Part shown: positions 1-64,000 of the stretch, piece by piece
Layout of the letters: every line of letters starts with the position of its first letter
Position numbering within the stretch: the first letter of the stretch is position 1
Program-made: the position numbers and the translations under genes
The notes under the pieces: generated by a model
Told to the model about the DNA's origin: nothing
Databases searched by the model: none
What the model saw: only the letters and a program-made list of their open reading frames with translations
NCBI RefSeq assembly: GCF_014204545.1
Contig: NZ_JACHLJ010000003.1
Coordinates: 372,001-436,000 of the forward strand
Length of the DNA stretch: 64,000 nucleotides
Reading direction: 5' to 3'
Source: Brevundimonas vesicularis
GTDB taxonomy: Bacteria; Pseudomonadota; Alphaproteobacteria; Caulobacterales; Caulobacteraceae

Positions 1-1155
1 TGGCAGATGATCAAGGACAAGCTGGTCTTCCCGTTCCTGGATCTCGAGCTGGACTACTACGACCTGGGCATGGAGCACCGCGACGCCACCGACGACCAGG
101 TGACGATCGACGCGGCCCACGCGATCCAGAAGCACGGCGTCGGCGTGAAGTGCGCCACCATCACCCCGGACGAAGCCCGCGTGCAGGAGTTCGGCCTGAA
201 GAAGATGTGGAAGTCGCCGAACGGCACCATCCGCAACATCCTGGGCGGCGTGGTCTTCCGCGAGCCGATCATCTGCTCGAATGTGCCGCGCCTGGTTCCG
301 GGCTGGACCCAGCCGATCGTCGTCGGCCGCCACGCCTTCGGCGACCAGTACAAGGCCACCGACTTCCTGATGCCCGGCCCCGGCACCCTGACGATCAAGT
401 TCGTCGGCGAGGACGGCGAAGTGATCGAGCACGAGGTCTACAAGGCCCCGGGCGCCGGCGTGGCCATGGCCATGTACAACCAGGACGCCTCGATCCGCGA
501 GTTCGCCCACGCCAGCTTCGCCTATGGCCTGCAGCGCAACTATCCGGTCTATCTGTCGACCAAGAACACGATCCTCAAAGCCTATGACGGCCGCTTCAAG
601 GACCTGTTCCAGGAAGTGTTCGACGAACACTACGCCGCCGAGTTCAAGGCGCGCGGCCTGACCTATGAGCACCGCCTGATCGACGACATGGTCGCGGCCG
701 CGATGAAGTGGTCGGGCGGCTTCGTCTGGGCGTGCAAGAACTATGACGGCGACGTGCAGTCGGACGTCGTGGCGCAGGGCTTCGGCTCGCTGGGCCTGAT
801 GACCTCGGTCCTGATGACGCCGGACGGCAAGGTGCTGGAGACGGAAGCCGCCCACGGCACCGTGACCCGCCACTATCGCCAGCACCAGAAGGGCGAGGCC
901 ACCTCGACCAACTCGATCGCCTCGATCTTCGCCTGGACGCGCGGCTTCAAGCACCGCGCCAAGCTGGACGGCAACGCCGCCCTGGACCAGTTCGCCGACA
1001 CCTTGGAGAAGGTGGTCGTGGACACCGTCGAGGCCGGCTTCATGACCAAGGACCTGGCGCTGCTGGTCGGCGATCAGCAGGGCTGGCTCACCACCGAGGG
1101 CTTCCTCGACAAGGTCGCCGAGAACCTGAAGGGCGCTCTGCCGGACGTGGGCTAA
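1..1155 (+). CDS. icd: NADP-dependent isocitrate dehydrogenase (5' truncated by window)
   Basis: Oxidatively decarboxylates isocitrate to 2-oxoglutarate in the cytosolic TCA cycle, making NADPH. The frame is open from base 1 and about 20 N-terminal residues lie outside the window. It matches the eukaryote-like (monomer ~405 aa, homodimeric) IDH family throughout, including the substrate-loop segment [13 protein letters not shown], the stretch [17 protein letters not shown], and the C-terminal nucleotide segment [12 protein letters not shown] that is usual for NADP forms. The gene ends with a terminator at 1321-1350. Identity is certain; the start is not visible. Confidence 0.97.
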
Positions 1156-1186
1156 GACTAGGCGGCGGGCGTCCGTGCGGCGTCCG

Positions 1187-1239
1187 CCCCCTCCACCACG
1201 CTGCGCGTGGGCCCCCTCCCCCGCTTCGCTGGGGAGGAA
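1187..1239. repeat. REP-like double hairpin after icd
   Basis: Two short GC-rich hairpins follow the icd stop: one around 1196-1210 (CCACG/CGTGG arms) and one with CTCCCC (1216-1221) pairing GGGGAG (1231-1236). Intergenic position and CCCTCC/GGGGAGG character resemble repetitive extragenic palindromes of Caulobacterales. Copy number elsewhere cannot be seen here. Confidence 0.4.
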
Positions 1240-1240
1240 T

Positions 1241-1309
1241 GTCCTCAAGCAGCGCAAAGCGCGGTAGGACAGACAAGACGTCCTCAAGCAGCGCGGAGCG
1301 CGGTAGGAC
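1241..1309. repeat. Tandem pair of 30-bp GTCCT...AGGAC hairpin repeats
   Basis: Two near-identical 30-bp units lie at 1241-1270 and 1280-1309, separated by 9 bp. Each starts GTCCTCAAGCAGCGC and ends GCGCGGTAGGAC. The GTCCT/AGGAC ends and the inner GCGC/GCGC arms make each unit a hairpin. They differ at only two loop bases. Diverged relatives occur at 28300-28334 and 62672-62709, so this looks like a dispersed repeat family. Confidence 0.65.
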
Positions 1310-1320
1310 AAGAACAATGA

Positions 1321-1350
1321 GCCCCGTCGGAGCGATCCGGCGGGGCTTTT
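1321..1350 (+). terminator. Intrinsic terminator of icd
   Basis: A 10-bp stem, GCCCCGTCGG (1321-1330) with CCGGCGGGGC (1337-1346) and one G-T pair, has a 6-nt loop and is followed directly by TTTT. It lies downstream of icd, after the repeat pair, and just before the next gene. Confidence 0.8.
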
Positions 1351-1402
1351 CGTTGTGTGATCGGCCGGGGCGTGCATGATCGGCGGTAATGAGGATGCGT
1401 TC

Positions 1403-1984
1403 GTGAAGCGGCTGTTTGGAAACCTGGTGCTGGCGGCGGTGGTCGTGGCGGTGCTGTCCTTCTTTGCGGCCCCTGCGGTGGCCTTCTTCGCCATTCGGTC
1501 GGCGGCCGAGGCGAACGACGTGGCGGGGCTGGCGCGGCTGATCGACTTCAACGCCGTGCGTCAGTCGTTGCGGCCGCAGCTGGCGGGACGGCCCGAGGCG
1601 ATGGCCCCAGCGCCGTCCTTCCTGGAAGACCCCATCGGCGCCTTCCGGCGTCAGATCGAGCAGAACCCGATCCTGCGCCAGCCGGACGTCGACGCCTATC
1701 TGACGCCCGCCGCCCTCACCGCCCTTCTGAAGGGCGAGGGCCGATACGCCAGCCAGCGCACGTCGGCGGGCGTGGCGCCGGCCTCGGAGCGCAGCCGCAA
1801 GCCCTGGCCCAGCCCCGCCTACTGGAGCGTCAACCGGGCGCGCATGGCGGTGACGGATCAGGGCGGGTCGCGCACCCTGTTCACCTTCGAGCGGCGCGGG
1901 CCGTTCGAGTGGAAGCTGGTTCACATCGGCCTGCCCGACGGAACGGCCCCGGCGGCGCCCGCCGTCACCGTCACCCCGCGATAA
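1403..1984 (+). CDS. DUF2939 family membrane-anchored protein (copy 1)
   Basis: Unknown function. A single N-terminal hydrophobic helix (about residues 4-25) is followed by a segment with the DUF2939 pattern: an alternating Ala/Asp helix, then LIDFNAVRQSLRPQL, and a C-terminal FTFERRGPFEWKLVHIGLP. The GTG at 1403 is chosen because GAGG lies 8 nt upstream and the protein then aligns end to end with the neighbouring paralogue; an in-frame ATG at 1376 would add nine residues. Probably an inner-membrane-anchored periplasmic protein. The family assignment is by recognition, not a search. Confidence 0.75.
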   Translation: MKRLFGNLVLAAVVVAVLSFFAAPAVAFFAIRSAAEANDVAGLARLIDFNAVRQSLRPQLAGRPEAMAPAPSFLEDPIGAFRRQIEQNPILRQPDVDAYLTPAALTALLKGEGRYASQRTSAGVAPASERSRKPWPSPAYWSVNRARMAVTDQGGSRTLFTFERRGPFEWKLVHIGLPDGTAPAAPAVTVTPR

Positions 1985-2033
1985 ACCGGCAACCGACGCC
2001 GCCCAGCCTGCGTTGGCGTTCCAAGGAGACGAC

Positions 2034-2588
2034 ATGAGCCGCAAGATCATCACCGGAGCCCTGATCGCCGTCGTCATCGGCGTAGTCGTCGCCCTGTTCG
2101 TCTCGCCCTTCATCGCCGCCCAGGCGCTGGTGCGGGCGGCGCGCACGGGAGATGCGGCCGGGCTGGAGCGGCAGGTGGACTTCCCGGCGTTCCGCACCAG
2201 CCTGAAGAGCGAGCTGAACGCGCGCGCGGCCCTGGAAATCCGCAACCGGACCAAGGGCGACACCGGCCTGGCGGCGCTGGGCATGCTGCTGGCCCCGTCG
2301 CTGGTCGAAGGCGCGGTCGACAACTTCGTCACGCCGCAAGGCATCGCCGCCATGGTCCGCTCCGGCGAGACGCCCGAACCGGAACGGCCCGTGCCCGCCG
2401 ACGACACGCCGGCGGTGGACAAGGACAAGATCCGCCAATCCTGGGCCTATCGCGGGCTCAACACCTTCGCCGTCACCCTGACGCGCGACGATCGGCCGGA
2501 CGATGCGCTGGTGCTGATCATGGAACGCCGCACGCCCTTCACCTGGAAGCTGGCCGGGGTCGATCTGACGCCCGACCCGATGGGTTGA
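2034..2588 (+). CDS. DUF2939 family membrane-anchored protein (copy 2)
   Basis: Tandem paralogue of the preceding gene: N-terminal membrane helix (residues 5-24), then ALVRAARTGDAAGLERQVDFPAFRTSL and a C-terminal MERRTPFTWKLAGVDL, matching the same landmarks of copy 1. The ATG at 2034 is supported by AAGGAG at 2023-2028; an in-frame ATG at 2013 lacks a ribosome site. The 49-nt gap suggests co-transcription with copy 1. Role unknown. Confidence 0.77.
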   Translation: MSRKIITGALIAVVIGVVVALFVSPFIAAQALVRAARTGDAAGLERQVDFPAFRTSLKSELNARAALEIRNRTKGDTGLAALGMLLAPSLVEGAVDNFVTPQGIAAMVRSGETPEPERPVPADDTPAVDKDKIRQSWAYRGLNTFAVTLTRDDRPDDALVLIMERRTPFTWKLAGVDLTPDPMG

Positions 2589-2906
2589 GACGGTCGGGGA
2601 CAAAAACACCGTCTAAAGTGTCTAATTCGTCTGATTGGACGGCGGGGCGCCGATCAAAAATGGAGTGCAATAGGTGCACTTGTCTTGGGTGCGCGGCCTC
2701 CTCTGTGGTGAGCGGAGAGTATAGGCCGTCCCTGCGGCACGCTCAGGAAACGGACGCTCCGGGACCTGAAGCCGTTGAATAGCAAGGCTGTCAGGTTCGA
2801 AAGTGCGATGGATTACCCTCTCCCATTGGAAGAGGGCTTGAGCGGACGAACGCTCAGCGATCGTTCTTGCGCAAAAGGGTGCGGGTCGGGCGGTGCGACA
2901 TGGCCC
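2589..2906. other. Intergenic region between convergent genes with an orphan palindrome
   Basis: No credible gene lies here. Visible structures are a 7-bp hairpin overlapping the upstream stop (AGACGGT 2588-2594 with ACCGTCT 2608-2614), a perfect interrupted palindrome AGTGCA-N5-TGCACT at 2664-2680, and a small CCCTCT/AGAGGG hairpin at 2816-2836. Both flanking genes point into this gap, so an operator has no evident target. A decayed gene or small RNA is possible but unproven. Confidence 0.4.
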
Positions 2907-2961
2907 ACCCGCCGACCCTCATCCGGCCCTGCGGGCCACCTTCTCCCACTGGGAGAAGGGC
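2907..2961. repeat. REP-like palindromic element downstream of alaS
   Basis: Contains a perfect 9-bp hairpin, CCTTCTCCC (2939-2947) with GGGAGAAGG (2951-2959), preceded by a GGCCC/GGGCC arm. The CCCTTCTCCC-AGTGGGAGAAGG unit followed by GATGAGGG (minus strand) is a repeat type common in proteobacterial intergenic DNA. It sits 9 bp beyond the alaS stop and may protect the alaS mRNA 3' end. Confidence 0.6.
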
Positions 2962-2969
2962 ATCGTCAT

Positions 2970-5615
2970 TTAGGCCAGCGCCGCGCGCACCGCCGCCAGG
3001 CCGTCTTCGGCCTTGGAGCCGTCGGGGGCGCCGCCTTGGGCGAAGTCGGGTTTGCCGCCGGCGCCCTGGCCGCCCATGGCGATGACGGCGGCGCGGGCCA
3101 GGTCGGCGGCGTTGACGCGGTCGGTCAGGTCGGAGGTCACGGCGACGGTGACCGCCGCCTTGCCCTCGGTGACGCCGATCAGGGCGACGACGCCGGTTCC
3201 GACCTGTTTCCTGAAGTCTTCGGCGACGCCGCGCAGACCCTTGCCGTCCACGCCGTCCAGCACGCGGGCCATGAGCTTGACGCCGTTGATCTCTTCAGGC
3301 GCGGACGACGCGCCCGAGCCGCCGCCCAGGGCCAGCTGCTTCTTCAGCTCGGCGACCTGTTTCTCCAGCGTCTTGACCGAGGCGGTCAGGCTGTCGACGC
3401 GGGCGGGGACGTCGGCGGTCTGGATCTTGAAGCTCTGGGCCAGCGAACGGGCGACGCCGGCCTGGGCCAGCAGATACTGACGCGCGGCCTCGCCGGTCAG
3501 GGCCTCGATGCGGCGCACCCCGGCGGCGACGCCGGTTTCCTGAACGATCTTGAACAGGGCGATGTCGCCGGTGCGGGCAACGTGGGTGCCGCCGCACAGT
3601 TCGACCGAATAGGGGGCGTTGTCGCCGACGAGCGAACGGCCGAGCGTCAGGACGCGGACCTCGTCGCCGTATTTCTCGCCGAACAAGGCGATGGCGCCGG
3701 CCTCGATGGCCTCCTGCGGGGCCATCAGCTTGGTTTCCGCCGGGACGTTCTGGCGGATCACGGCGTTGACCTCGGCCTCGATGGCGGCCAGCTCGTCCTC
3801 GGTCACGGGGGCCCCGTGGCTGAAGTCGAAGCGGGCGCGCTCGGCGTCGACCAGCTGACCCTTCTGGGCGACCGCCGGGCCGAGCACATTCTTCAGCGCC
3901 GTATGCAGCAGGTGGGCGGCGGAGTGGTTGGCGCGGCTGGTGCGGCGCTTCTCGGCGTCCACCAGCTGGGCGGCGCGGGTTCCGATCTCCAGCTTGCCGG
4001 ACGTGACCTGGGCCACCAGGACGTGCAGATCGCCGGCGTGTTTGCGCACGTCGATGACCTCGGCCTCTCCGCCCGGCCATTCCAGGGCGCCATGGTCGCC
4101 AGCCTGGCCGCCGCTTTCGGCATAGAAGGGGGTGGTGTCGAACAACACTTCGACGATGTCGCCGGCCTCGGCCGTCTCGACGGGCGCGCCGGCGTTCATG
4201 ATGGCCAGGACCTCGCCCGAGCCTTCGATAGTGTCATAGCCGGTGAAGACGGTCGGCCCCATCCGGTCGCGGATCGCCAGCCATTCGTTGGTGTTGGCGG
4301 TCTGGCCCGAGCCCTTCCAGTTCTCGCGCGAACGCTGGCGCTGTTCGGCCATGGCGGCCTCGAAGCCGTCGATGTTGACCGAGAAACCGCGACGACGGGC
4401 CTCGTCCTGGGTCAGGTCCAGCGGGAAGCCGTAAGTGTCCGACAGGGTGAAGGCCGTCTGGCCGTCCAGCATGTCGCCGGGCCGGAAGCCCTGAACCGCC
4501 GTGTCAAACAGGGCCATGCCGCGGCCGAGCGTGGTGCGGAAGCGGACCTCTTCCTGCTTCAGCGTGTCCTCGATGAAGGGCTGGGCGCGGGCCAGTTCGG
4601 GATAGGCGTCGCCCATCTGGGCCACCAGGGTCGGGACCAGACGGTGCATCAGCGGATCGGCGGCGCCCAGCAGGTGGGCGTGGCGCATGGCGCGGCGCAT
4701 GATGCGGCGCAGCACATAGCCCCGGCCTTCGTTCGACGGGGTCACGCCGTCGGCGATCAGGAAGGACGACGAGCGCAGGTGGTCGGCGATGACGCGGTGG
4801 CTGGCGGCCTGGTCGCCGTCCGACTTGGTCGAGGTGGCGTCTTCGGACGCGGCGATCAGCGTCTTGAACAGGTCGGTTTCGAAGACCGAATGCACGCCCT
4901 GGAGCACGGTAGTCATCCGCTCCAGACCCATGCCGGTGTCCACGCTGGGCTTGGGAAGGTTGCGAACGATCTGATCGTTCTCCTTCTCATACTGCATGAA
5001 GACGTTGTTCCAGATTTCGACGTAGCGGTCGCCGTCCTCGTCCGGCGAACCGGGAGGGCCGCCGGCGATCTTGTCGCCGTGGTCCCAGAAGATCTCGGTG
5101 CAGGGGCCGCACGGACCCGAGTCGCCCATGGCCCAGAAGTTGTCCGAGCCGGCGATGCGGATGATCTTGTCGTCGGAGAAGCCGGTGACCTTCTTCCAGA
5201 TCGCGGCGGCCTCATCGTCATCGATATAGACGGTGACCAAGAGGCGTTTGGGATCCAGGTCGAAGTCCTGGGTGACCAGGTTCCACGCCTTCTCGATGGC
5301 GTGTTCCTTGAAGTAGTCGCCGAACGAGAAGTTGCCCAGCATCTCGAAGAAGGTCAGGTGGCGGGCGGTATAGCCGACGTTGTCCAGGTCGTTGTGCTTG
5401 CCCCCGGCGCGCACGCATTTCTGCGAGCTGGTCGCGCGCGGATAGGGCGGCTTGGCGGCGCCGGTGAAATAGTCCTTGAACGGCACCATGCCCGCGTTGA
5501 CGAAGAGCAGCGACGGGTCGTTCTGCGGCACCAGCGGGGCCGAATGGACCTTGGCGTGGCCGTCCGCCGCGAAATAGTCGAGGTAGGTGGCGCGGATCTC
5601 GTTCAGGCTGGGCAT
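2970..5615 (-). CDS. alaS: Alanine--tRNA ligase
   Basis: Charges tRNA-Ala with alanine and edits mischarged Ser/Gly. At 881 aa it has normal length. In order it has the class II catalytic core (FVNAGMVPFKDYF, RHLTFFEMLGNFSFGDYF), the tRNA-recognition region, the editing domain with zinc motif HSAAH and the distal CGGTH, and the C-terminal DHHA1-type oligomerisation domain ending GGGKPDFAQGG. It stands alone on the minus strand between two convergent or unrelated genes. Confidence 0.98.
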   Translation of the reverse strand: MPSLNEIRATYLDYFAADGHAKVHSAPLVPQNDPSLLFVNAGMVPFKDYFTGAAKPPYPRATSSQKCVRAGGKHNDLDNVGYTARHLTFFEMLGNFSFGDYFKEHAIEKAWNLVTQDFDLDPKRLLVTVYIDDDEAAAIWKKVTGFSDDKIIRIAGSDNFWAMGDSGPCGPCTEIFWDHGDKIAGGPPGSPDEDGDRYVEIWNNVFMQYEKENDQIVRNLPKPSVDTGMGLERMTTVLQGVHSVFETDLFKTLIAASEDATSTKSDGDQAASHRVIADHLRSSSFLIADGVTPSNEGRGYVLRRIMRRAMRHAHLLGAADPLMHRLVPTLVAQMGDAYPELARAQPFIEDTLKQEEVRFRTTLGRGMALFDTAVQGFRPGDMLDGQTAFTLSDTYGFPLDLTQDEARRRGFSVNIDGFEAAMAEQRQRSRENWKGSGQTANTNEWLAIRDRMGPTVFTGYDTIEGSGEVLAIMNAGAPVETAEAGDIVEVLFDTTPFYAESGGQAGDHGALEWPGGEAEVIDVRKHAGDLHVLVAQVTSGKLEIGTRAAQLVDAEKRRTSRANHSAAHLLHTALKNVLGPAVAQKGQLVDAERARFDFSHGAPVTEDELAAIEAEVNAVIRQNVPAETKLMAPQEAIEAGAIALFGEKYGDEVRVLTLGRSLVGDNAPYSVELCGGTHVARTGDIALFKIVQETGVAAGVRRIEALTGEAARQYLLAQAGVARSLAQSFKIQTADVPARVDSLTASVKTLEKQVAELKKQLALGGGSGASSAPEEINGVKLMARVLDGVDGKGLRGVAEDFRKQVGTGVVALIGVTEGKAAVTVAVTSDLTDRVNAADLARAAVIAMGGQGAGGKPDFAQGGAPDGSKAEDGLAAVRAALA

Positions 5616-5829
5616 TCGGCGTGTCTTCGGCTGGGGCGGTCGCTAGGAACCGGCGTCTTATAGGGTTTTGGCGGGGAGCGCATCATCTGGGGGGGGCGGA
5701 CAGCCTTAGTCGCTGAAGGGCTTCTGGGACATGGTCATGTGAAGCAGGCATCCGGATCATTATCGAATGCGACAGGCTCGGTCTGTTTCATCGGTTGCTG
5801 GCTTGGCGGCAATCAAGCAACATCATTCG

Positions 5830-6225
5830 ATGTGGCGCATGATGATCAAGAGCTTGGTTTCTCTGGCCGTCCTGGAGACACTTGTTTCGTGCTCGCCAAG
5901 CACGCGGGTTTCACTGCGAAATGAGACTGGCGTGGACGTAACCACGCAGATCAACGGAGAAGTCGTACGGCTGTCGCCGGGCGAAACCAGCAGGCCCTTC
6001 ATTCTGGCATGGGGGCCTCAACAACACTGGACAAAGGAAATCCGGGGCGGTGATTGCGCCTATCGATATTTGTATGATGCCTATGAGCAGGGTTTGAACC
6101 TACCAAAGCCTGCGTTGACGCGAAGCCCGACCATTCTGGTGCTTGATCAGCACTTCCGCTTGACGGCGACAGATGCAGACGGCGTCGGTCTCGGCTCGGT
6201 GAACGCCGAGCGACGCTGCTCCTGA
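5830..6225 (+). CDS. Putative small lipoprotein, low-GC
   Basis: Not recognised. A start at ATG 5830 (or 5839/5842) gives a short basic N-terminus, a hydrophobic stretch and a lipobox-like LVS-Cys around residue 21, so it is probably an outer- or inner-membrane lipoprotein of about 110 mature residues. The rest reads as a small beta-rich domain (RVSLRNETGVDVTTQING, later WTKEIRGGDCAYRY). Base composition is visibly less GC-rich than both neighbours, with more A/T-ending codons, which suggests acquisition. No strong ribosome site is visible, so the exact start is uncertain. Confidence 0.6.
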   Translation: MWRMMIKSLVSLAVLETLVSCSPSTRVSLRNETGVDVTTQINGEVVRLSPGETSRPFILAWGPQQHWTKEIRGGDCAYRYLYDAYEQGLNLPKPALTRSPTILVLDQHFRLTATDADGVGLGSVNAERRCS

Positions 6226-6273
6226 GCCACCCCAAATTCGAAGACGCGACATGATTGTCGGCGCTTGCCCGCC

Positions 6274-7134
6274 TCATACCTTCGGCGGCGGGCCGAACTT
6301 GCCGGACTGGTAGTCCTGGATCGCCTGGATGATCTCGTCGCGGGTGTTCATGACAAAGGGGCCGTGGCTGAAGACCGGCTCGCCGATGGGGTCGGCATGG
6401 CCTAGCAGCACCACGGCGTCGGTGGTCGCCGTGATCTGGACCGCATCGCCATCGGACAAAGCGGCGAGGTTCCATTGCGGCACGGGGGCGACAGCGACGG
6501 CGATCTCGCCCTTGACGCCATAGAGGAAGACGTTGCGGCCGGGGGCGATGGGCGTCTCGAACGTCGCGCCGGCGGGCAGGCGCACGACCGCCAGATGAAT
6601 GTCGATCAGGGACTGGATCGGCGCCTTCACGCCCAGCCAGTCGCCGGAGACGGGCTCGACCGTGACGCCGGCGTCGGTGGTGAAGGTCGGGATGTCGGAC
6701 TTCTGCAGGCCGATATAGTCCGGCTTGGTCATCTTCAGCCGCGAGGGCAGGTTCACCCACAGCTGCAGGATCTCCATCGGCCCGCCGTCGCGCTTGAAGT
6801 CGGCCGGAGACAGTTCGGCGTGGATCAGGCCCGAGCCGGCGGTCATCCACTGGATGCCGCCCGCCTTGATGATGCTCTCGCCGCCGCCGGAGTCGTTGTG
6901 GGCCAGTTCGCCGTCCAGAATGAAGGTGACGGTCTCGAACCCCCTGTGCGGGTGCGGGCCGAACGGCAGCCCGGCGTTGCCCGGCGCATAGGTCTGGGGC
7001 CCGTGGTGGTTCAGGAACAGGAAGGGATCGATCTGATCCACACCGGGGCCGGGCACCGGACGGCGGGTGGTCAGGTCGCCGATGTCGTCGCGATGGGCGG
7101 GGTGCAGGCTAAGGACGGAACGGGGCTGGGTCAT
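6274..7134 (-). CDS. Pirin family protein
   Basis: Bicupin of the pirin family (286 aa, normal length). The N-terminal cupin carries the usual metal ligands: H61 and H63 in GPHPHRGFET, then H105 and E107 in SGLIHAELS. The C-terminal cupin includes PGRNVFLYGVKGE. Some bacterial pirins have quercetinase activity and others bind central-metabolism enzymes; the sequence does not say which. It sits alone between the small lipoprotein gene and a secreted-protein gene on the same strand. Confidence 0.9.
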   Translation of the reverse strand: MTQPRSVLSLHPAHRDDIGDLTTRRPVPGPGVDQIDPFLFLNHHGPQTYAPGNAGLPFGPHPHRGFETVTFILDGELAHNDSGGGESIIKAGGIQWMTAGSGLIHAELSPADFKRDGGPMEILQLWVNLPSRLKMTKPDYIGLQKSDIPTFTTDAGVTVEPVSGDWLGVKAPIQSLIDIHLAVVRLPAGATFETPIAPGRNVFLYGVKGEIAVAVAPVPQWNLAALSDGDAVQITATTDAVVLLGHADPIGEPVFSHGPFVMNTRDEIIQAIQDYQSGKFGPPPKV

Positions 7135-7186
7135 TCGCTACATATAGGGTGGCGGATCGGCGCTGGCGAGATAAGGGGTGGCGAGA

Positions 7187-7780
7187 TCAGCCTGGGCGGG
7201 TCGCCGTGATGGAACGGGCGCGGCCGTCCCGGATCCATTCGCCAGCCCAGCCGTCCGCCGCCGCATGCAGACGCAGTTCGCCTTCGGACAGGGGAATGAC
7301 GACGACCTCGCCCTGGGTCGAGACCGGGCCGGCGAAGCCCGTTTGTTCGACCCCGGCGGGAGCATCCAGACTTCGCCAGGCGCCCTCGACCCGACGGCCC
7401 TCGCCTCGGTCAGTCAGGGATAGCGACAGCAAGGGCTTTCCGTCCGGCTGGGCGATGCGCCAGCGGCCGTCCAGCGGGCCCATCGCGGCTTCGGCGTCGA
7501 TCGCGGCCTGGGCCACGCCCTGATCATAGGTCGTTTGGCTGTCGGAGGGGCTGAACTCATAGTCGCCGGCGTAGTCGTCGACCGCAACCGGGGCCGTCAG
7601 GGGACGGCGATGCAGGTCGGTCGCGGCGTCCCCCTCGGCCGTTTCGCGCCCGAAACGGGACGGCGACTGATAGGGGCGAACGGCCGGCGCGCGATAGGTC
7701 TCCGGCGTCGCGTCAAGAAGCCCGGTCGTCTGAATGGCGGGCTCCAGAGCGACGGCGGACATCAAGGCGAGCAGCAACAT
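7187..7780 (-). CDS. Secreted protein of unknown function
   Basis: Not recognised. The protein has 197 aa with a short hydrophobic N-terminus (LLLALMSAVALEP) consistent with a signal peptide. A low-complexity linker follows, then DDYAGDYEFSPSDSQTTYDQGVAQA and a beta-rich C-terminal half (GRWRIAQPDGKPLLSLSLTDRGEGRRVEGAWRSL) that looks like a lipocalin- or avidin-like fold. AGGGTGGG lies just upstream of the ATG. It diverges from sdhC with about 200 bp between. Confidence 0.7.
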   Translation of the reverse strand: MLLLALMSAVALEPAIQTTGLLDATPETYRAPAVRPYQSPSRFGRETAEGDAATDLHRRPLTAPVAVDDYAGDYEFSPSDSQTTYDQGVAQAAIDAEAAMGPLDGRWRIAQPDGKPLLSLSLTDRGEGRRVEGAWRSLDAPAGVEQTGFAGPVSTQGEVVVIPLSEGELRLHAAADGWAGEWIRDGRARSITATRPG

Positions 7781-7986
7781 GAGCCCACCCTGCCAAATCG
7801 CCCGGCGCGTCGCCTAGCCATCGAACGGGCGCTGAACGCAATCGTGATCCGTCGTGATGGAACCGACGTAAACCGTACAATCGGTCGATCTGGGGGTCTG
7901 TGCGTTGACACCGGCCCCACAGGGTCACAAAAGCCTTCGCAACCGCACACGGCGATTGAATTCATTCGCTTTTGAGAACCATTCGC

Positions 7987-8451
7987 ATGAACCAGCCCAA
8001 CCCGACGCCGGGTGGCGCCTCAAGCGACCGGACGGGTCGCTTCGTCACTCAACCGAACGGACATATCGCGCCGCTTTCGCCCCACATGGGCGTCTGGCGC
8101 TGGCACGTCACCATGACGGCCTCCATTCTATTCCGCGCGACGATCATCGCCGCCACGGTCGGCGTGCTGTTCGTCCTGGCCTGGCTGGGCGCGCTGGCGT
8201 TCGGGCCCGAGGCGTTCCAGAGCGCGCTCGATCTGGCCGGATCGCCGCTGGGCCTGCTGGTCTTCTTCGGTCTGACGGTCGTGCTGTTCTCCTTCATCCT
8301 GAACGGTGCGCGTCACACCTACAATGACACCGGCAACGGTCTGACGGTGAAGTCGGCGACCGCGCTGTCGAACATCGCGGTGTGGGGGCCGATCCCGCTG
8401 GCCGTGCTGTTCTGGGTCGTGCTGTTCGCCACGGGGAGGGTTTCGCTGTGA
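7987..8451 (+). CDS. sdhC: Succinate dehydrogenase, cytochrome b556 subunit
   Basis: Membrane anchor of complex II. It has three helices after the N-terminal signature SPHMGVWRWHVTMTASILFRAT, where the Ser/Arg of the quinone site normally lie. The likely haem-ligand motif is RHTYNDTG in LNGARHTYNDTGNG, at the position of E. coli SdhC His84. ATG 7987 is chosen over a TTG at 7972. It is the first gene of sdhCDAB and its stop overlaps the sdhD start as GTGA. Confidence 0.93.
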   Translation: MNQPNPTPGGASSDRTGRFVTQPNGHIAPLSPHMGVWRWHVTMTASILFRATIIAATVGVLFVLAWLGALAFGPEAFQSALDLAGSPLGLLVFFGLTVVLFSFILNGARHTYNDTGNGLTVKSATALSNIAVWGPIPLAVLFWVVLFATGRVSL

Positions 8452-8867
8452 GCGGTCAAACCAAAGTGAACGGGGCAAAGTTCAAGAACAACGTCAAGAT
8501 TTCCGAGCGCCATGGCGCCGGCGAATGGCTGATCGAGCGCATCCTGCTGGTGGCGCTGCTGCCGCTGGGTCTGTGGGTCGCCTCGACCGGCTTCACCCTG
8601 GCGGGCGCCGGCTATGACGCGGCGATGGCCTGGTTCGCCAACCCGCTGAACGCCGCCCTGATGGCGATCACCGCGGTGATCTTCTTCGGCTACGTCAGCC
8701 TGGCCTGGAAAGTCATTCTGGAAGACTACGTGCCCAACGTTGGAACGCGCGGCCTTCTGGTCCTGCTGCTGAACGTCGTCTTCTTGGTGCTGGCCGCCGC
8801 CAGCGTCTTCTTCATCGTGCGGCTGGCGCTGGGTTCGGCGCCGCTGCCCGCTGGTTTCGGAGCCTGA
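8448..8867 (+). CDS. sdhD: Succinate dehydrogenase, hydrophobic anchor subunit
   Basis: Second membrane anchor of complex II (139 aa, three helices at about 27-48, 66-87 and 101-128). The GTG at 8448 overlaps the sdhC stop and has GGGGAGGG just upstream. The quinone-site pair D93-Y94 (ILEDYVPN) is present. Eleven residues before the Asp, where E. coli SdhD has haem-ligand His71, this protein has Tyr82, so the second haem ligand seems absent or replaced. Confidence 0.9.
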   Translation: MSGQTKVNGAKFKNNVKISERHGAGEWLIERILLVALLPLGLWVASTGFTLAGAGYDAAMAWFANPLNAALMAITAVIFFGYVSLAWKVILEDYVPNVGTRGLLVLLLNVVFLVLAAASVFFIVRLALGSAPLPAGFGA

Positions 8868-8874
8868 TTAACTG

Positions 8875-10659
8875 ATGGCCGCTTACGAACTGATCGATCA
8901 CGAATACGACGTCGTCGTCGTCGGCGCCGGGGGCTCGGGCCTTCGCGCTGCGCTCGGCGCCGCCCAGCAGGGGCTGAAGGTCGCCTGCGTGACCAAGGTC
9001 TTCCCCACCCGCTCGCACACCGTCGCGGCCCAGGGCGGCATCTCCGCCTCGCTCGGCAACATGGGCGAGGACAGCTGGCAATGGCACATGTACGACACCG
9101 TCAAGGGGTCGGACTGGCTGGGCGACCAGGACTCGATCGAATATCTGGTCCGCAACGCGCCCAAGGCCGTCTATGAACTGGAACACTGGGGCGTGCCCTT
9201 CTCGCGCACCGAGGAAGGCAAGATCTATCAGCGCGCCTTCGGCGGCATGACCCGCAACTTCGGCGAAGGCCCGGTGCAGCGCACCTGCGCCGCCGCCGAC
9301 CGCACCGGCCACGCCATCCTGCACACCCTGTACGGCCAGTCAGTGCGTCGGGAAGTGAAGTTCTTCGTCGAATATTTCGCGCTGGACCTGATCATGCAGG
9401 ACGGCGCCTGCACGGGCGTGACCGCACTTCAGCTCGACAACGGCCAACTGCACCAGTTCCGCGCCAAGATGGTGGTTCTGGCGACCGGCGGATACGGCCG
9501 CGCCTATTTCAGCGCCACCTCGGCCCACACCTGCACCGGCGACGGCAATGCGATGGTGCTGCGCGCCGGCCTGCCGTTGCAGGACATGGAGTTCGTGCAG
9601 TTCCACCCGACCGGCATCTATGGCGCCGGCTGCCTGATCACCGAGGGCGCACGGGGCGAGGGCGGTTATCTGACCAACTCGGAAGGCGAGCGCTTCATGG
9701 AGCGCTATGCGCCGACCGTGAAGGACCTGGCCCCGCGCGACATGGTCTCGCGCTCCATGACCATCGAAATCCGTGAAGGTCGCGGCGTGGGTCCGAACAA
9801 GGACCACATCTTCCTGCACCTGGACCACCTGGATCCGAAGATCCTGCACCAGCGCCTGCCGGGCATTTCGGAGTCGGCCAAGATCTTCGCCGGCGTGGAT
9901 GTGACCAAGGAGCCGATCCCGGTCCTGCCGACCGTCCACTACAACATGGGCGGCATCCCCACGAACTATCACGGCGAAGTCCTGACGCTGCGCGACGGCA
10001 ACCCCGACAGCGTGGTTCCGGGCCTGATGGCCGTGGGCGAGGCGGCATGCGTTTCGGTGCACGGCGCCAACCGCCTGGGCTCCAACTCCCTGACCGACCT
10101 GGTGGTGTTCGGCCGCGCCGTCGGCTTGCGCTGCGGTGAAGTCGTCGACAAGGCCTCGGCCGTGCCGTCGGCCTCCAAGAGCCAGACCGACCAGCACCTG
10201 GCCCGCCTGGACCGATTCCGCTACGCCGACGGCTCGACCCCGACCGCCGAGCTGCGTCTGTCGATGCAGCGCGCGATGCAGGCCGATGCGGCGGTGTTCC
10301 GCACCGGCGAGACCCTGCAGCAGGGCACCGACAAGCTGCGCGCCATCGAGGCGGCCGGCGCCGACATCAAGACCACCGATCGCGGCCTGATCTGGAATAC
10401 GGACCTGGTCGAGACTCTGGAATACGACAACCTGATCGCCCAGGCGATGGTGACGATCGAGGGCGGCCTAAACCGCACGGAATCGCGCGGCGCCCACGCC
10501 CGCGAAGACTATCCCGATCGCGACGACGTCAACTGGATGAAGCACACCCTGGCGTGGAAGCGTCCGGGCGAGCAGGTCCAGATCGATTATCGTCCGGTCC
10601 ACAACTACACCATGTCCGACGACATCGCGTATATCGAACCGAAGGCGCGGGTTTACTAA
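8875..10659 (+). CDS. sdhA: Succinate dehydrogenase flavoprotein subunit
   Basis: Catalytic subunit that oxidises succinate to fumarate, with covalent FAD (594 aa, normal). The FAD-binding motif GAGGSGLRA is at 17-25. The flavinylation His is H48 in [10 protein letters not shown]. Active-site segments include [22 protein letters not shown] and the catalytic-Arg region. It ends with the typical KARVY. It starts 7 nt after sdhD and is followed by sdhB one nucleotide past its stop. Confidence 0.98.
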
Positions 10660-10660
10660 G

Positions 10661-11455
10661 ATGGTCCAGCTTACTCTCCCCAGAGGCTCCAAGCCGACGA
10701 CCGGCAAGGTCCACAAGGCCGCGCCGGGTTCCAAGGACGTCAAGACCTACAAGGTCTATCGCTACGATCCGGAGACCGACGCCGATCCGCGATGGGACAC
10801 CTATGAGGTGCCGACCGGCGACCACGGCCCGATGCTGCTGGACGCCCTGATCCACATCAAGAACACCATCGATCCGACCCTGTCGTTCCGGCGCTCGTGC
10901 CGCGAGGGCATCTGCGGCTCGTGCTCGATGAACATCGACGGGCGCAACGCCTTGGCCTGCACCAAGGGCTGGGACGAATGCGCGTCCAACAACATCACCA
11001 TCTCCCCCCTGCCCCACCAGCCGGTGGTCAAGGACCTGGTGACGGACCTGAGCCTGTTCTACGCCCAGTACGACTCGATCCAGCCGTATCTGCAATCGGA
11101 CGAACCGGATCCCGAGAAGGAACGTCTGCAGACCCCGGCCGAGCGCGAGAAGCTGGACGGCCTGTATGAGTGCATCCTGTGCGCCTGCTGCTCGACCTCG
11201 TGCCCCAGCTACTGGTGGAACCAGGAAGAGTACCTGGGCCCGGCGGCGCTGCTGCAATCCTATCGCTGGATTTCCGACAGCCGCGACGACGCGACCCAGA
11301 AGCGTCTGGACGACCTGGAAGACCCGTTCAAACTGTATCGCTGCCACACGATCATGAACTGCGCCCAGGTCTGCCCCAAGGGTCTGAACCCGGCCAAGGC
11401 CATCGCCGAGACCAAGAAGCTGATGGTCGCGCCGAGCCGCAAGAAGGCGGCCTGA
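10661..11455 (+). CDS. sdhB: Succinate dehydrogenase iron-sulfur subunit
   Basis: Electron-transfer subunit of complex II (264 aa). Three cluster motifs are visible in order: [22 protein letters not shown] for [2Fe-2S], [12 protein letters not shown] for [4Fe-4S], and [17 protein letters not shown] for [3Fe-4S]. It is the last gene of sdhCDAB and the only one followed by a terminator. Confidence 0.98.
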
Positions 11456-11463
11456 TTTAGAAA

Positions 11464-11493
11464 CCCCCGGAGCACCGCTCCGGGGGTCTTTTT
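11464..11493 (+). terminator. Intrinsic terminator of sdhCDAB
   Basis: A perfect 10-bp stem, CCCCCGGAGC (11464-11473) with GCTCCGGGGG (11477-11486), has a 3-nt loop and runs into TCTTTTTG. It starts 8 nt after the sdhB stop. Confidence 0.92.
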
Positions 11494-11501
11494 GTTGTCG
11501 T

Positions 11502-11879
11502 CTAATCGGCCAGCTTGAGCCCGCAGTGGGCGGCGAAATGACGAAAGTCGGAATCGCCGGAGATCAACGGAATTCCCGCATCAATGCAGGACTGGGCGAT
11601 CAGGGCGTCGGCCAACCGCGCCTTGAGACCGCGCATCGCGAGCGCGCGGCGATTGAGCGCCGCCCTTTCCCAATAGCCGTCGATCACCGGCACGAGCGGC
11701 GCCGCGCCCAACAGCGCGTCGAGATCGCTTTCAGGCGACGGGGCGGACAGCAGTTCCGTCAGAACCAGCGGCGGCAGCACCAGCCGCTCGTCGCGAAGGG
11801 CGCGGCGAACCGCCGGTCGTGCGGGTCCATCGAAGCCGTGCAGAAAATGCAGGACCGCGCTGGTGTCGGCGGCGATCAA
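11502..11879 (-). CDS. PIN-domain toxin of VapC type
   Basis: Predicted ribonuclease toxin (125 aa). The PIN acidic residues are in place: D5 (AADTSAVL), E42 (LTELLS), D91 (LADALIAQ) and D109 with D111 (SGDSDF). The TTG at 11879-11877 overlaps the antitoxin stop as TTGA, indicating translational coupling; no better start exists before D5. Known VapC toxins cleave tRNA or rRNA; the target here is unknown. It lies just after the sdh terminator. Confidence 0.85.
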   Translation of the reverse strand: MIAADTSAVLHFLHGFDGPARPAVRRALRDERLVLPPLVLTELLSAPSPESDLDALLGAAPLVPVIDGYWERAALNRRALAMRGLKARLADALIAQSCIDAGIPLISGDSDFRHFAAHCGLKLAD

Positions 11880-12106
11880 ACCGACCGATCCGATCCATCC
11901 AGCAACCGATCCTGGCGCAGGTCGTCGAGATCGACCTCCAATGGCGCGCGGCCTTCCAGGGCCAGCATGCGACGGCTCCAGTCCGAATGCGCCAGGGTTT
12001 CGAGCGCCCGACGCAGGGTTTCCGTCACGCCCTGGCCCGTCGCATCCTGAGCCGCCGCCAGGAGGCGGGCGGGCAGGATGGCGGTGATCTTGCGCATGTC
12101 GTTCAT
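11876..12106 (-). CDS. Ribbon-helix-helix antitoxin of VapB type
   Basis: A 76-aa protein upstream of and overlapping the PIN toxin. The N-terminal segment KITAILPARLLAAAQDATGQGVTETLRRALE fits a ribbon-helix-helix DNA-binding domain. The acidic tail LEVDLDDLRQDRLLDGSD is a likely toxin-inhibiting region. A start at the second Met (12097) is also possible. Such antitoxins usually autorepress their promoter; an AT-rich stretch just upstream (about 12113-12126) is the natural place for an operator. Confidence 0.8.
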   Translation of the reverse strand: MNDMRKITAILPARLLAAAQDATGQGVTETLRRALETLAHSDWSRRMLALEGRAPLEVDLDDLRQDRLLDGSDRSV

Positions 12107-12172
12107 GCGTCGATAATGCCATATTCAGATGCTGGCGCCAACTTACGGCCTTGCGCCCGCGCGCCGGCTTGA

Positions 12173-12505
<333 letters not shown>

Positions 12506-12506
12506 A

Positions 12507-13373
12507 ATGGGCGATCCGGGGCTGATCGAGAGGATCGGCCGCTGGATTGACCATTGGATCGGGGAGGCCGACCCGGCCGGACCGCCGCCGATCCTGGGGA
12601 TCGCGGGGTCGCAAGGGTGTGGGAAATCCACCCTGGCGCATGAGGTCGCCCAGCGGTTCGGCGGGGCGACCCTGTCTCTGGACGACGTCTATCTGACCAA
12701 GGCGGAACGGGCCGATCTGGCGGGGCGGGTGCATCCGCTGTTCGCCACGCGCGGGTCGCCTGGCACGCATGACCTGGGTTTGCTGCATCGGCTTTTGGAC
12801 CGGCTTTCGCGTGCGGGTCCGGACGACCGGACGCCGCTGCCCCGTTTCGACAAGCTGGCCGACGACCGGGCGCCCGAGGCGGACTGGACCGTCGTGCAGG
12901 GGCGGCCGAGCGTGATCGTGCTGGAGGGGTGGTGCCTGGGGGCGACGGCGCAGGCGGCGACAGCCCTGGTCACGCCGATCAATGCGCTGGAAGCCGCGCA
13001 GGATGCGGATGGCCTGTGGCGGGGCGCGGTCAACGCGGCACTGGCGCGGGACTATGGGCCGCTGCACGCGTGGCTCGACGCCCTGATCTTCCTGAAGGCG
13101 CCGTCGTTCGATGTCGTGCTGGACTGGCGCTGCGAACAGGAGGCGGGGCTGATGAAGCGCGACGCCGTACCGCCTGAGCGACGCGCGGCCCTGGCGGTCT
13201 TCGTCCAGCACTATGAGCGACTGACCCGGCACATGATCGAAGGCGGCGTCGCCGCCGATCTGATCGTCGATCTGGACCGGGATCGTCGGATTGTGGGTCT
13301 GGAGGGCGCGGATTTCCTCGCGGCGACAGGGGGCGTGGCGCCGGAGCCGGCCTCGCGCGTTATGCAACCATGA
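12507..13373 (+). CDS. P-loop kinase, plant-type D-glycerate 3-kinase-like
   Basis: A 288-aa P-loop kinase with Walker A GSQGCGKS at 34-41, then SLDDVYLTKAER, LPRFDKLADDR and the conserved VIVLEGWCLGA block. This arrangement is that of GLYK/YggC/Tda10-type kinases related to phosphoribulokinase and pantothenate kinase. The substrate is inferred, not shown; glycerate would link it to serine/glycolate metabolism. It begins 1 nt after the ferredoxin stop and shares ATGA (13370-13373) with the following PilZ gene. Confidence 0.8.
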   Translation: MGDPGLIERIGRWIDHWIGEADPAGPPPILGIAGSQGCGKSTLAHEVAQRFGGATLSLDDVYLTKAERADLAGRVHPLFATRGSPGTHDLGLLHRLLDRLSRAGPDDRTPLPRFDKLADDRAPEADWTVVQGRPSVIVLEGWCLGATAQAATALVTPINALEAAQDADGLWRGAVNAALARDYGPLHAWLDALIFLKAPSFDVVLDWRCEQEAGLMKRDAVPPERRAALAVFVQHYERLTRHMIEGGVAADLIVDLDRDRRIVGLEGADFLAATGGVAPEPASRVMQP

Positions 13374-13717
13374 GCCTGTTTGGATCAAAGCCCGCCGCCA
13401 CGGACGACAGACGGTCGGCGACGCGTCGGCCGGCCAATGCGCGCGGCGTCGTCTGCGCGCCCGGCGTGGAGACGGCCTGCCTGATCATCGATCTGTCAGA
13501 AGGCGGCATGAAGGTTTGGCTGGACCGCGGGGCCGCCCTGCCGCGCGAGGTGGTGGTGGTCGATGTCGAGCAAGCCGTGGCCTATCCTGCGACCGTCGTT
13601 TGGCAGAGGACGAACGAGGCGGGCTTGAGACAGACCGGCGCCAAATCCCTGCGCGGCCTGGCGCCCGCCCGGCTGGTCGGAGCGCGCGAGGCCTGGCTGA
13701 GGGCCGGGGGTCGCTAG
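13370..13717 (+). CDS. PilZ domain protein
   Basis: A 115-aa single-domain protein with the two c-di-GMP-binding hallmarks: an Arg-rich RRSATRR near residues 14-20 and DLSEGGMKV near 41-49. The domain is probably a cytosolic c-di-GMP receptor. It is translationally coupled to the kinase gene upstream and convergent with the HAD gene, sharing the CTAG stop at 13714-13717. Output partner unknown. Confidence 0.85.
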   Translation: MSLFGSKPAATDDRRSATRRPANARGVVCAPGVETACLIIDLSEGGMKVWLDRGAALPREVVVVDVEQAVAYPATVVWQRTNEAGLRQTGAKSLRGLAPARLVGAREAWLRAGGR

Positions 13718-14577
13718 AGCCCGGCTGGCATGGATCCGGCGTTGATGGCGATGCGGCCCACCAGACCCTTGACGATCAGGTCGAGCGCCGAACCCTCGCG
13801 GTAGTCGGCGGCGGCGACGAAGTTCACCCGGTCCTCGGAGATCAGGGAATAGACCTTCTTCTGATCCTTCTCGTTCGAGCGTGGATCATAGACGGCGATG
13901 GAGAAGCCGCCCTTGGTGTGCATCATCTTCATGGTCGGCACGTCGGTGTCGCCGTCGCCGATGAAGATCATCCGATCAAAGGGCACGGCGCGCTCGTCGT
14001 CGGGGATGAAGTGGTTGATCCGCTCGTGCTCCCAGTGGTTCTTCACCCCCTTGTTGATGCGGAACAGATACTGGGTCTTGGTGGTGTAGTTGACGCCGAC
14101 GGCCGGCCAGGCCGCCTCGCCCTTGTCGTCATAGACATAGTGGGAGGCGAAGACGTGGGTCAGGGCGGGGCGGATCGGCGTGCCGTCGATCATCTCCTCC
14201 AGCCCGGCGGAGATGATGTAATGCTCGATCTCCAGCCCGTATTTGGCCCCGAAGGCGTTCATCCGGTCGAACCAGCTGAGGTCCTTCAGCCCCTCGAACA
14301 GGGCCACCGCCTCGCCGTGCTGGCGCAGGGTCTCGCGCGTCACCGGGGCGCCGTTCTGACGCGCGTGATGCAGCATCAGCTGCATATACATCAGGATGCC
14401 GTCGCCGTCGGCGTCCTTGGTCAGGCGCTCGGCCTCTTCCCAGAAGGCGCCGATACCCATGCCGACGGAGGGGATGAAGGACACCTCCTGCATATTGCCG
14501 CGCGCCAGGGTGCCGTCGAAATCATAGATCAGGGCAGTCTTCAGCAGCGGGGTCTTGGGTTCGGCCGTATCGGACAT
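13714..14577 (-). CDS. HAD-superfamily hydrolase
   Basis: A 287-aa HAD phosphatase-like protein. Motif I is at D19-F20-D21 (IYDFDGTLARGN); motif IV is FIGDGDTDVPTMK with the acidic pair. The alpha-helical cap between them contains many aromatic residues and a GLEEMIDGT segment. The substrate is unknown. Its stop overlaps the convergent PilZ gene. The protein is soluble with no signal peptide. Confidence 0.82.
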   Translation of the reverse strand: MSDTAEPKTPLLKTALIYDFDGTLARGNMQEVSFIPSVGMGIGAFWEEAERLTKDADGDGILMYMQLMLHHARQNGAPVTRETLRQHGEAVALFEGLKDLSWFDRMNAFGAKYGLEIEHYIISAGLEEMIDGTPIRPALTHVFASHYVYDDKGEAAWPAVGVNYTTKTQYLFRINKGVKNHWEHERINHFIPDDERAVPFDRMIFIGDGDTDVPTMKMMHTKGGFSIAVYDPRSNEKDQKKVYSLISEDRVNFVAAADYREGSALDLIVKGLVGRIAINAGSMPAGL

Positions 14578-14612
14578 GGGGACGAGATCCTTGGTGGAAC
14601 CCGCCCTCTATA

Positions 14613-15125
14613 TCAGCCCGCCGCGCCCGTCGATTGGCGTCGCTGGCCGAAGGTGGGCGCCGCCGCCTTCTGCTCGGCCCAATAGTCGGCGCCCGTCGTC
14701 GGCTTGAACATGGTGCGCGGCGACCCGTTGCGGGCCACCACGGCGAAGGTGTTGGTCGAGGCCTGATAGATCAGGGTGTCGCCGTTGGGCCGTTTGACGG
14801 TCTCGGCGTCGCGCGGAGGCTTTGTCGTGAAAGCCGTGACCTTGGTCAGATAATCCTCGGCCGAGCGTGCGCCGAAGTCTGCGCCGTTGCGGTCGTAGAG
14901 ACGCGCGACCTTGGCGTCGACGGTTTCGCGCCGATTGGCGGTCAGGACGGGTTTCTCCTGAGGCGTCGCAGCCTCTTCGCTTGCCGTCGGCATGGACGTC
15001 AGGGCGACGGGTTCGGCGCTCGCCGTCCTTTCCCGCGTCTCAACCGCCGAGCTGTTGTCGCAGCCGCCAAGTCCCAGCAGACCGCTCAGGACCAGCGCGG
15101 CCCCTCCCCTCGTCAGCATTCTCAT
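14613..15125 (-). CDS. Lipoprotein with pyocin/polymorphic-toxin-like C-terminal domain
   Basis: The signal peptide ends in lipobox LGLGG-C22. A Ser/Ala/Glu-rich linker precedes a compact C-terminal domain from about residue 72: VARLYDRNGADFGARSAEDYL, then VKRPNGDTLIYQASTNTFAVV and PRTMFKPTTGADYW. This pattern recalls domains annotated as pyocin large subunit-like or found at the ends of polymorphic toxins. No immunity gene or secretion apparatus is adjacent, so a toxin role is not implied. The resemblance is from memory. Confidence 0.6.
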   Translation of the reverse strand: MRMLTRGGAALVLSGLLGLGGCDNSSAVETRERTASAEPVALTSMPTASEEAATPQEKPVLTANRRETVDAKVARLYDRNGADFGARSAEDYLTKVTAFTTKPPRDAETVKRPNGDTLIYQASTNTFAVVARNGSPRTMFKPTTGADYWAEQKAAAPTFGQRRQSTGAAG

Positions 15126-15227
15126 TCTTCCCTCCAGATACCCGCTGTACGCGACGAAAGCACAACTTTATTGTTCGTGCAATGTTCTCGTCTCGACGGC
15201 GTCACGCGCGGCGGCTAGACCGTGGGC

Positions 15228-16457
15228 ATGGACACTCGCCCCCTTTCGAACCGCAAGATCCTGCTGATCGTGGGCGGCGGCATCGCGGCCTATAAGGCGC
15301 TGGAGCTGGTGAGGCTGATCGCTAAGGCGGGCGGGCAGACGCGGGTGATCCTGACGGAGTCAGGAGCCGAATTCGTCACGCCCCTGTCGCTGGCGGCGCT
15401 GAGCGGTCATCCGGTGCGGTCGGGCCTGTTCCACCCGGACGACGAGACCAGCATGGGCCATATCGAGCTGTCGCGCTGGGCCGATCTTGTGGTGGTGGCG
15501 CCGGCGACGGCGGGGCTGATCGCCAAGGCGGCGAACGGGCTGGCCGACGACCTGGCCTCGACCACCCTGATCGCCACGGACAAGCGGGTGCTGTTGGCGC
15601 CGGCGATGAATGTGCGGATGTGGGAGCATCCGGCGGTGCAGGCCAATATGGAGCGATTGAAGGCCTTTCCGGGCTTCCACGGCGTGGCGGTGGTGGGGCC
15701 GGACGACGGCGAGATGGCCTGCGGCGAATACGGACCGGGGCGCATGGCGGAACCCGCCGCGATCCTGGAGGCCATTGAAGGTCTGCTGGCGGGTGTGGCG
15801 GGGCGACCGCTGGCCGGGCGTAAGGCGGTGGTCACCGCCGGGCCGACCTTCGAACCGATCGACCCGGTGCGGGGCTTGACCAATCGCTCCAGCGGCAAAC
15901 AGGGCTACGCCATCGCCGCCGCCCTGGCCGAACTGGGGGCCGAGGTGACGCTGGTGTCGGGGCCGACGGCGTTGGCCGCCCCGATCGGCGTGACGCGGAT
16001 CGATGTGGAGAGCGCGCTGGAGATGCAAGCGGCGACGCAGAGCGCCCTTCCCGCCGACATCGCCGTGCTGTCGGCCGCCGTCGCCGACTGGCGCGTCGAC
16101 ACCATCGCCGGCGGCAAGATCAAGAAGGGACCGGGCGGCCCGCCGACCCTGGCCCTGATCGAGAACCCCGACATCCTGGCCGGCGTCGCCGCGCCCGGTC
16201 CGAACCGCCCGGCCCTGGTCATCGGTTTCGCCGCCGAGACGACGGACCTGGAGGCCAATGCGCGCGCCAAGCTGTCGCGAAAGGGCTGCGACTGGATCCT
16301 GGGCAACGACGTGTCCGACGACGTGTTCGGATCGGACGGCAACGCCGTGCTGCTGGTCACCGCCGATCGGACCGAGACCTGGCCGCGCCAGTCCAAGACC
16401 GCCATCGCCCGGGCCGTCGCCGTCCGCATCGCCGATCATTTCAAGGCCCCCGAATGA
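15228..16457 (+). CDS. coaBC: Bifunctional phosphopantothenoylcysteine decarboxylase / phosphopantothenate--cysteine ligase
   Basis: Two consecutive steps of coenzyme A synthesis in one protein (409 aa). The N-terminal FMN-dependent decarboxylase half has [14 protein letters not shown], the active-site His region [23 protein letters not shown] and the flexible-flap Cys in [10 protein letters not shown]. The C-terminal CTP-dependent ligase half begins near [21 protein letters not shown] and contains SAAVADW. ATG 15228 is preferred over an in-frame GTG at 15222. The stop overlaps dut as ATGA. Confidence 0.96.
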
Positions 16458-16909
16458 CCGAGACCCCGATCCAGATCCTGCGCCTGCCGCATTCCGAAGG
16501 CCTTCCCCTCCCCGCCTATGAGACGGCCGGGTCGGCGGGCATGGACCTGCGCGCCGCCGTGCCCGAGGATCAGCCTATGACCCTGGCGCCGGGTCAGCGG
16601 GCCCTTGTGCCCACTGGGCTGAAGATCGCCCTGCCGCTGGGGTATGAGGCCCAGGTGCGGGCGCGCTCGGGACTGGCTTTGAAACACGGCATCATCTGCC
16701 CCAATGCGCCGGGCACCATCGACAGCGACTATCGCGGCGAGTGCGGCGTGATCCTGGCCAACATCGGCGCCGAACCCTTCGTCATCCGCCGCGGCGAGCG
16801 CATCGCCCAGTTGGTGATCGCCCGACATGAGCGGGCGGACTGGGTTGAGGTCGAGACGCTGGACGAGACCGCACGCGGGACCGGCGGTTTCGGATCGACG
16901 GGGCGCTGA
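16454..16909 (+). CDS. dut: Deoxyuridine 5'-triphosphate nucleotidohydrolase
   Basis: Trimeric dUTPase (151 aa), hydrolysing dUTP to dUMP. All five motifs are present: [30 protein letters not shown] with catalytic Asp, [10 protein letters not shown], and the glycine-rich [10 protein letters not shown] at the C-terminus. It is coupled to coaBC by a 4-bp overlap, the common dfp-dut arrangement. Confidence 0.97.
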
Positions 16910-16913
16910 CGCC

Positions 16914-17861
16914 CTAAACCAGCGGCGCGGTCGGCTGGATGAGGCTGGCCTTTCGGCGGATGTGTTCGCGCCAGGCGGTGTAGAGGCCGCTGGAGGCGAT
17001 CAGGGCGGCGCCGGCCAGGGTGGTGAGAGTGGGCGTCGCGGCCATCAGCCACCAGCCGAAGACGATGGCGCCGACGATCTGGAGATAGTCGAAGGGCGCG
17101 ACCACGGCGACCGGGGCCTTTTGCAGCGAGGCGGTCATGAACAGCTGGGCCAGGCCGCCGGCGATGCCCGATCCGATCAGCAGGCCGAAGGTGCCGAGCG
17201 CGTGCCAATGGCCGACGAAGGGGAGCAGGATCGCCCCCACGACCGAACAGGCGGCGAAGAACCAGAAGACGATGGCGGCGACGTGTTCGGTGTCGCGCAG
17301 CTGGCGCAGGGTGATGGTGACGCCGGCCGTCAGCACCGCCCCGATCAAGGCGAAGGCCACGCCCGCCAGCGGCACCGAATGGCCGACGCCCGGCCGCATG
17401 ACGACGATCACGCCGATGAAGCCGACAGCGACGGCGGCCCAGCGGCGCGGGCCGACCGCCTCCTTCAGCACGAAGAAGGACAGGATGGTGGCGAAGATCG
17501 GAGCGGTGAAGCTGAGGGTCGTCGCGTCGGCGAGAGGCAGCAGCGTCAGCGTCTGGAACAGGCACAGGATGGCCGCGACGCCCAGGGCGCTGCGTCCCAG
17601 ATGAGCCAGGGGGCGGCGCGTCGACAGGGCCGAGAGGCCGCCCGGCTGGGTCAGCACCCAGGCCAGCACCACCGGCAGGCCGAAGAAGGCGCGGTAGAAC
17701 AGCATTTCCAGCGCCGCGACGCCATCCTGCGACGCCACCTTCAACGTCGCCGTCATGATCGAAAAACAGCCGGCGGCGGCGATGCGCAGAAGAATGCCGC
17801 GGACGACATCCTCGCCCGCGGCTTTCGATGGATCAGGCGAAGGCCGCGCGGCGGCGACCAT
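16914..17861 (-). CDS. DMT superfamily (EamA) transporter
   Basis: Inner-membrane protein of 315 aa with ten predicted helices in two EamA repeats (first about residues 24-155, second about 168-300). Typical segments are FYRAFFGLPVVLAWVLTQ, LSFTAPIFATILSFFVLKEAVGPRRWAAVAVGFIGVIVVMRPG and the second-repeat PFDYLQIVGAIVFGWWLMAATPT. The substrate is unknown; relatives export amino acids or metabolites. Convergent with dut, 4 nt apart. Confidence 0.88.
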   Translation of the reverse strand: MVAAARPSPDPSKAAGEDVVRGILLRIAAAGCFSIMTATLKVASQDGVAALEMLFYRAFFGLPVVLAWVLTQPGGLSALSTRRPLAHLGRSALGVAAILCLFQTLTLLPLADATTLSFTAPIFATILSFFVLKEAVGPRRWAAVAVGFIGVIVVMRPGVGHSVPLAGVAFALIGAVLTAGVTITLRQLRDTEHVAAIVFWFFAACSVVGAILLPFVGHWHALGTFGLLIGSGIAGGLAQLFMTASLQKAPVAVVAPFDYLQIVGAIVFGWWLMAATPTLTTLAGAALIASSGLYTAWREHIRRKASLIQPTAPLV

Positions 17862-17870
17862 GTCGCGCGC

Positions 17871-18383
17871 TTAGGCCTGGCCGGTTTCGACCGGCTGCTG
17901 GGCGATCTGCTGCTGGCGCGCGATGTAGATGGCGGCGAAGTCGATGGGGTCCAGCTGGAACGGGGGGTAGAAGCCGCCGTCGGCCGTGGCGCCCGAGATG
18001 ATCTCGCGCGCAAACGGGAACAGGTAGCGCGGGCATTCGATCAGCAGCAGTGGCTCGATGTCCTGCTCCTGGACATTGGCCAGCTGGAACAGGCCGCCGT
18101 AAACCAGTTCGACGTGGAAGACGGGCTGGTTCTCGTGCGTCGCCTTGATCGACAGCTTCAGGTCCAGTTCGAACAGGCCGTCGGGGCGGCCCTGGGCGGC
18201 CATTTCGACGCCGAGGTCGATCGAGGGCTTGCCGTCGATGCGCAGGGATTCCGGGGCGCGCGGGTTCTCGAACGAGAAGTCGCGAACGTATTGCGCCAGG
18301 ATGCGGAAGCCGGGACCAGCGGGCTGACCCTGTTGGGCGTCGCCTTGCTGGGGCTGTTCGGCGGGAGGAGCGGCGTCGGTCAT
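17871..18383 (-). CDS. secB: Protein-export chaperone SecB
   Basis: Cytosolic tetrameric chaperone that keeps preproteins unfolded and delivers them to SecA, which is also in this window. The protein has 170 aa. The core has [28 protein letters not shown] and [25 protein letters not shown]-like motifs. A Gln/Pro-rich N-terminal tail of about 24 residues precedes the core. Divergent from the Tim44-like gene. Confidence 0.96.
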
Positions 18384-18581
18384 GAAACGGTCTTTGGCGC
18401 AGTTTGGGGCCGATGAGGCCGGAATGAGGCGCGCCGACTACCATGCCGGGACGCTTGGCCGCAACGTCGCGCGCGCGATTGGGGGCGCGCTTCGCCTTGC
18501 CTCGCCCTATATGAGCCCGTAATCACGCCAGACTAAGTGTTTGGCGCGCCCGTCGTTCGCTACAGGAATCTCCCCTTGAAC

Positions 18582-19220
18582 ATGCCGGTTCAGTTCCAGG
18601 TCGTCGTCTTCGCCTTCATCGCAGCCTTCGTGCTGTTCCAGCTCTACAATGTGCTGGGCAAGCGTGTGGGCCGTCAGCCGCAGGAAGACGCCAAGATCGC
18701 GCCGCCCGGCCCGACCCAGGCCGAGACGCCCAAAATCCCGGCGATCGACCCGGCGACCCTGGCCTCCATCGCCAGCCTGAAGGCGCGCGATCCGGCCTTC
18801 GATCCGGCCCGTTTCCTGGACGGGGCGCGTCAGGCCTATGAGACCATCGTTCGCGGCTACGCCGCCGGCGACCGGGCCGCGCTGAAGCCGTTGCTGAAGC
18901 CCAATGTCTTCGCCTCGTTCGAGACCGGAATCGCAGCGCGCGAGACGCGTGGCGAGACCGAGACGGTCGAGTTCCTGTATCCGCCCCGGGCCGATCTGGA
19001 GGGCGCGGTCGCCGAAGGCGACAAGGCCGTGGCCAAGGTGCGTTTCCTGGCCGAACTGCGCAGTCGGGTGACCAAGGCTTCTGGCGAAACGGCGGACGCG
19101 ACGACGGGCGAGCCGCTGGTCGAGGAACGCCGCACGGCCGAACACTGGACCTTCGAACGCACCCTGGGCGCGACGGACCCGAACTGGGTCCTGGCGCGCG
19201 TCGAGCCGGCCAACGCCTGA
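18582..19220 (+). CDS. Tim44/TimA family membrane-anchored protein
   Basis: An N-terminal membrane helix (FQVVVFAFIAAFVLFQLYNVLG) is followed by a Pro/Ala linker and a Tim44-like domain (about residues 80-212: FLDGARQAYETIVRGYAAGDRAALKPLLKPNVFASFE to HWTFERTLGATDPNWVLARVE). The mitochondrial homologue tethers Hsp70 at the import channel; the alphaproteobacterial TimA role is less clear. ATG 18582 is used; a TTG at 18576 has AGGA 8 nt upstream and is a real alternative. Its stop overlaps the mltA ATG by one base. Confidence 0.88.
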   Translation: MPVQFQVVVFAFIAAFVLFQLYNVLGKRVGRQPQEDAKIAPPGPTQAETPKIPAIDPATLASIASLKARDPAFDPARFLDGARQAYETIVRGYAAGDRAALKPLLKPNVFASFETGIAARETRGETETVEFLYPPRADLEGAVAEGDKAVAKVRFLAELRSRVTKASGETADATTGEPLVEERRTAEHWTFERTLGATDPNWVLARVEPANA

Positions 19221-20335
19221 TGGCGGTTCGCGGCTGGTCGGGCGGACTGGCGACGCTGACGGCCGCCCTGGCTGCCGCCGCCTGTTCGACCGGGCCGATG
19301 ACGCCGACGGGGACGACAGGGCCGCAGACGGGGCCGGTTCCCTATACGCCCTCGCCCAATCCGACCCCGCCTCCCGCGCCGTCCGACGCCCTGAGCCCCG
19401 CCGTGCTGCCGGGCTGGAGCCAGGAGGACCATCTGGCCGCCTTCCGGGCCTATGTGGACGGGTGCGGCGCGGCGCTTGACGAGGCCGCCCGCCGGGTCTG
19501 CGGACGCGCCAAGGCCATGGCGACGACAATGACGATCACGCCGTCGCAGGCGCGCGCCTTTTTCGAGGCCAGCTTCAGCGCGATCCCGGCTCGGACGCCG
19601 GACGGGCGACCGGGCCTGCTGACCTCCTACTTTGCGCCCGAATATCCGGCGCGGCGACGGCCGGACGCCGAGTTCTCGGCCCCCGTCCTGCCCAAGCCCG
19701 CCAATCCACGCGCCGCCGGCGACCGGGCCTATATCGAATCCGCCGCGCGGCCGGAGCAGGCCCTGGCCTGGATGCGGGCCGAGGACCTGTTCTTTCTGCA
19801 GATCCAGGGGTCGGGTTATCTGACGTTCGAGGACGGCACGCGGGGCCGCGCCGCCTATGCCGCCGACAACGGAAAGCCGTTCGTGGGCATCGCCCGACCG
19901 ATGGCGCAGCAGGGGCTGCTGCCCCAGAACGGCACGTCCGGCGATGCGATCCGGGACTGGCTGGCCAGCCATAGGGGTTATGAGGCGCAGGCGGTGATGG
20001 CGCTGAACCCACGCTACATCTTCTTCCGGCTGGACCCCGACGATGACGGCCATCCGGCGGGGGCGGCGGGCGTGCCCCTGACCGAGCGGCGGGCGATCGC
20101 GGTCGACCCGGCCCACTGGCGCTATGGCGAACTGGTCTGGCTGGAGGCCGACGGCGGCAATCTGCGCGGCGCCACGGCTAGCTATCGCGGTCTGGCCATG
20201 GCGCTGGACACGGGATCGGCCATTCGCGGACCGGTGCGCGCCGACCTTTATATGGGGCGCGGTGACCGCGCGGGGGCCGAGGCCGGGACGGTGCGCCATC
20301 CGTTGCGGATGTGGCGGCTGGTCCCGAGGGGTTAG
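19220..20335 (+). CDS. mltA: Membrane-bound lytic murein transglycosylase A
   Basis: Cleaves peptidoglycan glycan strands to 1,6-anhydromuropeptides. The protein has 371 aa with a signal peptide and lipobox AAA-C22, then a Pro-rich linker. The MltA barrel domain includes PDGRPGLLTSYFAPEYPARR and FFLQIQGSGYLTFEDG. The C-terminal 3D domain carries the catalytic-Asp motif MALDTGSAIRGPVRADLYMGRGDRAG. Coupled to the Tim44-like gene by TGATG. Confidence 0.93.
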   Translation: MAVRGWSGGLATLTAALAAAACSTGPMTPTGTTGPQTGPVPYTPSPNPTPPPAPSDALSPAVLPGWSQEDHLAAFRAYVDGCGAALDEAARRVCGRAKAMATTMTITPSQARAFFEASFSAIPARTPDGRPGLLTSYFAPEYPARRRPDAEFSAPVLPKPANPRAAGDRAYIESAARPEQALAWMRAEDLFFLQIQGSGYLTFEDGTRGRAAYAADNGKPFVGIARPMAQQGLLPQNGTSGDAIRDWLASHRGYEAQAVMALNPRYIFFRLDPDDDGHPAGAAGVPLTERRAIAVDPAHWRYGELVWLEADGGNLRGATASYRGLAMALDTGSAIRGPVRADLYMGRGDRAGAEAGTVRHPLRMWRLVPRG

Positions 20336-20348
20336 GCCCCCTGCCCGG

Positions 20349-20816
20349 CTAGGCCAGGTCTTCGATCTCGTCTTCGGTCAGTTCGCCGGGGACGATGGTG
20401 ACGGGCAGTTTGCGGCCGCCGATCTGCGCGCCCTGTTTGATGATGGCCGAGACCAGCGGGCCGGGGCCGCGCGAGCTGGTTCCGGCGGCCAGGACGAGGA
20501 TCTTGATCTCAGGATCGGCGGCGACGACCTTCTTGATCGCGGCCTGGGCCTCGCCCTTTTCGATCAGGAAGACCGGCGCGGCGCCAGAGCGGGTCTGCGC
20601 CTCCTCGCCCAGGCGGTTCAGCAGGATTTCCGCCTCCTGGCGCTGCTGGCGTTCGATTTCCTCGCGCACGCCCGACCAGTGGGCGTCGCTGTCGGTCCGC
20701 AGGACGCGCAGCATGACCACGCGCCCGCCCGTCGATTTCGCCCGGCGCGAGGCGAACCGCAGGGCGGCCTCGAACTCCGGACTGTCGTCGACGACGACGA
20801 GGAACTTTCTCGGCAT
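20349..20816 (-). CDS. Universal stress protein (UspA family)
   Basis: A 155-aa single Usp domain: FLVVVDDSPEFEAALRFASRRA at the N-terminus and, near residues 105-125, a loop LVLAAGTSSRGPGPLVSAI in place of the canonical ATP-binding G-2x-G-9x-G-S/T, so ATP binding is uncertain. A Glu-rich tail GELTEDEIEDLA closes the protein. Convergent with mltA. Confidence 0.87.
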   Translation of the reverse strand: MPRKFLVVVDDSPEFEAALRFASRRAKSTGGRVVMLRVLRTDSDAHWSGVREEIERQQRQEAEILLNRLGEEAQTRSGAAPVFLIEKGEAQAAIKKVVAADPEIKILVLAAGTSSRGPGPLVSAIIKQGAQIGGRKLPVTIVPGELTEDEIEDLA

Positions 20817-20889
20817 TGCGGCCTCCCCAGCCTGATCAGCGGCTGAAGAGGCCGTGAGACGACGGCTTCGTCAAGCGAAGACCCGCTGC

Positions 20890-23800
20890 TCAGCCATTCA
20901 CCGCCGCCGTCGCCAGATCGCGGATCGTGGCGTTGGCGATGGTCAGTTTGGCGAAGGTCCAGCCCGAGCCAGACTGTTCGATCTCGTCCACCGAAGCGCG
21001 CACGCCCTCGACCGTCGCCTGTTTGGAGCCGATCCAGGCGTCCACGGCGGCCTCAGCCGCGTCCTCGCTGACGCCGACCGACGGATCGGAGGCGCGGGCG
21101 ACGGCGCGGGTCAGGGCCGCCTGCTCGTTCATCAGATCCTCGATCAGACGACGGACGGCGAGACGATCGAAATGATCCGCAGACGGAATAGAGCCGGCGG
21201 CGGCCCGCAGACGGTCGAAGTCGAAGGCGGCGCCGACCTGGTGATACAGGCGCGCCATGGCCGCGACTGGCCAGTTCGCCTCCTGCGCCAAGTCCCCAAT
21301 GTCGGAGGCGGCGACGAGGGGGCGCATGATGGCGATGCTGCGGGTCAGATCCTCTGGCGCGCCGTGGTTGGCGAAGCGTTTGACGCGCGCATCCAGACGC
21401 CCCTGTTCGAAGCGCGACAGGACCGGCGCGCCCTCGGCCTGCAAGGCGTCGGCGATCGGACGATAGCGATCGATCAGGGCCTGGACCGACAGACCGCCCT
21501 TGGCGCGGCGGGCCAGCCAGAAGGTCTGACGACGCAGGACGACGGCGATCTCTTGATAAAGGGCGATCTGGGCCTCGGCCGAGATCTTAAGGTCCAGGGC
21601 CGAAACGGCGTCCCAGGCCTCGTCCAGACGGAAGACGCGGCGCGCGGCCTCGAAGGCGATGATCAGGGCGGTGGTGTCGCATTCCGCCGAGCCTCGCAGG
21701 CGGTCGGGGAAGGTCGGGCCGCACATGTTCACGACTTCGTTGGCCATGACGGTGGCGATGATCTCGCGCCGCAGACGGTGGCTCTTCATCTCCGGTTCGA
21801 ACCGAGCCAGGGCCTCGGGGAAGTAGCGGACCAGGATCTGTTCGAAGAAGGGATCCTCGGGCGCCTGCGAGGCGACGATATCGTCCGACAGCTCCAGCTT
21901 GGCGTAGGCCATCAGGACGGCCAGCTCCGGCCGGGCCAGCGGGATGCCCGCCGTCATCAGCTCCTTGACGCGGGCGTCGTTGGGCAGGCCCTCGACCTTG
22001 CGGTCCAGCTTTCCGCGCGCCGAGAGGGTCTGCATGAACCGCTGCTGGGCGTCCAGGGCGCCGACGCCTTCGGCCTGTTGCAGGGTCAGGGCCAGGGTCT
22101 GGTCGTAGTTGTGGGCCAGCACCTTGAGGCCGACCTCGTCGGTCATGGAGGCCAGAAGCGGCGTGCGCTCCTCGGCCGGCAGGACGCCGTTGGTCACGGC
22201 CGAGCCGACCAGGATCTTGATGTTGACCTCGTGATCGGAAGTGTCGACCCCGGCGGAGTTGTCGATGGCGTCGGTATTGATCCGGCCGCCGGCCTGGCCG
22301 AAGGCGATGCGTCCCGCCTGAGTGAAGCCGAGGTTTGCGCCCTCGCCCACCACCTTGACCCGCAGTTCGTCGGCGTTGATTCGCAAGGCGTCGGTGCCCT
22401 TGTCCCCGACCTGGGCGTCGGTTTCGGCCGCCGATTTCACATAGGTGCCGATGCCGCCCAGATAGAGCAGTTCGACCGGCGCTTTCAGGATGGCGCGTAT
22501 CAGGCTGACCGGGTCCAGCTCGTCCTCGGCGATGTCCAGGGCCGCCTTGATCTGCGGCGTCAGCTGGATCGACTTGGCCGAGCGCGAGAAGACGCCGCCG
22601 CCCTCCGAGATCAGGGCCTTGTCATAGTCCTGCCAGGACGAGCGCGGCAGGTCGAACAGACGCCTGCGTTCGGTCCAGCTGGTCACATGATCCGGGTTCG
22701 GATCAATGAAGATATCGCGGTGATCGAAGGCGGCGACCAGGCGCGTCGCCTTGGACAGAAGGACGCCGTTGCCGAAGACGTCGCCGGACATGTCGCCGAC
22801 GCCGACCATGGTGAAGGGCTGGGTCTGGATGTCCTTGCCCATTTCGCGGAAGTGGCGCTTGACCGCCTCCCAGGCGCCGCGCGCGGTGATGCCCATGGCC
22901 TTGTGGTCATAGCCGATGGAGCCGCCCGAGGCGAAGGCGTCGCCCAGCCAGAAGCCGTAGGCGGCCGAGACGCCGTTGGCGATGTCGGAGAAGGTCGCCG
23001 TGCCCTTGTCGGCGGCCACGACCAGATAGGGGTCGTCGCCTTCCCAGGCGATGACATTGGCCGGATGGGTCACCGAACCGTCGGCGGCGATATTGTCGGT
23101 GATGTCCAGAAGGCCGGACAGGAAGGTGCGATAGGCGCGGATGGCTTCGCCCTGAATGGCCTCGCGGTCCGTCGTGCGGGGCAGCTGCTTGGGATAGAAG
23201 CCGCCCTTGGAGCCGACCGGCACGATGACCGCGTTCTTGACCTGCTGCGCCTTGACCAGGCCCAACACCTCGGTGCGGAAATCGTCGCGACGGTCCGACC
23301 AGCGCAGGCCGCCGCGCGCGACGGGACCAAAGCGCAGGTGCACGCCCTCGACGTGCGGCGCCCATACGAAGATCTCGCGATAGGGTTTGGGCAGCGGCAG
23401 ATCGTCCAGCTCGCGCGACGCGATCTTGATCGAGATGTGCGGCTTGGGCTGACCGTCGGCGTCCAGCTGGAAATAGTTGGTGCGCTTGATCGCGCCGATC
23501 AGGGCGGCGATGCGGCGCAGGGCCCGGTCGTGATCCAGGCTCTTCACGTCCTGCAGCAGGGTGACGATCTTGGCGTCCAGCTCGGCGACGGCCGGCGCGC
23601 GGTCGTCGGCCGAGCCGCCCAAAGAAACGTCGGAGTGAGGCGCGAACTTGGCCTTGAACAGCGACAGCAGGGCGCGCGCCACGTCGGGGTATTCGCGCAG
23701 GGCCTCTTCCTGCACCGTCTGGGAGGGGTCGAGACCTGTCTGCTGGCGATAGTGGGCCAGGGTGCGGATCAGGGCGGCGTCGCGCCATTCCACGCCCAGT

Positions 23801-25761
23801 TCGATCACCAGGCGGTTGAAGCCGTCGCTTTCATTGCGGCCGGTCCAGACGGCGGCGAAAGCGTCCTCGAACGGGCCCTTCACGTCGTCAAAGACCAGCG
23901 CCTCGCCGCGCGGATCCTCCATCAGGAACTCGTGGACGTGGATCTCCTCCTCGCCCATCGGGCGGATCGGATAGCCGTATTCCTCCAGCGTCTTCAGACC
24001 CATATCGGCCAGGATCGGCAGGACGTCGGACAGGGGAACGGCGGGGCCGCGGCGGTAAAGCTTGAAGCGGAACTGCAGGCGGCTGTCGTCCGGCGTGCGG
24101 AAGGCGCGCACGGCGACGGCCTTGCCCTCGCCAGGCAGACCCGTCTCGTTCAACCGGTTCACGTATTGCAGGTCGGTCGCGGCCTCGTCGGCGTCATAGC
24201 GATCGCGATAGGCGGCGCCGAAGGCGCGGGCCCATTGGGCGCTTAGCGGCCCGACGGCGACTTCCTCGACGCCCGAGCGGCGCAGGGCGGCTTCGAAACG
24301 GTCGACCCAGCCGCGACCGGCCTCGGCGACGTCGGCTTCCAGCTGGGCGGCGTCCGGGATCGGGTGGGCGCCGGGCTCGACGCCGATGATGTAGTGGATG
24401 CGCACCAGGGGCGCGTCGGACAGCTCCGGATACCAGGCCGAAATGCGGCCGCCCCAGGCGCGGGCGATGATCTGGCCGATGCGTTCGCGCACGGCGGAAT
24501 CGAACTTCTCGCGCGGGATGAAGCACAGGACCGAGACGAAGCGGTCGAACGGATCCTGGCGCGAGAACAGACGGATGCGCGGCCGGTCGTAGAGGTGAAG
24601 GATGCCCAGGGCGATGGACAGCAGCTCGTCCTCGCTGACCTGGAACAGCTCGTCGCGCGGATAATTCTCAAGGATGTTCTTGAGGCGTTTCTCATTGTGG
24701 CTGCCGGGCGCCTTGTCGGCGCGGGCCAGGGCGTTGGCCACCTTGCGACGCAGCAGCGGCACCTCGGTCGCCAGATGGTCGTAGGCTTCCGACGTGAACA
24801 GGCCGACAAAACGGGTCTCGCCGATCGCCTTGCCGTCCGGGCCGTAACGCTTGACCCCGACATAATCCATATAGGCGCGGCGGTGGACGCGCGAGCGGGC
24901 GTTGGCCTTGGCCACCGTCACCGGTTCGCTGAGATCCAGCTGGCGGCGCATCTGTCGCGTCAGGACGGCGGGTTCCGAGGCGCGACGTAGCACGGTGCGC
25001 TCGGGATCGGCCAGAATGCCCAGGCCGTCGGTGGACAGGCCCAGCGGCGCCTCGGCCTCATAGTCGCCGTCGGCGTTCAGCGGATAGTCGTAGTCGCGCG
25101 CGCCCAGGAAGACGAAATGGTCGCTCTTCAGCCATTTCAGGAAGGCGATGTTCTCGGCCAGGACGGCGGGATCGACCGAGGGCGGGGTCTCTTCCAGACG
25201 CTGTACGGCCTGGCGCATCAGGGACGTCATGGCGTCGTGATCGGCGACGGCCGCGTGAACGTCCGACAGGCTCTGGGCCAGGCCTTCGCCCAAGGCGTCG
25301 CGACGCTCCTGCGGCACGCTGTCGATGACCAGCATGATGATCGACAGACGACGGCCGTCCAGCTCGACCACCGGGTGAAACAGAGCGCGCACGGACACGC
25401 CGGCGTCGGCCAGGGCGCCCATGACGCTGTCGACCAGGAAGGGGGCGTCGGACTGGACGATGCGCACCAGATCGTAATCCAGCACCTTGTCAGACGCGCC
25501 GTGCAGCGGGCCGACGGTGATGGCGGGGGCGGTTGCGTCGGTCGGATAGGCCTTGGCGGCGGTCCAGGAGGCGGCGAGCAGGGCGGCCAGATCCTCGCCG
25601 CTCAGCTCTGGCGTCTCATCGGCGGAATAGTCTTCGTGCGCCTGGGTCAGATAAGTCTGTTCGACTGCGCCGGGCCCGGTCCCCACGATCTTGGCGAAGG
25701 CCGCCTCCAGCGCGGCCTTGGTGATCGGCTGAACGGGTTGGCGCAGATCGTGGGCGGTCAT
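20890..25761 (-). CDS. gdhZ: NAD-specific glutamate dehydrogenase, large type
   Basis: Converts glutamate to 2-oxoglutarate and ammonium with NAD. The protein has about 1620 aa, in the 180-kDa class. The long N-terminal half holds ACT-like regulatory regions (SDAPFLVDSVMGALADAGVSVRALFHPV). The catalytic core begins around FVWAPHVEGVHLRFGPVARGGLRWSDRRDDFRTEVLGLVKAQQVKNAVIVPVGSKGGF and continues through GVGDMSGDVFGNG. The ATG at 25761 is used; a TTG 36 nt upstream is in frame. In Caulobacter the homologue GdhZ also coordinates cell division with metabolism; that role here is inference. Confidence 0.95.
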   Translation of the reverse strand: MTAHDLRQPVQPITKAALEAAFAKIVGTGPGAVEQTYLTQAHEDYSADETPELSGEDLAALLAASWTAAKAYPTDATAPAITVGPLHGASDKVLDYDLVRIVQSDAPFLVDSVMGALADAGVSVRALFHPVVELDGRRLSIIMLVIDSVPQERRDALGEGLAQSLSDVHAAVADHDAMTSLMRQAVQRLEETPPSVDPAVLAENIAFLKWLKSDHFVFLGARDYDYPLNADGDYEAEAPLGLSTDGLGILADPERTVLRRASEPAVLTRQMRRQLDLSEPVTVAKANARSRVHRRAYMDYVGVKRYGPDGKAIGETRFVGLFTSEAYDHLATEVPLLRRKVANALARADKAPGSHNEKRLKNILENYPRDELFQVSEDELLSIALGILHLYDRPRIRLFSRQDPFDRFVSVLCFIPREKFDSAVRERIGQIIARAWGGRISAWYPELSDAPLVRIHYIIGVEPGAHPIPDAAQLEADVAEAGRGWVDRFEAALRRSGVEEVAVGPLSAQWARAFGAAYRDRYDADEAATDLQYVNRLNETGLPGEGKAVAVRAFRTPDDSRLQFRFKLYRRGPAVPLSDVLPILADMGLKTLEEYGYPIRPMGEEEIHVHEFLMEDPRGEALVFDDVKGPFEDAFAAVWTGRNESDGFNRLVIELGVEWRDAALIRTLAHYRQQTGLDPSQTVQEEALREYPDVARALLSLFKAKFAPHSDVSLGGSADDRAPAVAELDAKIVTLLQDVKSLDHDRALRRIAALIGAIKRTNYFQLDADGQPKPHISIKIASRELDDLPLPKPYREIFVWAPHVEGVHLRFGPVARGGLRWSDRRDDFRTEVLGLVKAQQVKNAVIVPVGSKGGFYPKQLPRTTDREAIQGEAIRAYRTFLSGLLDITDNIAADGSVTHPANVIAWEGDDPYLVVAADKGTATFSDIANGVSAAYGFWLGDAFASGGSIGYDHKAMGITARGAWEAVKRHFREMGKDIQTQPFTMVGVGDMSGDVFGNGVLLSKATRLVAAFDHRDIFIDPNPDHVTSWTERRRLFDLPRSSWQDYDKALISEGGGVFSRSAKSIQLTPQIKAALDIAEDELDPVSLIRAILKAPVELLYLGGIGTYVKSAAETDAQVGDKGTDALRINADELRVKVVGEGANLGFTQAGRIAFGQAGGRINTDAIDNSAGVDTSDHEVNIKILVGSAVTNGVLPAEERTPLLASMTDEVGLKVLAHNYDQTLALTLQQAEGVGALDAQQRFMQTLSARGKLDRKVEGLPNDARVKELMTAGIPLARPELAVLMAYAKLELSDDIVASQAPEDPFFEQILVRYFPEALARFEPEMKSHRLRREIIATVMANEVVNMCGPTFPDRLRGSAECDTTALIIAFEAARRVFRLDEAWDAVSALDLKISAEAQIALYQEIAVVLRRQTFWLARRAKGGLSVQALIDRYRPIADALQAEGAPVLSRFEQGRLDARVKRFANHGAPEDLTRSIAIMRPLVAASDIGDLAQEANWPVAAMARLYHQVGAAFDFDRLRAAAGSIPSADHFDRLAVRRLIEDLMNEQAALTRAVARASDPSVGVSEDAAEAAVDAWIGSKQATVEGVRASVDEIEQSGSGWTFAKLTIANATIRDLATAAVNG

Positions 25762-25881
25762 GGACGAGCAGTCTCGAACGACGCGGCAGGGCCGCAAGGG
25801 ATGCGGCGCGACGGGGCGCCACCCCCGCTGACTAGGCCAGGTCCGGTCGCTCGGGAAGCCCCTGGCGACCGTTCATTGTAA

Positions 25882-25894
25882 TGATCAGTGATCA
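25882..25894. promoter_or_regulatory. Candidate operator upstream of gdhZ
   Basis: TGATCAGTGATCA is a 13-bp perfect palindrome and also two copies of TGATCA separated by one base. It lies 121-133 bp upstream of the gdhZ start in an AT-rich stretch. The binding protein is unknown and the regulatory role is inferred from position and symmetry only. Confidence 0.35.
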
Positions 25895-25917
25895 GGTTGG
25901 AATTATTGTGCAGCGCC

Positions 25918-25956
25918 ACAAAGCAGAAAGCCGCCGGACTGGGGGAGTCCGGCGGC
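25918..25956 (-). terminator. Possible minus-strand intrinsic terminator upstream of gdhZ
   Basis: On the minus strand GCCGCCGGACT pairs with AGTCCGGCGGC (11 bp, 5-nt loop; plus coordinates 25930-25956) and is followed by TTTCTGCTTTG. That is terminator-like for a transcript running leftward toward gdhZ, although no gene is evident before it. It could end a small RNA or attenuate the gdhZ leader. Confidence 0.45.
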
Positions 25957-26213
25957 CTGCGCGAGCGGCGCCTGGAGGGGAGGGGGGGGCGCCGGCTTCG
26001 CTTCGCTGCGGTTCGGAGGGGGAGTGTCCCGCAGCGTCGAAATCGAAAATGGGAAGCCGCCTGCGCCGTTCAAGAGCGCATCGGGCGGAATCTTTCGCGA
26101 CATTTTGGCGCCTCTGGTTGGCGCCGACGAAGACGTCGGCGAATGCGGGCGACAACGGATTCCGATGCTATGCGTTAGGAAGGGTCAACGGTGAAGCTGG
26201 AGCACCCGATTAC

Positions 26214-27110
26214 ATGCGTCGCTTTTTGATGGGTTCGATCGTGTCGGCCGTGGTCGGCCTGCTGCTCGCCGGCGCCGGATACTGGGCCTATTGGAACTTC
26301 TATTCGCGGTTCCAGCCGGTCACGATCAGCCGCAATCAGGCCGAAGTGCAGCAACTGCTGGACGAGGCGTCCTGGGTGTCGGACGGCAGCGGGGGGCAGG
26401 CCCTGTATATCGTCACCTATCGCGACAGCGCCTCGGCCCTGCGTTACGCACGCGACGAAGCGCCCAAGCTGAAGGCGGCGGGGATCGAGACGCGCTACAT
26501 CCTGTTCGCTCGCCCAGATCTGGAGGGCGCAGCGCAATCGACGGCGGCGGAGCGGGCGACGGTCGCCGAACTGTGGCTGACGCGTGACTGGCCGCTTTAT
26601 CAACGCTGGATGGCGACGCCGGCGAACAGCTGGACCGCCGCCGGCGTGCCGCAGGCGGACGGTAATCTGGCGCGCACCGCCGTGGTGGAGGCCGGCCGTC
26701 GCTTCAACGAACGGCTGAGCCAGCTGCTCAAGGAGTCCGGCGTCGACATCAGCTATCCGCTGATCCTGTGGCGTGACAAGCAAGGCTTTCTGAAGGCCTG
26801 CGGCTGCTCGGACCGGCAGGCCTGGGCCTTCATCCGCGACGATGTCGGCGCGCCCGACCGGTTGGGCCAGCCCGACGCGGGACCAATCGCGCCCGAAGAA
26901 GCGGCGCCGGCGCAGGACGCTCGCCCCTCGGCCATGCCCTATCCGGATTTGCCGGCTATTCCGCCAGTCGATGCGCCGGCTGCGGGGACGACGCCGGCGC
27001 CGCCCTCGCCTCAAGCCCGCCCGGCGACCCCGCCCGCATCAAACCGTCCGACGACGCCGCCGCGCACGGCCCCGGCGCCCAGCAAGCAGGACGACGCGAC
27101 CTTCTATTGA
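26214..27110 (+). CDS. Membrane-anchored thioredoxin-fold-like protein with Pro-rich tail
   Basis: Function unknown. The protein has 298 aa with one N-terminal membrane helix (FLMGSIVSAVVGLLLAGAGYWAYW). A periplasmic domain (about 30-200) reads like a DsbC/thioredoxin-type fold: QALYIVTYRDSASALRYARDEAPKLKAAGIETRYILFARP, then YPLILWRDKQGFLKACGCSD. No CxxC redox motif is seen; the only nearby cysteines are in CGC. The last ~80 residues are Pro/Ala-rich and probably disordered. ATG 26214 has GGAG 12 nt upstream. Stop codons of this gene and the convergent PLP enzyme abut (TGATCA). Confidence 0.72.
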   Translation: MRRFLMGSIVSAVVGLLLAGAGYWAYWNFYSRFQPVTISRNQAEVQQLLDEASWVSDGSGGQALYIVTYRDSASALRYARDEAPKLKAAGIETRYILFARPDLEGAAQSTAAERATVAELWLTRDWPLYQRWMATPANSWTAAGVPQADGNLARTAVVEAGRRFNERLSQLLKESGVDISYPLILWRDKQGFLKACGCSDRQAWAFIRDDVGAPDRLGQPDAGPIAPEEAAPAQDARPSAMPYPDLPAIPPVDAPAAGTTPAPPSPQARPATPPASNRPTTPPRTAPAPSKQDDATFY

Positions 27111-28271
27111 TCAAAGCGTTCGGCAGGCCGCGATCAGACGATCGACGTCCTCGGCGTCCTGATACAGGCCGAAGCCGAAACGGATCACATCGTCGCGCAC
27201 GTCGGTGACGATGTTGGCCGTCCGCAGACCGGCGCACCAGGCCTGGGCGTCGGGATGACGCAAGGCGAGGAAACGGGCGCGCGGCGCGGCGCCTTCGACC
27301 GGATTGAGGATTTCGGCCTGCGACAGCACTCCGGCCTGTCCGGCCTGAACGGCCTGCTGAAACTTGCTCGCCAGATCGCGCGCATGGGCGGCGATGCCGG
27401 CGGTGTCGAGCCCCTGCTGATCCAGCAGTCGGCGCACGGCGTTGAAGCGATACAGCGGAGTGCAGTCGAAGGTGGCGCCCCAGAAACGACCGCCGTCGCT
27501 GCGATACTGAACGCCGCCGGGCGGACCCGACAGGTCCCCGAACTCCGCGAACCAGCCGGTGACGACAGGACGCGGGCAGAAGCCGGGCGGGGCATGCAGG
27601 AAGCAGACGCCCTCGCCCGACATGGCGTATTTATAGCCGCCAGAGACATAGAAGACCCGGTCCGCCACCGCCGACAGGTTGGTCGGGGTCGCCATGAAGC
27701 CGTGATAACCGTCGATCAGCACCCAAGGCCCTTCGGGTCTCGCCAGGGCGGCGAGCTCCTCGACCCGTTCGAACAGGCCCCCGGTGCGGAAGAAGACTTG
27801 GCTGACCACGATCCAGTCGTAACCGCCCTTGGACGCCTCGGCGACGAAGCGATCGGAGAAGGTGTCGAAGGGCGCCAGCGGAACGCGCGTGACCACCGCC
27901 GCCCCGACCTCTTCCCACCGTTCGGCCTGACGACGAAAGGAGTGGAACTCGCCGTCGGTCGCAAGAATACGGACCGGCTTGGTCTCCACGCCCGAAAACA
28001 GACGCAGCAAGAAGTCGTGGGTGTTGGACGAAAAGACGATGCTGTCGGGCGAGGGCAGGCCCAACTCGGCCGCAACATGAGCCTGGGCCTCGGGGATCAC
28101 CTGACCGAAGACGAGGTCCCACTTGTGATCGGCATGAAGATTGGCGTCGAGCCAGGTCTGCTGCTGCGCCTCGAAACTGGCGTCGGGCCATAGGTGATGG
28201 CTGTGCGCGGCGAAATGCAGCCGACCGGGCGCCGCTGACAGGGCGTGGGAGAAGAGGGACTTGTAGGTCAT
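27111..28271 (-). CDS. Kynureninase-like PLP-dependent enzyme (class V aminotransferase fold)
   Basis: A 386-aa fold-type I PLP enzyme. The PLP-lysine motif is SGGYKYAMSGEGVCFLH, preceded by the Asp/His block VLIDGYHGFMA. The N-terminus LHFAAHSHHLWPDASFEAQ is that of a kynureninase/isopenicillin-epimerase-like subgroup. It lacks other tryptophan-degradation genes nearby, so the substrate is open. It is separated from secA on the same strand by about 60 bp. Confidence 0.82.
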   Translation of the reverse strand: MTYKSLFSHALSAAPGRLHFAAHSHHLWPDASFEAQQQTWLDANLHADHKWDLVFGQVIPEAQAHVAAELGLPSPDSIVFSSNTHDFLLRLFSGVETKPVRILATDGEFHSFRRQAERWEEVGAAVVTRVPLAPFDTFSDRFVAEASKGGYDWIVVSQVFFRTGGLFERVEELAALARPEGPWVLIDGYHGFMATPTNLSAVADRVFYVSGGYKYAMSGEGVCFLHAPPGFCPRPVVTGWFAEFGDLSGPPGGVQYRSDGGRFWGATFDCTPLYRFNAVRRLLDQQGLDTAGIAAHARDLASKFQQAVQAGQAGVLSQAEILNPVEGAAPRARFLALRHPDAQAWCAGLRTANIVTDVRDDVIRFGFGLYQDAEDVDRLIAACRTL

Positions 28272-28299
28272 CCCTCTTCTTTAGGACATCTCACCCAGC

Positions 28300-28334
28300 G
28301 CTCAAGCAGCGAGCCGCCGCGCGTAGCGCGCCTC
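28300..28334. repeat. Diverged copy of the CTCAAGCAGC hairpin family
   Basis: GCTCAAGCAGCG at its left and a GCGCG-TA-GCGCG dyad at its right resemble the repeats at 1241-1309. It fills most of the gap between secA and the PLP enzyme gene. Confidence 0.4.
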
Positions 28335-31184
28335 TTAAACGAGCGCCCCGTGGCAGTGTTTGAACTTGCGCCCCGAGCCGCAGGGGCAGGGGGAGTTGCG
28401 GCCGGTCATTTCCCAGCCGGGCGGCAGGGCCTCGATCGGCAGTTTGGAGCGGTCGTCGCCGATCAGCGTGCCTTCGGGGTTCTGGGCCGACGGATTGGCC
28501 ATCTCGTTCTCGCCGGTGCCGGGGTTCAGGTGGATTTCCTGGAACTCGGGCAGTTCGGGCGGCGCCTGGAAGCGGAACTCGACCGTCATCAGCCAGCGGG
28601 TCACGTTGTGGCGCAGGTCGTAGAGGAGGTTCTCGAACAGCGAGAAGGCTTCGGTCTTGTATTCGTTCAGTGGGTCGCGCTGGCCATAGCCGCGCAGGCC
28701 GATGACGCCGCGCAGGTGGTCCAGATGGACCAGGTGCTCGCGCCACTGCATGTCGATCATCTGCAGCATAAACTGCTTTTCCAGACCGCGCGTCTGGTCG
28801 GCGCCGATCTGTTCCAGGCGTTCGGCGGCGCGGGCGTCGGCGGCGGCCAGCAGCCGCTCCTCGATCTCTTCGTTCGACACGCCTTCCTCTGCGGCCCAGT
28901 CGTGCAGCGGCAGCTCCAAGCCCAGGGTCGAGCGGACCTTTTCGTCCAGGCCGTCGATGTCCCACTGCTCGGCATAGGCCTTGGGCGGCATGTAGCGTTC
29001 GACCAGATCGGACACGACGTCGCGGCGGAAGTCGCCGACCAGTTCGGACAGATCCTCGGAGTCCATGAACTCCTGACGCTGCTCGAACACGGCCTTGCGC
29101 TGGTCGTTCACGACGTCGTCGTATTTCAGCAGGTTCTTGCGGATGTCGTAGTTGCGGGTCTCGACGCGCTTCTGGGCCGTCTCGATGGCGCGGTTCAGCC
29201 AGGGGTGGGTGATGGCCTCGCCCTCCGCCACGCCGAAGGTCTTCATGATCGAATCGAGGCGGTCGCCGGCGAAGATGCGCAGCAGGTCGTCCTCGCACGA
29301 CAGATAGAATTTCGAGGTGCCGGGGTCGCCCTGACGGCCGGTACGGCCGCGCAGCTGGTTGTCGATGCGGCGGCTCTCGTGACGCTCTGTGCCCAGAACG
29401 AACAGTCCGCCCGCCTCCAGCGCGATCTTCTTCTGGACGGCGATCTCGGCCTTGAACTCGGCCTCCTTGGCCGCTTCCATTTCCGGGGTGACCTCGACGG
29501 CCATGTTGCGCTGTTCCAGCAGCCACTTCTGCATCTTCATCTCGAGGTTGCCCCCGAGCTGAATGTCGGTGCCGCGGCCGGCCATGTTGGTGGCGATGGT
29601 CACCACGCCCGGCAGGCCGGCGTCGGCGACGATGTAGGCTTCTTGCTCGTGCTGGCGCGCGTTCAGGACGCTGTGCGGAATGCCGCGCAGCTTGGTCTCG
29701 TAGGTGATGTCATAGGCGGCGTCGCCGATCTTCTCGGCTTCCTTGGCCTTGCCCGCATATTCCGGCTTCAGCGCGCGCGAGGTCTCGACCTTGTATTCGA
29801 AGCGGCTCAGCAGATCCGACAGCTGTTCAGAACGCTCGATCGACACGGTGCCGACCAGGATCGGTTGACCGGCGAGGTGGCATTCGGCGATCTGGCGCGC
29901 GATGGCCTGGTTCTTCTCGGCGTGGGTCCGATAGACCTCGTCGTCATAGTCCTTGCGCTGGATCGGGCGGTTGGTCGGCACCTCCAGCACGTCCATCTTG
30001 TAGATGTCGCCGAATTCCTGGGCCTCGGTCGCGGCCGTGCCGGTCATGCCCGACAGCTTTTCGTACAGGCGGAAGTAGTTCTGGATCGTCACCGAGGCCA
30101 GGGTCTGGTTTTCGGGCTGGATCTTGACGTCTTCCTTGGCCTCAATGGCCTGGTGGAGGCCTTCGGACAGGCGGCGGCCGGTCATCATGCGGCCGGTGAA
30201 TTCGTCGATCAGGACGATCTCGCCGCCCTTGATGATATAGTCCTTGTCGCGCTGATACAGGGTGTTGGCGCGCAGGGCCTGGTTGGCGTGGTGAACCAGG
30301 CTGATGTTGGCGGCGTCGTAAAGGCCGGTGGTGTCGGCCGCGAAGTGACCGCCGGCCTCCAGGGCCTCTTCCATCCGCTCGGAGCCCAGCTCGGTCAGCA
30401 GGACCTGCTTCTGCTTCTCGTCGAGCTCGAAGGTCTCCTTGTCCTTGATCAGCTCCTTGATCAGGCCGTCGAGGATTTTATAGAGATCCGAACGGTCCTC
30501 GGTCGGGCCGGAGATGATCAGAGGCGTGCGCGCCTCGTCGATCAGGATGGAGTCGACCTCGTCGACGATGGCGAAGTTGTGCGGACGCTGCACCATCTCG
30601 CGCCGATCATAGACCAGGTTGTCGCGCAGATAGTCGAAGCCGAATTCGTTGTTGGTGCCGTAGGTGACGTCGGCGTTGTAGGCCTGCTGGCGCTGACCCT
30701 GGCTGAGGCCGTTGACGATGACGCCGACCTCAAGACCCAGGAAGCGATAGACCTTGCCCATCGTCTCGGCGTCGCGGCGGGCCAGGTAGTCGTTGACGGT
30801 GATGACGTGCACGCCCTTGCCGGGCAGGGCGTTCAGATAGACCGGCGCCACGGCGACCAGGGTCTTGCCTTCGCCGGTCCGCATCTCGGCGATGCCGCCT
30901 TCATGCAGGATCATGCCGCCGGCCAGCTGGACGTCATACTGACGCTGGCCCAGCACGCGCTTGGAGGCTTCGCGCACGACGGCGAAAGCTTCGGGCAGGA
31001 TCTTGTCCAGGGTCTCGCCGTTCGCCAGCCGATCGCGGAAGGCGTCGGTCATCATCCGCAGTTCGTCATCGGACAGGGCGGCGAACTTGGGCTCCAGCGC
31101 ATTGATGCGCTGGGCGTGGTCCTGGAAGGCCTTGACCTTGCGGTCGTTGGAAGAGCCGAAAAGTTTCTTGGCGAAGCCGAGCAT
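28335..31184 (-). CDS. secA: Preprotein translocase ATPase SecA
   Basis: Motor of the Sec translocon (949 aa). Visible features are Walker A GEGKT at 104-108 ([13 protein letters not shown]), the DEAD-type [20 protein letters not shown], the second nucleotide domain with [15 protein letters not shown] and [10 protein letters not shown], and the C-terminal zinc tail [16 protein letters not shown] that contacts SecB. SecB is encoded elsewhere in this window. Confidence 0.98.
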
Positions 31185-31428
31185 ATTGGATCCGGTAAGC
31201 GGTCGAGCGTCTGCGAGCTGAGCGGCTCTGAAATCCCGTGAGGGGCGGCGATACGGACGCCGTGACAGAGGCCCTGACCGACCGCAGCCCCGGAGCGCCG
31301 CATCAGGCGCGCGCGAAGGGCCGCGCAGACGATCAAAACCCCTCGACTTGGGCGCAGGCGGGACTTAAGCACCGGCCTAACCCCTGTCAACGCGAGGGGC
31401 TTTCGGCCGCCTTCGACGGAGCGCCCCC
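31185..31428. promoter_or_regulatory. Divergent promoter region secA / parvulin lipoprotein
   Basis: A 244-bp gap between two divergent starts must hold the promoters of secA and of the parvulin-argJ-mutT set. No clear palindrome, repeat or convincing -35/-10 pair was seen by eye. Confidence 0.3.
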
Positions 31429-32340
31429 TTGACCCCATTCCGGCGATCTTCACATCTTCTGACAGCGGCGGTGCTGACGGCGGCGCTTTCGACCGCCGCC
31501 TGTTCGCGCGGCGGCGACAACCGGCCGCCCGAACAGGGGGACCAGGCCGTTGCCACGGTCCAGGACGAGACCATCTGGGCCTCGGACGTGAAGCGCGAGG
31601 CGGTGGCGCAAGGTTTGATTGGCGAGGATGAGGCGCTGGACACGACGTCGGATCTCTTCCGCCGGGTGCTGGACGAGGTGATCGACCAAAAGCTGCTGGC
31701 CGGAGAGGCGCAGCGGCGGCGGCTGGACTCCTCGCCCCTGGCGCAGCGGCGTCTGGAAGCGACGCGCGAACGCATCCTGGGCGACATGCTGGTCGAGAGC
31801 GTGGTCAACAAGGCCGTCTCGGACCAGGCGGTGCAGACCCTGTATAATGAGCAGCTGCGGCTGGCGAAGACCTCGGAAGAGATCCGCGTGCGGCTGATCC
31901 TGTCGCGCACCAAGCCCGAGGCGGACGCCGTAATCGGCATTCTGGGCCAGGGCGCCGGCTTCGAAGCGGTGGCGGCGGAGCGGTCGATCGACGAGGCGAC
32001 GCGGTTTTCCGGCGGCGATCTGGGCTATTCGACGCTGGACGTAATGCCCCAGGCCTATGCCGACGCCCTGCGTGACAAGCCGGCCGGATCGACCGTGGGG
32101 CCGTTCCAGACCGAGGGCGGCCAGACTCCCGCAGGATGGGCCGTTCTGAGGGTCGAGGACCGGCGCAAGGAAAATCCGCCGACGCTGGAACAGGCCCGAC
32201 CGCAGATCGTGCGCTATCTGACCTATGAGGGTGTGCGGCAGTTGCTGGAACAATTGCGCGGCAAGGCCAAGGTCGATGTCCGCCTGCCCGCCCAGACGCC
32301 GCCCGCATCGCCTGCTCCTTCCGTTCCTCCGGGCGCCTGA
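31429..32340 (+). CDS. Parvulin-type peptidyl-prolyl isomerase, lipoprotein
   Basis: Envelope folding factor (303 aa). The lipobox STAA-C25 follows a typical signal helix. A SurA-N-like helical segment (about 40-140: VTEVIDQ-type LDEVIDQKLLAGEAQRR) precedes the PpiC rotamase domain (about 150-245: EEIRVRLILSRTKPEADAVIGIL to FSGGDLGYSTLDVMPQAYADAL and GPFQTEGG). A Pro-rich tail ends the protein. It is one base before argJ, so the two are probably co-transcribed. Confidence 0.88.
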   Translation: MTPFRRSSHLLTAAVLTAALSTAACSRGGDNRPPEQGDQAVATVQDETIWASDVKREAVAQGLIGEDEALDTTSDLFRRVLDEVIDQKLLAGEAQRRRLDSSPLAQRRLEATRERILGDMLVESVVNKAVSDQAVQTLYNEQLRLAKTSEEIRVRLILSRTKPEADAVIGILGQGAGFEAVAAERSIDEATRFSGGDLGYSTLDVMPQAYADALRDKPAGSTVGPFQTEGGQTPAGWAVLRVEDRRKENPPTLEQARPQIVRYLTYEGVRQLLEQLRGKAKVDVRLPAQTPPASPAPSVPPGA

Positions 32341-32341
32341 C

Positions 32342-33733
32342 ATGACCAAGCCTCCCTCCACGACCGGCCAGAAGATCGAGCATGCGTTCGAAAAGGCGCT
32401 GGACCCGTTCGCCACGGCCCTGAAGCGCGCCACCCGCACGCCGGGATCGGATGCGGCCCCGGCCGCCGCGCCTGCGCCGGCCGCCGGCAAGCCGGGTCTG
32501 GCCATCTCGCCCCTGGCCGTGCCGTTCCCGACCATTCCGCCGATCGGCGGGGTCGAGATCGCGACCGCGCGCGCCGGCTTCTACAAGCATGAGCGCGACG
32601 ATCTGGTGGTGTTCCGGTTCGCGCGGGGGACCAGCTGCGCCGGGGTCTTCACCCGCCACAAGATCGGCTCGGCGCCCGTGGACTGGTGCAAGAAGCATCT
32701 GGCCGGGGCCGAGGGCGGCAAGGATGTGCGCGCCCTGGTGATCAACGCCGGATGCGCCAACGCCTTCACCGGCAAGGCCGGCGCGGACGCCGCGCGGCGC
32801 ACGGCCTCGGAGGTCGCCAAACGGTTTGGCTGTCGCCAGCGCGACGTCATGCTGGCCTCGACAGGGGTGATCGGGGTGGTGCTGGACGACAAGAAGATCG
32901 TCGCCAAACTGCCAGAGATCGAGAACGGGCTGGAGGCGGACGCCTGGGCCCGGGCCGGTCGCGGCATCATGACCACCGACACCTTCCCCAAGGGCTCCTA
33001 CGCCGAGGCCGAGATCGAAGGCTACAAGGTCCGGATCGCCGGCATCGCCAAGGGATCGGGCATGATCGCGCCGGACATGGCGACCATGCTAGCCTTCATC
33101 GTCACTGATGCGGACATCCATCCGAACGTGCTGCAGGCGCTGCTGGGCCTGCACGTGCGCACCACCTTCAACAGCGTGACGGTGGACGGCGACACCTCGA
33201 CCAACGACACGGCCCTGCTGTTCGCCACCGGAACCTCGGGCGCGCCGCGCATCGGGCGGGTCGGCGATCGCCGGCTGAAGAGCTTCTCGGCCGCCTTGGA
33301 CAAGGTGATGCTGGACCTGGCGCACCAGCTGGTGCGCGATGGCGAGGGCGCGACCAAGTTCGTCAAGGTGACGGTGGACGGCGCCGCCAGCCCCGCCTCA
33401 GCCCGCAAGCTGGCCAAGTCCATCGCCGACAGCCCCCTGGTCAAGACCGCCATCGCCGGTCAGGACGCCAACTGGGGCCGGGTCGTCATGGCGGTGGGCA
33501 AGACCGAGGAACCGGTCGATCGCGACCGCCTGGCCATCAAGTTCGGCCCGCACCAGGCCGCCATCGACGGCGCCCCGTCCCCGACCTACGATGAGGCCAA
33601 GATGACCGCCTATATGAAGAACCCGGAGATCGACATCACCGTCGACGTGGGTTCGGGCCGGGCGTCGGCGACCGTGTGGACCTGCGATCTGACCAAGGGC
33701 TACATCGAGATCAACGGCGACTATCGCTCGTGA
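32342..33733 (+). CDS. argJ: Glutamate N-acetyltransferase / amino-acid acetyltransferase ArgJ
   Basis: Recycles acetyl from N-acetylornithine to glutamate in arginine synthesis. The family autocleaves at a Thr, seen here in APDMATMLAFI. Other marks are CAGVFTRHKIGSAPVDWC, VINAGCANAFTG, TDTFPKGSY and the C-terminal WTCDLTKGYIEINGDYRS. At 463 aa it is about 50 residues longer than usual: an N-terminal extension of about 60 residues ends in an Ala/Pro linker. Its stop overlaps the next start as GTGA. Confidence 0.95.
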   Translation: MTKPPSTTGQKIEHAFEKALDPFATALKRATRTPGSDAAPAAAPAPAAGKPGLAISPLAVPFPTIPPIGGVEIATARAGFYKHERDDLVVFRFARGTSCAGVFTRHKIGSAPVDWCKKHLAGAEGGKDVRALVINAGCANAFTGKAGADAARRTASEVAKRFGCRQRDVMLASTGVIGVVLDDKKIVAKLPEIENGLEADAWARAGRGIMTTDTFPKGSYAEAEIEGYKVRIAGIAKGSGMIAPDMATMLAFIVTDADIHPNVLQALLGLHVRTTFNSVTVDGDTSTNDTALLFATGTSGAPRIGRVGDRRLKSFSAALDKVMLDLAHQLVRDGEGATKFVKVTVDGAASPASARKLAKSIADSPLVKTAIAGQDANWGRVVMAVGKTEEPVDRDRLAIKFGPHQAAIDGAPSPTYDEAKMTAYMKNPEIDITVDVGSGRASATVWTCDLTKGYIEINGDYRS

Positions 33734-34143
33734 CCGACACGGCGCTTCCCACCGTCCTGGTTGTCGCCGTCGCCCTGATCGACGTGGATGGACGTGTCCT
33801 GATCGCCAAACGTCCCGAGGGCAAGAAGCTGGCCGGCCTGTGGGAGTTTCCGGGCGGCAAGGTCGAGCCCGGAGAGCGGCCTGAACAGGCGCTGATCCGC
33901 GAGCTGAAGGAAGAGCTGGGCATCGACGTCAGCGAAAACTGTCTGTCGCCGTTCGTTTTCGCCAGTCACGCTTACGATTCGTTTCACCTGTTGATGCCAT
34001 TGTATCTGTGCCGACGGTGGGACGGCGTGGTCACGGCGCGTGAACACGACGGCCTGGCCTGGGTGAAGCCGAGCAAGCTTTCGGACTATCCCATGCCGCC
34101 GGCGGACGAACCTCTGGTCGCCTGGTTGCGCGACCTGCTCTGA
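33730..34143 (+). CDS. mutT: Nudix hydrolase, 8-oxo-dGTP diphosphatase type
   Basis: A 137-aa MutT-like enzyme that should clear oxidised dGTP. The full Nudix box is GGKVEPGERPEQALIRELKEELGI. AKRPEGKKLAGLWEFPGGK is typical of MutT proper. The GTG at 33730 overlaps the argJ stop. The argJ-mutT linkage is common in alphaproteobacteria. Confidence 0.92.
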   Translation: MTDTALPTVLVVAVALIDVDGRVLIAKRPEGKKLAGLWEFPGGKVEPGERPEQALIRELKEELGIDVSENCLSPFVFASHAYDSFHLLMPLYLCRRWDGVVTAREHDGLAWVKPSKLSDYPMPPADEPLVAWLRDLL

Positions 34144-34168
34144 CCACCGCCGACCAGGGAGGCCGGCC

Positions 34169-34357
34169 ATGCGACGTCTTATCGGCCGGTTCCTGCGCAA
34201 TGAGAGCGGGGCCACAGCCATTGAATACGGCCTGCTCTGCGCCCTGATCTTCCTGGCGATCGTGACCTCGATCAGCGCCTTGGCGAACAGCCAGAACGGC
34301 GGCTTGGCCGCGACGGTGAACAAGCTGAGCGCCGCCATACAGGCCGCGATCAGCTAG
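34169..34357 (+). CDS. Flp/Fap-type pilin, orphan
   Basis: A 62-aa prepilin. A basic leader ends NESG14, predicted cleavage is before A15, and Glu at mature position 5 (E19-Y20) precedes a long hydrophobic helix: ATAIEYGLLCALIFLAIV. The pattern is that of Flp subunits of Tad pili. No tad/cpa assembly genes are in the window. It lies 25 nt after mutT and shares the CTAG stop with the convergent methyltransferase. Confidence 0.87.
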   Translation: MRRLIGRFLRNESGATAIEYGLLCALIFLAIVTSISALANSQNGGLAATVNKLSAAIQAAIS

Positions 34358-35256
34358 TCCGGCTCTTCGCCTGTCATTTCCTTGACGCCCAGCGCATCGG
34401 CCAGCCGCGTCTTGGCCGAGCCGCGCGGAAGGGGCTTCTGCTGGCTGTCGTGGGGCTTCCAGCCGGCCAGATGGATGATCTCGAACGTCGCCGGGATGCG
34501 GCCGTCGTCGAGACCGTAGCGCTCGGCATAGAGGGCGGCGGCGCGCGCGACGATGCGACGGCTTAAGGGTCGAACAGGTCCGTGCAGCACATTGGTCTCG
34601 CCCATGGCGCGCAGGTCGCGGATCAGGGCGAAGAGATCGGTGTAGCGGACGGTGAAGCGGTCCACGTCCGACACCGGCAGGGCGAACCCGGCGCGCTGCA
34701 ACAGGGCCGCCCCGTCATAGCCGTCAGCGAAGGGCGAAACCCGCGCCTGGGCGCCGCCGCGCTCCTCCAGTTCGACCTCGGTCAGGACGGCGCGAAGCTC
34801 TTTCAGCGTGCCCGCGCCGAACAGCGTGCCGATGAACAGGCCGTCCGGTTTCAACGCGCGCCGGATCTGAGCCAACGCGCCAGGCAGGTCGTTGGCCCAG
34901 TGAAGGGTCAGAAGGGAGACGATCAGGTCGGTCGAGGCGTCGGCCAGCGGCAGCGCGTCCGCACCCGGCGCCGCACGCTGAGCCAGGGAGACGGGCGTCT
35001 GGACGGGACCGACGCGTCCGGCGGCGTCGCTGGACCGAACCGCCGCATCGAACACGCCTGGATGAGCGGATAGATCGTCCGCAACGGGAAAATCGCGCAG
35101 TATGGCTTCCAGGCTCTCGGCGGCGTTGGCGGCGGCGCGGGCGTGCAGGAAGTCGGCCTGGGGGAACCGGGAGGCGGACCGCGCCAGCCGCGCCTGACGT
35201 CGCACGGCGTCGAAGATGCGCGGGGGGCCGTCGGAAGGGGATTGGGGGGCGGTCAT
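34354..35256 (-). CDS. SAM-dependent methyltransferase, NDUFAF5/BioC-like
   Basis: A 300-aa class I methyltransferase. The N-terminus RIFDAVRRQARLARSASRF matches the NDUFAF5 family (complex I assembly factor with hydroxylase role in mitochondria). The usual SAM motif region is weakened; LPLADASTDLIVSLLTLHWANDLPGALAQIRRALKPDGLFIGTLFG is clear. The function in bacteria is unproven. The start codon overlaps the divergent comF start in CATG (35254-35257). Confidence 0.83.
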   Translation of the reverse strand: MTAPQSPSDGPPRIFDAVRRQARLARSASRFPQADFLHARAAANAAESLEAILRDFPVADDLSAHPGVFDAAVRSSDAAGRVGPVQTPVSLAQRAAPGADALPLADASTDLIVSLLTLHWANDLPGALAQIRRALKPDGLFIGTLFGAGTLKELRAVLTEVELEERGGAQARVSPFADGYDGAALLQRAGFALPVSDVDRFTVRYTDLFALIRDLRAMGETNVLHGPVRPLSRRIVARAAALYAERYGLDDGRIPATFEIIHLAGWKPHDSQQKPLPRGSAKTRLADALGVKEMTGEEPD

Positions 35257-36049
35257 GGACGTACAGGATGGGGGCTGGCGACGCGCCTGGGAAGGGGCGG
35301 GCCGTCACTTGCGCGGCGCGGGGCGGGGACTGGCCGACCTGATCCTGCCGCCGATGGCGCACGACAGCCGTGAGGCGACGGCTGCGGCCGGCCTGACGCC
35401 CGACGCCTGGAGCCGGATCAGATTTCTGGAGGCGCCGGTCTGCGACGGCTGCGGAGCGGCCTTCGAATTTGACGGCGGCGCCTTCGCCGAGGATCGCTGC
35501 GCCGCCTGTATCGCCAAGCCCTACGCCTTCGAGAGGGCGCGCGCGGCATGCCTGTATGACGAAGCGTCGCGCGGCCTGATCCTGAGGTTCAAGCACGGGG
35601 ACCAGCAACAGTTCGCGCCCCTGTTCGCGCGCTGGATCGCACGCGCCGCCGCCGATCTGGTCCAAGGCGCGGACGTGATCCTGCCCGTGCCGCTGCATCG
35701 GTTTCGCCTGTTGTCGCGGCGCTTCAATCAGGCCGCCGAAATCGCCCGGCCGCTGGCCCGGCACGCCGGCCGCGACTATTTGCCCGACGCCCTGGTCCGC
35801 AAGACCCACACGACCAGCCAGGGCGGCAAGAGCCAGCGCGGACGGCGGCTGAACGTCAAGAAGGCCTTCGCCGTGACCGAGGCGGGCCGGCGTCGGATCC
35901 GGGGACGACGCATCCTTCTGATTGACGATGTGTTGACCACGGGCGCGACCGGAGAGGCCTGCGCGCGCGCCCTGATCGACGCCGGAGCGCGCGCCGTGGA
36001 TCTCGCCGTCATCGCGCGGGTGCGAAACGCCCGTGAACTTATTATGTAG
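35255..36049 (+). CDS. comF: ComF family phosphoribosyltransferase-like protein
   Basis: A 264-aa protein of the ComF/GntX group, linked in other bacteria to DNA uptake or purine metabolism. The zinc-ribbon half CDGCGAAF...CAACIAKP is intact, but the first CxxC expected after LILPP is absent (PPMAHDS). The PRPP loop is RRILLIDDVLTTGATG. Other family marks are LKHGDQQQFAPLFARW and VPLHRFRLLSRRFNQA. Starts divergently from and overlapping the methyltransferase gene. Confidence 0.88.
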   Translation: MDVQDGGWRRAWEGAGRHLRGAGRGLADLILPPMAHDSREATAAAGLTPDAWSRIRFLEAPVCDGCGAAFEFDGGAFAEDRCAACIAKPYAFERARAACLYDEASRGLILRFKHGDQQQFAPLFARWIARAAADLVQGADVILPVPLHRFRLLSRRFNQAAEIARPLARHAGRDYLPDALVRKTHTTSQGGKSQRGRRLNVKKAFAVTEAGRRRIRGRRILLIDDVLTTGATGEACARALIDAGARAVDLAVIARVRNARELIM

Positions 36050-36113
36050 GCCCTAGCGCTCGCCATGCGGCGGCTCGCTGCTTGAGGGCGCCTTTATTTC
36101 TGGAGATCTGATT

Positions 36114-36371
36114 TTGGCCGACGTCGTTATCTACACCAAGCCTGGCTGTCCTTATTGCTTCAGCGCCATGTCGCTGCTGAAGAAGAAGGGCGTGGACTAT
36201 ACCGAGATCGTCGCGTCCAACGATCCCGACAAGAAGACCGAGATGGTCGAGAAGTCGGGCGGTCGCATGACCTTCCCGCAGATCTTCATCGACGGCCAGC
36301 ACGTCGGCGGTTCCGACGACATCCACGCGCTGGATCGCGACGGCAAGCTGGACGGACTTCTGGCCGCCTGA
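36114..36371 (+). CDS. grxC: Glutaredoxin 3 (GrxC type)
   Basis: An 85-aa dithiol glutaredoxin with active site CPYC (TKPGCPYCFSAM), cis-Pro region TFPQIFIDGQHVGGSDD. The start is TTG at 36114, supported by GGAG at 36102-36105; no ATG precedes the conserved beta strand. It starts a likely operon with the nitrilase-family, DUF1178 and GNAT genes (gaps 3, 6 and -1 nt). Confidence 0.94.
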   Translation: MADVVIYTKPGCPYCFSAMSLLKKKGVDYTEIVASNDPDKKTEMVEKSGGRMTFPQIFIDGQHVGGSDDIHALDRDGKLDGLLAA

Positions 36372-36374
36372 TCC

Positions 36375-37214
36375 ATGAGCAGCGGGCTCGACATCGCCCT
36401 GATTCAGACGCGCACGCCGGCGACGGCGCGCGAGGCGCTGGTCCATGTCGAGCCCCTGATCCGCGAGGCGGCGTCGGGCGGGGCGAAGTTCGTCCTGACG
36501 CCTGAAGGGACCAATGTCCTGGAGCAACGCCGCGACCGGCGAGCGGCGGCGGTCACCACCGAGGACGAGGACGTCGCCGTGCTGGGCCTGCGTCGTCTGG
36601 CGGCGGAACTGGGCGTCTGGCTGCTGATCGGTTCAGCTATCGTCCGGTCAGGTCAGGCGGGAGACGGCCGCGCCGCCAATCGGTCGCTGCTGATCGATGC
36701 GTCGGGCGGGATCGTGGCCCGATACGACAAGCTGCATGTCTTTGACGTGAACCTGCCCAATGGCGAGACCTATCGCGAGAGCGCGACGGTGCGGCCCGGC
36801 GACGGGGCGGCGGTTGCGGATACGCCCTGGGGTCGGCTGGGTCTGACCATCTGCTACGACATCCGCTTTCCCTATCTGCATCGCCAGCTGGCCAAGGCCG
36901 GGGCGTCGATGATCGCCGTGCCGGCCGCCTTCACCGCCCCGACCGGGGAGGCGCATTGGGAAACCCTGTTGCGCGCCCGCGCCATCGAGACGGGGGCCTT
37001 CGTTTTGGCGCCGGCGCAGGGCGGACTGCACGAGGACGGTCGCCGCACCTGGGGGCGATCCACCGTCGTCGGCCCGTGGGGCGAGATCATCGCCAAGGCG
37101 GATCACGACGAGCCTTGCATCGTGCATGCGAAACTGGACATGGAGGCCGTGGCAAGGGCGCGCGCCGCCGTGCCCAGCCTGACCCACGATCGCGATTTCC
37201 TGCCCGCTGTTTGA
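36375..37214 (+). CDS. Carbon-nitrogen hydrolase (nitrilase/Nit family)
   Basis: A 279-aa enzyme with the catalytic triad E44 (LTPEGTN), K119 (RYDKLHVFD) and C160 (LTICYDIRFP). The YDKLHVFDVNLPNGETYRES segment is that of Nit1/Nit2-type deaminated-glutathione or omega-amidases rather than true nitrilases. A location next to a glutaredoxin gene agrees with a glutathione repair role, which is an inference. Confidence 0.9.
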   Translation: MSSGLDIALIQTRTPATAREALVHVEPLIREAASGGAKFVLTPEGTNVLEQRRDRRAAAVTTEDEDVAVLGLRRLAAELGVWLLIGSAIVRSGQAGDGRAANRSLLIDASGGIVARYDKLHVFDVNLPNGETYRESATVRPGDGAAVADTPWGRLGLTICYDIRFPYLHRQLAKAGASMIAVPAAFTAPTGEAHWETLLRARAIETGAFVLAPAQGGLHEDGRRTWGRSTVVGPWGEIIAKADHDEPCIVHAKLDMEAVARARAAVPSLTHDRDFLPAV

Positions 37215-37220
37215 CGCCCC

Positions 37221-37655
37221 ATGATCCGCTACGCCTTGAAATGCGACCAGGCCCACGCCTTCGAAGCCTGGTTTGGCTCCTCGACCGACTATGACGATCA
37301 GGCGGCGCGGGGGCTGGTGGAATGCCCGTTCTGCGGATCGCACGCGGTCGAAAAGGCGATCATGGCCCCGGCCGTCAGCGGCGCCCGCAAGGCCGATCCC
37401 GCCTCTGACGTCGCCGCCAAGATGCAGACGATGATGATGGCCGCCGCCCGCGAGGTTCGCGCCCATGTCGAGGCCAACTTCGACTATGTCGGCGACACCT
37501 TCGCCCGCGAGGCGCGCGACATCCACGAGGGTCGGTCCGAGAAGCGCGAAATCTATGGCGAGGCCACGCCCGCCGAGGTCAAGAAGCTGAAGGACGACGG
37601 GGTGCCGGTCTCAGCCCTGCCGGCTGCGCCCGTCGATCCGGCCAAGGTGAACTGA
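37221..37655 (+). CDS. DUF1178 family protein
   Basis: A 144-aa protein with N-terminal MIRYALKCDQAHAFEAWFGSSTDYDDQAARGLVECPFCGS, including a lone Cys and a CPFC pair suggestive of zinc binding. The C-terminal half is AREARDIHEGRSEKREIYGEAT. This matches the widespread alphaproteobacterial DUF1178 family, whose function is unknown. Located between nitrilase and GNAT genes, with stop/start overlap to the latter (37655). Confidence 0.87.
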   Translation: MIRYALKCDQAHAFEAWFGSSTDYDDQAARGLVECPFCGSHAVEKAIMAPAVSGARKADPASDVAAKMQTMMMAAAREVRAHVEANFDYVGDTFAREARDIHEGRSEKREIYGEATPAEVKKLKDDGVPVSALPAAPVDPAKVN

Positions 37656-38152
37656 TGACCCTGCAATGGCGGCCCATGAGGCCGAAGGACATCGATGCGG
37701 TGGTGGAGGTGGCGCGGCTGTCGTTTCCCGACCATTTCGAGGATCGCGCCTGCTTCCAGAACCGTCTGGCGCTTTATCCGCGCGGCTGTTTCGTGCTGGA
37801 GGGGGGCGACGGCGCCGCGCGGGGCTATCTGATCGCCTATCCGTGGAAGGCCGAGAGCGCGCCGCCGCTGAATACGGTGATCGAAGGCCTGCCGGCCGAG
37901 CCGGACCTGATCTATCTGCACGATCTGGCCCTGCATCCCGAGGCGCGGGGCGGCGGCGTGACCGGCGCCATCGTCGAGCGATTGGCCGAACAGGCGACGG
38001 AAGACGGCTGGCCCGCCATCGCCCTGGTCGCCGTCAATGACGCCGTCGGCTTCTGGTCGCGACACGGTTTCGTCGAACAACCCGCCGAGGCCATGGCGGC
38101 CAAGCTGGCCAGCTACGGCGCAGACGCCCGCTATATGCTGCGACCGCTCTAG
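37655..38152 (+). CDS. GNAT family N-acetyltransferase
   Basis: A 165-aa single GNAT domain. The acetyl-CoA-binding region LHDLALHPEARGGGVTGAIVERLAEQA fits motif A (R/Q-x-x-G-x-G/A, here RGGGVTG). The substrate is not predictable. Last gene of the grxC operon, sharing CTAG (38149-38152) as stop with the convergent UrcA gene. Confidence 0.88.
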   Translation: MTLQWRPMRPKDIDAVVEVARLSFPDHFEDRACFQNRLALYPRGCFVLEGGDGAARGYLIAYPWKAESAPPLNTVIEGLPAEPDLIYLHDLALHPEARGGGVTGAIVERLAEQATEDGWPAIALVAVNDAVGFWSRHGFVEQPAEAMAAKLASYGADARYMLRPL

Positions 38153-38460
38153 CGCCGATTGAGCGCGGTCTGGCCGCCCGCACGCACGAAATGCATACGT
38201 TGAGGACGGGGCAGGGCGACATAGGCCCGGCGTCTCATTTCACGCTCGCAGACGCTGGCGTCGCCAAGGCTGTCGGGCGTCAGGACCGCGCGATGGACCG
38301 CGCACCAGTCGCGGCTGGCGGTGCGGATGCGGCCGGCCAGGATCATGGCCTCGCCCGGTCGAGCCATGTTCAGCCCCTCGGCGTGCACATGCATGTCCGG
38401 CGCCTCGCCCGCGGCCAGGGCGGAGGCAAGCGCGGCGGCGATCATCAAACCCATCGTCAT
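38149..38460 (-). CDS. UrcA-like small secreted protein
   Basis: A 103-aa protein with an N-terminal signal-like helix (MGLMIAAALASALAAGEA). The mature part EGLNMARPGEAMILAGRIRTASRDWCAVHRAVLTPDSLGDASVCEREMRRRA follows the UrcA layout: a strand, an L-x-x-R-I-x-x-A helix, and two cysteines. The family is common in Caulobacterales and sphingomonads with unknown role. Assigned by pattern only. Confidence 0.65.
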   Translation of the reverse strand: MTMGLMIAAALASALAAGEAPDMHVHAEGLNMARPGEAMILAGRIRTASRDWCAVHRAVLTPDSLGDASVCEREMRRRAYVALPRPQRMHFVRAGGQTALNRR

Positions 38461-38686
38461 CTCCCATCGGAATGGGCCTGCGTCAGGCCCGTCGTGGGAA
38501 AGAGGCGTCCGTCTGCGGCGTCGGATGCGGCGTCAGGGATGAAATATCGGTAAGGCGGCGATCAGCGCGGCGAACGCCCGCTCTGGTCTTTCTGTCCACA
38601 TGCCTGTAAGAGGCGCGCGCCTCCCGCATGCCTTTTCATGACCAGCGGCCGCCCGTATGCCGGCCGCGCCTTTTCGCGATACTCAA

Positions 38687-40519
38687 ATGAACCTGCGCAA
38701 CGTCGCCATCATCGCCCACGTTGACCACGGCAAAACGACCCTGGTTGACCAACTGCTCGCCCAATCCGGCGTGTTCCGAGCCAATGAGGCGACGACCGAA
38801 CGCGCCATGGACTCCAACGACCAGGAAAAAGAGCGCGGCATCACCATCCTGGCCAAGTGCACCTCGGTGCTCTGGAACGGCAAGGCGGGCGAAACCCGCA
38901 TCAACATCATCGACACCCCCGGCCACGCCGACTTCGGCGGCGAGGTCGAGCGCATCCTGGGCATGGTGGACGGCTGCGTCATCCTGGTCGACGCCGAAGA
39001 GGGCGTCATGCCCCAGACCAAGTTCGTGCTGACCAAGGCGCTGAAGATGGGCCTGCGACCGATCCTGTGCATCAACAAGGTCGACCGCGCCCACGCCGAT
39101 CCGGACCGCGTCCACAACGAAACCTTCGACCTGTTCGCCGCCATCGGCGCGACGGACGAGCAGCTGGACTTCCCGCACATCTACGCCTCGGGCCGCAACG
39201 GCTGGGCGACGCTGGACCTGAACCAGCCCAACGACAATCTGGCCCCGCTGTTCGACCTGATCGTCGATCACGTCCCGCCGCCCGCCGTCCAGGCCAACCG
39301 CGACAAGCCCTTCCGCATGCTGGACGTGCTGATCGAAAGCGATCCGTTCCTGGGTCGTCTGCTGACCGGCCGCATCGAAAGCGGCAAGGCCGTTCCCGGC
39401 ATGGCGATCCACGCCTTGGACCGTGAAGGCAAGGAAATCGAACGCGGCCGCATCACTAAGGTGCTGGCGTTCCGCGGCTTGAAGCGTCAGGCCCTGGACG
39501 AGGGTTCGGAAGCGGGCGACATCGTCGCCATCGCCGGCATGTCCAAGGCGACCGTGGCCGACACCCTGTGCGCCATGGAGGTCACCGAGCCTCTGCCCGC
39601 CCAGCCGATCGATCCGCCCACCATCTCCATGACCGTCTCGGTCAACGACAGCCCCCTGGCCGGTCGCGAAGGCGACAAAGTCCAGTCGCGCGTCATCCGT
39701 GACCGCCTGCTGAAGGAGGCCGAGGCCAACGTGGCCATCCGCGTGACCACGACCGAAGGCGGCGACGCCTATGAAGTCGCCGGCCGTGGCGAACTGCAGC
39801 TGGGCGTTCTGATCGAAAACATGCGCCGCGAAGGCTTCGAGGTTTCGATCTCGCGTCCGCGCGTGGTGTTCCAGACCGGCGAGAACGGCGAGAAACTGGA
39901 GCCGATCGAAGACGTCATGATCGACGTCGACGACGAGTTCTCGGGCATCGTCATCGAGAAGCTGTCGGCCCGTAAGGCCGAAATGACCGACATGGGCCCG
40001 TCGGGCGCCGGCAAGACCCGCATCAGCCTGAAGGCGCCGTCGCGTTCGCTGATCGGCTATCAGGGCGAGTTCCTGACCGACACGCGCGGTTCGGGCGTGC
40101 TGAACCGCGTGTTCAGCCACTATGAGCCGCACAAGGGCGCGATCGCCGGTCGTCTGAAGGGCGTTCTGATCTCGAACTCTGACGGTGAAACCGCCGCCTT
40201 CGCCCTGTGGAACCTGGAAGACCGCGGCATCATGTTCGTCGGCGCCGGCGAGAAGACCTATCAGGGCATGATCATCGGCGAGAACGCGCGCTGGGACGAC
40301 CTGGACGTCAACCCGATCAAGGGCAAGCAGCTGACCAACGTCCGCGCCTCCGGCAAGGACGAGGCCGTTCGCCTGACCCCGCCGCGCCAGATGTCGCTGG
40401 AACAGGCCATCGCCTATATCGACGACGATGAGCTGGTCGAGGTGACGCCCAAGTCCATCCGCCTGCGCAAGCAGACGCTGAACCCGTCGTTCCGCAAGAA
40501 GCGCGTTCGCCCGGAGTAG
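38687..40519 (+). CDS. typA: Ribosome-associated GTPase TypA/BipA
   Basis: Translational GTPase involved in stress and cold-dependent ribosome assembly (610 aa). The G1 motif HVDHGKTT is at 11-18; G2/G3 marks are ERGITI and [16 protein letters not shown] is G4. The EF-G-like domains and BipA C-terminal domain ([34 protein letters not shown]) are complete. ATG 38687 is chosen as the family start; an upstream ATG at 38657 adds non-conserved residues. Confidence 0.97.
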
Positions 40520-40570
40520 TCAGCAATCCCTGACTGACGTGCGGTGGGATGCGGCCTATAGACGGCTGAC

Positions 40571-43276
40571 ATGAACGCCTCGCCCAGTCTGGATGACCGC
40601 CTTGACGAGGCCGCCCGCGCGGAAGACCCGCGCGCGGCGGTCTCTGTCGTTTTGCGCGAGACCTATGACGCCGCCCGCGCCCGGGTCGAGCGCAAGCTGG
40701 ACGGCGGCATGAAGGGTCGCGACGTGGCGCGTCTGTACGCCGCGGCCGCCGACGAGATGCTGGCCGGCCTGTGGCGGGTGGCGACCCAGACGTTGTGGCC
40801 AACCTCGCCGGTCGAGGCCGAGCGGCTGGCCCTTGTCGCGGTCGGGGGCTACGGCCGGGGCGTGCTGGCGCCCCATTCCGATCTGGACCTGCTGTTCCTG
40901 AGGTCGTCGAAGGCGACGCCGCGCGGCGAGCAGGTGATCCAGTTCGTGCTCTATGTGCTTTGGGACCTGGGGGCCAAGGTCGGGTCGGCGGTGCGCTCGG
41001 TCGAGGAATGTCTGAGCCTGTCGCGAACCGACATGACGGTGCGGACGACCCTGCTGGAGGCGCGTCCGCTGGCGGGGGACGAGGCGCTGGCCCAGCTGAT
41101 GATCGGCCGGTTTCGCGACATGGTGTCGAAATCCGATCCCCGCCCCTTCATCGCCGCCAAGCTGGAGGAGCGGGCCGCCCGGCACGAGAAGGCCGGCTCG
41201 ACCCGCTACAAGGTCGAACCCAACGTCAAGGACGGCAAAGGGGGCTTGCGCGACCTGAACACCCTGTACTGGATCGCCCGGTCCCTGGCGCCCGAAAGCC
41301 GGCTGGGCGCGACGGTGATGGACGAACTGTTCACCCCGCGCGAGCGCCGCACGTCGGACGAGGCGTTCGACTTCCTGTGGCGGGTCCGCATTCATCTGCA
41401 TCTGATCGCGGGCCGGGCCGAAGAGAAGCTGACGTTCGACATGCAGCCCGAGGTGGCCCGGCGCATGGGCTGGCGTGGGCGCGGCGACGAACCGGCGGTC
41501 GAGCGGTTCATGCGGCGATACTTTCTGGTGGCCCGCGACGTCGGCGCCCTGACCCGCGCCATGTCGGCCAAGCTGGAGGCGCGCCACCAGAAGACGGCGC
41601 ATGGCCTGTCGCGTCTGATGGCGCCGTTCCGGCCCGCCCCCCGGCGCAAGCTGGACGTCGAGGGGTTCTGGATCGATCAGGGGCGTCTGTCGGTCGAGGG
41701 GCCGGAGGTGTTCGCCGCCGCTCCGGTCAAGCTGCTGACCCTGTTCGTCTGCGCCGACAAGCACGACCTGGACCTGCATCCCGACGCCTTTTCGGCGGTG
41801 ACGCGCTCTCTGTCGCTGGTGACGCCCCGACTGAGGCGCGATCCGGCGGCGACGCGGGCGTTCTTGGACGTTCTGGCGCACGGGCAGCGGCCCTATCGCG
41901 TCCTGACCATCATGAACGAGACGGGCCTGCTGGGGCGATTCCTGCCCGAATGGGGGCGGATCGTCGGCCAGACCCAGTTCAACATGTACCACGCCTATAC
42001 GGTCGACGAGCACACGCTTCAGGCCATCGGCATCATCAACGACATCGCGCGCGGCAAGCTGAAGACCGACCACCCGATGGCCAGCGAGATCGTGCATCTG
42101 ATCTCGGACATGGAAGCCCTGATGCTGGGCATGCTGCTGCACGACGTGGGCAAAGGCGGCGAGCGGGGGCAGTTGGAGGACGGCGCCATCGCCGCGCGCC
42201 GGGCGTGCGAGCGGCTGGGCGTCGATCCGCGTCGGATCGAACTGGTCGTCTGGCTTGTGCGCAGCCATCTGGCGCTGTCCGACTATGCCCAGAAGCGCGA
42301 CCTGTCGGACCCGGCGACCATCCGCGCCTTCGCCGAACTGGTCGGCGATCCCGAGCGACTGCGAATGCTGCTGGTCCTGACCGTCGCCGATATCCGGGCC
42401 GTGGGGCCGGGGGTGTGGAACGGCTGGAAGGGTCAGCTGATGCGCACCCTCTACAACCAGGTCGCCGCCCTGTTCCGGGGCGAGGACGTGACGCGCGAGG
42501 ATCCGCTGGCGGCGCATCCCGCCCTGGTCCAGCGGGCGCGCGAGACGGGCGCGGCGGCCGAAGCGGCCCCGACCGCTCCGGTGCAGGGGCTGGCGGTCCA
42601 GACCACCGAAATCTCCATCGCCGCCGCCGACCGGCCGGGCCTGTTCGCCGATCTGGCCCAGACCATGGCCGCGCTTGGGGCCGACGTGACCGACGCCCGC
42701 GTGGCGACCGAGGACGGCGTCGTTCTGGACGTGTTTCGTGTTCAGGACGGAGCGGGCCTGCCCTATGGCCAGGCCGAGCCGCGTCGCCTGAAGGCTTTGG
42801 TCGAGGCCCTGGAAAAGGCCGCGCGGGGCGAGGGCCGCATCGGCCAGGCCCCCGATCCGACCGGCAATGCGCGCAAGGCCGCCTTCGAGGTGCGGCCCGT
42901 GGTCATGGTTGATCACCACGCCAGCGAGACGGCGACGGTGGTCGAGGTCTCGGGCGCCGACCGGCCCGGCCTGCTGGCGGCCCTCTCGCGCGTGTTCAAC
43001 GACGAGGGGCTGAACATCCGTTCGGCCCATGTCGCCAGCTATGGCGAACGGGCGGTGGACAGTTTCTACGTCGTGGATCGCAAGGGTCGGAAGATCACCT
43101 CGGAACAGCGGATCGCCGAACTGCGCACCGCGCTTGAGGCTGTGCTGGACAGCCGCGCGCCCGCGCCCGCCGGACGCAAGGTCGCCTCGGCCCGCGCCAG
43201 CGCGCGCGACGTCTCTGACCTGGGCCGCCGCAGCCCGCGCGCAAAGCCCGTATCGCCCGGCGAACAAGCGCGCTAA
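40571..43276 (+). CDS. glnD: [Protein-PII] uridylyltransferase / uridylyl-removing enzyme
   Basis: Nitrogen sensor that uridylylates PII (GlnB/GlnK) and removes the group when glutamine is high (901 aa). Domains in order: nucleotidyltransferase with GGYGRG (92-97) and D104/D106 (SDLDLLF), the GlnE-like linker, the HD domain (LLHDVGKGG), and two C-terminal ACT domains (DRPGLFADLAQTM and DRPGLLAALSRVF) that sense glutamine. About 50 nt follow typA. Confidence 0.97.
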   Translation: MNASPSLDDRLDEAARAEDPRAAVSVVLRETYDAARARVERKLDGGMKGRDVARLYAAAADEMLAGLWRVATQTLWPTSPVEAERLALVAVGGYGRGVLAPHSDLDLLFLRSSKATPRGEQVIQFVLYVLWDLGAKVGSAVRSVEECLSLSRTDMTVRTTLLEARPLAGDEALAQLMIGRFRDMVSKSDPRPFIAAKLEERAARHEKAGSTRYKVEPNVKDGKGGLRDLNTLYWIARSLAPESRLGATVMDELFTPRERRTSDEAFDFLWRVRIHLHLIAGRAEEKLTFDMQPEVARRMGWRGRGDEPAVERFMRRYFLVARDVGALTRAMSAKLEARHQKTAHGLSRLMAPFRPAPRRKLDVEGFWIDQGRLSVEGPEVFAAAPVKLLTLFVCADKHDLDLHPDAFSAVTRSLSLVTPRLRRDPAATRAFLDVLAHGQRPYRVLTIMNETGLLGRFLPEWGRIVGQTQFNMYHAYTVDEHTLQAIGIINDIARGKLKTDHPMASEIVHLISDMEALMLGMLLHDVGKGGERGQLEDGAIAARRACERLGVDPRRIELVVWLVRSHLALSDYAQKRDLSDPATIRAFAELVGDPERLRMLLVLTVADIRAVGPGVWNGWKGQLMRTLYNQVAALFRGEDVTREDPLAAHPALVQRARETGAAAEAAPTAPVQGLAVQTTEISIAAADRPGLFADLAQTMAALGADVTDARVATEDGVVLDVFRVQDGAGLPYGQAEPRRLKALVEALEKAARGEGRIGQAPDPTGNARKAAFEVRPVVMVDHHASETATVVEVSGADRPGLLAALSRVFNDEGLNIRSAHVASYGERAVDSFYVVDRKGRKITSEQRIAELRTALEAVLDSRAPAPAGRKVASARASARDVSDLGRRSPRAKPVSPGEQAR

Positions 43277-43293
43277 GCGACAGGATCAGATGT

Positions 43294-43424
43294 CCGCTCA
43301 TCCCCGCGAAAGCGGGGACCCAGGTCTTTGGGCGATCAGGCCTTTCCAGTTGGCGATATGCCAATCCCGGACAGGTCAGTGCGCCCCGAAAGCACTGGAT
43401 CCCCGCTTTCGCGGGGATGAGCGG
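43294..43424. repeat. REPIN-like inverted repeat pair between glnD and murJ
   Basis: Two 30-bp arms at 43294-43323 and 43395-43424 are inverted copies with 29 of 30 matches, separated by 71 bp. Each arm has its own hairpin, TCCCCGC-GAAA-GCGGGGA. The layout is that of a REP doublet (REPIN) or small non-autonomous palindromic element. It occupies nearly the whole gap between glnD and murJ. Confidence 0.8.
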
Positions 43425-43446
43425 GGAGAATAGAGCCAAAGATCGC

Positions 43447-45042
43447 ATGAGCCTCGCCCGAAACACCCTGGTGCAGTCGACCCTGACGCTGGGCAGTCGA
43501 ATTCTCGGCTTCGTGCGCGACATGGCGCTGGCGGCGCGCTTCGGCCAGGGACCGATGATGGACGCCTTCACCACGGCGTTGATGCTGCCCAACATGTTCC
43601 GCCGTCTGTTCGCCGAGGGCGCCTTCGCCCAAGCCTTCGTGCCGGTCTATGGCGGGGTTCGGGCGCGCGAGGGCGAGGAAGCCGCCGCCGTCACGGCGTC
43701 CGAGGCGCTCAGCTTCATGCTGGCGGTCGTCGCCGGCTTCTGCATCCTGCTGCAGGTCGTGATGCCCTGGATCATGCCGTGGCTGCTGTCGGCCTATCAG
43801 GGCCAGCCTGAGGTGCTGCGCGCCGCCGTGATCGCGACCCAACTGGCCATGCCCTATCTGGCCTGTATGACCGTGGCCTCGCTTCTGTCGGGCGTACTGA
43901 ACACGGGCGGTCGGTTCGCCCTGTCGGCGGCCGTGCCGGTGTTTCTGAACCTGTGCACCCTGGCCGCCCTGATGCCGCCGCTGATCCTGCCGATCCCGCA
44001 GGAGACGGTGCTGCTGATGGTGACGGCGGCGGTGACGGTGTCGGGCCTGATCCAGGCCAGTCTGCTGTGGTGGGGCGTGCGGCGTCTGGGCGTGCGGCTC
44101 AAGATTGGCCTGCCGCGCATCACGCCGAATGTGCGTCACACCCTGGCGCTCGCCGTGCCGGGCGCCCTGGCGGGCGGGGCGCTGCAGATCAACTCTCTGG
44201 TGTCGCAGTTCCTGACCGGCTCGGACGAGGGCGCGCGCTCGGTGCTGTATAACGCCGACCGGCTGTATCAACTGCCGCTGGGCCTGGTGGGGGTCGCCAT
44301 CGGCCTGGCCTTGGTGCCGCGCCTGACCAAGGCGTTCGTCGACGGGGATCACGAGGGCGGGCAGAAGACGCTGGACGACGGCATCAATCTGGCGATGGCC
44401 TTCACCCTGCCGGCGGCCGTGGCCCTGTTCGTCATTCCCTTCTTCATCATCGACGCGACCGTAACGCGCGGCGCCTTCACCTCGGCCGACGCCGCCCGCA
44501 CCGCCGATGTTTTGCGTCAGTTCGCCTGGGGCGTGCCGGCCTTCGTCCTGGCCAAGGTTCTGACCCCGCCCTTCTTCGCGCGCCAGGACACGCGCCGTCC
44601 GATGATCTTCGCCGTGGCCAGCGTGGTCATAACCGTCATCCTGGGCTCGGCCCTGTTCTTCTGGTTCCGCCGTCAAGGTTGGGACGGGGTGCTGGGCCTG
44701 GCCATCGCCACCAGCACCTCGGCCTGGGTGAATGTCGCCCTTTTGGCCGGGGTCCTGATCCGCGAGAACAGCTGGCGGCCGTCGCCGGCCTTTTTGTCGC
44801 GCATCGCCCGCGTGATCGCCGCCAGCGCCATGATGGCCGCTCTGCTGTTCGCCGCCGACGTCTTCTATCCGCAGCTGGCTCGCCTGTTCCTGGCCAAGGA
44901 GATCGCCGTCCTGGTGGTCTGCGGCGCCGGGGCCGGGCTTTACGGCTTCTGCCTGCTGGCGTTCCGGGCCGTCACCATCTCGGAACTGAAGGCCACGCTG
45001 AAGCGCGAGCCCGGCGGCGGCGCGGTATCCGGTCTGGACTGA
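43447..45042 (+). CDS. murJ: Lipid II flippase MurJ
   Basis: Integral membrane protein of 531 aa (about 14 helices) of the MVF family that flips lipid II across the inner membrane. The N-terminus VQSTLTLGSRILGFVRDMALAARFGQGPMMDAFTTALMLPNMFRRLFAEGAFAQAFVPVY is the strongest family signature. ATG 43447 is chosen; an upstream ATG at 43417 lies inside the palindromic repeat. glnD-murJ-trpS order is seen in related alphaproteobacteria. Confidence 0.96.
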   Translation: MSLARNTLVQSTLTLGSRILGFVRDMALAARFGQGPMMDAFTTALMLPNMFRRLFAEGAFAQAFVPVYGGVRAREGEEAAAVTASEALSFMLAVVAGFCILLQVVMPWIMPWLLSAYQGQPEVLRAAVIATQLAMPYLACMTVASLLSGVLNTGGRFALSAAVPVFLNLCTLAALMPPLILPIPQETVLLMVTAAVTVSGLIQASLLWWGVRRLGVRLKIGLPRITPNVRHTLALAVPGALAGGALQINSLVSQFLTGSDEGARSVLYNADRLYQLPLGLVGVAIGLALVPRLTKAFVDGDHEGGQKTLDDGINLAMAFTLPAAVALFVIPFFIIDATVTRGAFTSADAARTADVLRQFAWGVPAFVLAKVLTPPFFARQDTRRPMIFAVASVVITVILGSALFFWFRRQGWDGVLGLAIATSTSAWVNVALLAGVLIRENSWRPSPAFLSRIARVIAASAMMAALLFAADVFYPQLARLFLAKEIAVLVVCGAGAGLYGFCLLAFRAVTISELKATLKREPGGGAVSGLD

Positions 45043-45167
45043 CAGGCGGCGAACCGATAAGCGCGAGGCCATGACGACCTCGGGCCTGATCCATGACCTG
45101 CGATGGCGCGGCTGAACCGCCGCCTGCCTCGCCACGCCTGCCTTTCGACCTTCCGAGACCCGATCCC

Positions 45168-46211
45168 ATGACCGACCAGACCCCCGCCGTTGCGACCTAT
45201 GACGGCCCGCGCCGCATCCTGTCCGGCATCCAGGCCTCAGGCGCGCTGCACCTGGGCAACTACCTCGGCGCCCTCAAGCGGTTCGTGGAACTGCAGGACC
45301 AGGGCGCGCCGGTCTATGTCTTCGTCGCCGACATGCACGCCATCACCGTGTGGCAGGATCCGGCCAAACTGACGGCCCAGACGCGCGAGATCGCCGCCGC
45401 CTATCTCGCCTCGGGCCTGGATCCGGAAAAGGCGATCATCTTCCCGCAGTCGGCCGTGCGCGCCCATGCGGAACTGGCCTGGATCTTCAACTGCGTCGCC
45501 CGCCTCGGCTGGCTCGACCGGATGACCCAGTTCAAGGAGAAGTCGGGCAAGCACAAGGAACGCTCCTCGGTCGGTCTCTACACCTATCCCGTGCTCCAGG
45601 CGGCCGACATCCTGCTGTACAAGGCCACCGAAGTGCCGGTCGGCGAGGACCAGAAGCAGCATCTGGAGCTGACCCGCGACATCGCCGCCAAGTTCAACAA
45701 CGACTTCGGCGTTCCCGGCTTCTTCCCCGTGCCTGAGCCGATCATCCAGGGGCCGGCGACCCGCGTCATGTCCCTGCGTGACGGAGCGGCCAAGATGTCC
45801 AAGTCGGACCCGTCCGACAACAGCCGCATCAACCTGACGGACGACGCCGACACGATCGCCTCCAAGATCAAGAAGGCCAAGACCGATCCCGAGCCATTGC
45901 CGGAAACCCTGGACGGCCTGAATGAACGGCCCGAGGCCAAGAATCTGGTCGCCATCTATGCGGCGCTGGCGGGCCTGACCCGCGAACAGGTGATCGCACA
46001 GTTCGGCGGCCAGGGCTTCGGCGCCTTCAAGCCGGCGCTAGCGGACCTGGCGGTGTCATCGCTGGCGCCCGTGACGGCCGAAATGCGCCACCTGATGGAC
46101 GATCCGGCCGAGATCGACCGCGTGCTGAAGGCCGGCGCCGAGCGCGCCGCCGAGGTCGCCGATCCCGTGGTGGACGAGGTCAAGAAGATCGTCGGCTTCT
46201 GGAGGGCGTAA
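45168..46211 (+). CDS. trpS: Tryptophan--tRNA ligase
   Basis: Class I synthetase (347 aa). The HIGH-equivalent is [12 protein letters not shown] and the KMSKS loop is [10 protein letters not shown]. The [11 protein letters not shown] and [25 protein letters not shown] blocks are typical. ATG 45168 is the family start; an upstream in-frame ATG adds a Pro-rich non-conserved leader. The last base of its TAA is the first base of the OsmC ATG. Confidence 0.97.
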
Positions 46212-46675
46212 TGGGCGTCTACGAGGCCAAGGTCGTCTGGAACCGGGGCGATCAGCCCTTTCTCGACAAGGGTTACAGCCGCGCCCATTCGTGGAGCTTC
46301 GACGGCGGGGCGGTGGTGCCGGGGTCGTCGGCGCCCTCCAGCGTGCCCGTGCCGATGTCCGATCCGGCCGGCGTCGATCCGGAAGAGGCGATGATCGCCT
46401 CTCTGTCCAGCTGCCACATGCTGTGGTTTCTGGCCTTCGCCGCCAACGCCGGCCTGGTGGTCGACACCTATGTCGACGAGGCGTCGGGCAAGATGGGCAA
46501 GGACGATGACGGCAATCGCTACCTCGCCGAGGTGACGCTGCGCCCCTTCACCAGCTTCACCGGCCGCGAGCCTGACCAGGCCGAGATCGACGCCCTGCAT
46601 CACCAGGCCCACGACCATTGCGAAATGGCCCATTCGGTCCGCGCGACCATCACGGTCGAAGCGACGATCCGCTAG
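46211..46675 (+). CDS. OsmC family protein
   Basis: A 154-aa OsmC/Ohr-fold protein. Of the two redox cysteines, one is in SLSSCHMLWFLAFAANAG; the other is in the C-terminal helix HDHCEMAHSVRATI. Members reduce organic hydroperoxides with lipoyl or thiol donors. Coupled to trpS by a one-base overlap (TAATG), so expression follows the synthetase. Convergent with the TrxB-like gene, sharing CTAG. Confidence 0.88.
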   Translation: MGVYEAKVVWNRGDQPFLDKGYSRAHSWSFDGGAVVPGSSAPSSVPVPMSDPAGVDPEEAMIASLSSCHMLWFLAFAANAGLVVDTYVDEASGKMGKDDDGNRYLAEVTLRPFTSFTGREPDQAEIDALHHQAHDHCEMAHSVRATITVEATIR

Positions 46676-47613
46676 GCGGCGACCGCCGTCTCTTCCTCGA
46701 CCAGGGACCTGAACAGGGCGTGGGCGGCGATCATGCCGTCCGAGGTCGCCAGGGTGATGTTGGAGGCGGCGCGCGCAAGATCGCCGGCGGCGAAGACGCC
46801 CGGCTGGGTCGTCTGCTGCATGGCGTCCACCTTGATCACCCGCCCCATCGGGGTATCGGTCATCTCGCAGCCCAGCCGCTCGGCGAAGGGGCTGGCGACG
46901 CTCACATTGGCGCCGACAAAGATGGCCTTCAGCTCGACGAACCGTCCATCGGTCAGCCGAGCGCCGCTCAGGCCCGGCGCCTCGCCCTCCAGCCGCGCGA
47001 TTGGCGTGGCCTCGATGGTGACCCCGCGTCGATCCAGCAGATGGGCGTCCTCGGGCGACAGGCCGACATCCAGATCCATGAACAGGGTGACCTGGCCCCA
47101 TTCGGCGACCGTGGCCGCATACTGGACCGCGTGATCGCCGCGCCCCAGCACGCCGATAGGGCCGCCGCCGATCTCATAGCCGTGGCACCAGGGACAGTGC
47201 AGGGCGGTGCGGCCCCAGCGTTCCTTCACCCCCGGGATGTCGGCCAGCACGTCCTCGACCCCGTGCGACAGCAGCAGCCGGCGACCGCGCGTGCGTGTGC
47301 CGTCAGCGAAGGCGACCGAGAAACCGCCATCGATCCGTTCGACCTCGACCGCCTCCGCCATGCGGAAGGCGGCGGTCGGATAGGCCGCGACCTGGGCCCG
47401 GGCCGACGCCGTGATCTCGGCGCCGGGCTTTCCGTCATTCGTCAGGACGCCATGGGCGCGAGCGGCGAACCGATTGCGCGGCCGGCCGTCGTCGATGACC
47501 AGAACGCGGCGGCGCGCGCGGACCAGCTGCATGGCGGCGGACAGGCCGGCGTAGGAGCCGCCGATGATCAGGGCGTCGTGCGGCATGACGTCAGGACTTT
47601 CGGTCGTGGGCAT
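46672..47613 (-). CDS. NAD(P)/FAD-dependent oxidoreductase, thioredoxin-reductase-like
   Basis: A 313-aa TrxB-fold flavoprotein: FAD motif GGSYAGLSA (18-26), redox pair C140-P-W-C143 in HCPWCHGYE, the NAD(P) motif GVLGRGDHAVQYAA, and the C-terminal FAD block GVFAAGDLARAASNITLA. Related proteins paired with Rrf2 regulators are common and have poorly known substrates. It overlaps the upstream Rrf2 gene by 23 bp, so the two form one operon. Confidence 0.9.
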   Translation of the reverse strand: MPTTESPDVMPHDALIIGGSYAGLSAAMQLVRARRRVLVIDDGRPRNRFAARAHGVLTNDGKPGAEITASARAQVAAYPTAAFRMAEAVEVERIDGGFSVAFADGTRTRGRRLLLSHGVEDVLADIPGVKERWGRTALHCPWCHGYEIGGGPIGVLGRGDHAVQYAATVAEWGQVTLFMDLDVGLSPEDAHLLDRRGVTIEATPIARLEGEAPGLSGARLTDGRFVELKAIFVGANVSVASPFAERLGCEMTDTPMGRVIKVDAMQQTTQPGVFAAGDLARAASNITLATSDGMIAAHALFRSLVEEETAVAA

Positions 47614-48070
47614 GGAGTAGGTCTCTCTTGGGATGTTCGGCCATGCGGCGCGAGAAATCCGCCGCCAGATCGGCCAGGGTGATGTCGTTCAGGCGCGCGA
47701 TCAGCAGGGCGCGGGCCGCGGCGTAGGTTTCGGCCAGTGCATCATTGACCGCCGCCTCGACCAGGCAGCCGTCGGCCTCGACAGGCGGAGCGGCCGGAAA
47801 CAAATCCGCCCCGCCGAGGGCAGTGCTCACCTGGCCCAGGGTGACCTGATCCAGCGGTCGCGACAGACGCCAGCCGCCGCCATGCCCCTTCTCCGACGCC
47901 ACCAATCCCTGCTCGCGCAGACCGGCCATGGTTCGGCGCACCACCACCGGATTTGTCGAAAGGCAGACCGCTAGCTGATCCGAGGTCATGGGCGAGCCGG
48001 TTCGTGTCTCATGCTCGGCCATGTGCAGCAGAGCGTGGAGGATGTTGGACAGACGGGAATCCCTTTTCAT
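47591..48070 (-). CDS. Rrf2 family transcriptional regulator
   Basis: A 159-aa winged-helix regulator: RLSNILHALLHMAEHE, then TSDQLAVCLSTNPVVVRRTMAGLREQGLVASEKGHGGGWRLSRPL. Only C36 and C102 are present, so it lacks the three-Cys iron-sulfur motif of IscR/NsrR and is closer to thiol- or metabolite-sensing YwnA-type members. ATG 48070 is chosen; an upstream in-frame start would translate through the operator-like palindrome. It probably controls its own operon with the TrxB-like gene. Confidence 0.9.
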   Translation of the reverse strand: MKRDSRLSNILHALLHMAEHETRTGSPMTSDQLAVCLSTNPVVVRRTMAGLREQGLVASEKGHGGGWRLSRPLDQVTLGQVSTALGGADLFPAAPPVEADGCLVEAAVNDALAETYAAARALLIARLNDITLADLAADFSRRMAEHPKRDLLHAHDRKS

Positions 48071-48087
48071 GTAACCACAATTGTTAC
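48071..48087. promoter_or_regulatory. Candidate Rrf2 operator
   Basis: GTAACcacaattGTTAC has 5-bp inverted arms around a 7-bp spacer, and an inner ACAATTGT palindrome is offset from the same centre. It abuts the Rrf2 start codon. Position and AT-rich symmetry suggest autoregulation, which is an inference. Confidence 0.5.
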
Positions 48088-48128
48088 GTGATGCGTCGCC
48101 CGTCAAGACTGCGGGTCAGTTTTCTTTT

Positions 48129-48878
48129 TCACCCGTGTGGGACGGCGTCGGTCAGGAAGGCACCGAAACGGCACAGGGCCTCGACCGTCAGGGTAGGATC
48201 GTGGCGCATCGGGCCGTTGTTGGTCGGTTCGTCGAAAGCGTGAGTGCCCTCGGCGATCCAGCTTTCGACCTGGGAGCCGCAGTTTCGGATCATGGCGTTG
48301 ACCTGCTCGGCGTTGCGCACGGTCGTCAGGTGGTCGCGCTTGCAGGTGACGGCCAGGACGCGCGGGCAATGCCGCCAGGGCTTCAGCCGGTTGAAGGCGA
48401 ACGGGCCGATGTAGGGATAGGCCAGCCACACCGCCTTGACGCCGGACAGGCTGGCCTCGGCGGGATCGGTCACGCCAAAGGCGCCGGGCGTCGGCGCGCC
48501 GCTCATCATCTCCATGATCGACCAACCGCCGTGGCTCCAACCGGCCAGGGCCAGCTTCGTCGCCTCGACATCGGGGCGTGCCGAAATGCCCTGGATCGCC
48601 GCCAGGACGTCGCCCACCCGCTCATAACCCCGAAACGACAGGCCCGTGCAGACCGCCGTTAGAGTGAAGGCCCGACCCCAGCCGCGAGGGCCGTAGGAAT
48701 CGACGATGAAGGCGCGCCAGCCCGCTGCCTTGGCGACCTCGGCATAGCGAGGCAGGTGATCACGCAGACCCCCGCAGCCGTGGAACAACAGCACCGCCGG
48801 CCGGGGCCGGTCGTCGTCGGGGCCCACGACGGTGATGTGGGGTTCGAGGCGGGCCCAGCGGCGCTTCAGGTCGTCCAT
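48129..48878 (-). CDS. Alpha/beta hydrolase, dienelactone-hydrolase-like
   Basis: A 249-aa alpha/beta hydrolase. The nucleophile elbow is G-W-S115-H-G in LALAGWSHGGWS, the oxyanion region is LLFHGCGGLRDH, and the likely acid and base lie in CKRDHLTTV and EGTHAFDE. Canonical dienelactone hydrolases use Cys; the Ser here argues for an esterase or peptidase-like activity. Cytosolic, no signal peptide. Minus strand, diverging from nothing nearby. Confidence 0.83.
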   Translation of the reverse strand: MDDLKRRWARLEPHITVVGPDDDRPRPAVLLFHGCGGLRDHLPRYAEVAKAAGWRAFIVDSYGPRGWGRAFTLTAVCTGLSFRGYERVGDVLAAIQGISARPDVEATKLALAGWSHGGWSIMEMMSGAPTPGAFGVTDPAEASLSGVKAVWLAYPYIGPFAFNRLKPWRHCPRVLAVTCKRDHLTTVRNAEQVNAMIRNCGSQVESWIAEGTHAFDEPTNNGPMRHDPTLTVEALCRFGAFLTDAVPHG

Positions 48879-48930
48879 TCCCGAGTTACGCCGCAGCTTG
48901 CCGTCGAAAGCCAGTCCAAAAATCAGGCGC

Positions 48931-49530
48931 TCAACCGGCGCAGCGCAGCGTCAGGTTCAGCCGGCCGCCGCCGGGGATCAGGCGCGACGATCCGGCCAGC
49001 ACGCGGTCGACGCCGTGGCGGGCCAGGCGCGCGGGTCCGGTCAGGGCGCAGACGTCGCCGCTGTCCAGCCTCAGCGTCGTGGTGCGTCCGCCGTCCGCCG
49101 CGCCGATGCGGAACGTCGCCGTGTCTCCCAGGGATACCGACAGGACGGGCGCGCCGAGGTCGGCCTCGTCCTTGTCCTGGTGCAGGCCCATCTTCGCCGC
49201 ATCGCGATACAGATTGACCAGACAGGCGTCCGGCGGCGTGGGCCAGCCGACCGTGGCGTCCCACAGGTCGAGCAGCACAGTCGGGATCGCGGGCCAGGGT
49301 CGCCCGGTCTCGGGATGGGTCGACTGATAGCGATAGCCGCTCCGGTCAGAGACCCAGCCCAGCGGCCCGAAGTTGCTCATCTGAACCGAAAAGGGCCGCC
49401 CGCCCGGCGTGGTCGGCTGATAGAGGGGCGCGTCATCCAGCCGGGCGAACACCTCGGCGACCAGATCAGCCTGCGCCGCGGCATCGAGCGCCCCCGGCCA
49501 GAACCGGAAGCCCTCGACGGCGGTCTTCAC
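48931..49530 (-). CDS. alkB: AlkB-type 2-oxoglutarate/Fe(II) dioxygenase
   Basis: Repairs alkylated bases (1-methyladenine, 3-methylcytosine) by oxidative demethylation. The iron triad is visible in GLHQDKDE (H-x-D) and ARHGVDRV; the 2-oxoglutarate Arg is in GGGRLNLTLR, and substrate segments include YRYQSTHPETGRPWP. The GTG at 49530 gives 199 aa and begins as the upstream stop passes; an ATG at 49569 would overlap that gene by 38 bp. Confidence 0.9.
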   Translation of the reverse strand: MKTAVEGFRFWPGALDAAAQADLVAEVFARLDDAPLYQPTTPGGRPFSVQMSNFGPLGWVSDRSGYRYQSTHPETGRPWPAIPTVLLDLWDATVGWPTPPDACLVNLYRDAAKMGLHQDKDEADLGAPVLSVSLGDTATFRIGAADGGRTTTLRLDSGDVCALTGPARLARHGVDRVLAGSSRLIPGGGRLNLTLRCAG

Positions 49531-49531
49531 C

Positions 49532-49900
49532 TCAACGGGTGTAGGTGTATTCGCTGACCTCACAGACATTGATGCGCGACCGCGTCAGCTCCTGACCGTT
49601 GGTGAACTCGGCCTTGAAGTCATAGATGCAGGCGCCCGAGCCGTCATCGATGTTGATGCGCACATCCTGCCCGTTTTCCAGAACGTCCGAACCCAGGATG
49701 TCCTCTTCCCAGTCGTCGCTACGGGAATCCGACGCGTAGAATCGCAACATGGTCCAGCCGGTGCGGTTCTTGATGGTGACGTGCCGATCATAGCTGTCCT
49801 TCGACTGCACCATGGGCGTCGCAGCAGGCGGCGCGGCCGCCGCAGCGGAGCCGACAAGAACGGCTGCCGCGACGACGGCCTTGAGCGTGGTCTTGATCAT
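49532..49900 (-). CDS. Small secreted protein of unknown function
   Basis: A 122-aa protein with a clear signal peptide (MIKTTLKAVVAAAVLVGSAAAAAP) and a beta-rich mature part (RHVTIKNRTGWTMLRFYASDSRSDDWEEDILGSDVLENGQDVRINIDDGSGACIYDF to INVCEVSEYTYTR). Its two cysteines may form a disulfide. The ATG at 49900 has AGAGG-type ribosome site just upstream; a longer upstream frame is non-conserved in character. It precedes alkB on the same strand. Confidence 0.77.
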   Translation of the reverse strand: MIKTTLKAVVAAAVLVGSAAAAAPPAATPMVQSKDSYDRHVTIKNRTGWTMLRFYASDSRSDDWEEDILGSDVLENGQDVRINIDDGSGACIYDFKAEFTNGQELTRSRINVCEVSEYTYTR

Positions 49901-50023
49901 TGTTTCCTCTCCCTTCCTCGATCGCGATCCCCAGAGCGCGATGGGAAATCTTATGCCTGACGATCGCTGTCTCCGCATCTTCGAATTTCCGCGTTCTTCG
50001 AAAGCTTTGAATCGCATAACGCC

Positions 50024-50051
50024 CTTGCGGGCGGGGGGGATTTTCCCATAT
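50024..50051 (+). promoter_or_regulatory. Heat-shock (sigma-32/RpoH) promoter of dnaK
   Basis: CTTGCGG (50024-50030), a 14-nt spacer and CCCATAT (50045-50051) match the RpoH consensus CTTG...CCCATnT. It lies 139 nt before the dnaK ATG. The spacer holds a G7 run. Confidence 0.85.
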
Positions 50052-50190
50052 CGGGGCCAGCTTCGGAGAAACCCCGCGAAACTTGGGGCTATCCAGCCTG
50101 ATCCACGCCAACCCAACCGGGGGCGGTCACGCGCGGCGCTTCGTCGAAGGCCGCCGCATCGCCCGCCGAACCAGAGAGACTGAAGAACAC

Positions 50191-52098
<1,908 letters not shown>

Positions 52099-52124
52099 TC
52101 CGTCACAGATCGCTGAAATGATAT

Positions 52125-52158
52125 GGCCCCGCTTGTCTTGCGATAGGCGGGGCCTTTT
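52125..52158 (+). terminator. Intrinsic terminator between dnaK and dnaJ
   Basis: GGCCCCGC (52125-52132) pairs perfectly with GCGGGGCC (52147-52154), with a 14-nt loop and TTTT directly after. It would limit dnaK read-through into dnaJ. Confidence 0.75.
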
Positions 52159-52165
52159 CATGAAA

Positions 52166-52193
52166 CTTGCATCATTGGTCCCGGACCCCATGT
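52166..52193 (+). promoter_or_regulatory. Second heat-shock promoter, for dnaJ
   Basis: CTTGCAT (52166-52172), a 14-nt spacer and CCCATGT (52187-52193) fit the RpoH consensus with the same spacing as the dnaK promoter. It starts 8 nt after the terminator T-run and 81 nt before the dnaJ ATG. Confidence 0.75.
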
Positions 52194-52273
52194 CAGCCGG
52201 GACATCGATTTCGACCAACGCTCGATAAGAGGCGAGGCGAAAGCGAACGGGGAAGTATGAGGACGAACGCCCG

Positions 52274-53476
52274 ATGGCGCGTGATTATTACGAAGTTCTG
52301 GGTGTCGAACGCACGATCGACGCCCCCGGCCTGAAAGCCGCCTACCGCAAGCTGGCCATGATCCACCACCCGGACCGCAACGGCGGCTCGGAAGAGTCGA
52401 TGGTCAAGTTCAAGGAGCTGTCCGAGGCCTATACGGTGCTGTCGGACGACAACAAGCGCGCGGCCTATGATCGTTACGGCCATGCGGGCGTGAACGGCGG
52501 TGGGGGCGGCAATCCCTTCGGCCAGGGCGGCCAGGGCTTCTCGGACATCAACGACATCTTCTCCCAGGTCTTTGGCGATGCGTTCGGCGACGCGTTCGGC
52601 GGACGCCAGGGCCGGGGCCAGCAGGGCGGACCGCGCCGGGGCTCGGACCTGCGCTACGATCTGGAGATCACCCTGGAGCAGGCCTACAAGGGCGAGGACG
52701 TCGAGATCGACATCCCCTCCACCATGACCTGCGACACCTGCGAGGGGTCCGGCGCCAAGCCGGGCACCAAGCCCGTCACCTGCACTACCTGCCAGGGCGC
52801 CGGTCGCGTGCGTCAGGCCAACGGCTTCTTCCAGGTCGAGCGCACCTGCCCCCGCTGCCACGGCCAGGGTCAGATGATCGCCGATCCCTGCACCACCTGC
52901 CACGGGCACGGCCAGGTGCGCAAAACCCGCACCCTGAACCTGAAGATCCCCGCCGGCGTGGACGACGGTTCGCGCATTCGTCTGTCGGGCGAGGGCGATG
53001 CGGGCCAGCGCGGCGGACCGCGCGGCGATCTGTACGTCTTCATCTCGGTAACGCCGCACGACCTGTTCGAGCGCGACAACCTGGACCTGCTGGTCACCGT
53101 GCCCGTGCCGATGACGGTGGCGGCCCTGGGCGGCGAGATCGACGCCCCTTGCCTGGTCTCAACGGCCTGCGACGGCAAGTGCAAGGCCTCGGTCGCCGTG
53201 CCGGCCGGCGCCCAGACCGGCAAGACCGTACGCATCAAGGGCAAGGGCATGCCCCATCTGAACGGCCGCAACCGGGGCGATCTGGTGGTCGAACTGTTCG
53301 TCGAGACGCCCACCGATCTGACCGCGCGCCAGCGTGAGTTGCTGGAAGAGCTTGCCCTGTCGTTCGGGGAGGGGCAGAACCCCAGGAATTCCAGCTTTGC
53401 CGGAAAGGCGAAGCGTTTCTGGGCCGACATCCTGGGCAGTCAGGACGCGGACGGGTCGAAAGAGAACGCGGTTTGA
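52274..53476 (+). CDS. dnaJ: Chaperone protein DnaJ (Hsp40)
   Basis: DnaK co-chaperone (400 aa). The J domain has HPD (HHPDRN); the Gly/Phe region carries GQGGQGFSDINDIF. Four CxxCxGxG zinc motifs are present (CDTCEGSG, CTTCQGAG, CPRCHGQG, CTTCHGHG). The C-terminal domain II contains an unusual CDGKC insertion before the conserved PAGAQTGKTVRIKGKGMP. Its stop overlaps the dapB start as TTGA. Confidence 0.98.
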   Translation: MARDYYEVLGVERTIDAPGLKAAYRKLAMIHHPDRNGGSEESMVKFKELSEAYTVLSDDNKRAAYDRYGHAGVNGGGGGNPFGQGGQGFSDINDIFSQVFGDAFGDAFGGRQGRGQQGGPRRGSDLRYDLEITLEQAYKGEDVEIDIPSTMTCDTCEGSGAKPGTKPVTCTTCQGAGRVRQANGFFQVERTCPRCHGQGQMIADPCTTCHGHGQVRKTRTLNLKIPAGVDDGSRIRLSGEGDAGQRGGPRGDLYVFISVTPHDLFERDNLDLLVTVPVPMTVAALGGEIDAPCLVSTACDGKCKASVAVPAGAQTGKTVRIKGKGMPHLNGRNRGDLVVELFVETPTDLTARQRELLEELALSFGEGQNPRNSSFAGKAKRFWADILGSQDADGSKENAV

Positions 53477-54222
53477 GCGCAATCTTCCACGCCGGCATTT
53501 CCGGCTATCGCGGCCGGATGGGGCGTGCGGTCTCTCAGGTTCTGGATGCCCGCGAAGACGTGGTGGTCGCCGCCCGCTTCGATTGGGGCGAAACCGCCGA
53601 CCTGTCGCTGTGCGACGTGATCATCGACTTCTCGACCCCGGCCGCCTCGGTGGCCCTGGCCCAGGGCGCGGCCGAGCGCGGCGGCCCGGCCTTGGTGATC
53701 GGTTCGACCGGCTTCACGGACGAGCAGGAGGCCGAGCTGATGAAGGCCGCCGAGAAGGTCGCCATCGTCAAGAGCGGCAACTTTTCCCTGGGCGTGAACA
53801 TCCTGATCGGCCTTGTCCAGCACGCGGCCCAACGTCTGGACGCCCAGGATTGGGACATCGAGATCACCGAGGCCCACCACCGCCGGAAAGTGGATTCACC
53901 GTCGGGCACGGCCCTGATGCTGGGCGAAGCCGCCGCCGAGGGTCGGTTCGCGGATCTGGATGACCTGCGCTCCAAACCCTATGACGGGGTCCAGGGCGAG
54001 CGCGAGAGCGGCAAGATCGGTTTCTCCTCTATCCGCGCCGGCGGCATCATCGGCGAGCACACGGTGCTGTTCGCATCGGAAGACGAGGTGCTGACCCTCA
54101 GTCATTCGGCGATCGATCGGTCGCTGTTCGCAAAGGGCGCTGTCGCCGCCGCCGCATGGGTGCGAACGCGAGGGCCCGGTCTCTATGACATGCAGGACGT
54201 GCTGGGCTTCCGGCAGGCATAA
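53473..54222 (+). CDS. dapB: 4-hydroxy-tetrahydrodipicolinate reductase
   Basis: Makes tetrahydrodipicolinate in lysine and meso-DAP synthesis (249 aa). The N-terminal Rossmann fold begins AGISGYRGRMG. The catalytic His region is EAHHRRKVDSPSGTAL, and KSGNFSLGVN is characteristic. It starts at TTG 53473, overlapping the dnaJ stop by TTGA; no better start precedes the Rossmann strand. Coupling to dnaJ would raise it under heat shock. Confidence 0.95.
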   Translation: MSAIFHAGISGYRGRMGRAVSQVLDAREDVVVAARFDWGETADLSLCDVIIDFSTPAASVALAQGAAERGGPALVIGSTGFTDEQEAELMKAAEKVAIVKSGNFSLGVNILIGLVQHAAQRLDAQDWDIEITEAHHRRKVDSPSGTALMLGEAAAEGRFADLDDLRSKPYDGVQGERESGKIGFSSIRAGGIIGEHTVLFASEDEVLTLSHSAIDRSLFAKGAVAAAAWVRTRGPGLYDMQDVLGFRQA

Positions 54223-54287
54223 GCCTGAGGCGGTGCGCGCCGCTACGTTCACAACGCGGTCGCTCACGACTTGAGCGCTAAAAGAGA

Positions 54288-55010
54288 CTAAGCCGCGTCT
54301 TCCTGAGTGGGCAGGCCGTAGGCCTCCCACAGCGACCGGTCCTTCAGCGCCTTGGCGAGGAAGGCGACGTGGGCGGCCTGTTCCTCACGCGTGGAGCGCG
54401 GCGCCAGGGGGCGGGGACGCTGGCCGTAGGCGGCGGTTTCGATGACGCCGCCGGGACCGCGACCGACCGGCGCGGACGACAGGTCCAGCACCCGCTCCTT
54501 GCCGCCACGAAGCTCCAGATAGACCTCAGCCAGCAGACGGGCGTCGATCAGGGCGCCGTGCAGCGTCCGCTCGACCAGCGACACCTTGTAGCGTTTGCAC
54601 AGGGCGTCCAGCGAGTTGGGCATGCCCGGGAACCGCGTCTGGGCCAGTTTCAGCGTATCGATCCAGCGCGCCTCGCCGGTGATCGGCCGGCCGCACCGCG
54701 CATATTCGAAGTCGATGAAGTTGCGGTCGAAGGCAGCGTTGTGGGCGATCATCTGCGCATCGCCGATGAATTCGATCAGCTCGTCGGCGATCTCGGCGAA
54801 CTTGGGCGCATCCTTGACCTTCTCGTCGGTGATGCCGTGAACCCGGATGGCGTCGGGCGGGATCAGCCGCTCGGGATTGACGAACCGATGGAAGGTCCGC
54901 CCCGTCGGCAGCAAATCCTGAATCTCGATACAGCCGACCTCGATCAGCCGGTCGCCCGTCTTGGGGTCGAAGCCGGTGGTTTCCGTATCCAGAACGATCT
55001 CGCGCGCCAT
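54288..55010 (-). CDS. dnaQ: DNA polymerase III epsilon subunit (proofreading exonuclease)
   Basis: DEDDh 3'-5' exonuclease (240 aa): motif I LDTETTGFD, motif II AHNAAFDRNFID, motif III HGALIDARLLAEVYLEL. The C-terminal tail should bind the polymerase alpha subunit. Part of the ori-proximal leftward cluster dnaQ-coaE-aroE-maf-ppsR. Confidence 0.96.
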   Translation of the reverse strand: MAREIVLDTETTGFDPKTGDRLIEVGCIEIQDLLPTGRTFHRFVNPERLIPPDAIRVHGITDEKVKDAPKFAEIADELIEFIGDAQMIAHNAAFDRNFIDFEYARCGRPITGEARWIDTLKLAQTRFPGMPNSLDALCKRYKVSLVERTLHGALIDARLLAEVYLELRGGKERVLDLSSAPVGRGPGGVIETAAYGQRPRPLAPRSTREEQAAHVAFLAKALKDRSLWEAYGLPTQEDAA

Positions 55011-55034
55011 CCGCCCTTAATGGCGGCATTCGCC

Positions 55035-55667
55035 TCAGCGCGAAAGGCTCGCCGCGCCTCGCCGGGGAGATATCCACGATGGGTCCAGAACGGCGGCCAC
55101 GATCGCCTCGACCTCGGCCCGCGCGGCCTCCAAACCATGGCCGGTGTCGATGACGAAATCGGCGCGAGCGCGCTTTTCGGCGTCCGGCATCTGGCGCGCC
55201 AGGATGGCGTCGAACCGTTCGCGGGTCATGCCGGGACGGGCCAGCACGCGCTCCGCCTGTATCGCCGGATCGGCGGTGACCACCACCACGGCGTCGACAG
55301 CCCTGTCTCCACCCGTCTCGAACAGCAGGGGGATGTCCAGAACCGCCAGTTTCACACCCGTCGTGCGCGCCGCCTCCAGATCGGCCGCGCGACCCTGGGC
55401 GACCAGGGGGTGCACGATAGCCTCCAGACGACGGAACGCCGTGTCGTCTTTCCCGAGCGCCTCGGCCAGACGCGTGCGATCGACCGCGCCGTCCACGACG
55501 ACGCCGGGAAAGGCTTCGCCCACCGGACCGACCGCCGCACCGCCGGGCGCGTAGAGGCGGTGGACCGCGTCGTCGGCGTTCCAGACGACGGCCCCCAAAT
55601 CGGCGAACATGGCCGTCGTCGTCGACTTACCCATGCCGATGGAGCCGGTGAGACCGAGCAGGATCAT
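55035..55667 (-). CDS. coaE: Dephospho-CoA kinase
   Basis: Last step of coenzyme A synthesis (210 aa). The P-loop is [12 protein letters not shown] at the N-terminus, followed by [14 protein letters not shown]-type substrate loop ([14 protein letters not shown]) and DIPLLFETG with [18 protein letters not shown]. Four-base overlap with aroE (start 55667, aroE stop 55664). Confidence 0.96.
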
Positions 55668-56494
55668 GCCGCCTCGCCTAGATGCGTCATCAACAGGGCG
55701 CGAAGATCGAGAGGCGGCGGCGGGCGGCGGAACAGGGCTTCGAACGACGGCGCCGCCTGGCCGATCAACATGGCCAATCCATCCACCGTCGGCAGGCCGC
55801 GTTCGCGCGCCGCCTTCAGGAACGTCGTGGCCAGCGGCTTGTACGTCATGTCCATCATCACCGTGCCGGACGCGATCTGGTCGAAGTCGATGCTGGGCGC
55901 AACGCTGAGCGCATTGATGACCAGAACCGCGCCGTCGAAGGCGTTCTCGGCCGCCATGACCCGAACCGAGGGTCCAAGATCAACGGCCAAAGCCTCAGCG
56001 CGTTCGAGCGAACGGTTGACGATGCGCACCTCGGCGCCGGCCTCGACCAGGGCGCCGGACCCTGCGCGGGCCGCGCCGCCGGCGCCCAGCATCACCACCG
56101 GCCGCCCGGCCACGTCGAGTTCCGACGCCTGTTCCTTCAGGCCGCGCATCAGGCCGATCCCGTCGGAACTGTCGGCCAGCACCCGCCCGTTTTCGAACTG
56201 CAGGATATTGGCCGACGACGTCAGCCGCGCCGCCGCCGTCGCCTGATCCGCCAGGGCGAAGGCCTGTTCCTTGAACGGGGCGGTGACGTTCAGCCCCATG
56301 ATCAGACCCGCACGCCCCGCCGCGACCAGCGCCTCGAAACCGGCCGCATCGGCAGGGGCGAAGGGGACATAGGCGCCGTCGATCCCGCCGGCCGCCAGCC
56401 AGGCGTTGTGGATGACCGGGCTGAGCGAATGAGCGACCGGGTTTCCGGCGATCCCGGCGACCATGGCCGCCCCGGTTATGCGGTGCGTGCTCAT
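55664..56494 (-). CDS. aroE: Shikimate dehydrogenase
   Basis: Reduces 3-dehydroshikimate with NADPH in aromatic amino-acid synthesis (276 aa). N-terminal [20 protein letters not shown] and the catalytic Lys in [11 protein letters not shown] are clear; the NADP loop [13 protein letters not shown] and C-terminal [17 protein letters not shown] follow. It overlaps maf by 4 bp and coaE by 4 bp. Confidence 0.96.
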
Positions 56495-57123
56495 GCCGCG
56501 ATCACCCCCGCCCGACGCAGCTCTTTCAACACCGGCCAGAGCGGCAGGCCCAGCACCGTGAAATAGTCGCCGTCCACCGCCTCGAACAGCTGCGAGCCCA
56601 GCCCCTCGAGCCGATAGGAGCCGACGCAGGACAGCAGGGCCTCGCCCTCGGCCGCCAGATAGGCGTCGAGGAAGGCGTCCGAGAAATCGCGCATCCGCAT
56701 CTGAACCGTATCGACGCCGGACCAGACGATCTGGCCCTTGGTCGCCAATGCTGCGCCGGAATGCAGCTGGTGCGACTTGCCACGCATCGCTTTCAGCCGC
56801 TCGCGCGCCGCGTCCAGAGACCTGGCCTTGGAAACCAAGCCGCCGTCAAAGGCCAGGGTCTGATCCGAGCCCAGCACCCAGGCGGTTTCGTCGTCGCGCG
56901 AGACGGCCAGGGCCTTGGCTTCCGCGAGACGAACGGCGAGGGCGGCGGCGTCCAGGTCGGTCGAAACGGCCTTGATGGCGTCCTCGTCCACATCGGCGAC
57001 GCGCACCTCAAAGGCGACGCCGGCGTTTTCCAGCATGGCGCGGCGGGCCGCGCTCTTGGACGCCAGGATCACGGTTTCGCTCTCAAGCAGCCCGGAGGGC
57101 GATAGCGCAACAGAAACACTCAT
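56491..57123 (-). CDS. maf: Maf/YhdE-type nucleotide pyrophosphatase
   Basis: Hydrolyses non-canonical or m7G/dTTP-type nucleotides (210 aa). The start region VILASKSAARRAMLENAGV and the later ETAWVLGSDQTLAFDG, HSGAALATKG and GSYRLEGLGSQLFEAVDGDYFTVLGLPL are classic Maf signatures. The ATG overlaps the ppsR stop (TGATG at 57125-57121). Confidence 0.95.
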   Translation of the reverse strand: MSVSVALSPSGLLESETVILASKSAARRAMLENAGVAFEVRVADVDEDAIKAVSTDLDAAALAVRLAEAKALAVSRDDETAWVLGSDQTLAFDGGLVSKARSLDAARERLKAMRGKSHQLHSGAALATKGQIVWSGVDTVQMRMRDFSDAFLDAYLAAEGEALLSCVGSYRLEGLGSQLFEAVDGDYFTVLGLPLWPVLKELRRAGVIAA

Positions 57124-57992
57124 CACCAGGTCGTCCCGATCTTGTGGTTGCGATGCTCGCTCAGAAGATTGGTGATCGCCGCCGCCGTCTCTTCCACCGA
57201 GCGGCGGGTCACGTCGATGGTGGGCCAGCCGCGCCGCTCGAAGGCCCGCCGGGCCTTGATCGTCTCGTCGCGCACAGCGTCTTGATCGGTGTAGTTCGAC
57301 GACTGGCTGGCGTTCAGATTGTCGATGCGGTTGCGCCGGATCTGAACCAGCCGATCGGGCGACACGGTCAGGCCGATCACCAAGGGGTTCTTCAGCTTGG
57401 TCAGCCGCTCGCCGTCCTCCTGGCCCGGCACCAGGGGCACGTTGGCCGCCCGGATGCCCCGGTGGGCCAGATAGATGCAGGTCGGCGTCTTGGACGTCCG
57501 GCTGACCCCGCACAGGACGACGTCGGCGCCCTCCAGCTGATCCAGCGACCCCTGGCCGTCATCGTAGGCCATGGCGAAGTCCAGCGCCGCGATCCGGTTG
57601 AAATAGTCGTGGTCCAGCGCGTGCTGGGCGCCCACGCGGGTGGACAGGGCTGCGCCGAGATAGCGCGACATGGCGCCGACCAAGGGATCCAGCGCCCCAA
57701 TCTGGGGCATGTCCAGACGACGACAGCCTTCTTCCAATTGCTCGCGCAGATCGCGGTCCACCAGGGTATGGAGAACGACGCCCGGCGCGGATTCAACCTC
57801 CTGCAGCACCCGCTCCATCTGCTTTGCCGATCGCACCAGGGAATAGATGTGCTCGATCGGAATGACGCCGTCGAAACGCGCGGTCACCGCCTTGGCCATG
57901 GCGTTCAAGGTCTCGCCGGTGGAGTCCGACACCAGGTGAACGTGGAAATAGGTGGCCAGACGGGCCGGTCCCGAGGGTCTCGCAGGGCTCAT
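57123..57992 (-). CDS. ppsR: Pyruvate, phosphate/water dikinase regulatory protein (kinase/pyrophosphorylase)
   Basis: ADP-dependent kinase and Pi-dependent phosphatase of PPDK or PEP synthase, DUF299 family (289 aa). The P-loop GVSRTSKT at 162-169 and YFHVHLVSDSTGETLNAMAKA, LALIDFAMAYDDGQ-like and SQSSNYTD segments are typical. ATG 57992 is chosen; the longer frame adds non-conserved residues. It is the first gene left of the origin, as in Caulobacter. Confidence 0.95.
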   Translation of the reverse strand: MSPARPSGPARLATYFHVHLVSDSTGETLNAMAKAVTARFDGVIPIEHIYSLVRSAKQMERVLQEVESAPGVVLHTLVDRDLREQLEEGCRRLDMPQIGALDPLVGAMSRYLGAALSTRVGAQHALDHDYFNRIAALDFAMAYDDGQGSLDQLEGADVVLCGVSRTSKTPTCIYLAHRGIRAANVPLVPGQEDGERLTKLKNPLVIGLTVSPDRLVQIRRNRIDNLNASQSSNYTDQDAVRDETIKARRAFERRGWPTIDVTRRSVEETAAAITNLLSEHRNHKIGTTW

Positions 57993-58442
57993 GAGACTGT
58001 CTGTCTCCCTGTTGAAAGTTGGGGGACGGCGTTGGACCGTCGGGGCGCCGTTTTTCTTAGCCGCTGATCGATCCGCCCGCGAGCGGGGATGATGGTGGAT
58101 CGCGTCAGCCGTCCGCGGCCGGATCATCCCAAGGCGGGAAACCGAATTTCCAACCGCTGTGGAAAATCCTAATGAAAGGTTAACGGTGCTTAACCGCGTT
58201 CACAGCCGGAAGTCCCCGCGAACCCTTGCCCGTTAAGGTTTCGTTAGGGATTGTCCACCGGCGGGATGGGCCGTTTCGACATCCCCGTTAACGATATGAC
58301 GGGCGTGGATATCCGCTTTTGTTCCGCCGCCGCCGATCGAGTCATCCCCGCCATTCCACCGCCCTACCTGCCACTTCGAATCTTTTAATTCTTAATCTGA
58401 TTAGGGATTGAGAGCGGGGGGCTGTGACCTTAATCCTCCGGA
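57993..58442. other. Probable chromosome replication origin (Cori-like)
   Basis: A 450-bp gap lies between divergent ppsR and hemE, the position of the origin in Caulobacter crescentus. DnaA-box-like sites: TTTTCCACA (minus, 58158-58166), TTGTCCACC (58251-58259), ATATCCACG (minus, 58304-58312) and CGATCCACC (minus, 58094-58102). CtrA-like half-site pairs: CTAA-N7-TTAAC (58169-58184), TTAA-N7-TTAG (58233-58247), plus single TTAAC at 58190 and 58288. GANTC (CcrM) sites at 58339-58343 and 58378-58382. An AT-rich stretch at 58381-58410 may be the unwinding element. Function is inferred from synteny plus motifs. Confidence 0.8.
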
Positions 58443-59501
58443 ATGACCGATCAGACCCAGACTGCCGATCCGACACCCCCGGTTCTCCGGGCTCTCCGCG
58501 GGGAGACGTTGGAGCGTCCGCCGGTGTGGTTCATGCGCCAGGCCGGTCGTTATCTGCCGGAGTATCGCAAGCTGAGGGCCGAGGCGCCCGACTTCATCGC
58601 CTTCTGTCTGAACCCCGAAATGGCCGCCGAGGCGACGCTTCAGCCCATGCGCCGGTTCGGCTTCGATGCGGCCATCGTCTTCGCCGATATTCTGCTGATC
58701 CCGCGCGCCCTGGGCCAGGACGTCTGGTTCGAAACGGGGGAGGGGCCGCGTCTGGGCGAAATGCCGATCCCGGGTCGGATGGCCGAACTGGCCCCGGCGG
58801 CGGGCGAGCATCTGTCGGCGGTGGGCGAGACCCTGTCGATCGTGCGCGCGGCTCTGGAGCCTGAACGGGCCCTGATCGGCTTCGCCGGCGCGCCCTGGAC
58901 CGTGGCGACCTATATGCTGGACGGCCAGGCGCGCACCATCGGCAAGGGCGAGCGCGCTCAGGCCCGCACCTACGCCTATGCCGATCCCGAGCGTGTCGAC
59001 GAGACGCTGGAGGTCCTGGTCGAGGCCACGGCCCGATATCTGAAGATGCAGGCCGACGCCGGCGCCCAGGTTCTGAAGATCTTCGAGAGCTGGGCCGAGG
59101 GCTTGCCTGACGACCTGTTCGAAAGACTGGTCCTGAAGCCCCACCAGGCGCTGGTGAAGCGCACTCGGGAGCTGGGGGTCACCGTACCGCTCATCGGCTT
59201 TCCACGGGGTTCTGCGGCGCTTGCAGAGCGATATGCCCAAGAGGTCGAGGTCGACGCCGTCGCCCTGGACACCGCCTGCCCGCTCGAGGTCGGCAAACGG
59301 GTGCAGCAGATCAAGCCGATCCAGGGGGCGCTCGACCCGCTGTTGCTGCGCGCCGGTGGCGATCTGCTGGACCGACGTGTCGATCAACTGATGGAGGCTT
59401 GGGGGCAGGGGCCCTGGCTGTTCAACCTAGGCCACGGCATCCTGCCGGACGTGCCGATCGACCATGTCGAACAGGTTCTGAGACGGATCGGCGCCCAATG
59501 A
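58443..59501 (+). CDS. hemE: Uroporphyrinogen decarboxylase
   Basis: Decarboxylates uroporphyrinogen III to coproporphyrinogen III (352 aa). The signatures PPVWFMRQAGRYLPEYR near the N-terminus and IGFAGAPWTVATYML in the middle are present; GHGILPDVPIDHV closes the barrel. First gene right of the origin. Overlaps hemH by ATGA (59498-59501). Confidence 0.98.
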   Translation: MTDQTQTADPTPPVLRALRGETLERPPVWFMRQAGRYLPEYRKLRAEAPDFIAFCLNPEMAAEATLQPMRRFGFDAAIVFADILLIPRALGQDVWFETGEGPRLGEMPIPGRMAELAPAAGEHLSAVGETLSIVRAALEPERALIGFAGAPWTVATYMLDGQARTIGKGERAQARTYAYADPERVDETLEVLVEATARYLKMQADAGAQVLKIFESWAEGLPDDLFERLVLKPHQALVKRTRELGVTVPLIGFPRGSAALAERYAQEVEVDAVALDTACPLEVGKRVQQIKPIQGALDPLLLRAGGDLLDRRVDQLMEAWGQGPWLFNLGHGILPDVPIDHVEQVLRRIGAQ

Positions 59502-60559
59502 GCGATGCGAACCCCGGCCGCCGCATTGCGGTGGTGCTGTTCAATCTGGGCGGGCCGGACGATCAGGCTTCGGTCAAGCCGTTCCTGTTCAACCTGTTCA
59601 ACGACCCGGCCATCATCGGCCTTCCGGGGATCTTGCGCACGCCTCTGGCCAAGCTGATCTCCAGCCGGCGCGAAACCAGCGCCCAGGCCAACTACGCCCT
59701 GATGGGCGGGGGATCGCCGTTGCTGCTTGAGACCCGTCGTCAGGCCGAGGCCTTGCAGGCGATACTTGGCGCGCGGCTGGGCTGTGATGAGGTCAAGGTC
59801 TTTATCGCCATGCGCTACTGGCATCCGTTGACCGAGGAGACGGCGGCCGAGGTCGCCGCCTTCGGACCCGACGAGCTTGTCCTGCTGCCGCTCTATCCGC
59901 AGTTTTCGACCACGACGACGGAATCGTCGCTGAAGGCTTGGAACGCCGCCTATGCCGGGCCGGGCGTCAGCCGTGCCGTCTGCTGCTATCCGGCCGCGAC
60001 AGGCTGGGTTGAGGCCCAGGCCCAGGCGATCGGCGAGAAGCTGGACGAGGCGGTAGGTCAGCCGGTGCGGGTGCTGTTCTCCGCCCACGGCATCCCCGAG
60101 AAGCTGGTGACCGGCAAGGGGGATCCCTACCAGGAGCAGATCGAGACGACGGTCGCCGCCGTGGTCGCCGCCATCGAGGCGCAGCGCGGGCCGATCGACC
60201 ACGCCATCTGCTACCAAAGCCGGGTCGGGCCGATGAAATGGCTTGGCCCGTCAACGCCCGAAGCCATTGAAACGGCGGCCAAAGACGGCGTCGGCGTGGT
60301 CGTTACGCCCATCGCCTTCGTCTCGGAACATATCGAGACTCTGGTCGAGCTCGATATCGAATACGGCGAACTGGCCTACGAAAAAGGGGCCAGTCCCTAT
60401 TTGCGGGCTCCGGCGGTCGGGATCGCGCCGCTGTTCATCGACACCTTGGCCGACGCGGCGGTGGGCGCACTGTCCCACAGGGGCGTCGCGCCGTTTGGTC
60501 AGGGGTGCAAGGCGGACTGGGAGGCCTGTCCGCATCGCAAGGCAAGGCAGGCGGCATGA
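59498..60559 (+). CDS. hemH: Ferrochelatase
   Basis: Inserts Fe(II) into protoporphyrin IX (353 aa). Marks are VVLFNLGGPDDQASVKPFLFNLF at the N-terminus, metal-site His in FSAHGIPEKLV and CYQSRVGPMKWLGPST. The C-terminal C-x-x-D-W-x-x-C (GCKADWEACPHR) may hold an iron-sulfur cluster. Coupled to hemE and hemJ by ATGA overlaps. Confidence 0.97.
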   Translation: MSDANPGRRIAVVLFNLGGPDDQASVKPFLFNLFNDPAIIGLPGILRTPLAKLISSRRETSAQANYALMGGGSPLLLETRRQAEALQAILGARLGCDEVKVFIAMRYWHPLTEETAAEVAAFGPDELVLLPLYPQFSTTTTESSLKAWNAAYAGPGVSRAVCCYPAATGWVEAQAQAIGEKLDEAVGQPVRVLFSAHGIPEKLVTGKGDPYQEQIETTVAAVVAAIEAQRGPIDHAICYQSRVGPMKWLGPSTPEAIETAAKDGVGVVVTPIAFVSEHIETLVELDIEYGELAYEKGASPYLRAPAVGIAPLFIDTLADAAVGALSHRGVAPFGQGCKADWEACPHRKARQAA

Positions 60560-61023
60560 ACACCTACGATCTCGCACGCGGGCTGCACATTCTGGCGGTG
60601 ATCGCCTGGATGGCGGGACTGCTGTTCCTGCCTCGGCTCTACGCCTATGACGCCGAGCAGAATGCCAAGCCCGAACCGCTGAGAAGCGAAATGCAGGATC
60701 TACTGCGCCTGTGGCAGACGCGGCTGCTGCGCATTATTCTGAACCCGGCGATGATCCTGGCCTGGGTGTTCGGTCTGTGGCTGATCCACATCGACGTCTC
60801 GGCGCGCGGCGCCGCCTTCCTGGGCGAGCCGTGGATGATCGCCAAGCTGACTGGCGTCTTCCTGCTCAGCGGCTGGCATGGATTTCTGGCGGCCCAAAGG
60901 AAGAAAATCGCGGCCGGCACGTCGAAATATTCCGGCAAGTTCTGGCGTATGACGAACGAAGTGCCCTTCGTTCTGGCCCTCGTCATGGTGCTGTCGGTGA
61001 CGACGGAGTGGACGTTCCGGTAA
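60556..61023 (+). CDS. hemJ: Protoporphyrinogen IX oxidase HemJ
   Basis: Membrane protein of 155 aa (about four helices) of the UPF0093/HemJ family that oxidises protoporphyrinogen IX. Conserved H near the N-terminus (RGLHILAVIAWMAGLLFLPRLYAYDAE) and Lys/Trp-rich loop WMIAKLTGVFLLSGWHGFLAAQRKK are visible. Placed between hemH and rho, completing the haem set. Confidence 0.93.
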   Translation: MNTYDLARGLHILAVIAWMAGLLFLPRLYAYDAEQNAKPEPLRSEMQDLLRLWQTRLLRIILNPAMILAWVFGLWLIHIDVSARGAAFLGEPWMIAKLTGVFLLSGWHGFLAAQRKKIAAGTSKYSGKFWRMTNEVPFVLALVMVLSVTTEWTFR

Positions 61024-61230
61024 GCGGCTCCGCTTGACCTCGTCCGCCGCCTGTGGTTCCGCTGGCGGCGAACCGTTCGGCGTCCCGCGTCGGCGGTCCC
61101 TCTCTTTCGTGACGCCTGCAGGCCTTGGAGCCAGCGGGAGCCCGTCGCACCTCCCTTCGGCCTTCCGGCCAGACATTTTCAGAGACCCGCGCCGCAGCCG
61201 TCTGGCCGCGTGCGCCCGCGAGCCTGCATC

Positions 61231-62664
61231 ATGACCGACGTCCGCGACCCCAATACCGACACCCCCGAGAACGAAGGCGTGGAGGTTGAAGCCCCCACCC
61301 ATCACGGCGCTGCGCATGAAGCGGGCGAGGCGGCGGGCGCCGATTCCGGCGTGGATACGACAGCGGACGATGAAGAGGACGGCGAGCCCGTCGTCGCCAA
61401 CGGCCGCATCACGCTCGCCGAACTGAACGAGAAGACCCCGGCCGACCTGGTCGCCTTCGCCGAACAGCTGGAGGTCGAGAACGCCTCGAACCTGCGCAAA
61501 CAGGATTTGCTGTTCGCCATCCTGAAGGCTTTGGCTGACGAAGAAGTCGAGATCATCGCCGATGGCGTGCTGGAAATCCTGCCGGACGGCTTTGGCTTCC
61601 TGCGCAGCTCAGACGCCAACTATCTGCCGGGGCCGGACGACGTCTATGTCTCGCCCTCGCAGATCCGCCGCTTCGGCCTGCGTTCGGGCGACACCGTCCA
61701 TGGGGCCGTGCGGGCGCCGCGCGAAGGCGAACGCTACTTCGCCCTGCTCAAGGTCGACACGATCAATCTGGAAGATCCTGAAGCGGTCAAGACCAAGGTC
61801 CTGTTCGACAACCTGACGCCGCTCTATCCCGAAGAGCGACTGCACATGGAGATCCAGGATCCGACGTTGAAGGATCGCTCGGGCCGGGTCATCGATATCG
61901 TCGCGCCGCTGGGCAAGGGCCAACGCTGCCTGATCGTGGCGCCGCCCCGCGTCGGTAAGACAGTGATGCTGCAGAACATCGCCAAGTCGATCGAGCGGAA
62001 CCACCCGGAGGTCTTCCTGATCGTCCTGCTCATCGACGAACGCCCCGAAGAAGTGACGGACATGCAGCGCACGGTGAAGGGCGAGGTCGTCGCCTCGACC
62101 TTCGACGAGCCCGCCACCCGCCACGTCGCTGTCGCCGAAATGGTGATCGAAAAGGCCAAGCGTTTGGTCGAACACAAGAAGGACGTGGTGATCCTGCTGG
62201 ACTCCATCACGCGCCTGGGCCGAGCGTACAACGCCACCGTCCCCTCGTCGGGCAAGGTGCTGACGGGCGGTGTGGACGCCAACGCCCTGCAACGGCCTAA
62301 GCGCTTCTTCGGCGCCGCGCGTAATGTGGAGCAGGGCGGTTCGCTGACCATCATCGCCACGGCCCTGATCGACACCGGCAGCCGGATGGACGAGGTGATC
62401 TTCGAAGAGTTCAAAGGCACCGGCAACTCGGAAATCGTGTTGGACCGCAAGGTCGCAGACAAGCGCATCTTCCCCGCCATTGACGTGCTGAAGTCCGGCA
62501 CCCGCAAGGAAGACCTGATCACGCCGAAGGATCAGTTGGCCAAGACCTACGTCCTGCGCCGCATCCTGAATCCGATGGGTCCGCAGGACGCGATCGAGTT
62601 CCTGCTCGACAAACTGCGTCAGTCGAAGAACAACTCTGACTTCTTCCAGTCGATGAACACCTGA
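61231..62664 (+). CDS. rho: Transcription termination factor Rho
   Basis: Hexameric RNA helicase (477 aa). An unusual acidic N-terminal extension (residues 1-58, rich in Glu/Asp/Ala) precedes the Rho-N domain ([16 protein letters not shown]). Next come the RNA-binding domain with [32 protein letters not shown] and the ATPase with Walker [10 protein letters not shown] around 237-245, followed by [33 protein letters not shown] 61231 is chosen over an in-frame GTG at 61210. The 207-bp gap from hemJ may hold a leader for autoregulation. Confidence 0.98.
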
Positions 62665-62671
62665 TCGGTCA

Positions 62672-62709
62672 TCCTCAAGCAGCCCCGCGCCGCGCGCGTG
62701 GCGTTAGGG
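62672..62709. repeat. Diverged copy of the TCCTCAAGCAGC hairpin family
   Basis: TCCTCAAGCAGC at the left and GGCGTTAGGG at the right frame a GC-rich dyad, resembling the repeats at 1241-1309. It lies directly after the rho stop. Confidence 0.45.
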
Positions 62710-62719
62710 TAGAAATGGC

Positions 62720-62733
62720 GTTTCACGTGAAAC
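62720..62733. other. parS centromere site
   Basis: GTTTCACGTGAAAC is a perfect 14-bp palindrome identical to the core of the ParB-binding consensus TGTTTCACGTGAAACA. It is 4.3 kb from the probable origin, as expected for the ParABS segregation system. It ends directly before an AGGAG ribosome site (62734-62738). Confidence 0.95.
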
Positions 62734-62746
62734 AGGAGACCGTGCT

Positions 62747-62971
62747 ATGAAGGTCAATGTGGAAGTTGATTGCACGCCGGCTGAGGCGCGTGCCTTTCTC
62801 GGCCTGCCCGACGTAACCCCGCTGAACGACGCCATGGTCGCGGAGATGCAGAAGCGGATGGAGACCAATGTCGCCGCCATGCAGCCCGAGGAACTGATGA
62901 AGACCTGGACCAGCTTCGGGCTTCAGGCTCAGGACCAATTCCGTCGCCTGATGGAAGCGGCGGTGAAGTGA
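62747..62971 (+). CDS. DUF6489-like small protein
   Basis: A 74-aa soluble protein, MKVNVEVDCTPAEARAFLGLPDVTPLNDAMV, with a helical tail ending QDQFRRLMEAAVK. It resembles the alphaproteobacterial DUF6489 family, whose role is unknown. AGGAG ends 8 nt before the ATG and is preceded without a gap by the parS palindrome, so ParB could affect its expression. Located between rho and mnmE. Confidence 0.78.
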   Translation: MKVNVEVDCTPAEARAFLGLPDVTPLNDAMVAEMQKRMETNVAAMQPEELMKTWTSFGLQAQDQFRRLMEAAVK

Positions 62972-63007
62972 GCATGCGCTCGCTTCGGAGCCGCTCGGTC
63001 TGAGTTG

Positions 63008-64000
63008 ATGATCGACACCATCTTCGCCTTGGCGACGCCGGCCGGCCGAGGGGCCATTGCGGTTCTCCGTTTGTCGGGCCCCGGCGTCGAAGCTGCGTTG
63101 ACGGCGCTGGGCGCAACCCGTTTGAAACCGCGTGTGGCGTCGGTGCGCGATCTAAGCCATGCCGGCGATCATATCGATCAGGCGTTGGTGCTGCGTTTTG
63201 CGGCGCCCAACAGCTATACGGGCGAGGACGCCGCCGAACTGCATCTGCATGGTGGTCGTGCGGTCGTCGAGGCCGCCAGCCGCGCCTTGATCGCATTGGG
63301 CCTGCGCCCGGCGGACCCCGGCGAGTTCACACGCCGCGCGTTCCAGAACGGCCGCATGGATCTGGCGCAGGCCGAGGCGGTCGCCGATCTGATAGACGCG
63401 GAAACCACCGCCCAGGCCAAACAGGCCTTGGGGCAGTTGGACGGCAAGCTCAGCGAGACCTACGCCGGTTTCCGCCGTGATCTTCTTCACGCCTTGGCTC
63501 TGGTCGAGGCCGAGATCGATTTCCCCGATGAAGAGGTGCCGGACAATCTGGCCCGTACGGCAGGGCCGGTGCTTGAAAGACTTGGCGCCGACCTGAGACG
63601 CGCGGTCGATACGGGGCGGCGTGGCGAACGGGTGAGGGACGGCTATCGCATCGTCTTCATCGGCGAGACGAACGCCGGCAAGTCTTCGCTGTTCAATGCG
63701 CTGGTTGCGCGTGAAGCGGCCATCGTGACGCCGATCCCCGGCACCACGCGCGATGTGCTGGATGCGGATCTGGTGATCGGCGGCTATGCCGTGACTTTGT
63801 CGGATACGGCCGGCTTGAGAGACAGCGATGACCCGGTCGAAGCCGAGGGCGTGCGTCGCGCCCGGGTGCGGGCCGAACAAGCCGACCTGCGTCTGTGGGT
63901 CCGCGCGCCTGGCGACCCGGCCGGGGTGGCTGCGAACTACGTCAAGGATGGCGATCTGATCGTGGCGACGAAGTCCGACCTTGGCACCCGTTCAGCAGGG
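63008..64000 (+). CDS. mnmE: tRNA modification GTPase MnmE (3' truncated by window)
   Basis: With MnmG it makes the 5-carboxymethylaminomethyl group of wobble uridines. The first 331 residues are visible: N-terminal MIDTIFALATPAGRGAIAVLRLSG, the folate-binding domain with NSYTGEDAAELHLHGG and PGEFTRRAFQNGRMDLAQAEAVADLIDAET. The G domain has GETNAGKSSL, PIPGTTRDV and DTAGLRD. The frame is open to the window end, so about a quarter is missing. ATG 63008 is preferred over TTG 63005. Confidence 0.96.
   Translation, partial: MIDTIFALATPAGRGAIAVLRLSGPGVEAALTALGATRLKPRVASVRDLSHAGDHIDQALVLRFAAPNSYTGEDAAELHLHGGRAVVEAASRALIALGLRPADPGEFTRRAFQNGRMDLAQAEAVADLIDAETTAQAKQALGQLDGKLSETYAGFRRDLLHALALVEAEIDFPDEEVPDNLARTAGPVLERLGADLRRAVDTGRRGERVRDGYRIVFIGETNAGKSSLFNALVAREAAIVTPIPGTTRDVLDADLVIGGYAVTLSDTAGLRDSDDPVEAEGVRRARVRAEQADLRLWVRAPGDPAGVAANYVKDGDLIVATKSDLGTRSAG

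Follow-up and report, generated by a model that had tools for sequence, protein, structure and literature searches.

A probable Caulobacter-type replication origin between ppsR and hemE in Brevundimonas, with graded loss of CtrA sites across the genus

The intergenic gap between ppsR and hemE of Brevundimonas vesicularis is, with a probability that we put at roughly 93%, the chromosomal replication origin, and it matches the Caulobacter origin in position and design. The gap is 450 bp long (57993-58442), with the start of ppsR at 57992 and the start of hemE at 58443. It had been named as the probable chromosome origin, with these correct coordinates, in the original prediction made from the window (the 64-kb stretch C3:372001-436000 of the source genome G000, which comprises 3.26 Mb in 15 contigs). 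That prediction is supported here by gene order, conserved sites, the position of parS and a strand switch in two of six genomes (G110 and G037), the switch being clear in both. The Brevundimonas gap is a Cori-type origin, of the known hemE/COG1806 kind. Points of added interest are the graded loss of CtrA sites within the genus, an array of GGCGCC palindromes in some relatives and the large distance to dnaA. The location of the origin bears on marker-frequency work and on studies of gene position, and it is given here for a genus in which many single-contig records open at dnaA, hundreds of kilobases off.

The neighbours of the gap were predicted to be the same as those of the Caulobacter origin, and profile matches confirmed the pair of ppsR/COG1806 and hemE (Table 1). 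Beyond these, the ppsR side carries genes for Maf, shikimate dehydrogenase, CoaE and an exonuclease-domain protein, and the hemE side those for ferrochelatase, a UPF0093 protein and Rho. In the available text of PMC1914354, the Cori of Caulobacter crescentus is placed between hemE (CC_3763) and the COG1806 gene CC_0001. As is characteristic of Cori-type origins, the gap lies between hemE and COG1806/PF03618, and it contains a cluster of DnaA boxes (which are weak), CtrA sites and an AT-rich region.

This gene order is general in the genus. hemE was detected in 127 of 131 Brevundimonas genomes, 110 of which supplied the genus set of gaps (L002-L071 and L299-L338; the other 17 were left out), and ppsR adjoins hemE in all 110. 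Among 20 stretches from other genera of Caulobacteraceae (L072-L091), 17 have a ppsR match beside hemE, and each of these 17 gaps carries at least one CtrA-like site at up to one mismatch. In stretches L078, L086 and L088 the 1.36 kb upstream of hemE gave no match to ppsR, and these loci may represent rearranged origins. A metagenome-assembled genome titled Bordetella sp. (L164, JAFKFS010000033.1) has a hemE that is 85% identical to that of the window, and is probably mislabelled.

Table 1. Genes and sequence features at the ppsR-hemE gap. Positions are those of the window.
Feature	Position	Strand	Basis or remark
ppsR / COG1806 (Kinase-PPPase, PF03618, COG1806/DUF299 family)	57123..57992	-	Left boundary, E 6.7e-86
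hemE (PF01208)	58443..59501	+	Right boundary, E 1.2e-99
Cori-type oriC intergenic region (probable)	57993..58442		Site content, alignments, strand asymmetry of relatives
Single GGCGCC palindrome	58044..58049		Only copy in the window's gap
Conserved block GCGAGCGGGGATGA	58079..58092		Spotted by eye in alignments
DnaA box TTTTCCACA	58158-58166	-	Fits consensus TTWTNCACA
CtrA site 1, CTAA-N7-TTAA, CTAATGAAAGGTTAA	58169-58183		One mismatch to TTAA-N7-TTAA; 2 bp from DnaA box
TTAA-N6-TTAA pair overlapping CtrA site 1	58180..58193		Spacing differs from CtrA standard
CtrA site 2, TTAA-N7-TTAG, TTAAGGTTTCGTTAG	58233-58247		One mismatch to TTAA-N7-TTAA
DnaA-like box TTGTCCACC	58251-58259	+	Two mismatches to TTATCCACA; 3 bp past CtrA site 2
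DnaA-like box ATATCCACG	58304-58312		Two mismatches to TTATCCACA; inside block GTGGATATCCGCTTTTGTTC...
Block GTGGATATCCGCTTTTGTTC...	58304..58325		Conserved block, contains DnaA-like ATATCCACG
GANTC (CcrM) site	58339..58343		Pattern search
TCATCCCCG, possible weak DnaA box	58342..58350	+	Aligns with TTATCCCCG or TTGTCCCCG in many relatives
AT-rich stretch beside hemE, likely unwinding element	58372..58412		Composition, alignments
GANTC site within AT-rich stretch	58378..58382		Pattern search

The gap was compared with Cori by the published description of the latter. Common to both are the boundary genes, an AT-rich stretch and the placing of DnaA boxes next to N7 sites for CtrA, and the two gaps are similar in length (404 bp for Cori in the table of PMC1914354, against 450 bp here). 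They differ in that dnaA is distant in Brevundimonas, and in that no IHF-like site was found in the window's gap at up to one mismatch from what we take to be an E. coli-type consensus. They also differ in CtrA sites, of which Cori has five according to PMC1914354, against two imperfect ones here. The hemE/COG1806 origins of Rickettsia share the boundary genes with the window's gap, but their gaps are about 82% AT as read from the table of PMC1914354, against 42% for the gap as a whole here.

Nearer comparisons can be made within the family. In genus g22, taken as Caulobacter, three or four perfect CtrA sites are present in five of six gaps (L075-L077, L079 and L080), and in L075, L076 and L079 one perfect site lies inside the AT-rich stretch. 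Towards ppsR, L079 additionally pairs a CtrA site with an adjacent TGTGGATCA box, which is missing in the window's gap. Another of the Caulobacteraceae stretches, L081, has the CTGTGGAAA-TCCTAA-N7-TTAA module in common with the window's gap.

The site content predicted for the gap was recovered when it was searched by pattern. For DnaA boxes, IHF sites and parS, the patterns were assumed consensus sequences. The CtrA pattern was TTAA-N7-TTAA, as in PMC1914354. Several DnaA-box-like sites had been expected, and three were found at up to two mismatches (58158, 58251 and 58304), against a mean of 0.73 in shuffled sequence, with 7 of 300 shuffles reaching three; at up to one mismatch there is a single box, against a shuffle mean of 0.06, and 17 of 300 shuffles reach it. 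At least two other places in the 64-kb window have four two-mismatch boxes per 450 bp. Taken alone, the DnaA boxes are not exceptional in the window, and those in the gap are few and weak, which counts against the origin reading.

CtrA-like half-site pairs with N7 spacing had also been expected. Two were found, and no perfect TTAA-N7-TTAA was present in the window's gap. Because the pattern is palindromic, the two sites give a both-strand count of four, against a shuffle mean of 0.11; of 300 dinucleotide-shuffled versions of the gap, 2 reached this count. They are the only two such sites within the window at up to one mismatch. In 424 kb of sequence from the same genome (the window and 18 stretches, a 20-kb overlap being left in) nine were found at this threshold, and the gap pair are the only two less than 200 bp apart. 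The two predicted GANTC sites were located at 58339 and 58378, so that the 450-bp gap has two, compared with a density of 1.04 per kb over 400 kb of the same genome (20 sampled stretches). The AT-rich end was likewise seen beside hemE, where the AT content of 40-bp windows is 55-70% across 58353-58422 and peaks at 70% at 58373-58412. No claim is made for DnaA-trio repeats (as defined in the available text of PMC8235120), because this AT-rich stretch can be read as such repeats in more than one frame.

When the genus gaps are aligned, the sites fall in conserved blocks. One pairs a DnaA box with CtrA site 1, which comes after it, a second joins CtrA site 2 directly to a DnaA box (TTAAGGTTTCGTTAGGGATTGTCCAC here), and the others are GTGGATATCCG and the AT-rich stretch. 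At the position of CtrA site 1 there is a perfect TTAA-N7-TTAA in relatives such as L050, L056, L060 and L063, and the second half of CtrA site 2 is TTAA in many relatives, against TTAG here. At least one perfect TTAA-N7-TTAA occurs in 57 of the 110 genus gaps. The CtrA-like sites had been described as imperfect, with CTAA or TTAG in one half, and this proved accurate, with one mismatch each and perfect sites of relatives aligning at these places. Because the same sites are conserved, and perfect in relatives, their imperfections look like the decay of real sites.

Site patterns were counted wherever they occurred in a gap, for the close relatives (L002-L029, n=28) and for all genus gaps (n=110). 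The CtrA site 1 pattern is present in 28/28 close relatives and 82/110 genus gaps, the CtrA site 2 pattern in 28/28 and 85/110, and TGTGGA, for the DnaA box at 58158, in 28/28 and 86/110. The GTGGATATCCG block and the exact core of the AT-rich stretch are each found in 28/28 and 28/110, and TT[GA]TCCAC, for the DnaA-like box at 58251, in 27/28 and 35/110; these three are therefore features of the nearer clade. In all 28 close relatives the final 75 bp of the gap include a GANTC site, and 42 of 69 anchorable genus gaps have one no more than 85 bp past the last TCCYCG. In 70 gaps GANTC reaches 5.92 per kb, whereas genome samples have 1.04, 1.38 and 1.41 per kb, which makes the gaps richer by a factor of about four to six. 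An exact match to the composite of CtrA site 2 and its DnaA box is found in 47 of 131 genomes, one copy in each, gave no hits in the controls, and is present in 47 of the 110 gaps. The block GCGAGCGGGGATGA, which fits neither a DnaA nor a CtrA site, is also kept in many of the aligned genus gaps.

The position of parS agrees with an origin at the gap, as all matches to the assumed consensus (without mismatch) lie within 9 kb of hemE in 20/20 genomes. Those of the source genome are at C3:437857 and 439087, just past the window and 7.4 and 8.6 kb from the start of hemE.

GC skew had been put forward as a further check. Raw GC skew is weak in this group, too weak for placing the origin, so third-codon GC polarity, with a correction for gene strand, was computed for six genomes (the source genome, G018, G033, G037, G110 and G122). 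For G110 a two-breakpoint scan was made over 30 sampled stretches, with the span from origin to terminus held to 30-70% of the chromosome. The best-scoring origin fell at 2.14-2.15 Mb, in the interval left between the two bins on either side of the gap (hemE, on the minus strand, ends at 2140615), and the terminus was placed at 0.78-0.90 Mb. The origin score was 1.37 at the gap against 0.22 at dnaA (1.39 Mb), and the expected sign was seen in 27 of 30 stretches (15/15 on the negative arm and 12/15 on the positive arm, where 3/15 were negative). In G037, all five 20-kb bins to one side of the gap are negative and all five to the other side are positive. G033 shows a near-switch, with 4/5 bins negative and 5/5 positive, and a pooled left side of only -0.005.

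The remaining genomes give a less regular picture. A 20-point scan of G018 had its peak at 0.68-0.82 Mb and scored almost as high at 0.44-0.50 Mb, the gap being at 0.37 Mb; its arms have the expected signs (+0.017 and -0.023, over 19 of 20 stretches, as the sums leave out L105, near the presumed terminus). G122 showed no polarity switch at the gap (+0.018 against +0.046). On contig C3 of the source genome, where the gap is at 430 kb, polarity is negative in a pooled sample of 1-320 kb and at 350 kb, positive at 370-410 kb, approximately zero at 410-430 kb and positive beyond, and is thus mostly positive on both sides nearby. G110 and G037 switch at the gap, and the draft contig itself changes sign near 350-370 kb, some 60-80 kb away, which leaves some chance of a skew inflection elsewhere in the source genome.

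The absence of a switch at the gap on its own contig would suit another explanation, in which the sites serve the control of ppsR and hemE transcription by CtrA, DnaA and GcrA and the origin lies elsewhere near parS. The gap is indeed a divergent promoter, and CtrA and DnaA are also transcription factors. Against this, polarity in G110 and G037 switches between the 20-kb bins flanking the gap, and no CtrA-like pair less than 200 bp apart was found in the sampled 100 kb to either side of it in G122, G033, G037 and G110 (one pair was found in the G110 samples, at about 1.34 Mb). Furthermore, the mapped Caulobacter origin is bounded by the same gene pair, as described in PMC1914354. We therefore consider transcription control alone to be very unlikely, and an origin within the gap to be the better reading.

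The other place at which the origin might be sought is dnaA, as in many bacteria, which would leave the gap as merely a divergent promoter region. Of 19 single-contig relatives, 10 open within 1 kb of the DnaA match (G127, G128, G016, G061, G018, G122, G120, G046, G102 and G101). A dnaA position close to ori is reported as conserved in Caulobacterales in the available text of PMC8116508, and Brevundimonas looks like an exception to this. The distance from dnaA to hemE is variable, at 138-748 kb (median 349 kb) in the 28 genus genomes where the two share one contig (with the circle closed for G097, G086, G102 and G019), and is 28-140 kb in 10 genomes of other genera. No polarity switch was seen at dnaA in G110, nor on contig C2 of the source genome, which carries its one DnaA-domain match (G000:C2:529788) and for which pooled polarity is negative both before (-0.083) and after (-0.041) dnaA. 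There was no parS match near dnaA in 20/20 genomes, and the dnaA locus, searched for 1.5 kb on each side, contained no DnaA box at up to one mismatch and no TTAA-N7-TTAR or CTAA-N7-TTAA. Nothing examined favours dnaA as the origin, and we regard this alternative as extremely improbable; the genus records opened at dnaA start away from the origin.

The regulators that act on the Caulobacter origin have counterparts in the source genome. Its CtrA is 89% identical to a Caulobacter sequence, two GcrA-family genes are present, and there is one RAMA-domain gene, which we take to be CcrM; of 14 control genomes, Caulobacter vibrioides alone gave a match to the RAMA domain. In the model for Caulobacter, CtrA keeps DnaA away from Cori, where moderate G-boxes adjoin or overlap the CtrA sites. 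Here the two CtrA sites have DnaA boxes at distances of 2 and 3 bp, a geometry that fits such an exclusion mechanism. If the gap fires as an origin, the three boxes at 58158, 58251 and 58304 would be bound by DnaA, with the weak TCATCCCCG box as a possible fourth, and a DnaA filament growing towards hemE would probably open the AT-rich stretch (58372-58412). Phosphorylated CtrA would, in the non-replicating cell type, occupy both N7 sites, which lie against the boxes at 58158 and 58251, and so exclude DnaA by competition. Methylation of the GANTC sites by CcrM may signal a freshly copied origin.

CtrA sites are not found at every Brevundimonas origin. CtrA-like sites at up to one mismatch (sequences further from the consensus being uncounted) are present in 89 of 110 gaps, and none was found in 21. 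Of these 21, 18 have at least seven copies of GGCGCC, L305 has six, and L064 and L335 have three and two respectively. There are thus 19 gaps among the 110 that have no CtrA site and 6-11 GGCGCC palindromes, a set that includes a B. diminuta genome (L041, L044, L047-L049, L053, L054, L057-L059, L065, L069, L305, L310, L312, L315, L319, L326 and L333). The 89 gaps with CtrA sites have a mean of 2.2 copies, and one has seven (L303, with other spacings). Single copies mean little because the background density of GGCGCC per kb is 2.43 for G033 and 2.87 for G037; the G033 array has 11 copies in 260 bp, and the next cluster in its 200-kb sample has five. The window's genome is of the ordinary type: its gap has two CtrA sites, both degenerate, and one GGCGCC. 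One genus provides a natural series of CtrA sites, from perfect through degenerate (the window's genome) to none, which is suited to asking whether CtrA must act directly on the origin. Neither a Brevundimonas origin sequence nor GGCGCC arrays at origins were found described in the literature searched, which had subscription papers mostly outside its scope.

The gaps with arrays belong to a single lineage. A ppsR tree with 86 rows (after removal of one of 87 sequences as too short, and without the last 40 gaps) joins the 12 array genomes that it contains in one clade with support 100/98. A quick tree covering all 110 brings the 19 array genomes together in a group that has no other member (FastTree local support 91). 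Six diverged array members were also aligned, and every one of the seven palindromes of L041 is conserved in all of the other five, against 8-18% of other 6-mers in the same part of the alignment. When L041 is aligned with L068, both half-sites are gone at the position of CtrA site 2 and the DnaA box is kept. CtrA itself is intact in 12/12 array genomes checked, and its DNA-binding half is nearly unchanged, which speaks against an altered CtrA specificity.

From these comparisons of sequence we infer that the array lineage lost direct control by CtrA and gained another regulator. Tentatively, CtrA may be off the origin in the B. diminuta-type lineage, though kept in the genome, with a putative GGCGCC-reading factor running the regulatory half of the origin; this is somewhat short of an even chance. 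The array might instead have a role in methylation or DNA structure, or reflect drift towards GGCGCC, either of which is possible. The array gives a concrete lead towards a possible origin-binding factor.

Two further properties of the array were considered and rejected. Helical phasing of the GGCGCC copies gave low periodicity values, and its nominal p of 0.011 is not independent evidence because the six representatives share descent. GGCGCC copies at 21/51-bp spacing are not unique to the origin, as 40 of 131 genomes have matches, many of them solely far from hemE and resembling coding repeats. Outside the array group in the tree, L064 (G060) and L335 (G115) have neither a CtrA site nor an array, and may be further cases of CtrA-site loss.
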